DNA of 64,000 bases from Branchiostoma floridae (lineage: Eukaryota; Chordata; Leptocardii; Amphioxiformes; Branchiostomatidae), in NCBI RefSeq assembly GCF_000003815.2, contig NW_023365729.1, positions 418,015-482,014 on the forward strand, given 5' to 3'. The notes below the pieces were generated by a model. The model saw only the letters and a list, made by a program, of their open reading frames with translations. It was not told the DNA's origin and did no database searches. Below, in pieces: positions 1 to 64,000 of this stretch (the first letter of the stretch is position 1; the number at the start of each line of letters is the position of its first letter). Both the position numbers and the translations under genes were made by a program.

Positions 1-924
1 GGTCATCTAAGGGTTACCTAAGGGTCATACGTAAGGATTGTTACGGCCCCGCCTTGGTGAATGTTTGTGTCCATCTCATGAAAATAGTAAGTAAAGTTTT
101 GCAATCGCGAGTTAAGTGAGAGGTATTTTACACAGTCTACCTGGCCTGGCTATCACGTCAGGCTACTCAGATCCCCCCATTCATAGCCCCGCAAAGACAA
201 AATAGCTGATTGACAGGCATAGTAATTGCTAATATCCAAGTATTAGTATATTCATAAGCCTTACTTAGATCCTCCTCTACAACCTAGCACAAACCGAGAC
301 AAGATACGATACCACCCGCGTTCTATGACCGCACTCGTTCAACCCGGAAGTATATGATATTGTCGTAATCGGTTGCACGGAAACCCCCATGCAGTGTGAA
401 ATCGAGGCCAAAATCAGGCAAAAAGAGCCAGTTTGAAGGCCAACTTTGACTCTTCAAATCTCATCCCGAAATAGTATTTGAATCATTAAGCGTACTGTAT
501 GCGATCGAACAACTCATGAGGATTACGTTGGCACCTTTGACAGCCTGATTTGGCCCACCGCGATGTTTTAATCTTTTTTTACGTGACCATGTCTTATGCC
601 TCAAACGGGCGGGCGTGTAACACCCTGCCATGGCATGACGATTAGTTCTGCTCCACCTTTGATTTGTCTGTGCTAAGACCCGGAGACTGAGGGCAGGGGG
701 TTAATTTGGTGTGACTGGCCCTTGTCAGGGAAAGGAGATCAGGCTTCTGCTTCTGTCTGAAGGGCTTGAATGATAAATGAAGATTAATGGTCCACACATT
801 AGTGCTGGACTAGGGTGACAATGGTGACAGTGTCATGTTGCACTGCACACCTTTTGTAAGGGATGTGGTTCTCTCCATGATAAGAATCCCAAAGTATTTA
901 TATTAAGTAGATCGCAATTTACAT
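1..924. other. no recognisable gene or repeat
   Basis: Mixed-composition sequence without an ORF of note, splice-flanked exon or self-repeat that I can support. Confidence 0.4.
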
Positions 925-1640
925 AATTAGCATCTCATTATGTTGATAATCACCCTAAGTACCTACCTACCAAAAGTAAAGAATATCCATCAATCCCCTC
1001 TGCAGTTATCCTTTTTAAAAGTTACAAACTATAAGACCCACTGCAGTTCCAAACAAGCTGCTAGGGGGCCCAAAATTACACCATTCACTCCTAGTCCCAA
1101 CAGCTATCCACCACTTAAAAATGATGAACATGGCACTTCTGGAAAATTTAGGCGCAAGCTTTGACGCTCACTTGCAGTACCAAAACAAGTCGCTAGGAGG
1201 CCCATTATCGAACTTGACCTTCCTTTCTGTGTCCCCTACCTATCAACAAAATATCATTAGCATCCATGTAGAACATCTCGAGTTACCGTGTTAACAGACA
1301 AACGCAATTACATACAAAGCCAGCTACAGCACCATAGGTAAAAGCTAGCTAAACCATTCTCGCACATGACAATCCTTTACACAACCGCTACACACCTGCC
1401 AAATATCGTAGAAATCGCCCAGCTGCATTTTGAGTTATGCTTCTCGAAACAAACCTCGAAAAAATACAAAGGTCGCTGCTGTACCGTAGGAAAACGCCAG
1501 GTAAACCATTTTCAAACTAGGCATGCCTTTCGACAACCGCTACACACCTACAAAAAATCAAAAAGTTCCATCCACAATTTCTCGACTTATATGATGTTGA
1601 CCTACATACAGACCCAAGTAAGCAATCTTATAATCTTCGC
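925..1640 (+). repeat. old interspersed repeat, CTAGGGGGCCCAAA family
   Basis: Shares landmarks with 34770-35340: a stretch on 'ccatcaatcc...ctgcagttatcc', the core CTAGGGGGCCCAAA (about 1061-1074), and 'agctatccacc'. A second, weaker core (gctaggaggccc) lies near 1190. The small ORFs here run through repeat sequence and show no domain. The family also appears inside a PDI intron near 54230, so it is dispersed in this genome. Confidence 0.6.
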
Positions 1641-1655
1641 TGGCGAAGATAATTA

Positions 1656-1682
1656 ATGTGATAGCAACCCCTTTATCACATA
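1656..1682 (-). repeat. isolated inverted junction of the hairpin minisatellite
   Basis: Reads taatgtgatagcaacccctt followed by tatcaca. This is the unit junction of the array at 2895-3560 in inverted orientation, about 1.2 kb before it. It may mark the other edge of a once larger inverted element. Confidence 0.45.
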
Positions 1683-2160
1683 TACCTCATATATGATATA
1701 TGGGTACATATACATATACCACTGTTTGCCCTTGCCCTAGCCATGACTCTAGGTGTAAAGGAGAAACTAGTTTATAAAGGTGGCACCAATATGGAAGCCA
1801 TGAGTCACGTTGAGTGTAGTTACCAACTTTGTTTCAAAATGATGCCAGTCTATCACATTAAACGAGTGTCACTTTTTATTCACCAGTGCACTTATTGAAT
1901 ACATGAATGCCTTGTTGGCTATGATACCATGTTTTGTCGTGTCAATTCTTGTTTACAATGTTTATGGTGCCTATTTTGACAATGTGGCCAACTTGCTTTT
2001 GTACCCATCTTTTTTTCGCCCTATCTCGCTATTTTTGCAGTCTGCTAAGGGTGTCTTACATAAAATTTCCTTTCTGTAAGAATGAGAAGTTAACTGCATG
2101 TGTTCCGACTCTATCGGTCTTCTTTAGTCTCAGTACTAGTATATAAATTACCAACGTCTC

Positions 2161-2412
2161 CACGGCCTACCCTGGGAGCCAGACAGAAACGGGTAGCTAG
2201 CGAGATTTGTTCGCGAGTTTTGTTCAGCCCGCCGACCTCACATTAGCGCTCCGGGGATTTTCAGCCCGGAGGAGTTATCGCTACCCTCTTCCTAATCGGG
2301 CTTAAACTCCCCGGGGCGCTAATAGGAGCTCGGCGGGCCTAATTGTCTTGGGCTACCGAATAACTGTCCTAGCCTGCCCGATCTCGGATGGCCCCCAGGG
2401 TACCACGGCCTA
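2161..2412. mobile_element. palindromic MITE
   Basis: The ends are inverted copies (ggcctaccctgggagcca on the left, tggcccccagggtaccacggcc on the right). An inner pair (agcccgccgacctcacattagcgc against gcgctaataggagctcggcggg) folds into the same hairpin. About 250 bp, GC-rich against an AT-rich background, no coding capacity: a small non-autonomous inverted-repeat element. Family not identified. Confidence 0.6.
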
Positions 2413-2894
2413 GCAATCTGGATCCAATTCCATGGATCTGCGGGCCTGTGTTCGATCCCAGGGTCGGGTCGGCTCGGCTCGGACATGTTGTAAGACTTGT
2501 AAGAGATTGCTTTAGTCTTTCGGAAGGGACCCCGACCTAAAATGGAACTACCTTGTTCCTACCTGGCCTGACGAACTCTCAGAGTTCTCTATGATGATAA
2601 AAGCTCCTTGGACAAACCCAGATGACTTTCTATGCCCCATCCCGCGGTGTTGGGGGAGTACCCTGTGACGTCTTTTCCGGTCTCATGTTCCCAAAATAGG
2701 GGGCGCTTCGTCAGTTTTCTCCAAAACAAGGGCGTTATATAACCAACTGAAGTATATGTACGTAACATTCATAAAGTTTTTCCCCAAATAAAGGACATTA
2801 TGTAACACCAAAATGTAACGTGTCTGGTGTTTAATTCCGTAAACGATTGCATGCTGTGAACTGGTGACGGTAACCACATTCTGATGCGAACAGG

Positions 2895-3625
2895 CCTTTA
2901 TCACAACTTTGTCAAATTAATTCACCAGTAGAAGAAACATGGATCTCTATTTGGAGAAATAATGTGATAAGGGGGTTGCTATCACATTAATTCTCCAGTA
3001 AAGATTTCTGGATCTTTCTATGGAGAATAAATGTGATAAGGGGGTTGCTATCACATTAATTCTCCATATAAGAATCGTGGATCTCTTTATGGAGAATTAA
3101 TGTGATAAGGGGGTTGCTATCACATTAATTCTCCAGTAAAGATTTCTGGATCTTTCTATGGAGAATTAATGTGATAAGGGGGTTGCTATCACATTAATTC
3201 TCCAGTAGAAGATTTCTGGATCTTTCTATGGAGAATTAATGTGATAAGGGGGTTGCTATCACATTAATTCTCCATATAAGAATCGTGGATCTCTTTATGG
3301 AGAATTAATGTGATAAGGGGGTTGCTATCACATTAATTTTCCAGTAGAAGAATCGTGGATCTCTCTATGGAGAATTAGTGTGATAAGGGGGTTGCTATCA
3401 CATTAATTCTCCATATAAGAATCGTGGATCTCTTAATGGAGAATTAATGTGATAAGGGGGTTGCTATCACATTAATTCTCCAGTAGAAGATTCCTGGATC
3501 TCTCTATAGAGAATTAATGTGATAAGGGGGTTGCTATCACATTTCTTCAGAAGAAGGTTGAAAATCCTTTGGCGAAAAATGTGACAAAGTTTTTACTTAT
3601 CGCTATCACATATTTTGTAATTATC
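2895..3625 (+). repeat. minisatellite of about 70-bp hairpin units
   Basis: At least eight tandem units. Each is a self-contained inverted repeat: tatcacattaattctcc, a variable centre, ggagaattaatgtgata, then the linker aggggg ttgc. Two centre types alternate irregularly (gtaaagatttctggatcttt and atataagaatcgtggatctc). The array decays at the right end (tatcacatttcttcag... aaaatgtgacaaag). Every unit can form a long stem, so a transcript would be a string of hairpins. It is not a CRISPR array: the units are whole palindromes without unique spacers. Confidence 0.85.
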
Positions 3626-3758
3626 ACGCTTTTCATGAGAAATACTTTTTTGAGCTAAAAGAATGAGATAAATAGCTTCACCTTTTTGCTGCTTGTTCAA
3701 AATAATTAAGTGCGTTCCATCCTATGAATAACTCTAGGAGGTAGTACACACTCTGACT

Positions 3759-3858
3759 NNNNNNNNNNNNNNNNNNNNNNNNNNNNNNNNNNNNNNNNNN
3801 NNNNNNNNNNNNNNNNNNNNNNNNNNNNNNNNNNNNNNNNNNNNNNNNNNNNNNNNNN
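3759..3858. other. assembly gap, 100 N
   Basis: Exactly 100 unresolved bases, the usual placeholder for a gap of unknown size, placed inside the minisatellite region. The sequence on both sides is nearly identical. Confidence 0.99.
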
Positions 3859-4709
3859 AAAAAAGGGGGTTGCTATCACATTAATTCTCCAGTAAAGATT
3901 TCTGGATCTTTCTATGGAGAATTAATGTGATAAGGGGGTTGCTATCACATTAATTCTCCATATAAGAATCGTGGATCTCTCTATGGAGAATTAATGTGAT
4001 AAGGGGGTTGCTATCACATTAATTCTCCAGTAAAGATTTCTGGATCTTTCTATGGAGAATTAATGTGATAAGGGGGTTGCTATCACATTAATTCTCCATA
4101 TAAGAATCGTGGATCTCTTTATGGAGAATTAATGTGATAAGGGGGTTGCTATCACATTAATTCTCCAGTAAAGATTTCTGGATCTTTCTATGGAGAATTA
4201 ATGTGATAAGGGGGTTGCTATCACATTAATTCTCCAGTAGAAGATTTCTGGATCTTTCTATGGAGAATTAATGTGATAAGGGGGTTGCTATCACATTAAT
4301 TCTCCATATAAGAATCGTGGATCTCTTTATGGAGAATTAATGTGATAAGGGGGTTGCTATCACATTAATTTTCCAGTAGAAGAATCGTGGATCTCTCTAT
4401 GGAGAATTAGTGTGATAAGGGGGTTGCTATCACATTAATTCTCCATATAAGAATCGTGGATCTCTTAATGGAGAATTAATGTGATAAGGGGGTTGCTATC
4501 ACATTAATTCTCCAGTAGAAGATTCCTGGATCTCTCTATAGAGAATTAATGTGATAAGGGGGTTGCTATCACATTTCTTCAGAAGAAGGTTGAAAATCCT
4601 TTGGCGAAAAATGTGACAAAGTTTTTACTTATCGCTATCACATATTTTGTAATTATCACGCTTTTCATGAGAAATACTTTTTTGAGCTAAAAGAATGAGA
4701 TAAATAGCT
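3859..4709 (+). repeat. second block of hairpin minisatellite
   Basis: About ten more units of the same 70-bp palindromic repeat. From about 4140 to 4709 it repeats the order, variants and decayed right flank of 3114-3690 with no difference that I can see. This points to a duplicated assembly of one locus (haplotypes or a gap overlap) or to a very recent duplication. Confidence 0.85.
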
Positions 4710-4739
4710 TCAGCTCTTAGATTTGAGTTTGTAAGAAAT

Positions 4740-4955
4740 CTTTACTGAGGTCCGCCAGAGTTCACAGTAACATCTCAAAAGACAAACACAAGACAGCACA
4801 AACCAGACAGTGTGATTTTTTGCATGACCAAACAGCCCAGGTCAATACTGAATATAGCTACGCCGATGATCACGATTCACGAGTATACAATGTACATACA
4901 TCGACAAGGAGTCAACGGCTTTGGGTAGGCAGGACGTAAAAGAATTAAAAGGGAG
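4740..4955 (+). pseudogene. relic of the Tyr/Asp-rich exon of the NHL receptor gene
   Basis: Fragments here match the paralogous exon region near 20540-20720: 'catctcaaaagacaaacac' against 'catctcacaagacaaacat', and 'gatcacga.tcacgagtataca...catcgacaa.gagtc' against the part coding for SDHEYTYIDDTS. The reading frame is broken by small indels and substitutions. The intact exon starts 350 bp downstream at 5308, so this appears to be a decayed exon duplicate. Confidence 0.5.
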
Positions 4956-5307
4956 CATTTATTAGTTTCCATCACATCACATGGGAAGATAGACATTTTT
5001 TAGTTAACTTACGTATGACTCAGTTTCAAAGAACATTACTTGAAGTCATCAGTTTACTTGGTTAAAGGGTGTTACTATTTATTGTCCTGTGACCATAAAA
5101 GCCCGGCTAGATTCTTTATGCACTTGTGTTTATGTTTTATCATAAAGTGGAGAGGTTCAGCAATGTTAATTTTACAGGACAATAGCTGCAATTCATAGAC
5201 AATTGGGACCTTCAATCAGACACATTTCATTTGTTTTTAAGAGCTGTTGAAAATATACCTAGCCATTATGCAACTTAAAATTAAACGAGAGCGTTTGTAT
5301 TTCACAG

Positions 5308-8286
5308 ATGCGTCGAGAAGGCCCAGCACAAAAGTCCACGACGACGACGGCATTTCTAAAGACCAAAACAAGACAACTGAAACCAGGGATGATGATGTTT
5401 CGCAAGACGCAACAGATAAAGACGACACTTACACCAGTGACCACGAGTATACTTACATCGACGACACGTCGGTAGAGGGTAGACGGGATGCAAAAGAAGG
5501 GCAACGTTCAGATATCGTAACATCACATGATCTCAATCCATCTCAAACAGACCCGCAGGACCAGACAGATCACGACTATACCTACACCGATGATCACGAC
5601 TATACCTACACCGATGATCACGACTATACCTACACCGATGATCACGACTATACCTACACCGATGATCACGACTATAACTACATCGACAACACATCAACAG
5701 TAGATACACAAGCTGCAAAAGGAAGCCCCGGTTCCGTCACATCACATGGCCACTGCCCACCCCAAGCAACCGAGCCTGTAAAAAACGCATCTCTACAACA
5801 AGGACAGAGAGGTGAACAATTCTTTACTAATACATGAATTTCATGCTACATTTCAAGCACATTTCACTCCATATCCCCTTTATTTTTCTGCTGTGCTCCT
5901 TCTTTAGGTGCAGTTTCATGCTATTCCACAGACTTTGTAGTTGTCATCGGAATGAAAGAGGATATGTGGTATTCTGTCAAATTTCCGTTTGATATCTAAA
6001 CATGGAAAGTCGATAGTGGTCGATTGTAATCAGATCGATGAAAACAAACGCTTTTCGAGTTTTGTTGTCTTTCTGCCATACCTGTGCGTTTAGCATGATA
6101 TCCCGATTGTAAAGACAAGAACAACGCAAATTCAATGTCAAGCGGAGCGACGCCGTACGTCAACGTACCGCATGTGCAGTCCAATGAGATACTCCATCTT
6201 TATAGACAAGTCCAGGACATGGACACTCTTTTTAAAATCAATCTTATGAGTGATTTTGTGGTGTTAATTTATCTAGCAGGCACCCTGGTCTGCCAGCTTC
6301 AACAATTCAAGGTTGGGGCAATCGTCATATTTGTTGCCGCCTTGATCGTCGTTGGGCTTCTCCTGTTGACGGGGGTACTGCCTCCTGACGAGCACAGCCA
6401 CACGGGAAGTTTGCCTTTTTGCTTTGATTTTGATTAACCACATGAGCTTACGCATGCAGAAGCACAGAAAATTGACTAATTTTGAAAGACAGATCCATTA
6501 GTACCAAATTAAGAATAGCTATTAACTTGATTAGTAACCAGATTGGTTAAAACGCTGCCGTTGCTATGCACTCTCGTATAACCAACTTATTTAGGGGGTA
6601 GAATGGCTAACGTATCTGTAGTTATAGCTACAAGGTATTTTATAGTTATAGTTCTGTCGTCAGAAAAGGTTGAGGCTCATTTGCCTTCTCAGTGTTTCAG
6701 TGTTTCACGGCTGAACATTCGCATTGTCTGTTCGTTTTGTCAGATAAAAACTATAAAAAACATTGTTTAACGTTCCACTAAACATACAAACATCTTTAGC
6801 CTACATAGACAGCATATTGTGACATGTACTTGAATAATGTAATGATATATACAATTTGGTACATCGTTTATTACAGCAATCTACATCTATGTGGCCTGGG
6901 CCCGATACAACTCAGTCACCTGCGATGTGGAGTTTGGGCTCTTCATCTGACGCTCCAAGGTCCAGGACAACAGTAGTTGTGGGCACAACTGACATCGACG
7001 TAAGTTAAACCTAATAGATTGGCTTATTCGACAGCATAGTCATTATAACAGTTATTGTGCCCGTACACAGAGGCCATTTTATGATGAGATGTCTTCCTTT
7101 TTTTCACCAAAGGTCCATTCAAACTCAAGCTCTGGAAATCGCATGTCAACAAGAATGGCAAATCCAGAAACGACTGCAAGTAAGAATATCATTTTGCCTA
7201 ATCAATATTACCAACAACTTCAAACTTTAAGATTATCATTTTTCCTATGTATTACCGACAACGTCCAACTTTGATTGGGTGTAACAGATACAGAGTGATA
7301 AGTCTAAATTGAAAAATAGTATAACTTTTTTAAAAGATAAAAAACCGCATCGATCACTCATTTTATTGTACAACGAGGCTAAAACAAGTAAGTCGTAGAA
7401 ACGTTGAGATATATGGAAATTGAAAATTGTATTCTCAATACCGACAACATTTTATCCCCCAGACATAAAGGTGACACCGATCATGACAAAAACCTTTGAT
7501 GTGGACGGCCGTCCCCACAGAGTCTCTGTGTCGACAAGTGGGAAAATAGCCGTGGCTTTAAAAGGGCGTCAAATCAACATCTATGACAGCCGTGGTGCCT
7601 ACCTCCTGCATTTCGCAACAGTTGTGGTGAAAGGATGGCCCCGGGAAAAGACCCAGATTTACCCTCACGATGTTGCTTTCGGTACCGTCAACAACGACGA
7701 CGTTTGGGTTGTAGGCGGGGACAACGTGTCCCATTACGTGGCGTTGTACGGTCATGCTGGGACTTTCTTAACCAGTTTTGCCATTCCTCGTGTCTCAACC
7801 CCTCGTAGACTTGCTCTGAACAGAGGATCAACTCTGACCATTCTGACAGAAACGGTCGTGCATCGTGGGGCGGTAAAGGTGTTCAGGATGAACGGGATGC
7901 TCGTTCGAAGTTTTGGCCGGCGGCAGGGCTTGATGTACCCAACAGGCATCACAGTGGACAACAAAGACTACATCCTAGTGGCAGACTCCCACACTGCCTA
8001 CATCTACATGTATCAGGAAAATGGGCGGTTCCTGCTCAAGTTTGGAGGGAAAGGGAGCAACAACGGCCAGCTGAGCCTCCCCATTGACATCTGTACGGAC
8101 AGTTCTCGTCACATCATCGTGGCTGACTCGGGAAACCAGCGGGTGGAGCTGTTCACAAGCCGCGGGAAACTCATCCGGCACATCGCTACTGATGTGGACC
8201 CGCTCAGCATTGCCATGGGTACAGAAGGACAGTTGGTCATGAGTGAATCGTCCAAGAACAAAGTGACTATTATGAAAATATATTGA
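5308..8286 (+). CDS. type II membrane protein with NHL beta-propeller, copy A
   Basis: Exons read as 5308-5811, 6277-6374, 6877-6999, 7113-7179 and 7463-8286 (stop TGA). Phases agree at every junction; the donor of exon 2 (GGG/gtactg) is the weakest site. The protein in order: an Asp/Tyr-rich cytoplasmic part with five copies of an 8-residue DHDYTYTD repeat; one hydrophobic helix (VGAIVIFVAALIVVGLLLL); a Ser/Thr-rich stalk (QSTSMWPGPDTTQSP); and about 270 residues with NHL repeats (VDNKDYILVADS, DSSRHIIVADSGNQRVELF). NHL propellers bind proteins or RNA; here the topology would put it outside the cell. No signal peptide, RING or B-box is seen. The first coding exon is not found upstream. An in-frame ATG at 5268 exists, but the site ttgtatttcacag/AT at 5308 and the match to copy B favour splicing. 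A receptor role is inference. Confidence 0.75.
5568..5687 (+). repeat. 24-bp coding tandem repeat (DHDYTYTD)n
   Basis: Four exact 24-bp units (5568-5663) and a fifth variant unit (DHDYNYID) inside exon 1 of copy A. The paralogous exon at 20796-20862 has three diverged units. Because 24 is a multiple of three, copy-number change keeps the frame and varies the number of cytoplasmic tyrosines. Confidence 0.9.
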
Positions 8287-8620
8287 TCATGAAACCTTGT
8301 GAGATTAGTGCTCTATGCGATTTTATTCAGTATTTCCGTAGCATGAACCGCCTCATATTGTATTACATACTCATGATGCATTACATTGTAATTGCAACGT
8401 GGTTTCTGTACGTGTATTAAACTGTAAAATTTTGCTCATTAGATGTGTTAACAAGTAAATGTAATGACTCTCAAAACTAAATGTACTCGTGAAATGACAT
8501 CTTAGTCGACAATAGAAAATGTCATGTTTCGCTCTTTTGTTCTGTTATTTGGTGGGCTTAATGATAATTTAAAATATGAACAATCACATCCGAAAATAAT
8601 TGCATCAGGTTGGTAGAATA

Positions 8621-8766
8621 TAGGATATATGAGAATTCTTGTACACAACCAAATTAAACTTACTTGCTGACTCCAGTCAGAAGCTCTGAGGAAGATCTCT
8701 GACAGACATCGAAACGTCAGCAAGTAAGTTTAATTTGGTTGTGTACAAGAATTCTCATATATCCTA
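8621..8766 (+). mobile_element. Penelope-like 3' remnant: perfect 51-bp palindrome with hammerhead-like loop
   Basis: The arms 8621-8671 and 8716-8766 are exact reverse complements. The 44-nt loop holds CTGAGGA (8685-8691), a short self-complementary stretch (gatctctgacagacatc) and GAAAC (8711-8715), in the order of a hammerhead ribozyme core (CUGANGA, stem II, GAAA). Hammerheads are known in Penelope-like elements. The stop-proximal region of copy B carries a PLE fragment with the same layout. The base before the expected cleavage site does not fit perfectly, so ribozyme activity is not claimed. Confidence 0.5.
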
Positions 8767-8979
8767 TGAACAATCACACATTACCGCAATACAAAAAAAA
8801 AATTGGCAAGAAGAGCAAGTAGAAAGACAGCTTAATTCTAATATGCTTTGCATAGTTTACCTGCATTTGTGTTTTGACAAGAGAAGAACAAATACTGTAT
8901 TTAAGTACATAGAGATTGCATACTTACTTGTGGTTTCAACATTTACGAAACCAACCTAATATCAATACCTAAGCGACAC

Positions 8980-9024
8980 CATATGTGTTTTAATAAATGT
9001 ATCATATGTGTTTTAATAAATGTA
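8980..9024 (+). repeat. short tandem duplication
   Basis: The block 'catatgtgttttaataaatg' with 'tat' occurs twice in a row in the 3' flank of copy A. Confidence 0.7.
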
Positions 9025-9611
9025 TCATACATTTCTACCCGGTCACTTGGTTTTTTAAGCTACTGTTTTACTACATCACACGAAATAAACAGTTAAGCAC
9101 ACCTCAAGTAATTAGCAAAATTTTAATTTTTCTCGAAAGTATGCTTTACAAATACTGAGCAGCACCAAGCGTCCCCGCTTAAACATCTGAAAATGGCATC
9201 AAATTTATATCAGATATACTCAGTCACAGATAAGCAATTACAATTACACACTCACAAGTTACATACAATTACTCTCTTTATTAGGTTCTATAATCTTAAT
9301 GCATATCAGTGCCACTAACTTTACGTTCTATCTGTGGATGTCTTTTGTAGTAAGGTAGTTCTGAGTTATTGCAGTTTGGGCTGCTTTAAATCTGAAATCA
9401 AGTTATTTAAAGTTTTGAGAGATCAAAACATTCAGACAAGCTATCCTAGTAATTTCTGAAGAAAAGTAAAAGCTCTTTACTCGAAAAGCACATCAGTTAC
9501 AGACAGAATTCCTACACCTCTAGAAACAATAACGTCCTGTAAAGGAACAAAAGTAGTTGCCATTTTAACATTTTTGTTAGACAATCGCAGTAAAGTTTGC
9601 AAAAACAATTT

Positions 9612-9840
9612 GTATCCAATCTATTTTAACAAGCAAAAACTATAATCATAGTGAATTCGTCTAGAATAGATGCATACATTTCATGTACAAGACTTATGCA
9701 TAAAATTGACCTGTTTAAAATTAAATCATTTCTATCCAATTTATTTTAACAAGCAAAAATTACGAAATAATCAATCTGTCTAGACCAAATGCATATATTT
9801 CATGTACAAGACTTATGCATACAATTGACCTGTTTAAAAT
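9612..9840 (+). repeat. two-copy tandem duplication, about 118 bp
   Basis: Two similar blocks (9612-9722 and 9730-9840) share 'tatccaat.tattttaacaag', 'catgtacaagacttatgcat' and 'aattgacctgtttaaaat'. They lie just upstream of the first coding exon of copy B and are noncoding. Confidence 0.8.
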
Positions 9841-9981
9841 GGTATATTTAGCCTGCGAAGTACGTCATTGAATAAAACAATTATCTTGTTTGTATGATTT
9901 GTCTAAGCTGTAGCTTTAAAGGGAGAACTGATAAAAGGCTGCCTGTTCTTTTAAAAGATAACAGGTAACCAATCTGTCACG

Positions 9982-12900
9982 ATGTCTAAAGCAGCAGGGC
10001 CGTCTAATGGCGAAAACGTGATTCACGCCCGAGACGATATCATGGAAGAAACGGAAAATACTCACTGCTCTGGTCAGGAGGACGAATTTGGTGACGACTA
10101 CATCGAGCCATATCTCACGACCTATCACTTTGGAACTTGTGATTTGGTAATTCCAGGAGAAACCCAATAGGGGCTGCACGAGCAACCTCCATGGAGGAGC
10201 TCCACAGAGCTGACCTCCATGGAGGTTGCTCGTACAGCCCTCCAGCTCCACCGAGCGAGCTCTATGCGCTATGAATACAAACACTTGGTTCTCGTCACCT
10301 TCATGGAATTTTTTTGTATTACATGGAGGAGCTTCTCTCGTAAAGGACAAACAACCGGACTGAACTAGCAGTTGTACGCAAAACATGGTACACGGGGTAT
10401 GAATGTAAACATTTGCCATGATTTGGTTCACGTCACCCAAAACAAATTGGTCTTAGCGCTCTATACGGTAACAGAGGGCTGTTTGAGCGGCGCTCTACGG
10501 GTTATGAATGTAAACACTTGGTTCACGTCACCATCAACAAATCGGTGTTTAGGGCTCCATACAGAGATACTGTAAACAACAAACACACGGAGCCGATAAC
10601 TGCTTGAGCAGCTCCACGGGCTATATGAATGTAAACACTTGGTTCACGTCACCATCAACAAGTCGGTGTTTAGGGCTCCATACAGAGATATTGTAAACAA
10701 CAATCACACAGAGCCGATAACTGTTTGAGCAGCTCCACGGGCTATATGAATGTAAACACTTGGTTCACGTCACCATCAACAAATAGGTGTTTAGGGCTCT
10801 ATACAGAGATATTGTAAACAACAAACACACAGAGCCGATAGCTGTTTGAGCAGCTCCACGGGCTATATGAATGTAAACACTTGGTTCACGTCACCATCAA
10901 CAAATCGGTGTTTAGGGCTCCATACAGAGATACTGTAAACAACAAACACACAGAGCCGATAGCTGTTTGAGCAGCTCCACGGGCTATATGAATGTAAACA
11001 CTTGGTTCACGTCACCATCAACAAGTCGGTGTTTAGGGCTCCATACAGAGATATTGTAAACAACAAACACACGGAGCCGATAGCTATTTGAGCAGCTCCA
11101 CGGGCTATATGAATGTAAACACTTGGTTCACGTCACCATCAACAAATCGGTGTTTAGGGCTCCATACAGAGATATTGTAAACAACAAACACACAGAGCCG
11201 ATAGCTGACCAAGCAGCCCCATGGGCTATGAATGTAAACATTTGGTTCACGTCACCCAAAACAAATCGGTCAGAGGTCTGTCCAAGCAGCGCTCTACTGG
11301 CTTTGATTGTAAACATTCGGTTCACGTCACTCAAAACAAATCGGTCAGAGGTCTGTCCAAGCAGCGCTGCACGGGCTTTGAATGTAAACATTCGTTTCAC
11401 GTCTGACCCAAAACAAATCGGTCAGAGGTCTGTCCAAGCAGCGCTGCACGGGATTATTTTTATTCTTCAAGTCGATGTTGGGTCGCGGAATTATTAGTGG
11501 GTTGGCAAAAGTAGTAGAATTTTACCGGCTCGCTCCCCCCCCCCATTTATGAATAGATACTTGTTTGTTTGCCATTGCCAAGAATGCGAAAACTTCGCAC
11601 CTTCATGCTAATCGTCCAGAATGGTTGATTTAGCCCTGTTTGGGAAAATCTGTTGGCCTACTAGAAAAAAAGGGTTTTATAAAACAAATATTTAGACCTA
11701 TTGCGGAGATCTGCAATACCAGGGGTGCCTGTTTTTAGAAGAATTTAACTGCCTGCCAAGAGAAAATAGTCTGTCCACCCATCCGTGCTGGATACGGGCA
11801 ATTAGGTAAAACTTCCTTGCTAAGAGGTTTGCAACAGGTCTAAATATTTGTTTTATGAAACCACATGTTGTTGTTTTGTCATAATGGGCAGCAGAGCGCA
11901 CGCATGGATGTTGGATACAAAAATTGAAAGAACAATCGTGATGGTGATAAATTTAGAAATCAAAACAACCCGTTTATTGAATGAAGCAAGCGGTGCATTG
12001 TTTATATGTCAGCTCTTGCAAAGAAAGCTGAAAGTTCGCACCTCCATGCTAATTCGAAATCGTCCCAAAGCGCGCTCTTTCCACGCCAGAACACTGACGC
12101 CAGCAGCTGGCTGACTGTCCTATGACGTACTCTTCAAGCAGAGGCTTGTGGGAAAAATCGTGACCATTTCCTTTCATATCAATTTGTTTTGAAGGCCGGT
12201 CGAAATAACATTATAAAAGGAAAAAGTCACGACCAACCTCTGTTTGGAGAGAAGGTCATATACATGTAGCCCGGTATAGTGATAAAGTCAAAGTACAATT
12301 TGCACAAACTATCTAATTTTAAAGGTTTTAATACTAGTATCCAACCATTGGTGTTTACGAGCAAGAAGGTGAGCAAACTTCCTTGGTACGAGGTTTGCAA
12401 CGACGGGCATTATGTTGGAGTTTACTTCTTGCATAGTGTTATATACCAGGGAGCTTTCAGATGAACACCCCATCCAAGCGTGTATTTGCCTGTTTCGGTC
12501 ATTCCACTTAGATGTATCTGCGGGGGTTTTATACAGATATCTTTACCTTGCAGATGTCCATGTTACGATAATATCTTTGCTTTATCTATTTTCCCAATCT
12601 ATTTCTCTCCGCAGTCTCTTCGTTTTCAGTGTACGTAGAAATAAAAGTGAAAAACAACAATTACGTGTTGTTTGTGCGTGTTCGTCACATTGGCTCCCCC
12701 CTTTGACAGAATGGAGTTATCCAGTAAAAGTTACTCGGGTGGTCTACACTTTGTTTGGCATACCGTCTGTGAGCGTTATCTCGTTTTCATTCATACACTG
12801 ATACAGTTGGAAATCGGTGCAAACCTAACTGGCTGATGAATTTAGACGATAAAATAGACGATAAAAACGACTAAAAAAACAGCCGGAGCCTAACCTCTGC

Positions 12901-15900
12901 TTGGAGAGAACCTCTTGCACTAGTACCTGAAAGTTAATGCTCTAACGTTAACATGCTTAAAATGAAACGTAGCTAAAATTATTGATAAAGAGAAAAGGTT
13001 ATTGTCAGATGACTTTGAAACCACTATATTCATATACTAGAAATTGAGCATGATAGCTTCGACTGAGACATCAGTAGGTATGTGATGTATTTTTGATCAG
13101 TTGTAATTTTATAATTTTCTGTGAAATATGATTTCTTGAAGGTGCGGCGTGCCATGTCTGTGGTTACAGGGGTGTATTCAGGAAATATTTGCGGAATTCA
13201 TACAAGCTCTAATGATCGTATGGATTCCGTAAAACTCATGACAGTCAGATTCGTGAGTTACTTTAATCTCCAAGCAAGGAAGTTGCTCCAAGCAGATCCT
13301 AAAATGGCATAAGATTATAAGTACGAAACTCAGGCCAAGAAGCACAAAAGGTGCCCTTTGCCTGAATTGCAAGGAGCTTACAAACTTCGATGTTAAAACC
13401 TTTGAGATCAATCTTGAATCAATACTAGTAGTCAAACTCAAAGATAGTTTATTGACAGTATTACTCTACCGGACTACAGGACCCACTCTCCAAGCAGGCA
13501 TGTACAGCTTGGTAGAGTCTTCGATATTGTAACCTTCTTATATGCCGGTAAGACCAGCGGGGAAAAGTCAGACCTTCAAGAAAAAAGTCACACTTTACTC
13601 TACCAACGTCTGCTTGAAAAGTTACTGGCCAGTCAGCCAGCTGCTTCCGGCGAGTGTTCTGGCGTGGTAAGGGCACGCTTTGGGGCGATGTCGGATTAGC
13701 AAGGAGGTGCGAACTTTCAGCTTTCCTTGGGAGAGGGACAAACATTTCACCGCTCGCTTCATTCAATGAATGGGTTGTTTTGAGTTCTTCTTGGACAACA
13801 AGAACTTTCTTTGAAATTAAGATCACGGAATTCATACGATCTCTAATAATAGTAAATATATCTTGTGCATTTCGCAACTCATTTGAGTTCAAATCCGCGT
13901 CTTTTTTATAATGAATCGTATGAAAAACATATATATAAATTCATACATATTCCATAAAACTCTTATGAAAGCCGTTATATTCTTATAATAACAGGCACCC
14001 TGGTTTGGAAATCCCCTCATAACAGGTCGCAATATCGTTTATGAAACCAAATGTTTCTTTTGTTTTGGTAGTGGACCAACAGATTTCCACAAACTTGTTA
14101 CAAGGCTGAAGTAAACCAATAACAGCTATTAGCACGAAGGTGCGAAGCTTCCGCATTCTTTACAATGGCAAACAAACAAGTCACATCTATTTTCAAAGAA
14201 GAGGTTGGGTCCCCATGTGAAGGGAGCGAGCCGGTAAATTCCGACTACTTTTCCCAACTCACTATTCTGTAACCCAAAATCCGCATGAAGAAAAAAATAT
14301 TCAGTTTCTTGGGTCATTTAAAGGTACATGAGATAAGGAGTTTTGTTTTGTCCGCATGGTTTATATTCATAGTGCGTAGAGGTGCTGGCTCAGATCTCCG
14401 CTCTGCTAAATGATTTTGTACAGACCGGTTTGTTTTGGGTGACGTGAACCAAATGTTTACATTCATAGCCCGTGGAGTGCTGCTTGGACAGACCTCTGAC
14501 CGATTTGTTTTGGGTGACGTGAACCAAATGTTTTAATACATTCATAGCCCGTAGAGCGCTGCTTGGACAGACCTCTAACCGATTTGTTTGGTTACGTGAA
14601 CAAATGTTACATTCAAAGCCCGTAGAGCGCAGCTTGGACAGACCTCTGACCGATTTGTTTTGGGTGACGTGAACCGAAAGTTTACAATCAAAGCCCGTAG
14701 AGCGCTGCTTGGACAGACCTCTGACCGATTTGTTTTGGGTGACGTGAACCAAATGTTTACATTCATAGCCCATGGAGCTGCTTGGTCAGCTGTGTGTTTG
14801 TTGTTTACAATATCTCTGTATGGAGCCCTAAACACCGACTTGTTGATTGTGACGTGAACCAAGTGTTTACAATCATATAGCCCATGGAGCTGCTCAAACA
14901 GCTATCGGCTCCGTGTGTTTGTTGTTTACAGTATCTCTGTATGGAGCCCTAAACACCGATTTGTTGATGGTGACGTGAACCAAGTGTTTACATTCATATA
15001 GCCCTCGGAGCTGCTCAAACAGCTATCGGCTCTGTGTGTTTGTTGTTTACAGTATCTCTGTATGGAGCCCTAAACACCGATTTGTTGATGGTGACGTGAA
15101 CCAAGTGTTTACATTCATATAGCCCGTGGAGCTGCTCAAACAGCTATCGGCTCTGTGTGTTTGTTGTTTACAATATCTCTGTATAGAGCCCTAAACACCT
15201 ATTTGTTGATGGTGACGTGAACCAAGTGTTTACATTCATATAGCCCGTGGAGCTGCTCAAACAGTTATCGGCTCTGTGTGATTGTTGTTTACAATATCTC
15301 TGTATGGAGCCCTAAACACCGACTTGTTGATGGTGACGTGAACCAAGTGTTTACATTCATATTGCCCATGGAGCTGCTCAAACAGCTATCGGCTCCGTGT
15401 GTTTGTTGTTTACAGTATCTCTGTATGGAGCCCTAAACACCGATTTGTTGATGGTGACGTGAACCAAGTGTTTACATTCATAACCCGTAGAGCGCCGCTC
15501 AAACAGCCCTCTGTTACCGTATAGAGCGCTAAGACCAATTTGTTTTGGGTGACGTGAACCAAATCATGGCAAATGTTTACATTCATACCCCGTGTACCAT
15601 GTTTTGCGTACAACTGCTAGTTCAGTCCGGTTGTTTGTCCTCTACGAGATAAGCTCCTCCATGTAATACTAAAAATTCCATGAAGGTGACGAGAACCAAG
15701 TGTTTGTATTCATAGCGCATAGAGCTCGCTCGGTGGAGCTGGAGGGCTGTACGAGCAACCTCCATGGAGGTCAGCTCTGTGGAGCTCCTCCATGGAGGTT
15801 GCTCGTGCAGCCCCTTCTCGAGAAACCACGTCGGCGTCGCCCCAACCCGATCCAACGTGTCATGATGTTTCATTCTCGAAAGGTGATACTTACAAATTGT

Positions 15901-18900
15901 ACATTCATTTTGAAAGGTTAACATTGACATGTGGTGTTTTTTGTTAAAAGACGTGCTAGAACGTATAAGCTACTTGTTGTTTCATGTTTATATTTACCAT
16001 GATATACATACAGTACATACAGTCTATAAAACAGATGTAAGGATCTAGTTCAATCTCAGTGTTAAGCGCGTGTTTGTAACATTTAGTACGCATTTTTCTG
16101 AAACTTTTCATTCTCGTAAGTAAAAAGGATAACTACATCACGGCATGATAAATCTTACTAATATAGGTGTTAACATCGCAGACTGAATCACAACCGAGCA
16201 CCTGCTTGGATAAACGGTCTACAAATAGTCTCAAGAAAAAAGGAAAATTAGCTTCATCCTTTTCCACTAGACGGCGATCGCGCTGCGCTCTCACTGCGAC
16301 CTAAATGGGATATGTGTAACCTTCGCTTTCACACAAGTTATATCCTACAAAACGTAAAAGTATGACTGAGAAGACAAGAAAACACACAAAGTGTAAAAAG
16401 ATACGTCTCTTTTATATACAATTCGTTGAGGGATACGTCAAATTTTAGGTCGCACAGAGAGCACGGCGAGAGCGCCGTCCTAGTGGAAAGGGGGTATTAG
16501 GCCCCCTTTCCACTTGACGGCGCTCTCACGGCGCTCTCGCTGCGATGGAAAATTGGCCAGAGCGCCGTGAGAGCGCCGCGACGCCAGAAAAACTGCTCAA
16601 GTGGAATCTCTCCGGCGACCCCAGCGCGCTCTCACCGCGACGAAAAACTCAAATGTCAGCATCTTTTTATGAGCTAGCAAAGATTCGAAAGATTACTCAA
16701 CGAATTTCAGAGATAAAGAACGAATCTTTTGACGTATAGTGTATTTTGGTATCTTTAAAGTCATCCTTTTACGTCTTACATAACATTCAAAGTATAAAAT
16801 CAAGGCTGTAATCAAATCCAATTTAGGTCACTGTGTACAGTCACTCAGACTGAAATATACACGTTTGTCTTGATGTTTTTCCTTAAATCTGTCATGTAGC
16901 TTGTTCACCATAAATTTCTTTATAATGCCACGTTATTAGTGTAAATCATACACCACTGAAACACTTCGATTTATTGAAAATGGGACTTCAATCATCTAAA
17001 TATACAGATGGAGAACAAGAAAACCTAATGTCATCATGTTGAAATTCAAAAATAAGTTGAGAAATGATAAACGTTTGTTTTTTAAACCTTGCTTATTCCA
17101 TCTCAGTTTGTTGAATTGTTCATCACCGGTACATTTTGGACATTTCTCCGCTTTCTGTCTATGTCAAATATACTTCTTCACAATCTGCAGTTGAGAGCGC
17201 AGAGAGAGCGCGGTGAGAGCGCCGTCCTGGCTAAATTGGTATCATAAACCACTGTTGAGAACTATTGCGCTCACCGCGCTCGCTGTGCGCTCTCTTGGCG
17301 CTCACGGCGCTCTCTGCGCGCTCTCTCTGCGCTCATCGGTGGATCGCCGTCCACGGCGCTCTCACGGCGACTGTTTTGAGCAGGTTCAAAACAGTCGCGG
17401 AGGTGATGGCGACCATGGCGACCATGGCGCTCCCACCGCGCTCTCTTCGCGCTCCCATGGCGACCTTGGCGATCCCACCGCGCTCTCACCGCGCTCTTCC
17501 CAATTTAAGGTCGCAGAGAGAGCGCCGCGAGAGCGCCGTCCTAGTGGAAAGGGGGTATTACAAAGCATTTAACATCTAAACTCGGCACAAAATATTTGGA
17601 ATATTAACTTCAGTTGATAATATTTTTGTTGTTTCTGCGTCAGTTTCAATGTGTTATATATATTTATAGAAATCTTATGTGATTGTCTTTCCAATGGTAT
17701 TAAACTCATTACCATTGCTAACTCATGGAACACGCACTAGCTATAGGCCTGCTTAAGGTGGGTTTACACCTGCGTATATTTTCATGCCGCATGAGTTCCG
17801 TTTTGACATTTTTCGACATTTTGACTAATTTCTTCAATACGCGGCCGCACGCACAAGTCGCACCTCTATCGCATCTGAATCGTCTTTAGAAAGTTTCACG
17901 TACGCAGGCAAACGAAAATATACGCCCAGTTCGCCTGATAGTTTTGGACATGCACAAAACTATCATTCGTACGCAGTTTGGTGCCCAAAACGTTATGGAT
18001 GCGCAATACAGTGGTCCCACGTCGGTCGATTGCGCTATGAAGACGCTACATGTTTGCTCTTTACACGCAGTAATACGCGGAAATCGCGGTAATGCGAGTA
18101 CATAGCGTTCTTACAGCGCAGACACAACGCACCATGAGCGACCGTATAACGAATGCACACATAGATCACGATTTAGTACCGTGCGTTCTGCGATCGCTTT
18201 GCGCATACTACGCGTACTGATAGCGTGATCGACGCACACTCCAGATTTGGAATAAATACGAAGGTGCATCTGACTCCAGACAAAAAAAAATCATCTCAAG
18301 ATGTATATAACTTTATTGCACAACAATTGTACGAGGTACAAAGTATGGCATCTACATAACTACAGTGCTTATAGCACTGTAGTTATGTAGATGCCATACT
18401 TTGTACCTCTTAACTTTAGTTAAGGCTTATCTAACTAATACAGGAGTTGTATTATGGGACAAGTTTCTTACAATCATTGGAGGCTTTTACAATCATTTGG
18501 GGAATTTCTAATGTCTAAACCTTCTTTGATATATTTTCCTATATCTGCCATGCAGGGATTGTCACATGTCATTATGTATTTGAATTTGCACTTCAGGTCC
18601 ATTTGGATAAATCCTTGTGTACAAAATGACAGCCTTCTGTATAGAGAATTGCGTATATCGAAATATTTGGGACATACAACCATAAAGTGATATTCGTCTT
18701 CTATTAGCTCTGGACAGAATGGACAAATCCTCTGGTCGATAGGGATTTTTTGGAATCTTCCGGTTTATGATGTCAGATCCAGGACAGGACTGAAGAATTT
18801 GTACCGGGGGCATGGAGAGATGGTCACAACTTGCAGGACACCATGAATGCAGGACACTGGTCCCAACAGAGCCTCCAGGGACGGGAAGATGGAGAGGAAC

Positions 18901-21900
18901 CTGCTCAAGCACTGGGTCAATTTGTGTGACACACGTGCCATTTTGTGTAACAGATATTTGACTTAATTTGCTGATAATGGCACTTTTTTGTGTGTGTAGA
19001 ACCACATGATATAAAGGTGCAATATAGAGCCATATTACAACTTTGAAAGAGGGCGTAAGGTTTCATAATTGTTTAATCTACGTGTTTGATAAAGATCTTG
19101 AATACGTTTTGTGGTGTGTATGAGTGTGATTTTTATAGTAGTTGAAATACTAAGATGCAGGGGAAATCATTAAGGACAAAGTGAAAACAAACACAATCTT
19201 AACAGTGCACATAATTTCTTAAGGTAAATGATGGCCCACATTTCTGTAAAAGCACAGTGTCACTGGTTTACTGCTTCGCAAATGAATAAAAAAACCTCTT
19301 CACTGTTTACTTGTCAATGTTCTACTTGCACTGCCTGTAAACAAAGGCATACGTAGTACAAAGGGTTCCTCTAACAAAAATACTCTATTGGCAATGCTCG
19401 CAAACAAAAGTATATGTAACAGAAACTGTTCCTCTGACACACCTGAAATGCGTTTGGAATGCAGTTAGCACCAGGTGCGTCAGGCATGCGGTCGGTAGAC
19501 GTTGTGTGCGCCCGGAAAACGCCCAACATACGTACCCCATACGAATCTATTCGCAGTACGGAAAATTTTGTTGCGCATTTCAGTTGCAATCATACGCATC
19601 TCATGCGAAATGAAAACGCTGAAGTCGTAATTCAAACGCCAGATGGGCTCGACGTACAATTTAATTTATTCCAAAAAAAATCCAAATGTTGGGCGTTCTG
19701 CCGCGTATTGACAAAATTTCATGCGGAAATCATGCGCACTTGAAAATATACGCAGGTGTAAACCCACCTTTACGTGAGTGGGTCTCCAAAAAAATGCCCA
19801 AATTTCCCTGCTTCTCTTTAACACTGTTTTGTCCGGTTGTTAAAGCTGCGGGTGTTAATGATTCAATCCATGCCTTTTTCACGTAACGTTTGGTATACAT
19901 AACATCCAAGTTTATTCTTAGCATATCTGAGTAGTGAATTTTATGATTTTAAATTTATGGAACGAGCACCAGGCCTGCTTACGTACAGGGTAGAGTCTCT
20001 GCGTACAGGGGGTCACTTTGTTGATATTCCAAACTTTTTGTTTCGAGTTTAGTTTGGATGCACATTGCACACCGGTCAAGACTGAGTGGGAAAACGATAT
20101 TCTGTCATGTCATATGATGCTATGTCGTGTCACGTATGACTTAGTATGTAAAAATTAATTGAAGAGAAAAAATATCATAAATTACGAGGCCAGTGATTTC
20201 TTGTTACAGTCTTTTAAGTTAACATCGAAAGGTTTAGAGATCGATATGACTGACAAATCAACATGTAATAGCTGTGGAGAAGACTTTGAATGTTGTAGTG
20301 TATTCAAAAGGCCACACCAACGGAGGTCTCCGTTCAGCATAACCACTCAGAACCGTGTCAGTATTTTACAGGATGGAATTTTTTAAAAAGTTCTGTTTGT
20401 TTCAGCACATGCATGTTGAAGAATCCTTAAATTTGATGTGAGCTACTGGCCTAGACACTTAAGCAGTCAGGACGCTTTTTTTCACTTTTATAACCCGGTA
20501 TTTCCCGTTCTTTTTCCAAAGATACGTCTAGAATCCTCAGCCACATCTCACAAGACAAACATTCCGTAGATTCGAGAAGGCCCAGTACCACAGTCCACAA
20601 CGACAACAAAAATAAGACAACTGAAACCACACAGGATGTTTCGCAAGACGCAACAGACAAAGACGACATCAGTGATCACGAGTATACTTACATCGACGAC
20701 ACGTCGGTAGAGGGTAGACAAGATGCAAAAGAAGAGCAACGTTCAGGAATCGTAACATCACATGATTTCCATCCATCTCAAACAGACCCGACAGACCACG
20801 ACTATACCTATACCGGTGACCACGACTATACCTACATCGATGACCACGACTATACCTACATCGACAACACATCAACAGTAGATGCAAAAGCTACAAGAGG
20901 GACAGGATCCGGAGGCTCCGGTTCCGTCACATCACATGGTCGCTGTCCATCCCGAGCAACTGAGCCTGTAAAAGACGCATCGCAACAAAAAGGACAGAGA
21001 GGTAAATAATTTTTTTACTAATACATGACTTTTTATGCTTGATTTCAAATACACATTCCATACACCTTTTTGCCGTGACGCTACGTTTACGAACAGCCTC
21101 ACCGTAGTCATCAGACTTAGTAGTAGCCAACGGAATGAAAGAAGATATTATGTCACCTTTCTGTTTGATATCTAAACAGTTTGAAGTCGATAGTGGTAAA
21201 TTGTAACGGGGGATATCTCGCAGAATGTGCGATACGCGTGGATTGACATCGCTGAAGTAATTTTATCGATAAAAACAAATCTCTTTGGATGTAATTATGA
21301 ATACTTGTGTGTTTAGCGTCATATTCCGATTATAAAGACGAGGGCAACACAAATTCAACGTAGAACGCAGTGACGACGTCAACGTATCGCAGTCTCATGA
21401 AATACCCCTTTTTTCAAACACATGATCTCTGTTTGGACACGTTATAAGCTTTTTTTGATAAATTCATTTAGCAAGCACCCTGGTCTGCCTGCTTCAACAA
21501 CTGAAGGTTGCTGCAATGGCCATATTTGTTACCGCCTTGATCGTCGTTGGGCTTCTACTGTTGACTCGGGTACTGCCTCCTGACGAGCACAGCCACACGG
21601 GAAGTTTGCTTTTTTATTTTGTTTGGACACAGGTTCCACGTATGAAGAAGCATATACATACCAAGTAGTTGACTGACAATCAGATCACTTTGTTTCAAGA
21701 ATAGTTATAACGTATTCAGATTGGTTGGAATGCTGTCATTGATATGTTTGCGAGTTGTTCTCGAGGTAAACTGGTTGAATTCTTTAGTCAATTAGAAGTT
21801 GTGTTTTCATCATCAGATGATATGAATCAAAGAAGCAGTCTCAAGGCTGCTGTGTTTTACATCTTGTGACTAGAAATATTTGCCTCTGTTTCATCTTATT

Positions 21901-24863
21901 GGTGGAAAGCATTGTTAAACGTCGATCTTGCATGTATGCAAGCATGTCCATACCGTATATAGGTAGCAATAGTATCAATATAACTGTACTATAATATGTC
22001 CTGATGATATTAGGAATTAGTCCTCTATTAGGTATCCCTCTCCCTTATAGAGATTATTTTTACTTTTATTTGTACTTAATGTGATAGTTACCTCTATGAA
22101 ATGTCATGGAATGGAGGTTATATTTTCTGTTATGTGTCTCTGTCTGTGTAGATGATTACTCAAGAACGGCTGGATGGATTGATTTCATACTTGTTGTGTT
22201 GGTTGGGTGTGATAAAAGCTCGAATCGATGAGATTTTGGGAGCCGTATCTGTCGTTATAATCGATGTAATAATATCAGAAATCACCCCTATATTTGAGAT
22301 ATATTGGTACAGGCATCGTGCTTTATGTGTTTGTTAATGGGCTTAGCTCCAAGCAGATGGTGAGGTGACAGCTGTTTGGGGAACCCCGAGTTTTTTTAAT
22401 ATGATAATTAGTTTTATTTATGTCTGCTTAGGATATCATGGAGATGTGAAGTGTAAGTATAATTGTAAGAAGTTGAGGTACATTTAACGATAATGCTTAA
22501 CAGGTATGGATGTCTCACATACTGTACTGCTGATTTGAGTGACATGGTGTTTAAAATGCCATTAGGTCCTCTCATCTGGGTTGGGTGTCAGAAGTTTTAT
22601 GGGCGACACAGATGGTCTGATTTTGTTACGATAAGGGACAGTTGTTAGTTGTCTCTTTCGTAGCCAATGGTACTTGTTTTTTTAGCAGACCGGGTTGGCG
22701 CCAAGTATTCATCTTACAGTTGGTGTAGGGCTGTCAGAGGAAAGTGTGCATCTCGTTTTTGTACCGTGTGAACAGCTGATGTTATGACATATTGGTGGAA
22801 AATCAAATCACCATCTGACTAAAATTGGCCACATCCCTTCTTCTTTCTGAGTTTCCCAACTTCCTCCCACCACACAGCTCTGAGGCACATAGTCGAACCT
22901 CAATAATGCTGACAACCTTAGACATTTTAAATGCCAAACATCAAGCTTAAGGAACACCACGCTACCATATGCCGTCGACCTCTTAAACGCACATTACACA
23001 ATTAAGTGTCACATTTTGATAATTACTAATCAGATGGACATCCTCTGTGTCATTAAATAAATACACCACTACTTTCCCATAACATTTATATTATATAACC
23101 ATTACTCTCAAATACAACCGACTATAAACATACATACCATCCACAAAAAAGCAATAAATATTTCATGGAGATATGAGGTCCCCGAACTCTAGTTCATTTT
23201 ATTTTTTTATATGTCAATCTTTTAACCTAAAATTAAGCACTGCCATGTACTTGAAGATTGTACCATGAATCAGTAAACACATGCTATATTTGTATCATGT
23301 AGTGACATTTGCAATTTTGAATATCATTTGTTACAGCTATCTACATCTGTCTGGCCTTATACAACTCAGTCACCAGCAATGTGGATTTTGGGCTCTTCGT
23401 CTGATGCTCCAAGGTCGAGGACAACGGTAGTTGAAGTCACAACTGACATCGACGTAAGTTATACCTGAATATGCTGCACTGTCTTATTCAACATAATATA
23501 TCTATTACAACTGTGCCTGCACAATGAGTCAATTTTAGTGACAACGTGCACGTGTTTGCTATTTTTCACCAAAGGAGATGTCAAACTCAAGCCTTGGGAG
23601 TCGCATGTCAACAAGTGTGACACACGCAGAAACGACTGCAGGTAAGACCATCATATTAGACTGCAGGTAAGTCTATATATTACTAAAATTTTGTAATTTG
23701 GAATCCCCCTCCCCCCAACAAAGCTCCTGTGACTAAAACAAGACTCCTTTGCAATAACTGTGTCTTAGCTTTGTTTTCTATTAAAATCCAAATTGTCTTC
23801 AGCTTGACTCTGTCTTACTCTATGTTTCCTATTGGACATCTAAAATCGTCTTCATTCATAATTAGGGTATAAAAGACCAGTTTCTTCAGTAATACTTCAG
23901 TGTTACTGACAAAAACTGAAATGTCTGGCCGTTTCCAAAATTATATCCAGTTGCTTAAGTCACTGCTTTTTTGGCATATCTTACTACCTGGATGTCTAAT
24001 CTTCAAGCTTCATCGACGTAACACGGTTATACCCCCCCCCCCTAGGCATGAAGGTCACACCAATCATGACAAAAACCTTTGATGTGGACGGCCGTCCCCA
24101 CAGAGTCTCTGTGTCCACAAGTGGGAAAATAGCCGTGGCTTTAAAAGGGCGTCAAATCAACATCTATGACAGTCGTGGTGCCTACCTCCTGCACTTCGTA
24201 ACAGTTGTGAAGGAGAAGGGACGGGAAAAGACTCAGATTTACCCCCACGATGCTGCTTTCGGTGTCTACAACGACGACGTTTGGGTTGTGGGCGGGAATA
24301 ACGTGTCCCATTACGTGGCGTTGTACGGTCATGCCGGGACTTCCTTAACCAGTTTTGCCATTCCTCGTGTCTCAACTCCTCGTAGACTTGCTAAGAATAG
24401 GCTGTCCAATCGCCTCATTGTGACAGAAACGGTCGGCCATCGTGGGGCGGTGAAGGTGTTCGGGATGAACGGGATGCTCGTTCGAAGTTTTGGCCGGCGG
24501 CAAGGCTTGATGTACCCAACAGGCATCACAGTGGACAATAAAGACTACATCCTAGTGGCAGACTCCCGCACTGCCTACATCTACATGTATCAGGAAAATG
24601 GGCGGTTCCTGCTCAAGTTTGCAGGGAAAGGGAGCAACAACGGCCAGCTGAACCTCCCCATTGACGTCTGTACGGACAGTTCTCGTCACATCATCGTGGC
24701 TGACTCGGGAAACCAGCGGGTGGAACTGTTCACAAGCCGCGGGAAACTCATCCGGCACATCGCTACTGATGTGGACCCGCTCAGCATTGCTACGAGTACA
24801 GACGGACAGCTGGTCATGAGTGAATCGTCCAAAAACAAAGTGACCATTATGGACATATATTGA
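9982..24863 (+). CDS. type II membrane protein with NHL beta-propeller, copy B (exon 1 split by a transposon)
   Basis: Exon 1 (9982-10164 plus 15828-15882) is interrupted by the fold-back element and one copy of its 8-bp target duplication. Further exons: 20570-21001, 21472-21569, 23337-23453, 23575-23641 and 24046-24863. Without the insertion these total 1770 nt, 590 codons with stop, and all phases match. The N-terminus is acidic with a Tyr motif (DDYIEPYLTTYHF). It is followed by the TYID/DHDYTYI region, a TM helix (VAAMAIFVTALIVVGLLLL), a Ser/Thr stalk and the NHL propeller, close to copy A. As assembled, translation from 9982 ends at TAG 10168-10170, just inside the element, so this allele should not make the full protein from that start. 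Assigning exon 1 to this gene rests on position, phase (G/AT gives Asp) and the donor AAAG/gtgata; no transcript supports it. Exon 20570 has no in-frame ATG of its own, which supports an upstream first exon. Confidence 0.65.
10157..10164 (+). other. target-site duplication of FB1, left copy
   Basis: GAGAAACC, identical to 15820-15827. It lies in frame within the coding sequence for Gly-Glu-Thr. Confidence 0.8.
10170..10241. repeat. subterminal hairpin of FB1, left end
   Basis: gggctgcacgagcaacctcc reverse-complements ggaggttgctcgtacagccc about 30 bp further in, so each end of the element folds on itself. The same hairpin is at the right end (15743-15814). Confidence 0.85.
10497..11460 (+). 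repeat. tandem repeats of the FB1 left arm
   Basis: About six units of 121 bp (each with atgaatgtaaacacttggtt, cacgtcaccatcaac, tgtttagggctc, acagagccgata), followed by three or four shorter units of about 65 bp (aatgtaaacattyggttcac, aaaacaaatcggtcagaggtc). Each unit carries a 'cacgtcac' stretch. No protein function is implied by the ORFs crossing them. Confidence 0.85.
12285..13495. other. FB1 central loop
   Basis: The non-palindromic centre of FB1. It has short ORFs without recognisable domains and several CTCCAAGCAG / CTGCTTGGAG motifs (12890, 13267, 13489) shared with MITE ends elsewhere in the window. I see no transposase, RNA gene or host gene in it. Confidence 0.5.
14390..15490 (-). 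repeat. tandem repeats of the FB1 right arm
   Basis: Reverse-complement counterpart of 10497-11460: short units first (14400-14775), then about six 120-bp units up to 15490. Small differences from the left arm (for example a lost segment near 14790) show that the arms have diverged slightly. Confidence 0.85.
16254..16497. mobile_element. short TIR element (MITE), GAGAGCGC family
   Basis: The left end tccttttccactagacggcg and the right end cgtcctagtggaaaggggg are inverted copies. Length about 245 bp, noncoding. It abuts the next element of the same family at gtatta. Confidence 0.65.
16498..17562. mobile_element. longer TIR element of the same family
   Basis: The left end ccccctttccacttgacggc is the inverse of the right end gtcctagtggaaagggggta. 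Both termini are packed with GAGAGCGC/GCGCTCTC motifs, CpG-rich against an AT-rich middle. Arg/Ser/Pro-rich ORFs at 17213-17579 are translations of the motif and not genes. Confidence 0.7.
18280..18810 (-). mobile_element. 3' fragment of a non-LTR retrotransposon
   Basis: On the minus strand a frame reads IDQRICPFCPELIEDEYHF followed by MVVCPKYFDIR (about 18655-18735). This is the Cys/His knuckle found after the reverse transcriptase in many invertebrate LINEs. A hairpin and CAATAAAG follow near the 3' end (about 18315). The reverse-transcriptase core is absent, so it is a dead 5'-truncated copy nested in the Harbinger-like element. Confidence 0.65.
18333..18409. repeat. near-perfect 37-bp inverted repeat
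   Basis: Arms gaggtacaaagtatggcatc... and ...gatgccatactttgtacctc around a loop of only a few bases. On the LINE strand it falls in the 3' UTR. Confidence 0.9.
20796..20870 (+). repeat. coding tandem repeat of copy B
   Basis: Three diverged 24-bp units coding for DHDYTYTG, DHDYTYID and DHDYTYID, paralogous to the five units of copy A. Confidence 0.85.
22085..23205. repeat. interspersed repeat in intron of copy B
   Basis: Bounded by cctctatgaaatgtcatgg (22092) and tttcatggagatatgaggtc with gaactctagttc (23162-23196). The same end motif occurs at both ends of the element at 34432-35949. It contains the 'gattactcaagaacggctgg' block also seen at 34228. No coding content. Confidence 0.55.
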
Positions 24864-24925
24864 AATCTTAGTCTGAAACTTCATCTGTGTTGGTAGAAGT
24901 CATCATTGACATAGTTTAACTGTAA

Positions 24926-25310
24926 TACCCAACACAAAATTGGACTCACCCACATTTTTGACTGAACAGCACCAGTCTTTGTCAAGGAATGAACAATCCA
25001 CTGCTGTCGTGACGTCACGTTATGCAGATTGAACACGTGACTCAGTAAGCAGTGGATAATAGGTTGCAGGAAGTCTATAGCGCCCACCGTCTCTGTTCAT
25101 GGATGGTTTTAAAGCTCTAATGTAGATTGCTTCTTTGGTCCCTCAAGCGAAATATCTTGCTCTATGTCCAAGATTTTAACTTTGTCCAGTGAAACCGAAT
25201 GACCCGGTGATTCTATGTGAATATATTGGGAAACTTCCAAAGTTGTTGAAGTCGGGCGTCTGTGATCAAGGAAAATTTGGGTAAGTCCAATTTTTGTGTT
25301 GGATATTTAA
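24926..25310 (-). mobile_element. Penelope-like element fragment (GIY-YIG C-terminal part)
   Basis: On the minus strand, broken frames read HIESPGHSVSLDKVKILD (about 25225-25160) and then KEAIYIRALKPSMNRDGGRY (about 25130-25070). This is the characteristic C-terminal end of Penelope-like proteins; a TGA and a frameshift lie between. Downstream on that strand a stem GACTG...CAGTC is flanked by decayed hammerhead core bases (ttgacaa, aaaa). Inverted ends (cccaacacaaaattggactc and gagtt-like agtccaatttttgtgttgg) enclose it. It lies in the 3' flank of NHL copy B. Confidence 0.7.
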
Positions 25311-26039
25311 GTTTAAAAAAAATTAGTTGAATATTGAAATTTTTTGAGGTTAGCGTTCTACGTAATTTTATGAAGTATGTGTGTCTTATGAATAGCATCA
25401 ATATTGTCTTTATTGTGACGTGGTTTCTGAAGGTTGACAATTTCTCTCCTTTTACTCAATAAACATCTCAACGAGTAAATGAGATGACTTTCAAAAGTGC
25501 ACGTGGAATGACACATCGATCGACAATAGAAAATGTCATGATTTGTGGTGGGTTTAATGACATTTTTTAGCAATTGTGAGCAATGACACATTCACGAAAT
25601 GCCAATTTGGCAAGAAGAGCGAGTAAGAAGAGCACGTAAAAAGACAGCCTCATTCTAATTAGTTTACATTAAGGATACATTCCTATACTTGTTGACAAGT
25701 TATCCGTATTTTCTAGTTTTTGATTCAAACGATATTTTCTCATTCATTTAGAACAAGTTGAGTTGAACAAATATAATATTGAAGTAGAGATTGCATGCTG
25801 AATTGTAGGTTTAGTCTTCATGAAACCACCCTATTATTAATAAATCATATTAGCCACCCGATATGAGTTTCAGTAAATGTATCGTCATTTCCACCCGGTC
25901 CAACAGTTTCTAATCACGTCAACTTGATGTTTTAAATTACTGTTTTGTTGCGCGAAATAAACCTTTAAGCACACCTCAAATCACTAACAACATTCTATTT
26001 TTAATGAAAATATGCTTTACGAATACTTTGCAAGTATAA

Positions 26040-26200
26040 GAATGTGTTCATGTGTCTTGTATGTATATAGTATATGTTTGTGTGTATGTGTGTATCTATG
26101 TGTGTGTGTTCATTTTCTTGTATGTATGTGCACGCACGAGCCCACGTGCATGTGTGTGCGTGCGTGTGTGCCCATGTGCTCGTATATGTGTGAGCGTGCT
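26040..26200 (+). repeat. TG-rich simple repeat
   Basis: Degenerate (TG)n/(TATG)n microsatellite. The overlapping Cys/Val-rich and His/Thr-rich ORFs on both strands are its translations. Confidence 0.85.
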
Positions 26201-26239
26201 CTAAAATTACAACCAACAGCCAAAGTGCCCGCGTAATCA

Positions 26240-27335
26240 TCTGAATGGCATCGAATTGTACACTAGATACACCAGGACAGTCACAGATAAACAAGGAAAT
26301 ACACTGATAAGTCACACACAATCACTTTCTTTATTAGTTCCTATAATCCTAATGCATATCAGTGCCACTAACTTTGCACTGTACCTCACAGTGGCTGTAT
26401 TTCGTAATCAATCTAGTCAACTCTTGGGTATCGCAAAACTACTACAAATCTGGATGTAACTCACCAAGTCAAGCTACTTAAAGTTTTGAGAAGAGCAGAA
26501 CAGTTAGCCATCTAAGTAACGTCTGAAGAAAAACAATGATAATAAGGACTTCATTACAAACTCACATTAATAACAGACAGGACTCATGAACCTCTCAAAA
26601 AGAATAATTACAATAAATAATAAACAAAATAACAGGAATCTGTAGTCACGTTCTACATAATTGGTTTTTAGTTGCAGTTTGAACAGATATCAGAACGTCA
26701 TTTTCAAAACTGCAGGAAAAACACTGAGTAGCGAATAAAATTAGAATATTGAAGTTCTATACGAAAACTTAGTGTTGATCCACATAATATGGTGGTAGTT
26801 TTGCTTTTACAGATTTATAGATTTGCTAGAAGTTAGATTCCTCTCGACCTAACTCTTTGGTCATTGTACGATGTTACATCTTCTATTCAGATGAAGAGCA
26901 AAACTATGATTAAAGCGAGATAAAATGTAACTGTACAGTTTTTTTCTTTACCACATGAACTTAATGCAATTAATTCTCTTAAATGAAATCAGTCGATCTT
27001 TTTCACACCAAATTATAAAAAGAACATGTCTTTTAAGTAAGAAGACATATGACAAACTTTATGGAACCTTTCTATACAAGCTCTTCTAGTATAAAGTCGT
27101 TTGTGGTATAATGTGCAAAAACATCTTAGATGCTTATTTCATGTATATTCCTGTAGTACCGCTGAGGCTACCACACTCATGTGAATGTAGATTCTCATTT
27201 AACATACAAACACCCAGCATAACGACATCTTTTACACCACGCTTCAAATCTCAATTACATGTACTTTTTATAGGAAAGGGTTGACGGTCTGAAGGAAAAA
27301 TGTTTCTCAGTTCCAGTGGGAGGTGGGTATCCCGC
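26240..27335. other. AT-rich spacer, partly duplicated flank
   Basis: The part near 26320-26400 (gcatatcagtgccactaact) matches the 3' flank of copy A near 9270-9330, so the tandem duplication that made the two NHL genes extends here. No other gene seen before the lectin gene end. Confidence 0.6.
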
Positions 27336-30300
27336 CTAGGTACGTCCTGTAAAGAAATAAGCCAAGTTACCATTAGTAAAAATAGTGATGTTTTGACAAG
27401 TATTAATTGTATTTCAAGGAAGCGACAATGAAAATCCATTGTGGATTGTCAGCTACCTATCATTTTGAACGGTGTCGACAAATTGTTGTGTGTTTTTTTG
27501 TTGGTGTAACGTACCTGGAGTGATCTGACAGAAGAATCCTGCTCGGCCGCGACATGACCCGATCACCCATGCTCCTCCCGGGTGATTGTAGCTGAGAATG
27601 ACGCCATGATTAGTGCCTCTAAGAATCTGTCTCCCCGAAGGCAAGTAGTTGTTCATGCTCTTCTCAAGTGCAGATCCATCCACCCACTTAAATTTTTTGG
27701 CGACGCCTCAGGGGCTTCGCCTAATATTATATATAGTGAGCGACCGTTTGACAAAAATTCCCAGAATTCCGCAGGCATGTCAGGAATTTTTACACGCATG
27801 CACAGTTGCATCATCCCTTTAGAGGGGAATAACTCGGAAATGGATTGACGGATCTTCATGACATTTGGAATATAGATGGCTTCAGAGATGCCTTACATAA
27901 TTAAATGCTAATCATTCAGATAATGGGCTAATTTGCAAGAATGTACAGAATTTCTACAAGCCCGCGCACTCACAAACTTACCTCATAGGCCCTGTGAGAA
28001 TTTGGTTACGTGCGCAGCGCCTGGCGAGAGCGTGACATCAGTCGGCGTTTTTGTCGTAAAATCGCAATTCGTAAATCCAGCACCCACTCATCGGGTGATA
28101 CCGAACGGACCGCACTCTCGGACCTTTCTCTGATTTTCTCGAAACGGTAGCAACTTGCGAATTTCGGCATCTTCTTCGTCACTAATCTACCTACCTATGA
28201 TATTAATCTGATTTTAGTTACAACTAATTTTCTAACGTTATCATCAAAGTTAACGGCCCGTAAAATGCATAACTTTAACGTTACGCACCCCGAAAGTGAC
28301 TTTCTTTCAGTCAATTTTCGACAATTCTTCGCCAGAGAAAGATATGGTGCCTTCGTTTTACGCCCCTCTAATGTTTCCGCATAAAAGACGGTGCGTGTTT
28401 GGACATGTCTGAGAGGCATTTGAAGCTTCGCAGGAAGTTTGAAGCCGCCTTTGCCGCAATTCGGTCGTTTTGTCGTAAATGGGCCAGACCAATTTTATCA
28501 GACCACGCCGATTTCCCGAGCAAGCAAGTTTTGGAAAATTTCTGCCCCCAGACGGTCAAGAAAAAGTGACCACCACCTACGTTTCAGTTGGAAGGAGGTA
28601 AGGAAGATATCTTGTAAATGTGCATGGGCTGGTAAGTCGGGAAAATGTGGAAATCGACGAGATATATGCGCAGAAATTATTTAGTATAGGAGGGGAAGGG
28701 GGCGTAATGTGTTCTTGCAGGATTTTTGACATATGTTGGCTAAAACTTGTCCGATTTGAATTTTGTCTCCACACAAGTAAAGCCCATAAAATGGAGATGT
28801 AACGACGCTAGTCACGTTTTTTTCCATGCTTCAGTTATCCATCGATGAGGACGTAAAGTTGATGTAAACAAATTGTCTAACGTTAACCTTATAGCGTTAA
28901 CCTTTAATTTGGATGTGATGATAAGACGGGAAAATGTGGAAAATTGTCCCTGGCTTCCTGTCAGAATTTTGACTTAGTTGGGCTTAAAGTTTCCACCAAA
29001 TTGAAGCCCTTGAAATGGACAAGTAACGAGAGTGGTCACGTATTGTCCCATGCTTTACTTTTTGATCAGTGGGAGCTTAAATTTCAAACAACTTGGCCTG
29101 TAGGGTCATGGGATTGACCTTTATAAATTCTCGCCCAAAACACTTTATTACATTTATTACTTGGTTGCCGCATTGGGGTCTAGTCTAAGAAAGTGAAGAA
29201 GACGTCTGATATTTGTGAAGGCGTGTTATTGGCGAGGAAAGATTGGAAATTGTGGAGAACATCTGCAGACGAATTAACGTAAACTGATAACTATGGACTT
29301 TTTTTCTTGCCACCAGCTTCTTGCAGTACATTTTGTATATTTCGGTTTCTACTGGACTGATGTTTTTATGAAATAATGCCACATTCAAATTCTCTTTTAA
29401 TCCCGCTCTTACTGTTTATTTTGTTGCTGTAGTTTCTGTTTGGTGGTGGCTATAAATTGTGCACCCCTTTAATAACAACACTACACAGCAGTACTAAATC
29501 TGAAATATTCTATCATTCCAGGGAAAAGATCAACAAGAGCACGGTAACGGATGGCAAGATGCTGAGACCTGTTTGCTCGGAGAACCACATTGATGATGAG
29601 TGTTTCAATATATAGGAAGGACAGCCACTTGCTACAGAATAAAAATAAGTATGTGTGGGTTGATCCCGTAAGGCTTCCGAACAAGAGCCTTCCTGGATAG
29701 GATACCAGCATGATCATGGTGCTAACCTCCTTCTCAGCCTTCCACGCGGTTATTGTTGGGGAGAGGGCTGATTTAAGATTTTCAACATTTATGGGCCAGG
29801 TTTTTATGTCGTGAAGATCATGTTTGCGCCCGCTAGAACTTAGTAGAAGACCTGCAATCTTTCTGCATCCTCCAAAGCAATAAAGATTAAGATTGTCTTT
29901 CAAAGGCCAATTAATGTTCATGCAAATAGTAATCCATGGTGCCACCCACACGGTGTCGTGAGAAGCCAACCACGTGCACAAAGTATGCGTGAATTGACAC
30001 ATGCCATCTTGCAAATGTTGGTCATATTTCTATAAATTGTGTGTCAATCATTCATCACATTTGACTTTATAAAACTCTTTTTATCGTGTATAGCTGAAGT
30101 GAATCTATTAAACTGTCATAGATAAGAAGTAGTTTTTTTAAGAAGACAAGTGAAGGTCAGGTTGAGATTCTGATCCGCCAGAATGTGAGATATTTTTTTC
30201 ATCGCAATAAACACATGGTCATTATAGCGACTTTATTGGATATGCAAAGGAAGCAAATTTTCGGAAGATTTGTTATTCAGGTACCAGAATTCTTTGTGTT

Positions 30301-33300
30301 CAACTAACTCTGTATACTCGTAAGTTGCAAGTCACCACTCAAAGACAAAGGGGCATGACATTTCTGCACATCCGTTGCAAATGGCTATAAATGTTTATTT
30401 GATAGGGCACTGAGGATGCCAAAAGATCTCATGCCTAGGCCATCTAGTGGGCGCAGAAACGATCTTTACGGCATAAGAACCTGGCCCATAATGTTCACTC
30501 TCCCATATGGGTTGACTCTTGTGGCAATACCTTATGATATCAACCATGCCTTTCAGCCTCAGAAAAAATGGTGTTAGGGCATGGCACCTACCCAACTGAC
30601 AGCCAATCAGAGAAATGTCTTTGTGTGGTCCAAAGGCACTTCATTAATATTCAAGAGCATGATGACAGTACTGACATAACGTAATACAGTTCTTTCAGCG
30701 TCAGACTTGTTCATCAGATACCAAATTTAAAATTTGTCAGTTCTGTGGGAAGAGGGCACCACAGCACCACCAAATACCAACCGAGCTTACGAAGTAACTA
30801 TTATCATTAGGCAAAAATAAACAGGTGCACACCATGCCATATGCCGTTTCTTCAAAATTTGCAGTCTGGCTGCTGATTGGCCTGCGACAAATCTTGACGA
30901 TAGCTACTACTTCAGTATTGCTTGCGTAAATGCATCGTGATATAACGATTATATGTTATGAACAACTTACGCCTCATTACCTTTGCCAAGATTGTTTTAT
31001 TTGTGTGTACATGTAACTTATTATAAGTATCATGTATGTATAAGACGAGCATAATTCGAGAATGCCTGGGTGGATGTATTGATACACAGTACTAGTATGT
31101 GATCAGGTGTTGATGAGACCCTGAAACAGTCAGATGTTGGGCCCCCTAGCATCTTCTGTTGCATTCTAGGATTATTCCAATATGTGACATGTGTAACTGA
31201 TGAAGAGAAGAATGTTGATAGATAGTCATTATGCAAATACAGCTGAACATCATTGGAATTTTTGCAAGGGGGGACCTTATTTGCATACTTAATGACAAGC
31301 ACACACATGACACATCATGATCAGTTGTAAAGATTAAAGCCATTTGGAGAATGTATGGGGTCGTGAAACGTAAGCTTCTTATTAAATCCCTTTTCATGCT
31401 CGCTTTCTATTACCGAAACAAAAATATGTATTAGATGGAATTCTGTTGATTCAGAAGTGTTCTATATGTATTTGAATGTCAGAAAATCACCAATATTGTG
31501 TAAAGTATACGTTGGCAGTCTGGTGATGCCACACTTCTTTGCTGCTGTATAGGTTAGTTTCCAACCATCTTCTAATACACCTGTAACACATGTGCACAAA
31601 TGACTTATGTTATATGTGACTTGTTGTTAAAATCAAAGTACATAAAAATCATGTCTTGAACATTAGCATAATGTGTTATGTTTAGAGTCCCCTTATGTTC
31701 ACCAATAGTTCACATTTCACAAGAACTTTATGTTAAATGTATGTATTTGTCAATATTAATGCTACTGTATGTGTCAGATGTATCTTAAGTTGAAATATGT
31801 ATACATGTGTATGGCCTATGCATAAGTCTATTTATTGTATTGCACTGTACATATATTTATTCATTGTAAATCTTCCTTGTCATTATATGTACAAAGTAAG
31901 TATATTATTTTGTTGTAAATTTGGCATACATGAAAGTAATACATATGAAGTTTTATTGAAGAAAGTTATTGAGTGTGTGTCATCACTTTATGATCATAGA
32001 GCCTTCAAGCCTTAGATGGCTCTCAAAATTCACAACTGTATCAAATAATGGAGTGCACTTTTGGCGACGCCTCAAGGGCTAGCCTGTCAGTATAGTTTAC
32101 GCTTCTGCGCAGTTGCATCATCCTTTTGTGGGGAGTAAATCGGGAAGGGAAGGGCTTGACGGATTGTCATGATATTTGGATTGTACATAGCTTTGGAGAT
32201 ACCTTACATAATTCAATAGTAATCATGTAAATCAGTGGCCAATTTGCAAAATTAATGAGGACATTTTATAAATCCACGATATTAGGACACCCAAACATAT
32301 GACATGTAACTGAAAAAGACAGAAATATCAAGTATGCAAATCATTACCTAATTTGCATAATCAATGAGAAATTGATATAATAGCATGATTTTGAATGAGG
32401 ATTTTATTCTTGTGCACAATGCTTCTGTTTTCCCCTTTGCTATTCTGGTTCTGTTTAGTGTTACTAGATCGTGGGTGCAGTTAGAATTCGCCAAATTGTC
32501 GCCAAGTTAAAGTAGAAAAGATAACTGATATGATTTATGTGAAAAATGTATAATCAATGAAAATGCCACTTGTCACTCACAAGAGAGTCTTCTTTGTTGA
32601 CAGCAATGCCATACAAAAATCCATAGTGCAAAACAATTTTCATACATGACGTTACAGCCAGAAAACGAATACTAGAACACACCAACAACAACAATCATTG
32701 ATACTTATAAACAAGAAAACCGTCGCCATGGTAATAGTTTTAATTGCCACGCTTTTTTTTCCTTGAAATAAAAGCGCAGGCCGGTCCAGTAATGATATCT
32801 GGTATAATCCTCCTTAGGCTGCCGTTTCTCTAACGAGGCCAGGAAGTTGATGGTCTCAGGGTCTCGGGGCATGGCGAGGGTACCACCATAATTGCGACAG
32901 ATCGCAGAGGCTCTCTCGAATGTGTTATGTTCTCTGAAAATCTTATAGCAGATTCCACGTGACTCTGTAAAACCCTCAGGACAGGACACTAGAAAAAACA
33001 TTTAACATGACATAAACGCATTTTATATGATTGATTTCAACGAGTTCAGATTCTATTTTCCAAGTATAGAATAGATCTAGATATAGCAAGTACAGAAATC
33101 GAATTAATATTTCCTGAATTTTATGATTGATAAGGTCTGTACTGAAGAATACGGTATTATCCTTTTGTGTGGAACTTAATCAATGAGCTATTTCAGTTAA
33201 CAATAAGAAAGAAACTGTATAGATGATTATACATATATTTCATGTACAGGTTGGGTTTTCAAATGTTATAGTTTTCTGCACAACATGGATGCCTCACCTG

Positions 33301-36300
33301 CAATTAGCTATTGCTTGCGCTGTCTGGGTTTTGTAGGGACATTGGGGCATGATGAGATTCCGGGTGGACCAGGCGGACCAACGGGTCCAGCCGGCCCCAT
33401 AGCCCCCCTTTGTCCTTGAGGTCCGCGAGGCCCCTCAGATACAGGACCAGCTGGCCCCCGGACCCCCCTTCCCCCAGGAGACCCAGCAGGACCACGCACA
33501 CCAGGTGGCCCCATTGCTCCCTTTTCTCCAAAGGGACCACGAGGCCCAGTCGGCCCCTTGGCTCCCTTTTCCCCTGGGGGACCACGAGGCCCAGTCGGCC
33601 CCTTGGCTCCCTTTCCCCCTGGGGCGCCACGAGGCCCAGTCGGCCCCTTGGCTCCCTTTCCCCCTGGGGCGCCACGAGGCCCAGTCGGCCCCTTGGCTCC
33701 CTTTCCCCCTGGGGGACCACGAGGCCCAGTCGGCCCCTTGGCTCCCTTTCCCCCTGGGGCGCCACGAGGCCCAGTCGGCCCCTTGGCTCCCTTTTCCCCT
33801 GGGGGACCACGAGGCCCAGTCGGCCTCTTGGCTCCCTTTTCCCCTGGGGGACCACGAGGCCCAGTCAGCCCCTTGGCTCCCTTTTCCCCTGGGGGACCAC
33901 GAGGCCCAACAGACACAGGACCGGCTGGCCCCATTGTTCCCTTTTGTCCTGGGGGACCACGTGGCCCAACAGGGCCAGCTGGCCCCATGGGTCCAATTTC
34001 TCCTGGGGGACCAGGAGGACCAACAGACCCAGGACCAGCTGGCACCATGGGTCCCCTCTGTCCTGTAGGTCCAGGTTGTCCGACGCACCCGACCACCTCC
34101 GTCTGGTTTCCTAATAAGAAACACATGTAATAAATTGACAAGAGTACTATTTTCTTTAATTACCCCCATGACATATTCATTGAGGTGTTATTTTCAGTGG
34201 CATTTGCGTGTATATTTGTCAGTGAACAAGATAACTCAAGAACGTCGTGGCTGGATTGGTTTTATGCTCGGGGAGAAGTGACATACATTTGGGCCCTCTA
34301 ACTGCTAGATTTGGGATTGCAGGGTCATTTTGTAAAACTATTACAAAGAGAATAGCTCAAGAAAGGAATGACGGCTTTAAATGATTTTTGGTACATAGGT
34401 ATCTTAGACCAAAATGTACAAATGAAATACTAACTAGAGTTCGGCGACCTCATACCTTCATGAAATATTTAGAGCTTTTGTAAATTTCATGCAATTGACG
34501 AACACATTAACATAATCCATGCATGGTGTTGTTCATCATTGACTAACGTACACATGTCAATTATAAAATTCCCATCATTAATCATAAAGCGGCTTTCTAA
34601 ATTTTTACATAAATTATGCAAATAAGTTCCTCATTACCATATTTGGTATCTGCTTATAATCCACCTATCATGATTAACAAGTGATACATTTATTGAAGTC
34701 CAGTTATTGGAAACAATGGAATTATACAATTTCCTCATTAATTATGCAAATTATGTCCTCATTCGCATAACGTGCATATCATTATAAACATCTTTGCCAA
34801 AGCTACCTGCATGCCTAAAATGATGCCAATCCGTCAATCCTTTCTGCAGCTATCCTCTTTGGAATGTCTTTACAAAAACACCCCTGCAGTTCCGAAATTA
34901 AATGTTAGGGGACGGAAACCTGCCCTACTTTGTCATGAAACTGCGAGCTATCTACCAGCCAAATGTTAAGACCATATCACGCCCAGGACAAGAGATAGGC
35001 AGAAAAAACTGCTATGATTGAATATTCTCATTTATTATGCAAATGTACTCCTATTTTGCATAATTAGTATTTAATTTTGTACAACATTGTCTAAGGTATC
35101 TACATACCAAAAATCATGAAAATCCGTTGTTTCCTTCTTGAGTTATCGTCTTCAGAAGTTTTTGACAGAAATGCCCCTGCTATCCAAAAACTAGCCGCTA
35201 GGGGGCCCAAACTCATGTCACTTATTCCTGAGCACAAGAGCTATCTAAACACCCCAAAATCGTGACCATAGCTTGTTCAAAACACGAGATAGCAAACCCG
35301 GAAGTTGCGCTGCAGTACTCAGGGAAGCCGCTAGGGGGTCCAAAGTCTAATCATTTCCAGCTTTCATCACACACCACCAACACACCAAGTATGAAAAAAT
35401 CAATATTCACTTAGCCGTTCTTGATTTATCTTGTTTACACACACACACACACACACACACAGACAAACGCAGGGTAAAATATAACCTCCATGGCATTTCA
35501 TGGAGGTAATTATGTGAAATGGGGGGGGGGGGGGCATTTTCATAATTATTGAGAATATTATATCATAGTAGTTTTTCAATGCAATCTCTTGTCCAGGACA
35601 TGGTCTTGTATTATTTTAGGCATGCAGGCAGCTTAGGTAATGATGTTCATAATGATACACATGTAATGCAAATGATTGATAAAGAAATTGTATAATTCTA
35701 TTGCTTTCCATAACTGGACTTCAATAAAGGTAATTAATTATAGATGGAACGTAAACAGTTACTAAATGTGCACATGAGAAACCGGCTTGCATAATCTATG
35801 CAAAAATGGCTAACAGCTTAATGATGATAGTGTAAGTTGTCAATGATGAACAAAACCATGCACACATTATTTAAATGTAAGTCATATGCATAAAATCTGC
35901 AAAAGCTCTCAATATTTCATGGAGGTATGAGGTCGCCTTACTCTAGTTGCTTCTCTATTCTATTGCTCTGCATTACTCCATAAGCTACATTTATCCCCGA
36001 AATTGCAATTATTTTCTGGGAAGATGAGACTGTCTTACCTTACATATTAGAAACAAGACTTCCGTAGCCTATACCTCCACCAAATGAATTTCAAGGTTTC
36101 ACAATCATGAAATAATTGACATCCATAGTAACATAGTATTTTCTCATTAATCATTCAAATAAGATCTTCGTTTGCATATTTACACCTACCAACATGCAAA
36201 GTAGCCTTCTAGAGCTCTGCTGTTCACATACACTCTCACCACATGCACACACACAAACATACACAAACGCACAAACACGTGCACACTGCTTTTTTCGCGA

Positions 36301-38703
36301 AGGTCATAAACTCCCAAAGGTTCAGTCAGGTTGAACCGTTCTAAATGCCAGGATAGCGCCCTGTTAAATATGCATTGTTTACATCAGTAGAAAGCAATAT
36401 TGATCAGCAACACAGTGTGTTAATCTTCTCTTCATAACTTAAACATACGTCGCAAGAATGCAAATGATCCTGCAGACTAGACGTATTCGTTAGAATGCTG
36501 AGGTCCACCCACGCATTAGCTGCACGCGCACGCATTCGCTGTTAAGATGTGTACGCAAAGTGTCGACTAATAGACACAGTTACCATTGAATTTTGTGATT
36601 AAAAGTGTTGAGAAATAAGAAAGCAATACTGTAAATGCAGAAACTTCCGCGGTGTTTTGATGTTCGCGGTTTTCGCGGTGGCCGCTTCACCACGAACTTA
36701 AAACCACCGAAAAAAGTCCCTTTTCCCGCTACCGCGAAATTAAATCCCAGCGAACTTAAATGAATTTACAGTATTGAAATTGAAGGAAAGATTTAAGATC
36801 ATCAAAGTTACCTGGAGTCTTTTTCATGTCATGGAGATTCCTCTCCAAAGTAGCAGTTCGGTTCCGTTCGATGCCTAGATCTTGCTTTAAGGCAATGGAA
36901 AGTTGACGCAGGTCATCTTGGTCGTGTTTCAAGGCATCAAATGTGGTAGACAGTTGGGACATGTTGCCGAGGTCACGTTTTAAGATGTCAACAATGGTGG
37001 ACAGCTGGTTCATTTCCTAAAATGAAAAACATGTAAAACTTGAGAAAATATGAAAATCGAAGTATGAAATAAAATGGCAACTTGACAGTCCCTTAAGACA
37101 ACCAGACAAATAAATCTGACAAAAGCACAAGTATACCTGAAATGAACAAATACGTTTGTGACACGACGTGTTTACCTCTTTATTGATCAAAAGCAAGGGC
37201 CAGACTCCTAGAGTTACCAGACTTAGCAGCATGGCAATGCCGGCGGCCAGACAGCTCCAGTGGGAGCGGATGAAAATACACAGGCCGCGGCGACCGTTTG
37301 CTCCACCCGGATACGTACGGTCTGTGGAAAAAAGGAAGGGCATAGCCATTGAATACCCCATCAGGAGTGCAATCTCCTATAGAAAGCACGTTTCAGGTGG
37401 CATCTATTGAATGTCTTTAATTGGAAGAACAATTCGTACTAGAAGTTTGTTTGTACGTATGTTAAACTAATCTAAAACTTACCAATTCAAAGTTTTCAAA
37501 AAAAAAGGTAAACAAACATCTATCTTCAAAATTAGTACTGTAACCGAAAACGCATAAGTGGCTCCATGAGCCTTAATTTGTTTTGAGGTGAGCTCCAAGT
37601 AAATTTATTGCAATCCCTAATATTCATTTTTGTGGCCCATTCCTATAGACGTTAAACTCAAAAGTTTACGTTAATTCAAGTGGGGTACAAACAAAAATTT
37701 CCATTTTACATCTATTATCTTATTCTAGACACAAATCATGATTCGGGCATATGTTATAATTTCTATTAGAGCAGCAGTATGCATAGTGGATTGATAAAAT
37801 AATAAAACAATACATCAATACTAATCACAAAAAGTCAACATAAAATGACCCCTGTGAAGAAAATTGACAAGAGACTATGAGTACCAGTATATGTGTGTCA
37901 AGGTGGCTGAATATGACACATTAAGTCATGAATTTAAAAAAAAAATCATTTACACATATAACGTTACTGATTCAATAACATTTCATTTCATCAATATTAT
38001 CATAGCAATGATGTAACTGTTTTGTAAAATGATATGGCGCAAGGTTGTAAAAATAAGGAGAGCATTGTGGATTTTTAGAGCAAACTGCCAGTTTCTATCA
38101 TTTTTTGTGTATATTATGATAATTAGCATTCATCATTCAAATAGACTTACTAGATTATGGAACAGAAATATGTAAACTTATATAAAAAAAAGAACCAACA
38201 ATAGCGATAAATATTTCTGAGCAAAACATATTTTGATCCTATGCACCAGTTTAGTCGCTAAATGTATCAGTCGAATGAGTGTTACGGGACAAGTCAAAAG
38301 ATTGTTTGGCTACCTGCATACGTGTACGCTGCGTAACGTCTAGCCGCCTGGGTTTCATCGGAAGCGTGCGATGGCGTTTCTTGGTCTTCCTGGCCACGGC
38401 GAACACACGGCGGCGGCCCGCTGGTTTCAGTCCCCGGCTTTGGTGACTCCTGCGGCCTGCACGCCCCACGTACAGACGGGGGGAGGTCCTGATCCTTTAA
38501 TGTATAGTACACTCTTTCGGCCTCTTTGTACGTGTGAGAAGATGTTCCGTGCCTTCCCTTCCCCTTGTCAGTAGCGACGTTGCGCTGATGGACAGCAGGG
38601 GATTGGGACCCGGTCGGCCCGCTGGTTTGGCCGATGCCTGCCCCAGAGGGAGGGTTTCGGACCGGCTCTGCTTCCTCGTACATTTTACCGCACTGTTCGA
38701 ACA
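27336..38703 (-). CDS. type II membrane collagen with C-type lectin domain
   Basis: Exons read on the minus strand: 38703-38314 cytoplasmic, Pro/Gly/charged with YEEAEPV and YYTL motifs; 37321-37176 TM helix ([21 protein letters not shown]); 37016-36812 coiled coil with repeated LKxDLxxMxQLS; 34110-33298 collagen, about 85 Gly-X-Y triplets; 32988 to about 32750 first half of the lectin domain (CPEGF, ICYKIF, YWTGL). All phases agree up to there. The second half of a lectin domain (WVDGSAL, WVIGSC, FFCQI) is at 27686-27515, and its donor joins a terminal exon at 27346 coding for Gly-Arg-Thr and stop at 27336-27338. No fitting donor was found for the 5-kb link between the halves, so that join is inferred. 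Family: collectin/macrophage-receptor-like surface proteins. EPN/WND calcium motifs are not evident. An in-frame TAG (33308-33310) separates collagen from lectin. An upstream first exon is not identified. Confidence 0.7.
27690..27960 (+). repeat. interspersed repeat abutting the lectin exon
   Basis: Shares with 32055-32290 the start 'ttggcgacgcctca.gggc', then gttgcatcatccttt, ttgacggat, ttacataattca and ggcyaatttgcaa. It begins within a few bases of the splice acceptor of the second lectin exon. Confidence 0.75.
28405..28569 (+). CDS. small basic ORF, 54 codons, unproven
   Basis: ATG-initiated frame [12 protein letters not shown]... rich in Arg and Lys, ending KKK-stop, in a locally GC-richer stretch (28000-28650). 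I recognise no domain and see no convincing splice or conservation evidence. It could be chance. Confidence 0.15.
   Translation: MSERHLKLRRKFEAAFAAIRSFCRKWARPILSDHADFPSKQVLENFCPQTVKKK
29481..30014 (-). CDS. hypothetical 177-codon ORF in lectin-gene intron
   Basis: The longest uninterrupted frame in the large lectin-gene intron, Cys/Trp/Leu-rich, with hydrophobic stretches ([22 protein letters not shown]). No family recognised, no signal peptide, and no neighbouring exon evidence. It may be a relic of a retroelement or chance. The rest of 30015-32054 shows no gene. Confidence 0.2.
   Translation of the reverse strand: MQDGMCQFTHTLCTWLASHDTVWVAPWITICMNINWPLKDNLNLYCFGGCRKIAGLLLSSSGRKHDLHDIKTWPINVENLKSALSPTITAWKAEKEVSTMIMLVSYPGRLLFGSLTGSTHTYLFLFCSKWLSFLYIETLIINVVLRANRSQHLAIRYRALVDLFPGMIEYFRFSTAV
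32055..32290 (+). repeat. second copy of the interspersed repeat at 27690
   Basis: Starts ttttggcgacgcctcaaggg and follows the 27690 copy with substitutions. Noncoding, within the same large intron. Confidence 0.75.
33535..33905 (-). repeat. 45-bp coding repeat of the collagen exon
   Basis: Eight tandem units, each coding for five triplets ([21 protein letters not shown]). One unit has Arg in place of the first Gly of the last triplet (GAK RPT). Near-identical DNA suggests recent expansion or homogenisation. Open frames on the other strand here are shadows of this repeat. Confidence 0.9.
34432..35949. mobile_element. 1.5-kb inverted-repeat element of the GGGGGCCCAAA family
   Basis: The ends are inverted: actagagttcggcgacctca with taccttcatgaaatattt on the left, aatatttcatggaggtatga with ggtcgccttactctagt on the right. 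Further inside, 34660-34740 pairs with 35640-35720 (gaagtccagttattg against ataactggacttcaa). The right side contains (AC)n and a run of G. Lies in the intron between the collagen and coiled-coil exons. No coding capacity. Confidence 0.65.
35436..35461 (+). repeat. (AC)n microsatellite
   Basis: About 11-12 perfect AC dinucleotides. A run of about 14 G follows at 35521-35534. Confidence 0.95.
36627..36774. mobile_element. MITE next to the coiled-coil exon
   Basis: TIR tactgtaaatgcagaaactt on the left and cttaaatgaatttacagta on the right; the GC-rich middle (ttcgcggttttcgcggtggc) is CpG-dense. About 150 bp, in the intron 40 bp downstream of the coiled-coil exon donor. Confidence 0.65.
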
Positions 38704-39409
38704 CTAGGCAAAGAGTTAATGGTAATCTTTGAATAAAGCAGTGAAATTACAGAGTGATTCGGCAGCGGCGAGGACTCTGAAGCCTTGTGTTACGTGTGAC
38801 GAATGGAATTTTGTTTTTCTGCAAATTGTAGACAAATCTTCGGCGAAAGGACCTTAATCTAAGTTTGATGTGCACACATTAAAGTACACATCAAAGTATT
38901 CATATTCTTCAAAAACTTCAGAACTTAATCGCTTTTGCTTGTTTACAGACATTGCAGAACCTACTTGAGAACTAAATACAAACACCTCGAGGGTAGCTAG
39001 ATTGTGCTACTACGATCCTTCACACTGTGTGAATTCCCTGGTTTAGAAAAAAAATATGGACAGTCGTATTTTCCGACTGCCCTATGGTATGACTCCAAAA
39101 TCACTTGTTACGACACCCGTATTTTCTGACAGTAGCCCTATGCTTCGGTCAAGCATACGACGTAATTTTGTTAGAAAAAACTCAGGTAGCGCAGTGCGAT
39201 TCCTACCAGTCTGTTGGATCAAGGATTCCGTAGCAAAAAATAAAAAAAAATCAATGATCAAGATGGCGGCCCCCAGATAGGTGTGTGCTGAGGTGTGCTC
39301 CTGACTTTTATGTTCTGACTGTTGAATGGGAACCACGTGCTATTAGCGTGCAAATTGATTTGAAATTCCAACATACCTTGCTTACCCTACAGCCGAGCCG
39401 GAGTATTTC

Positions 39410-40130
39410 GTACTGCCTGTTCTTCTCTTTTGTTACAATATTGTTTTGAGTTCTGAATCGGACCGATTCTCCTACTTGTGTTGATTTATATCCAGGTGGA
39501 GACCATGTTATGTTCTGTTATTTTGAGTTCTGACTTAGTTTGATTATAGAAAATTGTGACCATGTTATTTTGTTTCTACTTACTTACTTTATACCAAACT
39601 GTTGATTATGTTATGTGGCTTTGAGTTTTGAATCAGACTGATGTTCTTGGTTTGGAGTTCTGACTTTGTTTCATCTATTCCAAGGCAGAGATCGTGTTAT
39701 TTTGTTTTTGATTTCCGATCCTGCTTGAGTTATACCAAAGTGGTGATCATGTTATGTTATTCTTAGTTCTTGAATCGGACCGATTTCCATACTTACTTTT
39801 CTTATTATATTGAGACAGTGATTACGTTACGTTAATATGAGTTCTGTTTTTGTTTGATTTATACTAAAGTGATGATTTTGTTATGTTACTTTAAGTTAAG
39901 AATTGGGCCAATTTTCTTACTAATGATGTTTTGTGTCAAAATGAAATTTTCAAAAGAATGGTGATTTACCTTACAAAAAGAGTTAATGATCAGAAGTAGA
40001 GCTACTATTCTATGATATTAAAGTGTAAGATTGGTCCAATTTTCTTACTTTCACAAAGTTCCCGTGGAATTAACAAATACGATACTGTTAACGGAGCCAA
40101 CGAGATGGAAGGGCCACCAAGCTTTATAAC
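39410..40130 (+). repeat. degenerate tandem monomers in front of the LINE
   Basis: Five to six loosely repeated blocks of about 85-95 bp (ttgagttctga.tcggaccgat, ttatacca, gatcatgttatgt). Tandem monomers upstream of the endonuclease frame resemble the 5' UTR promoter monomers of some L1 elements; that link is inference. Confidence 0.5.
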
Positions 40131-41664
40131 TCTTGTGTTTCGTTGACCTTTATTTGTTTTGTTTTGATGTTGTGTTGTATACTATTTTCAATATTGCTGC
40201 ATGGCACGATATGCGGTATGTTTTCATATGTTTTATACCTTATTTTGAAGTGTTACCTATGTCCCTATGTAGTTTAAGTGACCCCAATTACCTGCAACAA
40301 AATTATGTTATTTTATGTACATTAGCTTTGCCCAACTTATGTTTTGCATCCAGTGGACGCCCCTTTTTATCAACCTATTTGACAACTTGTATTATTTTTC
40401 AAAGGTCTCATGGTATTGCCAAAACTTAAGATATGCAGTTATAACTGTAACGGTCTGGGCGACCACAGGAAACGCAACCAAACCTTTACATGGCTAAAGG
40501 ATAAATCTTACGATGTATATTGCCTGCAAGAAACCCACTCTACACCTTTGAATGTGGAGAGATGGAAATCAGATTGGGGGGGGGGGGGGGCGTCCGATTC
40601 TATTTAACCATGGTTTAAGTAATAGCAGGGGTGTTATAATTTTATTTAAGGAAAATTTAATCTTTACTGTCCATCAAACTCTGAGCGATAATGCAGGACG
40701 ATGGATGTCCTATCGACCTCTTCCGTTTTTCATTAGCAAACATTCATGCCCCAAATACTGATAATCCATCTTTCTTTGCCGATCTTGAAAATAATGTACA
40801 GTCGCTTCAATATCCAAATATCAATAAATACTTGTATTCATTTTTCATGTCTGAGGCCAGGCTATGGGATACTTCTGACCGGATTCAATACTCGTGGGGG
40901 GAATACTTGAACACACCCATACCATGGAAAATAGTGTACAGTCTACCTTATAAAGTTACTATTGACTCCCAACTGCGCATGTTCCAATATAAATTACTAT
41001 TTAAATTTTTAACTACCAATAAGATATTACACAGGTGGGGGTTAATAGACACATCGCTTTGCAGTTATTGTAGAGAAGAAGACGAAACAGACATTCATTT
41101 ATTTTGGCACTGTAGGGTAGTAACACAATTTTGGGTACAGGTGGAAGATTGGTATTTTAAACACACTGGGAACCATTTACATCTTAAGAGCGAATGTCTG
41201 TAAGGGTCAAACAATGGTGGCACCGGTCAAAAAATAGATTTGGCTCATTTTTTGCACAGTGATAGTACTTGGTACACAACCCCTCAAAATAGCTTTCTTT
41301 CTTCTCAGAACCCCTCGTTGCCATGGCAACAGGCCAAAGAAGTTTGGGGGCCATTTTGCCGGATTTGGGCATGTCAAAAACATGAAAATTGGCCAACTTA
41401 AGGGCACTATCACTGAACAATGCTTTAACTAAACAACAAAGGCAGAATATGCTGATCAGAGCAATGCCTAAACTTGTATGAAATAGCAGTAAAATTAATC
41501 TCCTGTAAATTCTAAGGCCCTGGGCAGCCTGAATACAATACACTGTTTTCAGGTTGTGAAGAATCTGAAATTTTGCCCAACTTCAAAGCACTGAAAGTTT
41601 ATAAGTATGAAATAGTTTCGCTTGCAATTTACTACAAATAATAACCTACTATAGGGCTATTAGA

Positions 41665-42250
41665 TGAATGCTAGCAAAGTTTGGGTTCTTGTTTTGCTGC
41701 TATGCAATCGTCCGTCGAAGTGGGTCAAATTTCATGATTTTGATAATATGTCATTTTGTGCTCTCTTTAAACAATCATATGTCCCATACCAAAGTTGCTC
41801 TGCAATTAAAATTCACATGGATTATAAACCAATGTATTGTCTATCAAATGCATGTTTGTAAAGTTCGGGTTCTTGTTTCGTTGTTACGTAATTGTCCTTT
41901 AAAGTGGGTCATTTTTTATGATTTTGATAAAATACATTATTTTGCATCATCTTCGAACAATCATAACTCACAAGCCAAAATTGTTCTGTAACTAGAATTT
42001 ACCTGAAATGTAAACCAAGATATTGTTTCTCAAGGTCATGCTTGTAAAGTTTGGGTTCTTGTTTTGTTGCTAAGCAATTGTCCGTTAAAGTGGGTCAATT
42101 TTCATGGTTTTGATGATATATCATTTTGTGCTCTCTTTGAACTGTCATAAGTTGCAAAGTAAATTTGTTCTGAAATTGAAATTAACAAGGAATACAAACG
42201 AATGTATTGTCTATCAAATGCTTGTTTGGACAGTTCGAGTTCGGGTATTC
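41665..42250 (+). repeat. tandem repeat of the FB2 left arm, about 184 bp
   Basis: Three to four units begin near 41679, 41863, 42047 and 42230 with 'aaagttygggttcttgtttyg', followed by 'gtccgt.raagtgggtc' and 'atgattttgata'. The matching right-arm part is mostly hidden in the gap. Confidence 0.75.
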
Positions 42251-43549
42251 TAACAGTGAATGTACATGTCCCTGAAAGTAGGTCGTATTCCACTGACTTT
42301 TCCACAAATCATGTTCTTGACAACAGTGATACACAGTCTTTGTTTTTATAGAACCGATGTAGCAATGTGCTATCACCATGGAAAAAAAACATTTGTAGGG
42401 ATTATATTCTACACAAAGTCATATTTATGTTTAATGTCAGATGAATCCACTCTGAACTTTCAAACAATCTGCTAGTTTTAAAGCTAAGCATGACGTATGA
42501 CTACAGTCTTGAACATGTTTGCATCCCCACAATATGGTGACTTATTTCTACATTGGAACAAATATCTTAAATCTCTGTGCATCTTTCTTTCACAGTAATG
42601 TGAAAAACATGTGCATTTTCAACTTCTGCTAACACACTCATTTTCAGCAAGGACATGAACTTCGGTATTCTTGAATTTTTGCCACAAATATGGACTTCCA
42701 AAGGCAATCAATTATTGGTGATCGCAAATCAGATTTAGGAATATTAGTTCGTACAATTTCAATTTCCTTGCCAAATCGCAAGCTTATATGTGTCTCCCAA
42801 AAAGGAAGACGTAGATAAACGTCATTCGTTGCTTCATTTTGATCTTTACTGTTGATAGATTCGAACAAAGTTAGGTCAAGATGCTGACCTTCATCATCCT
42901 CTGCCGTATTTTGACGTTAGCCTGTCAAGCTAATTTCCACACAGACAGACTAGCAGACAAACATCAATCGCCGCCAGGAGTTGACATTTCAGGCAAACTT
43001 CAAGAGCAACCTACTAGGTTCGTTCTTGCCCTTGCTTAAAACGAGTATGGTCCATTGAATAGCAGAAACTGAAAAACGCATGTTTTCACATAAATGCTAC
43101 CGTGAAAAGAAAGATGCACAGAGATTTATGATATTCGTTCCAAATATGTATATACATTGTATAAGCTAAGTCTTCAAGAGTCATATTGTGGGGATGCAAA
43201 CATGTTCAAGACTGTAGTCATACATCTTGCTTAGCTTTAAAACTAGCAGAATGTTTGAAAGTTCAGAGTGGATTAATCTGACATTAAACATAAATATGAC
43301 ATTGTGTAGAATATAATCCCTACAAATGTTTTGTTATGGTGATAGCACATTGCTACATCGGTTCTATAAAAACAAAGACTGTGACATGTGTATCACTGTT
43401 GTCAAGAACGTGATTTGTGGAAAAGTCAGTGGAATACGACCTACTTTCAGGAACATGTACATTCACTGTTAGAATACCCGAACTCGAACTGTCCAAACAA
43501 GCATTTGATAGACAATACATTCGTTTGTATTCCTTGTTAATTCAATTCA

Positions 43550-43931
43550 NNNNNNNNNNNNNNNNNNNNNNNNNNNNNNNNNNNNNNNNNNNNNNNNNNN
43601 NNNNNNNNNNNNNNNNNNNNNNNNNNNNNNNNNNNNNNNNNNNNNNNNNNNNNNNNNNNNNNNNNNNNNNNNNNNNNNNNNNNNNNNNNNNNNNNNNNNN
43701 NNNNNNNNNNNNNNNNNNNNNNNNNNNNNNNNNNNNNNNNNNNNNNNNNNNNNNNNNNNNNNNNNNNNNNNNNNNNNNNNNNNNNNNNNNNNNNNNNNNN
43801 NNNNNNNNNNNNNNNNNNNNNNNNNNNNNNNNNNNNNNNNNNNNNNNNNNNNNNNNNNNNNNNNNNNNNNNNNNNNNNNNNNNNNNNNNNNNNNNNNNNN
43901 NNNNNNNNNNNNNNNNNNNNNNNNNNNNNNN
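43550..43931. other. assembly gap, 382 N
   Basis: Lies in the right arm of FB2, where the tandem repeats of the left arm predict repeat sequence. Confidence 0.99.
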
Positions 43932-45317
43932 TATGGGACTTATGATTGTTTCAAGAGAGCATAAAATGACATATTATCAAAATCATGAAATTTGACCCAC
44001 TTCGACGGACGATTGCATAGCAACAAAACAAGAACCCAAACTTTGCTAGCATTCATCTAATAGCCCTATAGTAGGTTATTATTTGTAGTAAATTGCAAGC
44101 GAAAATATTTTATACTTATGGACTTTCAGTGCTTTGAAGTTGGGCAAAATTTCAGATTCTTTACAACCTGAAAACAGTGTATTGTATTCAGGCTGCCCAG
44201 GGCCTTAGAATTTACAGGAGATTAACTTTACTGCTATTTCATACAAGTTTAGGCATTGCTCTGATCAGCATATTCTGCCTTTGTTGTTTAGTTAAAGCAT
44301 TGTTCAGTGATAGTGCCCTTAAGTTGGCCAATTTTCATGTTTTTGAAATGCTCAAATCCGGCAAAATGGCCCCCAAACTTCTTTGGCCTGTTGCCATGGC
44401 AACGAGGGGTTCTGAGAAGAAAGAAAGCTATTTTGAGGGGTTGTGTACCAAGTACTATCACTGTGCCAAAAATGAGCCAAATCTATTTTTTGACCGGTGC
44501 CACCATTGTTTGACCCTTACAGACATTCGCTCTTAATCTGTTTAATGTATTATTTGGCGATATCAGTGTTCGATGTCCAGCTTTGTCTAATTTGATTATT
44601 TTGCTAGGTAAATATTTTATTTTCAAACATTGCTACAGACGTATTAATTTGAATTCATTTATATCGTATATTTCATTTTATTTTAAATTAGAAAGTATTA
44701 TAGCGAAGACTTGACAAAAGTAAAAAACATATCGGTAAATGGGGAAAATTAATTGGTTATATTTAATTTGATATGTCTTATACATTATGTATTGCTGCAA
44801 TGGTAATTTGGGTACAACTTCTAGAACTTTATTTGTCACCACCTTCATTTTATTTCAATCATCAGTTCTAGTTTTTCACGTGTCATTCTGTTTATGATTT
44901 ACATGCCATACATGTGTTTGAATGTGTTTTATGTTCTTTGAAAATCAATAAAAATTATCTTGAAAAAAAAAAGAAAGAATTTTCAATAAACTTTTTTTTA
45001 ATGTTTACGTACATTTTATGAGAAAAATGAAAAAATCAATGTCTAAACTCTGGGCATAATTGATCATAGCATTAAACCTAAGCAAAGTTGATACATGTAG
45101 TACAGTATTTTGTTGTAAAGTTGTTGACATTAGGAGACGCCGAACTAATGAACATCAGTCTTGAATACCGATTGAGTGATCATGCTATTCGAGCTCCGGT
45201 TCGCTCCTGCGATATCTTCCTTTTTACTTGTTATAGAATACTGTATTGTGCGTGGAAGCAACCATACTGTAGCAAATGGGAGTTAGAATGGATACCAGGC
45301 TAGGTGACCAATCCTGC

Positions 45318-45475
45318 ATCTAATCTCCAAGCAGATCCCTCCGGTGGCATAAAACAGTAACATAAGCTGGGGAAGGAGTTTAGCTGGCAGAGGAGTAAAA
45401 TTGGCCGGCTAAACTCATTCCCCAGCTTATGTTACTGTTTATGCCACCGGAGGAATCTGCTTGGAGATTACCCTG
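45318..45475. mobile_element. hairpin MITE, CTCCAAGCAGAT family
   Basis: Almost a perfect palindrome: taatctccaagcagatccct...gttactgtttatgccaccgg with inverse on the other side, ending atctgcttggagatta. Related ends occur at 22350, 60490, 61158, 61763 and inside FB1. Confidence 0.8.
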
Positions 45476-45998
45476 TATCTACGTATACATTTTTAACTTC
45501 GAGCTCATTACATGTAGTTGCACAATTTTCATGTTTTTCTTAGGTACACATCTATGCGCAGAAATATTATGGGCCTTGAAACTAAGGCAAACTGAAATTA
45601 TGATGGGTAACATCTTTTGATAGATAAAAATAATGTCAAACCCCACAGTGATAAATAATTTTACATGTACATGGTGGTCACAAGTCGATTCCAATTCACT
45701 GAGAGGGTTTTCGGATAATTTTTGTATTCAACTATTTAGATATTTTAGTCACAAATAATAGTTCGAACATGTTGTAAATATTTTGAAAATTACTGCACAA
45801 ATATCTCTTTATTTGGAACAAGTTTCAAACACGTTTGTGATTTTTATTATTTTTTATATGGATACCCATTAGTGTTAACGTTATGCATGATTCTTTCACT
45901 TTGTAATTTTAACCAATTCATATCATTTCAAAATGGTAGATTTTTATTGCCCCTATACAGTTACATGATCTATTATCTACTTCAGTATTTTATTTCAG

Positions 45999-46120
45999 AT
46001 TCCACTGCTAGACACTGGCGGTTCTTATGTGGTGAGCAATTCAATGCGTGGCACTCAGACAATTCGTGGGATGTTAATCGCTCTCTGGCCCAGTTGCAAA
46101 ATGTCTTACAATGTTACTAA
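45999..46120 (+). CDS. possible terminal exon, unproven
   Basis: After an acceptor-like tatttcag, one frame reads HWRFLCGEQFNAWHSDN... to stop at 46120, and AATAAA follows at 46153. No family recognised and no upstream exon found. Confidence 0.15.
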
Positions 46121-46159
46121 AATAGAACATGCTAGAACAAATCTATTTTGAATAAAAAT

Positions 46160-47728
46160 GTCCTTGACACTACAAATGTTTTAACATGTTGTACATAGTA
46201 CAAATATGTTAGATATTGTTCTCAACAGTTACTTTTCAGTGCCTGGGCCTCTTGGTGTAGCAAAGCCATATGGTCAGTGACTCTGGCATGAGCATTGTAG
46301 GTGGCCTTTACGAATCTTTCCCCTGAAAATCTTTAGATTAATAACCATCAGAAACACAATTTCTTGTGTTTTGAGCAACAAATTTATTGAAATAAAGCCA
46401 ACATTTTTGACACTGGTTGAAACATGTGTAGGGGCCCAAATTACAGCAAAGGCAGTCCAAAGTACAGCATAGGGGGCCACTATGTTTAAAAGGCCTGGAC
46501 GGCGAGAACACTGTGATAATGCTAACTCGTGGGTAAATGATGCAGAGTAGATAATATATCATATATGCATGAAAGCTACACTTAAGTAGAAGAAGAAATT
46601 AGGTGATTTTCGTTACTATAGCAGATAAAACTACTCAGCTAACACCACACTCGTTTGTTGAAGTTCTGATTTATTATTGCAAGTTACCTGGGCATTGACT
46701 GTAATAAAGTTATGATAACTATAAATAAGAAACAATAAAACAAATACAACATTTCTCTATTTTTACCTCCCGTTTATTTATTTCTCACCACCATATGAAT
46801 TTTTTTTTTCGTAACAAATCTTTGACAACAAAATTATATTCCTTCACCTATCTAGAGGGGGCAGGGGGATTAAAACAGGGAACATAACCTCTACGTATCT
46901 GCCAGGGTCCTCCCACCAAATATCACCCGGACCCAACAGCATATACTACTTACCACTGGGCTGAACGCATGGACAGAACAATTGCATGGCACTTAGAACT
47001 GTACTCTTTTAAATTACACCATATGTCATCTTCATTAGTCTATCGTCTACCTAAAGTTACAACGATGACCAATCACACAAACGCAAGCTGGCACTCACAG
47101 GAAGAAGTGCTTTGTTCATTTGTACGGCACCAAACATAACAATGAACAGTCTGGAAGTCAAATCACATGCCTGAAATTCAGACATGTTACATAAGGGCTT
47201 CTTCACTATACATCTTATATACTTATTCTGTCATTACACACAGGTAACATTTTCAATAATCAATGTAGAAATATACTCCAAAAACTAGCATTTTCTTACT
47301 TAAGCATGTCTATTGTTCCATGGGAATTCACAAAATGCCTCATTAGATACATCTTACCCCAGGATTGACTTTCTGGAAACTTGTTTAAAGCAGAAATTGA
47401 ACAGAACACTTATCAATACTATATAATCTCTCACAGCTAAAACAGTACAGTACCATGACACTGCCTTTTCCCCAGGTTTTACTGCAAAAGTCACGTGGAG
47501 CAAAAGCGTGTTGAAACTTAGCGAATCCAAACCCAGTTAGTTATGCAAGACGAAAAGCACTGCCAAATCCCTCTGTGGCTGGGGATGTGTGTGTGCAACA
47601 TAAGACTATACCAACAGCAGAGGGAGGGGGGTGCAGTTCGTCCTGCCAGTGAAGGGGGAGGGGGGTGAGGTGGTGGGTACAGGGAATGTCCGGAGCTGCA
47701 CAGCTGGTTACTGGAGGTTGGGAGGGGC
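46160..47728. other. 3' flank of the PDI gene
   Basis: AT-rich, no ORF of note. On the minus strand AATAAA occurs near 46778 and 46388, candidate polyadenylation signals for the PDI transcript; the true 3' end cannot be told from sequence alone. Confidence 0.4.
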
Positions 47729-50700
47729 TCAGAGCTCGTCCTTTGAACCCTCTGCATCTGCATCTGCATCTTCTGCCTCTTCCAGCTCCTGAATGGCACA
47801 GAGATGTTCAGGTTAGTTTTATCTTTACAGTGTAACAGTAATCAGTGGTCTACACTAAGGGAAATGCTAAGGGCAGATATCCTGGACTGAAATGCATTCA
47901 GAAAGACTGTCAGGAAGTCTGAAAAGCCACTGAACTAAAAAAAAGAAAGGTTAGTAAAGGAAGAGGATAAATGTATACAACAGTGTTTGTGTGCATGTGT
48001 GTGTGTGTGAACGTGTCAGTGCTTGTTGGCATGTATGTATATTTTTGGGTAGGCTTGTGTTTTAAATATGAAGATTGATCCATTTTTTACTACACATTGT
48101 ATGACAATGCAAATCATATTTGCCCATTGAGAAGTATTCTATAAGTTAGTACAACTGTACAAAGATAGTACTGCTTTTAGATATAGGACCAAAATCAAAT
48201 ACAGCCTTGATTGCATGTGCTTCTTGTAAACTTACAAATCTTTGTGAGTAGGTTCTTACAAAAATCTTGCAACACCATATGATCCTTGGTAAGTTACCAC
48301 CTGCCCCATAGTACTTTGCATAAATATATCAGATTCAATATTTAACTTAAGGAATTTACTTATCAGTATGATTTTCTAGTCAGATAGGTCTCTCAAAAAG
48401 GACTACTGTTATGATATGCTCCAGCTATACAAATTATTCATGTAATAAACCATCTAAATGCTAATACGTATTCAGGGATTCAAACGTTACACAAAGTTTG
48501 GCCATATGTAAATAAAACTTCATGGAGAAACTTGGGGCTGTTCGAGTTAACAAAGCAATTATGAATGAAATGGATGAATTGAAAGAAATCTCCTACAAGT
48601 TAAGCTTAATCAACTAAATACAAAGTTAAGCTTATCTTCCACTGGTCATAAAATCAGTCGTAAAAAATAGTTGTAATGTTTGGTTTTAGGGATTGCAACT
48701 TATTCTAGTAGCATGCAAGTCGGATGGGCTACAACAGTTATTCCAACTAATGGCTTCTTCGTCAGAGGCAGGGTCTGCTGTGGTACTGACTAAAAACTAA
48801 ACTAATGAATGACTGATAGTGTTATTGTAGGGTCAGTGCTTTTGCATGGAAGTGACAGGAAAAGTTGGGAGTAAAAAAAAAAAAGGAGTTAACATACCAG
48901 AGGTTTCATAACAGTGTATGCTTACAAAACTGAATCTCTTTCTTTTCACTTATTAGCCTGTGTTACATTGTCTCTTGCTGTCATGAGCTGATTGGACCAC
49001 CTTTCCAAAGCTTGTGGCCAAAAACCTCTGACTCGAGAGAACCATTCTCATTTTCAAACTACCAATGGAAGCTCAGGATTCTTAATTACTATGAAAATTA
49101 GTCCAATAGGAGCTCAGGATTCTGTGTCTCTATGGAAACCAGCAAGTATGCTAAGAGACAGTTCTCAGCAATTGTTGGACCATGTTATAACTCGTACTAT
49201 GAGTCATAAGATAAGCACATGATATTCCCAATTCTCCCAGCTCAGAGGTGTTGGCCATCAAACTTCTAGGGGATGATAAGGGCTGCTAGAAGCATGATTT
49301 AGTCAGGCTGTATCATATATGATTTGCAAAGCATGTGAACTACAATGAAACAACCACAAAACACAATCAGTCTCCAGTATCTTGTTAGTATGCATTACTT
49401 AGGCCCAGGCATTGTGTCAAGCAGTTGTTAGTACCACACACATGGTTAGTTTCCATGGGGACCAAACCACACCACACCCAACCCTACTTCTAATCCAATC
49501 ATGCAGTGCAGGGGACAACCTGGATGTGTTGCTAAGCAACAAACTCTACACTAACCAAATCTTCTCCTTCCTCATCATAATCCTCTTCCTCATCAAAATC
49601 CTCATCACCATCCTCCCAATCCTCCTTTTAGATACAGAAAATAACGAAGGGACAAGTCAGCAAGCTGTTCTGAACTGATGACTCAGATTTGATATGTGTT
49701 AGGATAAAACACATTTGGGTGGGTTGTGATAAAACTTTTTTTACAGATTGTGAGAATGTGAGTGGAGTGCAAAACACAGCAACACAAAGACTAATTGTGG
49801 TTGACAGTTAAGACATGTCCTGACTGTCAATCACAATTTACTTCAGCCAATAAGAGTTGATGCTGTGAAGTTTTCTGCATTGATGAAAAGACTAATTGTG
49901 GTTGATACAAAAGACTAATTGTAATTGATAGTTTACAATTGATAGATAATTTTCCGCATTGTTGATGCTGTTAGGTTTTCTGCTTTCTGCATTTTTACTT
50001 TGCATTCCAATGTTTCGAAGAAAGTTCTCAGGGCTTTGTCTATGAGACCTGTCTACATTGTTTGCCCTCTTGTACCCAGAGTTGCTGTGCCTCTCGCAAT
50101 CTGTGAAAAGGTATGCTACATTTTCTTTTTCCTGATTTCCTCAACAGAGTTAACGTCAGATTATGAAAAACACATTGCAAGAAAAGGAGATATGTGAGGT
50201 ACAAGAATGACAATTTCTCAGATACTTGGTTTTTCTTTGTTGTTTTCTTTGTCTTCAATGTTTCAAGATTAGTGTTAGGATTCCTCCATATAGTATTATA
50301 CCACCAGTAAGAGGGGTAAACTCTGTCTCACCAATGGATTAGTAGCTATTCTTACCCAAGTCCAAGTTTTAGTATCTACTTTGGTAGTTGAGCAGTCCGT
50401 AAATAGTTCAGTATTCCTATTACTAATGTGTTAATACAAAAATTACAGTTCCAGTATACGGAACCATACTAAGGAATGTTGTCCAGCTATGGCTACTGTT
50501 TCTATCAACAATATCTATTTATTTGGAAAAAAAAGGTCGCTAAGAAAAAGTTATGTTGAATGGCTTCTCCCAATGGCTTGTGATCAACAGAACAAGATAT
50601 GAGACAACCACATTTATTATATGTTTATTAAAATGGAAAGTGACTTACCTCGTCACTGGGCCCTGCACCGTCCTTTCCGCCTGATTCTAGGAACTTGGCC

Positions 50701-53700
50701 ATGGCCTCTAATGTCCGCTCCCCGTTGTAATCAACAACCTGCCGTAAATAAACAATATTGCACATAATCAGAACAATACTGTCCAGCTATGTCTTTATAT
50801 AATAAGTCGAATCAGCCTTATAGCATTGCATAATGATATGCATTGCAACTATGCCTTTTTGAAATCACTGAAGAAACTCTGACCTTCAAATACACCCAGT
50901 CAGCCACAATAAAAAAGGAGTATGAAGCAAATTATAATGCATAGGATGACATTCTGTGCATGACTCTACAAAACTGCACACCAAATGATGAAATCAAACT
51001 TGAACTTGGGGTAAAACAATTCATTGTCAAAGCCATTCAAACAAAGCTAAATTCAAAAAAAGGATACAAAAATGATTTTTAAAACCCCAGACCCCATGGA
51101 AAACCATGTGATGACAAGGGTGTGGGACTGTCACATAGAGGAACCTTGGCATTTATGTAGAATACATGGCTAACCCTCCAAAATCAGTTAAAAGCAAAAC
51201 AATTCACAATGCCTGACCTGGGAATCTTTTCCTTTGGGGAAATACTTGATGGTGGGGAAGCTCTGGATTTTCACGTCTTCCACCTCGTTCGCTGTGGAGT
51301 CCATCTTGGCGACCACGATATCCTCGCTGTCCTTGAACTTCTCACCCAGCTCATCGTAGATGGGCGCCAGCTGCTTGCAGTGGCCGCACCAAGGTGCATC
51401 TGGAATTGATGATATGGACAAACACTGTAAATTCATTTATTTTCACACGACCTAGTATTACAATGTACTAGCTCAAAAAAGAACAAGAAACAGTCATGCC
51501 TTCAAGTACCAGAGTTACCAACCTAGGATTGATGTGTTCAAAAATTTGCATGTTCCCAGAACTATCGTAGAGTGGAATTTCTTATCATTAAACACAATAG
51601 GGGCATCCTCTCTGGATAGTTTTAAAGAACAATTGCAGATAGATGTGAAAAGAATAGTTTGACGGGTCTTTCAATGCAATATAACCAGCTGCTGCGAAGA
51701 TGGTGTGTTATGCCAAAGGGTTATTATACCGATACAGAGAGTACAAGAGGAAAGGAGGTTTTTGTAATGTTCTAAACTTGGGGTGAAAAACTTCTGTAGT
51801 ACAGCAGTAATACATTGGAAACACATTCATGGTTTTATCTTTCCCACTGTTTAAGGATAAAATTATACAGTTGAATACAAGCACATAGAAATCACATTTC
51901 TTAAGGTTTTCTTGTCACACTTGGAAACAACATTGCATAGGAGGCAACACACAGTAGAGCGGAAATAACACATACTTAAAGGGTAATGGCATAAAAAGAC
52001 AGGAAGGATGAACTTACAAAACTCGACCAGCACGGCTTTGTTCTCATCCAGGGCCACCTCACGAAAGTTCTTCCCGACCAGAACCTTGACTCCCTCCTTA
52101 TCCCAATCCTCTGGAACATCCTGGCTCATCAGGAATGCCTACAGAATCAAGAACAACACTGTAAGGATCTTCTAAAGGGATGCCTACAGAATCAAGAAAA
52201 AAACTGTGAGGATACTCTAAAGGATAACTGACTTTTTACTCGAGTTGAAAAGTGTGTGTGTGTGTGTGTGAGTGCAAAATTGATTTGGTGTTGTGAGCTG
52301 CTAGGCTACGGTGACCCCTGTGGTGTGAGTAATCATGTGTGTGTGTGTATGTGTGTATTCATATTTAAGTGTATACTTTTTACTCCCTCTATGGATGATA
52401 CTAAATAGCTTGAAAACAGTCTGTTGAGGTAAATCTCATGTGCAAACTTTCAAAGACTTACAGTATTTTGTTACATTTAAGACTGTGTGGCACGCTAGCC
52501 TACCTTAATGGTTTTATCAATGAATCCCTGCACGAAAGCCTTCATGTTCTCTGTGGTGATTTCCTCTGTCTCGGGCTTGTACTTGGTCATGTCCTCGTCC
52601 AGCGAGATCAGGCGGACCTGCGGGCACTCCTCCTTGTTCAGGCCGAAGAACTCCAGGATACGGGAGTGGTCATCGTTGTCAACATTGATGTAGATAAACA
52701 AAATCTAGAGAAAGAGTGAGACATCATTGTAGGTGAGTGATATAAGGATGGGGAACATTCTAATTGAGGGAGGGGGGAGGGGGAGAAGGAGGGGAGAAAG
52801 GAAAAGAGGGGAAAAGAGGGAGGAAAGGAAAGAGGGGAAAGATAGAGAGAAAGGAGAGGGAGAGAGAAAAGGGAGAGGGGTGAGAAAGGGGAGGGAGAAC
52901 GAGAGGAGAGAAAGGAAGAAAAAAGAGGGAAAGGGAGGGAAAAGGAAATTGGGCGGGAGAAAGGGGGAGGGGGAGAAGGAAAGGGGATCCAGAGAGAGTA
53001 ACAGAAAGGGGCTAGGGAGATAAGAAATGACAGTGCTCAAAGGGTAATAAAACCGTTTCTTCTTTGAACTGTCCAAAATACCATATCCAACTTCAAGTTG
53101 TCTACTGTTCTTCAAAAACTACAAGTACAAATAGATCTACAAATAAATATAATCATATATTACGCATATTTCAATTGTTCACACGATGGTCAAAAGACTC
53201 AAACAAAATACTACAATGCCGTTTCATAGAGGTTTTATAAAATGGTGAACAAAAAGGTAGAAATAACTGCAGTCACAATCTTAATAGGTGTGACAATCTA
53301 CTTGTATATATGACTCAAAGATGTAATGCATTCTTACTACCATGTCTGATAACAAATCCTGGTACCCATACCTTGCCCTTGAATTCGGCAGCAGCACCCC
53401 TGAACTGTTCCAAGATGCCGTCGAAGTCCTCATGTTCCTTACTGATAAACAGCAGGTTGTGGTTCTTCACTTCTCCACCGAACACCTTCTGGGCAGTCTA
53501 CAATTGGCAGGGAGACAACAGTTACAACCAAAAAGCAATTCATCTTAGTCTACCAACAGTCCCAAATAGCCATTATATTACATGCATGTACCCAAAATGT
53601 ATCTAGCTAAGCAGGTGTATTTCAGGCTGTATTCACATATATCAGGATAATACCCAGCAGATAGTTTCCCAAATATGATGCAGTTGTCTAGGAAAAGAAA

Positions 53701-56700
53701 TTGTTTGCAACAGTATTGTAATGCCATTGTTGACCCAATATTCAAGACAGACCATGATGAATTCTATTTTAACAATAAAGTCGACAAGCCCGATAACACA
53801 TTGCAACTGATGCACCATGCCAGTCTAGCTATACTTGTGTTACTGTAGTTGTCTTTGCCACTGATTAGTGATAAATACAGGCAATTCAACAGCCAGGCTA
53901 ATCGCCTCTAATCTAGCGTACACACATGAAATTCTGGGAACATGCTGTGGCTATGTTGTATGTCAAACAACTGTCTCCTTCAAGAGTTTTTTTGGCTACA
54001 TGCATGTTTACTCTTTAATATTTGCCCTATATTTTACATGATGTAAATCAGCTTATTTAATTGTTAAGGTGAAAAGTTGAGCTACAACTTACTTTACAAT
54101 TTGCATCACACATGTTCCGCCAAAAAAAAATTCCAAAGCAAATGCAGAATAAGAAGAGGCGATTTTTTTAACAAGCTGTCTCCCATCCAAAAAAAACTTG
54201 GAACATGAGATCTCCAAAAACAGTTTTGCTGCAGTACCAAAGAAAGCCACCAGAGTGCCCAAAAATTAGTCATTTCTACATGTATGACAGACCCAGACCT
54301 AACATCAGAAATTTCATGACATTCAGTCCACGGCTTCTGCTATGCTGCTAAACCTAAATGCTGTTAAAAACATAGTCTTGGGAAAGAGAAAAGATCCAGA
54401 AAACCCTATTTTCTACACACTGTGAGAGCCAAAAACTTGTTTTGCAGTTGAAAGAAAAAAAGCCATGTCCCCATAGCAAGAACAGGAATTTCCCTCACTC
54501 AGCAAAAATAGCTGCAGCAACTCAGCATACCTCTGATAGCATTGTGCGACCTTCCCTGAGGCCCTAACTTTGCCCATATGTTTGTTGTCTAGAGACAGGT
54601 TGGGACCATGTACCGATTCTGTGAACTCCACCACCAGGGGCAGCTGGTTCTCCTTGATGAACTGTTTCAGGTCGTCTTCCTTCACATCGCCCTCGAAGTC
54701 GTTACGGCCTTCGTCAAACTGTTGAAACAATGACAGATAAACACATGTACGACAACTTCACACAATTGGCGTGCATTGTTCTTCGCATTGCTTCACACAA
54801 CACTTACGACAGCTACTTTTGAATTGCATACCAATGACAGTTTTTGGATGCCTCCAACTTGGTACTGGTCAAAATGGCCAGAAAGATTTAAAAATGAACA
54901 GACGTAACTGACAGGCGCATTTTTTGGCTTCTCAGTCCAAGAAAATAACAAGTTACAGGTACATATAGAGCAGATGTAGCTAACCATCCTTCCTTCTATT
55001 ATAATTGTAAGACGTTAGCTGTGGGTTATAGCTAGTAAGAAATAAAGGAAGATTAACAAGGTAACAGTTACATTGTGTATCTTACATTTGTATTACCTGG
55101 ATGTCTACCCTTTATTGACATACATAATGGAAAAGTCTATAGACAGTAAGGTGAGTATAGCTAACTTTGAGCCATTATAGCAAGTCTGTACCTTTTTGAA
55201 CAAGACCACACCATCACCCTTAGCCTCCAGCTTGGTGTAGACCTCGTCTGTTGATGTGATAGCGAAGGTGGTCTCGTCGTCAGATCTGGCCACCTCTAGG
55301 AAGGCCTTGGCACCATCACTCTCTTGGTCCTGAAAGAGATTTTAGTAAGAATATTTGTCTTTAAATCAAAGACTCAAGTTTGCCTGTAACATCTGTAGTA
55401 GTACCGTACGAATTACTGATATTTGGTTAATCAGTCTTATTTATACAATTGCCCTGTGGTTCTTTGGTTATACATTATTGCAGGGTTTGATGGCAACAAA
55501 ATATAACAATTTCTGATAATCATCGGCAACAATTATACCCTTCAATTAAAATCTTTTGATACAATACACACATACTTCATAATACAAAAAAGCAGAAATC
55601 CTCAAGATAACAAATGGATAGAATTGAAAAACAGTAAATGGGTAGCATTGAAACTCTTAAGACTACAAATGGTAAATAAAGTGGTGCTGTCCGATTGTGG
55701 ATTCTACTACCAAGTCTACTCTTCATTGACATTTATAGTAGTAGCAGGGATCCTGTGCTGCTTTTTGAAAATTGGATGATGCAACATGCAAATGTAGATT
55801 TGGCAAAAAATCTATATTCATGATACATCAACTTCACTTACTTCTAATCATGTGCAAAATATACTGCAAAGTTATGATCTAAAACTAAAAGCTGTTATCT
55901 AGACGTTTTAATTGATGTATTTCTCACCTTGAAGAAGCCCACGACCAGGACCTCGTTGTCTTCCTTCAGTTTCTCGGCCTGGTCAGCAGTTTCCAGGTTG
56001 GCGGCAGGGGGGCCAGTCTTCTTCTCCAGCCAGGTCACGATCTGGTCAGCCTGACGACCACCTGGAATTAAAATAGTAGAAACAAAAATTGAACATAGCA
56101 ACAAAAACTACAAATTTGGCATTTGATCTGAAAAAAGTTGACATACTTTTGCCTGTGACCTGATGGGATTTTTGGTCTGCAATAAACCCAATTAAAAAAC
56201 ATATGCTTAAGGCATTACCAACAAAAGTTTTGGTACTTAATTTTTACTGGTAGCAAAAATTATGCAGCATCACAGGGTCACCCCTACTGTGATTAACAAG
56301 TGTGTTGGGTTCTTTAATATGGCAAAACAGTTTAGCACTGAAGTAAAGGTTTTCCCATCCAAGACCAGAACATACCTAATGTAAAAATTTTACCCCTACA
56401 AACAGTCCAAGGGATAAAACATCCTTTGGATCAATACGATTTGACTCCAATGGCCAACAGAATTGGTCTGCCACCATTCTTCTTCCATCTTCATGGAAGG
56501 AGATGGAAGAAGAAAGGTGGCAGACCAATGCAATAAGGAGGGCTGTATATAATGAAGCTTGGGGACAAACTGACATTGACAAGTCTAAATCATGATGATT
56601 GGTTTTGGCTCAATTACTACCCCTCCCCATCATTCAGCGAAGAGAACTTCAAACTTACCGCCATACTCCATGGGCTTTCCGTTGCGGAAGAACTTCATGG

Positions 56701-58877
56701 TGGGGTAGCCACGTACTTCAAACTTCTGCGCGATATCGGACTCCACGGTGGCGTCCACCTTTGCCAGCTTGATGGCGGACTCCTTCTCCTTCAGACTGCC
56801 CGCGGCCTTGGCGTACTCGGGAGCCAGCGCCTTGCAGTGTCCACACCATGGGGCATCTGGAACATAGCGAACATCCAACAGGTCATTACAAGTCCTTATC
56901 TGTGATGAACCTTTATTCAAATCAGATGCAAATGTTCTGACATTTAGCTCCATGTCATACACAGCATGGGACTTATATAAAGCTGTAAAACTGGTAAAGG
57001 AAAAGCTGCTTTTTCTATTTTTGCATCTAAATCATTGCCCTTGTGGTATATACTCTGACAGTTTTTTGTATGTTGAAGTAAGGTATGTAGAGAAATACAC
57101 CTTTTGCACAAGCTTGGCTGTATATTCTTATCTAACTCTGCTCCACCCCTATCTGTAAAAGTGTAATGGACCTATCCATACTATGATGATGGCCTTGGGG
57201 GAATACCACAGGGAGCGTCTAACTTCCGCCACTTGGCAGGGTGGGTTTGAAACTTTTATCAGAAAACCTGTTTCCTTGTGAATACCGTACAAGAAAGATG
57301 TGAACATGAAACAAAATATATCGAGGAAAGTGAACAACCACAATGACAAAACCATTTTTTAGTCCACAAATTAAAAAAAAAGAAGGATATGGCAAAACCG
57401 TTTGTAGTTTTGAAAGGACATTGTTTCACAATATGCTTCATTTGGAGACTCCTTTGTTCTCTACTATGTTTCATCATGTTTTACAGTATCTTACAATAGC
57501 ACAATGGTGTTTGTTCAGTACAAGAGCCAAGATAAGTGTTTAAATTCCCACACATCAAATGGTCTAACCATGTGGCCAAACTCCCACCAGTATTCCACGT
57601 ACTCAAAAAGTTTTAGAGTCTCTTTCTAGCGTCCAATCGTATTGCTCGCAGATCACATGGTGCAGTGTTGGACCTTGTTGATGGGTTGACTGTTGCAAAC
57701 ACACCTGCTAATGTGTAAACAGGATATAGGGCTGACACGTACACACGCTGTACGTTGAAACAATGACACGTGGAGGTATTCTCGCATACTCTAGACATGT
57801 GCACAGTCACGGGAAGGAAAACTCTTTGTCTTTCATCATTTTACAAAAAAAGATGTATTCTCTAGCGTTCTGACTAAAAATGCATACTAACATTAACAAA
57901 GTTTTAGTATACGCAGCAGTTAGACCTTAATATTGGTTAATCCATCTACACATATTTCGTGGTAACCACTTTTAATCGTGCTGAGAGGTCTGATTATGCA
58001 AATTGCAATTTATGGTTATTCTGAATCAGATATGACAAGGTCTTAAATGATTTTGTGGCTTCTTTCCAACCCCTAACTTTCTACAACTGTAATGTAATGT
58101 AGTGATAATGCATGGTTTTTGCTCTACAATTAAAAGGTAAACGAAAATTGTACTTCATCTGAAATGTTTTTGTGCCAACTGAACAGTGAAGACCAGTGAA
58201 CATCCTACTCTATGTTGAAAATTGTTCGGATTGATATTTTAACAAATCAGACTTTTTTTTTACAATTTTAGTAACGTTGTCGCACCAACACCAGTGTCTA
58301 CCGTATGATGGATAATTTTTAGGTGTACGAGAAATCGTCATGGTTTGCTGTTAGCTAAAACATAATTTGCAGGCACAGTATCTTTAAAAAACGTGGAATT
58401 TGGTACTTTTTCGTCTTAAGACAGAAGATTTTCTGTAGATTCGTCATGAGGTGGGCATATCTAATCAATCCACGTGTATCATGCAAAACTGGGGTTTTAA
58501 ATTAACATGACGTGTACGTTACAAGTTCTATCGAAACCACCTCTCAACGATTGTGAGGTTCTACGGCCATATGGAACACTTTTAAAAACCTTTCACGTAC
58601 AAAATTCACCCGAAAACAACGTAAATGTTGCTGAAAACATGTTGTATGCTTAGCTAGCTGTACGTTTAGCTAAAATAGTTAGTTTTCATAGAAAACACGA
58701 CACCAAGAATGATGGAGAGAGTCCATACTTACAAAACTCGACTAGGATGTTCTCAAACTCTGCTATCGCCGCCTCGAAGTTGTCGTTGGTTAGAACCAGG
58801 ACGTCCTCCTCTTCTGAGTAGTCTCCTGCCAGGGACAGGGCCACAAAAGTGGCGAAAATTGCGACGAAAACCTTCAT
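47729..58877 (-). CDS. P4HB: protein disulfide isomerase (PDIA1 type)
   Basis: Catalyses disulfide formation and isomerisation in the ER lumen; in animals it is also the beta subunit of prolyl 4-hydroxylase. Twelve exons: 58877-58733, 56856-56659, 56061-55928, 55329-55192, 54718-54614, 53497-53372, 52704-52504, 52138-52018, 51399-51218, 50738-50649, 49624-49556 and 47788-47729. They total 1569 nt (522 residues), with all phases consistent. Signal peptide about 1-17 ([17 protein letters not shown]); thioredoxin domain a with CGHC 53-56 and cis-Pro 100; domains b and b' without active cysteines; domain a' with CGHC 394-397 and cis-Pro 438; acidic tail ([20 protein letters not shown]) on its own exon; C-terminal KDEL. 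Length and site positions match vertebrate P4HB (508 residues, CGHC 53-56 and 397-400). Both CGHC sites are cut by introns at the same phase after the Phe before Tyr-Ala-Pro-Trp. No defect seen. Confidence 0.96.
52755..52992 (+). repeat. polypurine tract in PDI intron 6
   Basis: About 230 bases, nearly all A and G on the plus strand (polypyrimidine in the PDI transcript), ending about 50 bp before the exon 7 acceptor. The Lys/Glu/Gly-rich and Ser/Phe/Pro-rich ORFs across it are artefacts of composition. Confidence 0.9.
54120..54335 (+). repeat. decayed GGGGGCCCAAA-family fragment in PDI intron 5
   Basis: Shows 'gctgcagtacca', 'agccaccagagtgcccaaaa' and 'attcagtcca', weak matches to the repeats at 925-1640 and 35080-35340. 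Confidence 0.45.
56463..56528. ncRNA. intronic hairpin in PDI intron 2
   Basis: Arms 56463-56489 (ttggtctgccaccattcttc...) and 56502-56528 (...ggtggcagaccaa) pair over 27 bp with one or two mismatches around a 12-nt loop. The size fits a microRNA-like precursor, but it may be a tiny inverted-repeat element. No expression evidence. Confidence 0.3.
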
Positions 58878-59040
58878 TTTTGGTGAAAAGTCGTGGTGAG
58901 AACACGGGACAGTGTGGACCTGGAGGAAGTACGTGGCAAAAGGACAGCCCGCAGTGCGCATGCGTTTTAAACCCTGGCGTCCTGCGCGTGGAGAGCTCTG
59001 ATTGGTCCAGCGGGGGTTCGCCGGGAGAGTCCATCGATAG
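58878..59040 (-). promoter_or_regulatory. PDI 5' UTR and proximal promoter
   Basis: A GC-richer, CpG-containing stretch directly before the PDI start codon. It holds an NRF1-like site (tgcgcatgcgt, about 58955-58965), a CCAAT box and the ERSE. No TATA box at a usual position; ttttaaa lies at about 58965-58971. Confidence 0.6.
58987..59005 (-). promoter_or_regulatory. ER-stress response element (ERSE)
   Basis: On the minus strand CCAAT (59005-59001), exactly nine bases, CCACG (58991-58987), about 110 bp upstream of the PDI start codon. This matches the full ERSE consensus CCAAT-N9-CCACG, bound in animals by NF-Y and ATF6. Confidence 0.9.
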
Positions 59041-59049
59041 GGGTGTTTT

Positions 59050-61157
59050 CCTTTGATACCTTTCATAAAGTTCTGAGAAAAAGCAGGGAAAAGCCAGACT
59101 TTATAATATCCATTTATAACATCTACTTTTGTAATGCCATTAACCATGATAGCGTAAAATTAACAAAACAGTTGTGTGATAAATGAATAAATAAACTACT
59201 AAATGCAGCACAATCCTCTAGGTATACACAAATCACATAATATATCCAGGAGTTCAACTTCACTGAGACGGTTAAAAAAGTCAACGGTCCTTTGTCAGTA
59301 TTATGAGAATTATCAAACATAACGAAATCATTCGTTTAACACGTTTTTGTGGCATTTATTACGTCGCATTAGTGTGCAGGAGTGTTTTCAATCCCACCCT
59401 TACCACCAGAAAGACGAACAAAATGACAACGTGTAAAACCGTGCACCCTACATCTGCTTGCAAACTATTGTCTATAAAGGAAACTTGATGCCACGCTTGA
59501 AGCAGGGTTTTAAATTGGGTACTTCAGTTGTTTGAACAGGGCGATACAAGCGATGTAATCGTCAATACGTCCTTGATACGTGTGTACGCTCGACAGGTGT
59601 TTCCTTCCTCAACTTTCACTAATTCCCGAGCAGATGCATGGTGCATTTATTTTGTATGCCTTGTAGGACTTGAAGTTGTAGGGGTGAGCGTTCACTTCTC
59701 TAGCTCTCTGAGGATGTGACTGGCTCATAACAGGTTCGATCATTTGAAACTGATTGCTCGTAGTTTATTGGCTGATGCTGTGGTAGTCTTGATGCCAGCT
59801 GGCTTTGTCGCTGGTACCAGATTGACTGATATGACATACAAACGGAAAGAAAAAGGTAAATGCTAAGCGATAAAGCCTGCTTTGAGGCTAGAAGGTTTTC
59901 CTAGAACTGTGAGTTCTTGTCCTGAACGCTAGCCTTGTTAGGTCAAGCACCTGTACCAACAGCTATTGTGAGAGGGTATACACGCTGGCACCCAGTTGAA
60001 GCCAGGCTGGACCGAAGAGGAAGTGTGCATGAACTTCCGGGCTTTCACTGTGAACCGTGGAAACGTTTGGGTGCAAATTAACACCAGATTTAGGGTATAC
60101 GTGACCTCATACACGTACTGGTCTGAACTTCCCTTTAGAGTGACCATGGCATGAACTCTAGAAAATAAGTCATAGATCATCTTACAATCCTCAACTCACG
60201 GCTGAAGTAACAGTGAGTCACGCGTTTTTTGCTCCATATATTGAGATCTTTATTTGCATGTTCCTGCCCACATGGGCTAAATGCAGTGATTCAATAGTAT
60301 TGCATACTAAAGACTAGATACTATTGCAGGTAGTGCTACAATCAAACAATTGGATAAAGAATATCTAGAGCTATGCTATTACTAAAACTATTGTTTACAT
60401 GCCCCTTCCCTCTTTTTAAAACAAGTATATACGAACTATATATTGTAAGTATATTGTAAGGGGTTAACGAAGAGAGAGAAAACCGCTAAATCTGCTTGGA
60501 GATTAGACGAAACATTGATATTACTCATTTGTCCATATGAAAAACGATGTAATGGGATCATCAAAAAGTGACTACAGCACTACCGGGCCTTATGCTGCTT
60601 CAAGCAGAGGTTGCACGGTGGGGAAGATTGTGGCCATTTTATGATATGTTTCTGTCCTCACTCCATGTACAGGTTTGAATACATATTACTAAATAAAATC
60701 CGCAGCGCCCTGTGTCGGAAGAAAGTTTAGCATTGTACAATTATTACTACCAACAAAGAGGAACATCCGCTCAAATCTGCCTATCTCTTAATACTAGTTG
60801 ATAGCGTGCTGTACACGAAGTATCTTCTTAGTGTTTAGGTGGCCACAGTCATCTTGTTGATGTTTCTGCCACACTTAACAGAGGTGCTGGTACAGAAGGT
60901 TGTCTGTTGTAGCTTCTTACTTAGTACTATAGTAGCAATATGTGATAGTGTGTAACCAGCTGTAACGCACATCCCGGTACTAAGAACGTTCCCTGTTCAA
61001 ACACGTAGCGTGTTTGTGGTTGGTTGGTTCCTTGTCCGGCACTACTTACGGTATGCCGGCACATCATCCGACATCATGTGTTGTCGTAAATAAATATAAT
61101 GGGATGTCATTGAGGTAAACCTCAGAACGTTTGAGAAAAATTATTAGTTTCTTTTCT
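59050..61157. other. upstream spacer of PDI
   Basis: No gene recognised. Fragments of the CAAGCAGA MITE family occur at 60490 (aaatctgcttggagattag) and 60598-60640 (cttcaagcagaggttgcac...), the latter resembling the FB1 arm near 12135. Confidence 0.5.
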
Positions 61158-61775
61158 AATCTACAAGCAGATCCAAGGTGGCGTAATATAGTATCAAACC
61201 CTTTCAGTGGGGCCGTGTAGCACAGTGGTAGTGTATTCGGCCCGTGACCGAGAGGTCGCCGGTTCGAATCCACCTGCCGTGTTGCCGGTCTTGTGCCCTT
61301 GGGAAAGGCACTTTACACGACTTTCCTCACTTTACTCAAGTGAAAATGAGTCGTCCCTCGGATAGGACGTTAAATGGAGGTCCCGTGTTTGGGGAGAGCC
61401 ACACCCCGGGCACGTAAAAGAACCCGTCACATGTGCGATGGTGCGATGTGGCGGATCAAACCATTCCGGCCAAAATGGGGTAGGGAATTTCCCGAGCAGC
61501 CTCGTAACCCCTGCTTCGCCTATTGAGTCAGTGAAGTCAAGCTTGCTTAAGCTTGATGTTTCTGACTTAGGGAGAAGAGATGCTGCTACAGTTATCGCTA
61601 TGGGCCGCTCTTCATCACCATGATGGTAACATCAGGCCCTACGAACATGATTTAGAAAAAAAAAAAAAAAACGCCGGTTCCCGTTTGACTCCCTTTGGCC
61701 GGCTATACTCCGAGTTGGCCAGCTTTGATACTATCTTATGGCACCATAGATCTGCTTGGAGATTTTTTTTTTTAA
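61158..61775. mobile_element. MITE carrying a nested SINE
   Basis: Ends aatctacaagcagatcc with 'tagtatcaaa' on the left and tttgatacta with 'agatctgcttggagatt' on the right are inverted copies of the family at 45318. The SINE at 61199 sits between them. Confidence 0.65.
61199..61480 (+). mobile_element. tRNA-derived SINE
   Basis: The head is tRNA-like, with an A box (tagcacagtggtagtg, 61208-61223) and a B box (ggttcgaatcc, 61260-61270). The body that follows (cttgggaaaggcactttaca, cctcactttactcaagtg) is not tRNA. The anticodon arm and acceptor do not close into a proper cloverleaf, so it is a SINE promoter and not a tRNA gene. A run of A follows at 61656-61671. Confidence 0.8.
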
Positions 61776-62524
61776 TGAATATCAGTGACGGAGTCTTATT
61801 TGTATAAGGATCTATATAAGGTATTAAGTATACAATAAGAGTAGTTAGTTTCTCATTACCATGAATATTGAAATGTTTTCAAATGTAGCCAACATTCTTC
61901 TCATTCGAATATTTTTGCCTCGAAGGAATCAACAATTCTTTTGGTTCAAGAAGCAAAAATATAAAAAAAATCGGTTTTCTATATTAAGTCCTTACCTCAA
62001 AATGTGCTTGCAAATTATCCCAGACGATGATGGTAAAACAAGTACTAATGATTTACAATTCTTGTATGCTTTAAATCTATTCAGCAGTGCCGTACCGTAA
62101 GGTATAAATCATTAAGTACCATAACCCTCTTATGAAGAAGAACATGTCGCCAGTTTGTTGTCAGAACTGTGTTGGTTTGCAGTCGACAGTCACTACAAAC
62201 ATTGTAATGGGTTTCGAAAAGAATTTTTCGAAAAAAGTTACATCAAGAATAACTCAAAGGCACATCTTTCTTTTTTTCCTACCTGACATGATCTTGTAAA
62301 ATGACGTTCTCATTATCCTTTGAAATTGTGTGTTGTTTTTTCTCCCCCCTGTAGGTTTCGGGAAAAAAAACACAAACTCCCATTTGTGCCGTGCTGTGAG
62401 TCACAAGTCACCATCACAAAATATTGGCAATATCTATGTTTCTTGGATTTCGCCATCTCCTAAGGTACGATACTATGACCCCTGTACCCTCAACGGAACA
62501 GACCGCTTAGCTTCTCCTCGGTGT

Positions 62525-62650
62525 TGCCTAGAGACTAGTAGAGTCCAGCCTTGTTCCCTTTCGTCCACTCCAGAAGGTCGCGGGATATAGCGACCTTTGG
62601 TGGCGAACTAAAGCGAACAAGACTGGACTCCAGGCTACTCATGGGCGGAT
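62525..62650. mobile_element. hairpin MITE
   Basis: gagactagtagagtccagcc with ttgttccctttcg on the left mirrors cgaacaagactggactccag with gctact on the right. About 125 bp and GC-rich in the centre (ggtcgcgggatatagcgacc). Confidence 0.65.
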
Positions 62651-63013
62651 ATGACCTAAGTAGGCAGGTGAACTTCTTGGCTTAACGACAGTAGCCCTCA
62701 AGTGGTTCTGGATTGTGTGAGAGAAAAGAATTAAACAGACTGAACAATCTATATCTATATAATCCCCAAGAGGCATCCGGCTAATTCGTGTTTACGTCTG
62801 TAAAAGGGTCCATCGGTGCGTAATTGTAACCTAAACCCGCTTTCAAGTCCCGTACGTTCTTCTCGTCATTTGCATATTTGAATCCCTAGTCCTGATATAA
62901 GGGCGACGCCAGGATAAGCACAGGCGCCTAGAGCCCCCAGTGAGAGAGCTCACCGGGGGCAAAAAAACAAAACAATGCTTTAAGTCATTAAAAATTCTTT
63001 CTTGTCGGGATTT

Positions 63014-63890
63014 CATGTAAAACTACCCTAACCCTAACCCTAACCCTAGCGGTTAGTGCTTAAGTCATATCTCGGCAAGTAAGCACCCGATTTCAAAACG
63101 GATTGCAGATTACAAATCTGTACCAACATACCTTTGTAATGATACCAAGTTTGACCGCCTAGAATACACTCTTAGCAATGTTGCCTCTAAGCACTACCCT
63201 AACCCTAACCCTAACCCTAACCCTAGCGGTTAGTGCTTAAGTCATATCTCGGCAAGTAAGCACCCGATTTCAAAACGGTTTGCAGATTACAAATCTGTAC
63301 CAACATACCTTTGTAATGATACCAAGTTTGACCGCCTAGAATACACTCTTAGCAATGTTGCCTCTAAGCACTACCCTAACCCTAACCCTAACCCTAGCGG
63401 TTAGTGCTTAAGTCATATCTCGGCAAGTAAGCACCCGATTTCAAAACGGATTGCAGATTACAAATCTGTACCAACAAACCTTTGTAATGATACCAAGTTT
63501 GACCGCCTAGAATACACTCTTAGCAATGTTGCCTCTAAGCACTACCCTAACCCTAACCCTAACCCTAACCCTAGCGGTTAGTGCTTAAGTCATATCTCGG
63601 CAAGTAAGCACCCGATTTCAAAACGGTTTGCAGATTACAAATCTGTACCAACATACCTTTGTAATGATACCAAGTTTGACCGCCTAGAATACACTCTTAG
63701 CAATGTTGCCTCTAAGCACTACCCTAACCCTAACCCTAACCCTAGCGGTTAGTGCTTAAGTCATATCTCGGCAAGTAAGCACCCGATTTCAAAACGGATT
63801 GCAGATTACAAATCTGTACCAACAAACCTTTGATAAGATAGCAAGGATAACCACCTAGACCACCCACAAAACAATCTTACCAATGAGGCC
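63014..63890 (+). repeat. satellite with embedded telomeric repeats
   Basis: Five units of 170 and 177 bp alternate. Each starts with CCCTAA repeats (3, 4, 3, 4, 3 complete hexamers, then CCCTAG), followed by a shared body (cggttagtgcttaagtcata, ggcaagtaagcacccgattt, gaccgcctagaatacactct). Units with three hexamers carry cggattgc and those with four carry cggtttgc. A more diverged unit continues to the window end. Interstitial or subtelomeric; the window does not show a chromosome end. Confidence 0.92.
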
Positions 63891-64000
63891 TATGAGAACT
63901 ACAATAATCATAATATTAATTATAGCTTTTGGCGCTTATCGCATATCTAGCCCAGTAATCCCCAAATTTCTAAAGATTCCGCAGATGACCCATCTGAACC

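Follow-up and report, generated by a model that had tools for sequence, protein, structure and literature searches.

A 5,655-bp fold-back element interrupts the first coding exon in one copy of a duplicated NHL-repeat gene in Branchiostoma floridae. We put the probability at roughly 0.93 that this is a non-autonomous cut-and-paste (terminal-inverted-repeat) fold-back transposon. A transposase supplied in trans from elsewhere would have recognized its tips and inserted it through an 8-bp staggered cut, recombination between its arms would invert its core, and the normal protein of this gene copy would be lost. The structure, the target-site duplication, a dispersed family whose members share these tips, related gene copies in which the exon is empty, and cores in both orientations were all observed. 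The insertion is real, but it is of an already familiar type: the element is a well-documented further case of a known fold-back kind, and the phenomenon as such is familiar. At this locus, the states before and after a fold-back insertion into a coding exon can be cleanly compared. Positions below refer to the window, which is the whole 64,000-nucleotide stretch of DNA that was analyzed. The gene and its insertion site consist of:

9982–10164, plus strand: 5' part of the first coding exon, 183 nt, beginning at ATG and including the left duplication, open frame
10157–10164, unstranded: left target-site duplication, GAGAAACC
10165–15819, plus strand: fold-back element, 5,655 bp, tips CAATAGGGGC...GCCCCTTCTC
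15820–15827, unstranded: right target-site duplication, GAGAAACC
15828–15882, plus strand: 3' remainder of the first coding exon, 55 nt, ending at the donor AAAG/gtgata
20522–21006, plus strand: exon 2, Asp/Tyr-rich repeats, open frame; the end is set at the last codon before the frame's stop
21462–21602, plus strand: open stretch that includes a hydrophobic, transmembrane-like segment (by eye); limits approximate, position hand-counted
24051–24860, plus strand: NHL-repeat exon of the interrupted gene, open to its own stop

On the left, the frame runs through ...LVIPGET to Q and a stop; on the right, it gives TSASPQPDPTCHDVSFSK, followed by G/gtgata. Counted from the coordinates, the two parts give a 238-nt first coding exon ending in phase 1. 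With the element and one 8-mer removed, this exon is open and its phase is compatible with exon 2, which starts AT-ACG and completes a GAT codon. A preliminary description of this DNA had proposed an insertion within a single exon, with a left frame running to Gly-Glu-Thr, a right frame open to the donor, and an end phase fitting the next exon, all of which we could read. Its span of 10157 to 15882 contained the element but added both duplications and the remainder of the exon.

The element has the structure of a fold-back transposon, as had been suggested, in that its long inverted arms contain tandem repeats. Its parts are arranged as follows:

10165–10250, plus strand: left tip, a hairpin in itself (DNA fold -37.9 kcal/mol, z -11.0)
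10169–10313, unstranded: outer end of the left arm, 145 bp, pairing with 15671–15815 at 100% complementarity
10478–11270, unstranded: left-arm 121-bp tandem repeats, 6.6 copies
11205–11452, unstranded: left-arm 75-bp tandem repeats, 3.3 copies
11455–14420, unstranded: middle, made up of the core and weakly matched inner arms
14423–14789, unstranded: right-arm 75-bp tandem repeats, 4.9 copies
14790–15507, unstranded: right-arm 121-bp tandem repeats, 5.9 copies
15671–15815, unstranded: outermost right arm, 145 bp

The 886 bp next to the outermost 145 bp are 98% complementary, and the per-100-column identity of the arms remains at 95–100% for approximately their first 1.2 kb. The outermost four bases, CAAT and TCTC, are non-complementary. 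The left tip (query 7–76) gives opposite-strand matches, in agreement with its self-hairpin. The hairpin of 5.65 kb described previously is therefore real, but it is not uniform: the inner parts of the arms are weakly matched and the middle does not form a hairpin. The insertion had also been suggested to be young. The exact duplication, high arm identity, and absence of stops in the later exons that were read might be taken that way, yet gene conversion can keep arms alike, so arm identity is not usable for dating and we do not retain the claim.

Searching the genome for the tips revealed 74 left tips (51 exact) and 87 right tips (56 exact), with 0 matches to the reversed-pattern control in either case. 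A right tip lay on the correct side within 13.5 kb of 53 of the 74 left tips and on the wrong side of 0/74, leaving 21/74 unpaired. These 53 two-ended copies comprise 45 of 1.7–10.5 kb and 8 of at most 155 bp. Exact 8-bp duplications flank 18/19 two-ended copies of a first set, the window copy included, and one of two further long copies (C18, 10.5 kb, but not C231, 1.7 kb). In total, 21 of the 45 long pairs were read and 19 of those have an exact duplication, the exceptions being E12 and C231. Describing the clean site as rare was thus an overstatement, as 18/20 other long insertions are equally exact, none of them shown to be exonic. Copies were chosen by their tips, which makes the common left tip partly a matter of construction; the right-end TCTC lies outside the search matches and agrees independently in the copies chosen from them.

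The family also includes short places consisting of tip sequence only. Among the nine that we read, four have an exact 8-bp duplication (80, 82, 82, and 119 bp long), a 54-bp place matches at 7/8 positions, and the remaining four show 6/8, 5/8, or no likeness. Given the short copies with exact duplications, tip sequence alone appears to be sufficient for mobility, and the 54–119-bp copies suggest that little beyond one hairpin tip is needed. With dozens of tip pairs available, the sequence needed by the transposase could be defined. In the 15 copies that could be judged, the core was oriented plus relative to the tips in 4 and minus in 11. The presence of both orientations suggests arm-to-arm inversion of the core, and makes such inversion countable.

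No transposase-bearing relative was found among the copies read. The longest stop-to-stop frame within 11450–14330 of the window copy is 159 aa, and no transposase was recognized by eye in this middle region or in five other copies read whole (C15, C12, C234, C18, and C231), three of which hold long N runs. Such runs occur in several copies and might conceal coding sequence, and the interior was read in only a minority of the 45 long copies. An extra segment in E3 was considered as the transposon's own coding region and rejected, since one nested element with a 10-bp duplication is common to E2 and E3, and in E3 this nested element contains an exon that we take to be MAM-like.

We next considered which superfamily could supply the transposase. 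An 8-bp duplication is what hAT elements produce. However, hAT-type tips are YARNG, and the ends here, CAATAGG on one side and GAGAAGG when read from the other, do not fit. Alternative hAT-like tips beginning TAGGGG at 10168 were set aside by eye; with them, the flanks would no longer match. There are 33 genome matches to the hAT domain (PF05699). For 30 of them, the surrounding 20 kb on either side contained no tip, and each of the other three is within 400 bp of one of these. P-type transposase (PF21787) has 3 matches from 10 candidates, none of which is within 200 kb of any tip that we found, as judged by eye from the coordinates. It is improbable, in our judgment, that the family, with its 8-bp duplications, asymmetric CAAT/TCTC tips, and hairpin tip, moving as hairpins of 54–119 bp and as elements of up to ~10 kb, depends on a transposase of an undescribed superfamily or of one not known for fold-backs. 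Titles and beginnings of abstracts yielded no paper on fold-back transposons in amphioxus and none recognizable as this element family, a result that is no proof that the family is undescribed.

The pre-insertion state can be read from related gene copies. On contig C17 of the same assembly, both exon halves form one continuous 238-nt exon with a single GAGAAACC, and a tandem gene copy is likewise uninterrupted, with TAGAAACC at the site. When the flanks of the element were joined, one alignment to C17 of 1,471 columns and 89.4% identity passed through the site; the 5' exon part lies in a 455-column alignment to C17 that is 95% identical. The continuous exon contradicts the possibility, raised earlier as a potential refutation, that the halves come from separate exons.

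These observations bear on two alternatives. One is that the match between the flanking 8-mers is chance and the DNA arrived by another route, such as repair with filler DNA. By itself GAGAAACC is not rare, occurring 3 times in the 64-kb window where 1.47 matches are expected, and at least 3 matches were reached in 13/100 shuffles. The weight of the pair derives instead from its position flush against the tips and from the duplications of sister copies, which, together with the single 8-mer in the empty exon, already contradict a chance match and make its probability negligible. The other alternative is that the gene on C17 is an allele, or lies on a divergent, rearranged haplotype, in which case the element would be present or absent at one locus. 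Amphioxus haplotypes are highly divergent and rearranged, with a heterozygosity of 3.2–4.2%, according to an excerpt of PMC12500494. The C17 gene is colinear with the interrupted one from exon 1 to the NHL exon, and on C17 as well as on C171, the contig of the interrupted gene, a colinear 474-bp block, 92% identical and on the same strand, lies ~26 kb upstream of the gene. This block, which occurs at 402287–402760 on C171 and once more on that contig, leaves some doubt about paralogy. Nevertheless, C17 and C171 have little in common beyond the gene: no stretch of at least 150 bp is shared across the C17 flanks, ~52 kb on the upstream side and 72 kb on the downstream side, with the exceptions of the 474-bp block, a few short matches, and tandem-copy matches to the same gene. 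Two probes, both from one other gene near the window end, match C171 only. Hence, the assembly has no evident allele to bear out the earlier suggestion of a possibly polymorphic insertion. Moreover, dS of 0.07–0.12 exceeds the quoted heterozygosity, although the latter is not for silent sites alone. We therefore regard allelism as unlikely, and the empty sites most likely lie in paralogues.

The consequence for the interrupted gene depends on splicing. The insertion had been described as disabling, and the stop two codons past the left duplication (Gly-Glu-Thr-Gln-stop) does predict loss of function. However, the element could be spliced out as a new intron, leaving a functional gene copy. The right tip and duplication form a pyrimidine-rich AG, cagccccttctcgag/AAACCA at 15823, whose 75% pyrimidine stretch ranks top of the 14 candidates listed. 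A candidate donor, TTG/GTAATT at 10147, was created by changes private to the interrupted copy: the window has GATTTGGTAATT where the two related copies extending this far have GATGTAGAAATT and GATGTAGAAATA, a difference of three bases (10144, 10146, and 10148) in a five-base stretch near the insertion. The NHL exon is also stop-free. Yet this donor and acceptor are mutually out of frame, and the acceptors in frame with the donor (15723, 15756, and 15798) are 31–63% pyrimidine. Acceptor 15823 needs a phase-1 donor (10073, 10091, or 10139). All of the pairings named here drop or add residues. Branch-wise counts for the NHL exon gave 7 silent and 9 replacement changes of codons in the interrupted copy and were set aside, being too small to distinguish constraint from decay. 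We consider a functional new intron quite unlikely, and infer that the normal protein is probably lost from this copy. Gene presence/absence between individuals is common in amphioxus, as stated in an excerpt of PMC12373286. The interrupted copy is a concrete candidate for how one member of an amphioxus tandem family is lost.

Comparable fold-backs occur in other animals. The TU elements of sea urchins are deuterostome fold-backs with long, repeat-rich arms and 8-bp duplications. Another is Tetris of Drosophila virilis, where the likeness is one of descriptions rather than sequences. An excerpt of its description (PMC4079207) reports long inverted arms with flanking, tandem-repeat, and inner domains, a non-coding middle, complete copies without transposase, and duplications of ~8 bp. 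A shorter relative, DAIBAM, has the same arm ends, which recalls the short copies found here. In contrast, Tetris duplications are 8–10 bp whereas the clear ones here are 8 bp, and its repeat unit is ~220 bp rather than 121 and 75 bp (PMC4079207). Galileo of Drosophila has unusually long arms that resemble fold-back elements, but excerpts of PMC3688188 and PMC4168063 place it in the P superfamily, whose matches here are distant from the tips. The authors of Tetris suggest Mutator on the basis of duplication length and earlier suggestions (PMC4079207, in part). Tm1 of root-knot nematodes, which shares the fold-back architecture and is of the Mutator/Foldback family by its title, is likewise assigned to Mutator (PMC3169594, in part).

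We searched a 513-Mb assembly of 431 contigs, in which the window lies at G000:C171:418015-482014. The 8-mer target duplication noted in the preliminary description is present at 10157-10164 and 15820-15827, and the hairpin reported between the two 8-mers is a 5,655-bp element whose outer arms are almost perfect inverted repeats. These arms contain tandem repeats with units of 121 bp and 75 bp, while the inner arms are weak. The outermost four bases are unlike at the two ends (CAAT on the left, TCTC on the right), and the first 86 bases form a hairpin with stability well above that of 200 shuffles. Across 11450-14330, the longest stop-to-stop frame is 159 aa or less. In structure and mode of working, the element is a fold-back transposon, and we assign it as such without a superfamily.

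On the left of the insertion, the frame runs from an ATG at 9982 to IPGET, followed by Q and a stop, and on the right it restarts at 15828 and continues up to the donor AAAG/gtgata. The two parts sum to 238 nt, in agreement with an earlier proposal of a 238-nt exon with a phase fitting the next exon. Exon 2 starts with AT|ACG at 20522, so that a GAT codon spans the junction. Searching with the exon located four places. One is the window itself and one is on contig C17 (95%); the remaining two (82% and 80%) lie upstream on C171, the contig of the window. The C17 copy has the whole exon with a single GAGAAACC, the 82% copy is likewise whole with TAGAAACC at the site, and the 80% match stops short of the insertion site. 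When the flanks were joined and compared to C17, one alignment was continuous across the insertion site. Just upstream of the interrupted gene is a tandem second copy (C171:414855-415617 and window 5241-8286), comprising two exon-1-like pieces, a repeat exon, and an NHL exon.

C17 and C171 have little in common outside the gene. Beyond the gene-to-gene block, there were 12 matches of at least 150 bp between these contigs, 7 of which paired the tandem copy with the same C17 gene. Two of the other five are accounted for by a 474-bp block that both contigs carry ~26 kb upstream of the gene, on the same strand and with 92% identity:

C171:402287-402760 (L021 2287-2760), 474-bp block, one of two in tandem
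C171:402798-403267 (L021 2798-3267), 474-bp block, the other of the two
C17:6377047-6377540 (L009), counterpart of the block on C17

This block could be either a repeat or shared order; as the sole sign of shared order, it favours an allele or a larger duplication. The dS between gene copies was 0.07-0.12 across four exon pieces. Two probes, both from one gene at the opposite end of the window, matched C171 only. Given this restriction and how little the contigs share, we read the empty gene copies as paralogues, with some doubt regarding C17.

NHL repeats are encoded further along the interrupted gene (Pfam NHL, E 2.3e-14, in an exon of that copy). Translation would be predicted to end two codons beyond the duplication, ahead of the transmembrane-like and NHL parts. 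No stops were present in those later exons that were read, and codon changes private to one copy in the NHL exon number 7 silent and 9 replacement for the interrupted copy versus 3 silent and 12 replacement for the C17 copy. Judged from sequence, these observations fit a fairly recent insertion without proving it. Just upstream of the insertion, three substitutions in five bases (10144, 10146, and 10148) convert GATGTAGAAATT to GATTTGGTAATT. Of the three copies that extend to this site, only the interrupted one has them; they alter two amino acids and yield a donor-like GT at 10147; acceptors in frame with this candidate donor have pyrimidine contents of 31-63%. Within the first intron, the interrupted copy has a segment of ~3.8 kb (16260-20058) in place of ~35 bp in the C17 copy, and this segment opens with an apparent short inverted-repeat element, CCACTAGACGGCG ... 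CGCCGTCCTAGTGG.

The element belongs to a family. When the end of the left arm served as the query, 40 of 40 scored candidates (220 in all) matched at ≥ 90%, including the window element's own two arms; agreement among left tips arises partly because they were the search target, and the TCTC of the right end lies outside these matches. Searching for tip patterns returned 74 tips of the left type and 87 of the right type; reversed-pattern controls returned 0. Pairing gave 53 two-ended copies, 45 long (1,708-10,508 bp) and 8 short (≤ 155 bp, one right tip being common to two pairs), with 0 wrong-side pairs and 21 left tips without a partner. Exact 8-bp duplications flanked 19 of the 21 long copies (out of 45) for which junctions were read, and were absent at the junctions of the sister copies E12 and C231. 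No target consensus was evident among 18 tabulated duplications. The nine tip-only places read, including two that are not proper tip pairs (C16 and C19), had an exact duplication in four cases, 7/8, 6/8, and 5/8 in one each, and none in two, where the inner C15 copy and partial duplications were scored by eye from sequence. At C15:17070531-17070765 (L081), two left tips are separated by 73 bp, in what looks like a partial tandem duplication that took in a miniature copy and its flank.

Core orientation varied among sister copies. Relative to the CAAT tip, the best core matches were plus in the window element, E6, E7, and E14, and minus in E2, E3, E8 (from a single 99-bp match), E9, E10, E11, E12, E13, E15, E16 (from the right inner part only), and C18; these counts leave out E1, E4, E5, E17, and E18, which were not judgeable, and C231, which was unscored. 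Most copies also gave shorter core matches on the opposite strand, which is what weak inner arms should produce. The window core is 95-96% identical to those of E2 and E3, yet inverted relative to both; the cores of E6, E7, and E14 are further removed, with best matches of 77-86%. At least two core inversions are therefore likely on these alignments, for which recombination between the arms would be the simplest cause.

No transposase was recognised in the frames read from the window element or the C15, C12, C234, C18, and C231 copies, with C15, C12, and C18 containing long N runs. Nested reverse-transcriptase pieces were recognised by eye in C234 and C18. None of the 30 hAT matches compared, out of 33 in the genome, was within 20 kb of a tip, and the other three adjoin compared ones; none of the 3 P type matches was close to a tip. 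A second inverted-repeat element, with ends GCCTCTRCCAGGCTTCG and a 10-bp duplication GAGTTTCGTA, is nested in two sister copies and occupies the same position in both:

C15:14331581-14340580 (L041), sister copy with nested element
C10:3239441-3240841 (L061), sister copy with nested element

In the C15 copy, the nested element contains an exon with AG/GT borders, which we take to be MAM-like, as if host sequence had been captured. Elsewhere in the window, near-identical open frames in opposite orientation flank an N run (41184-41582 on the minus strand and 44138-44536 on the plus strand), and are probably a second large inverted repeat. Among the systems we read, the closest described parallel to the window element is Tetris (PMC4079207).
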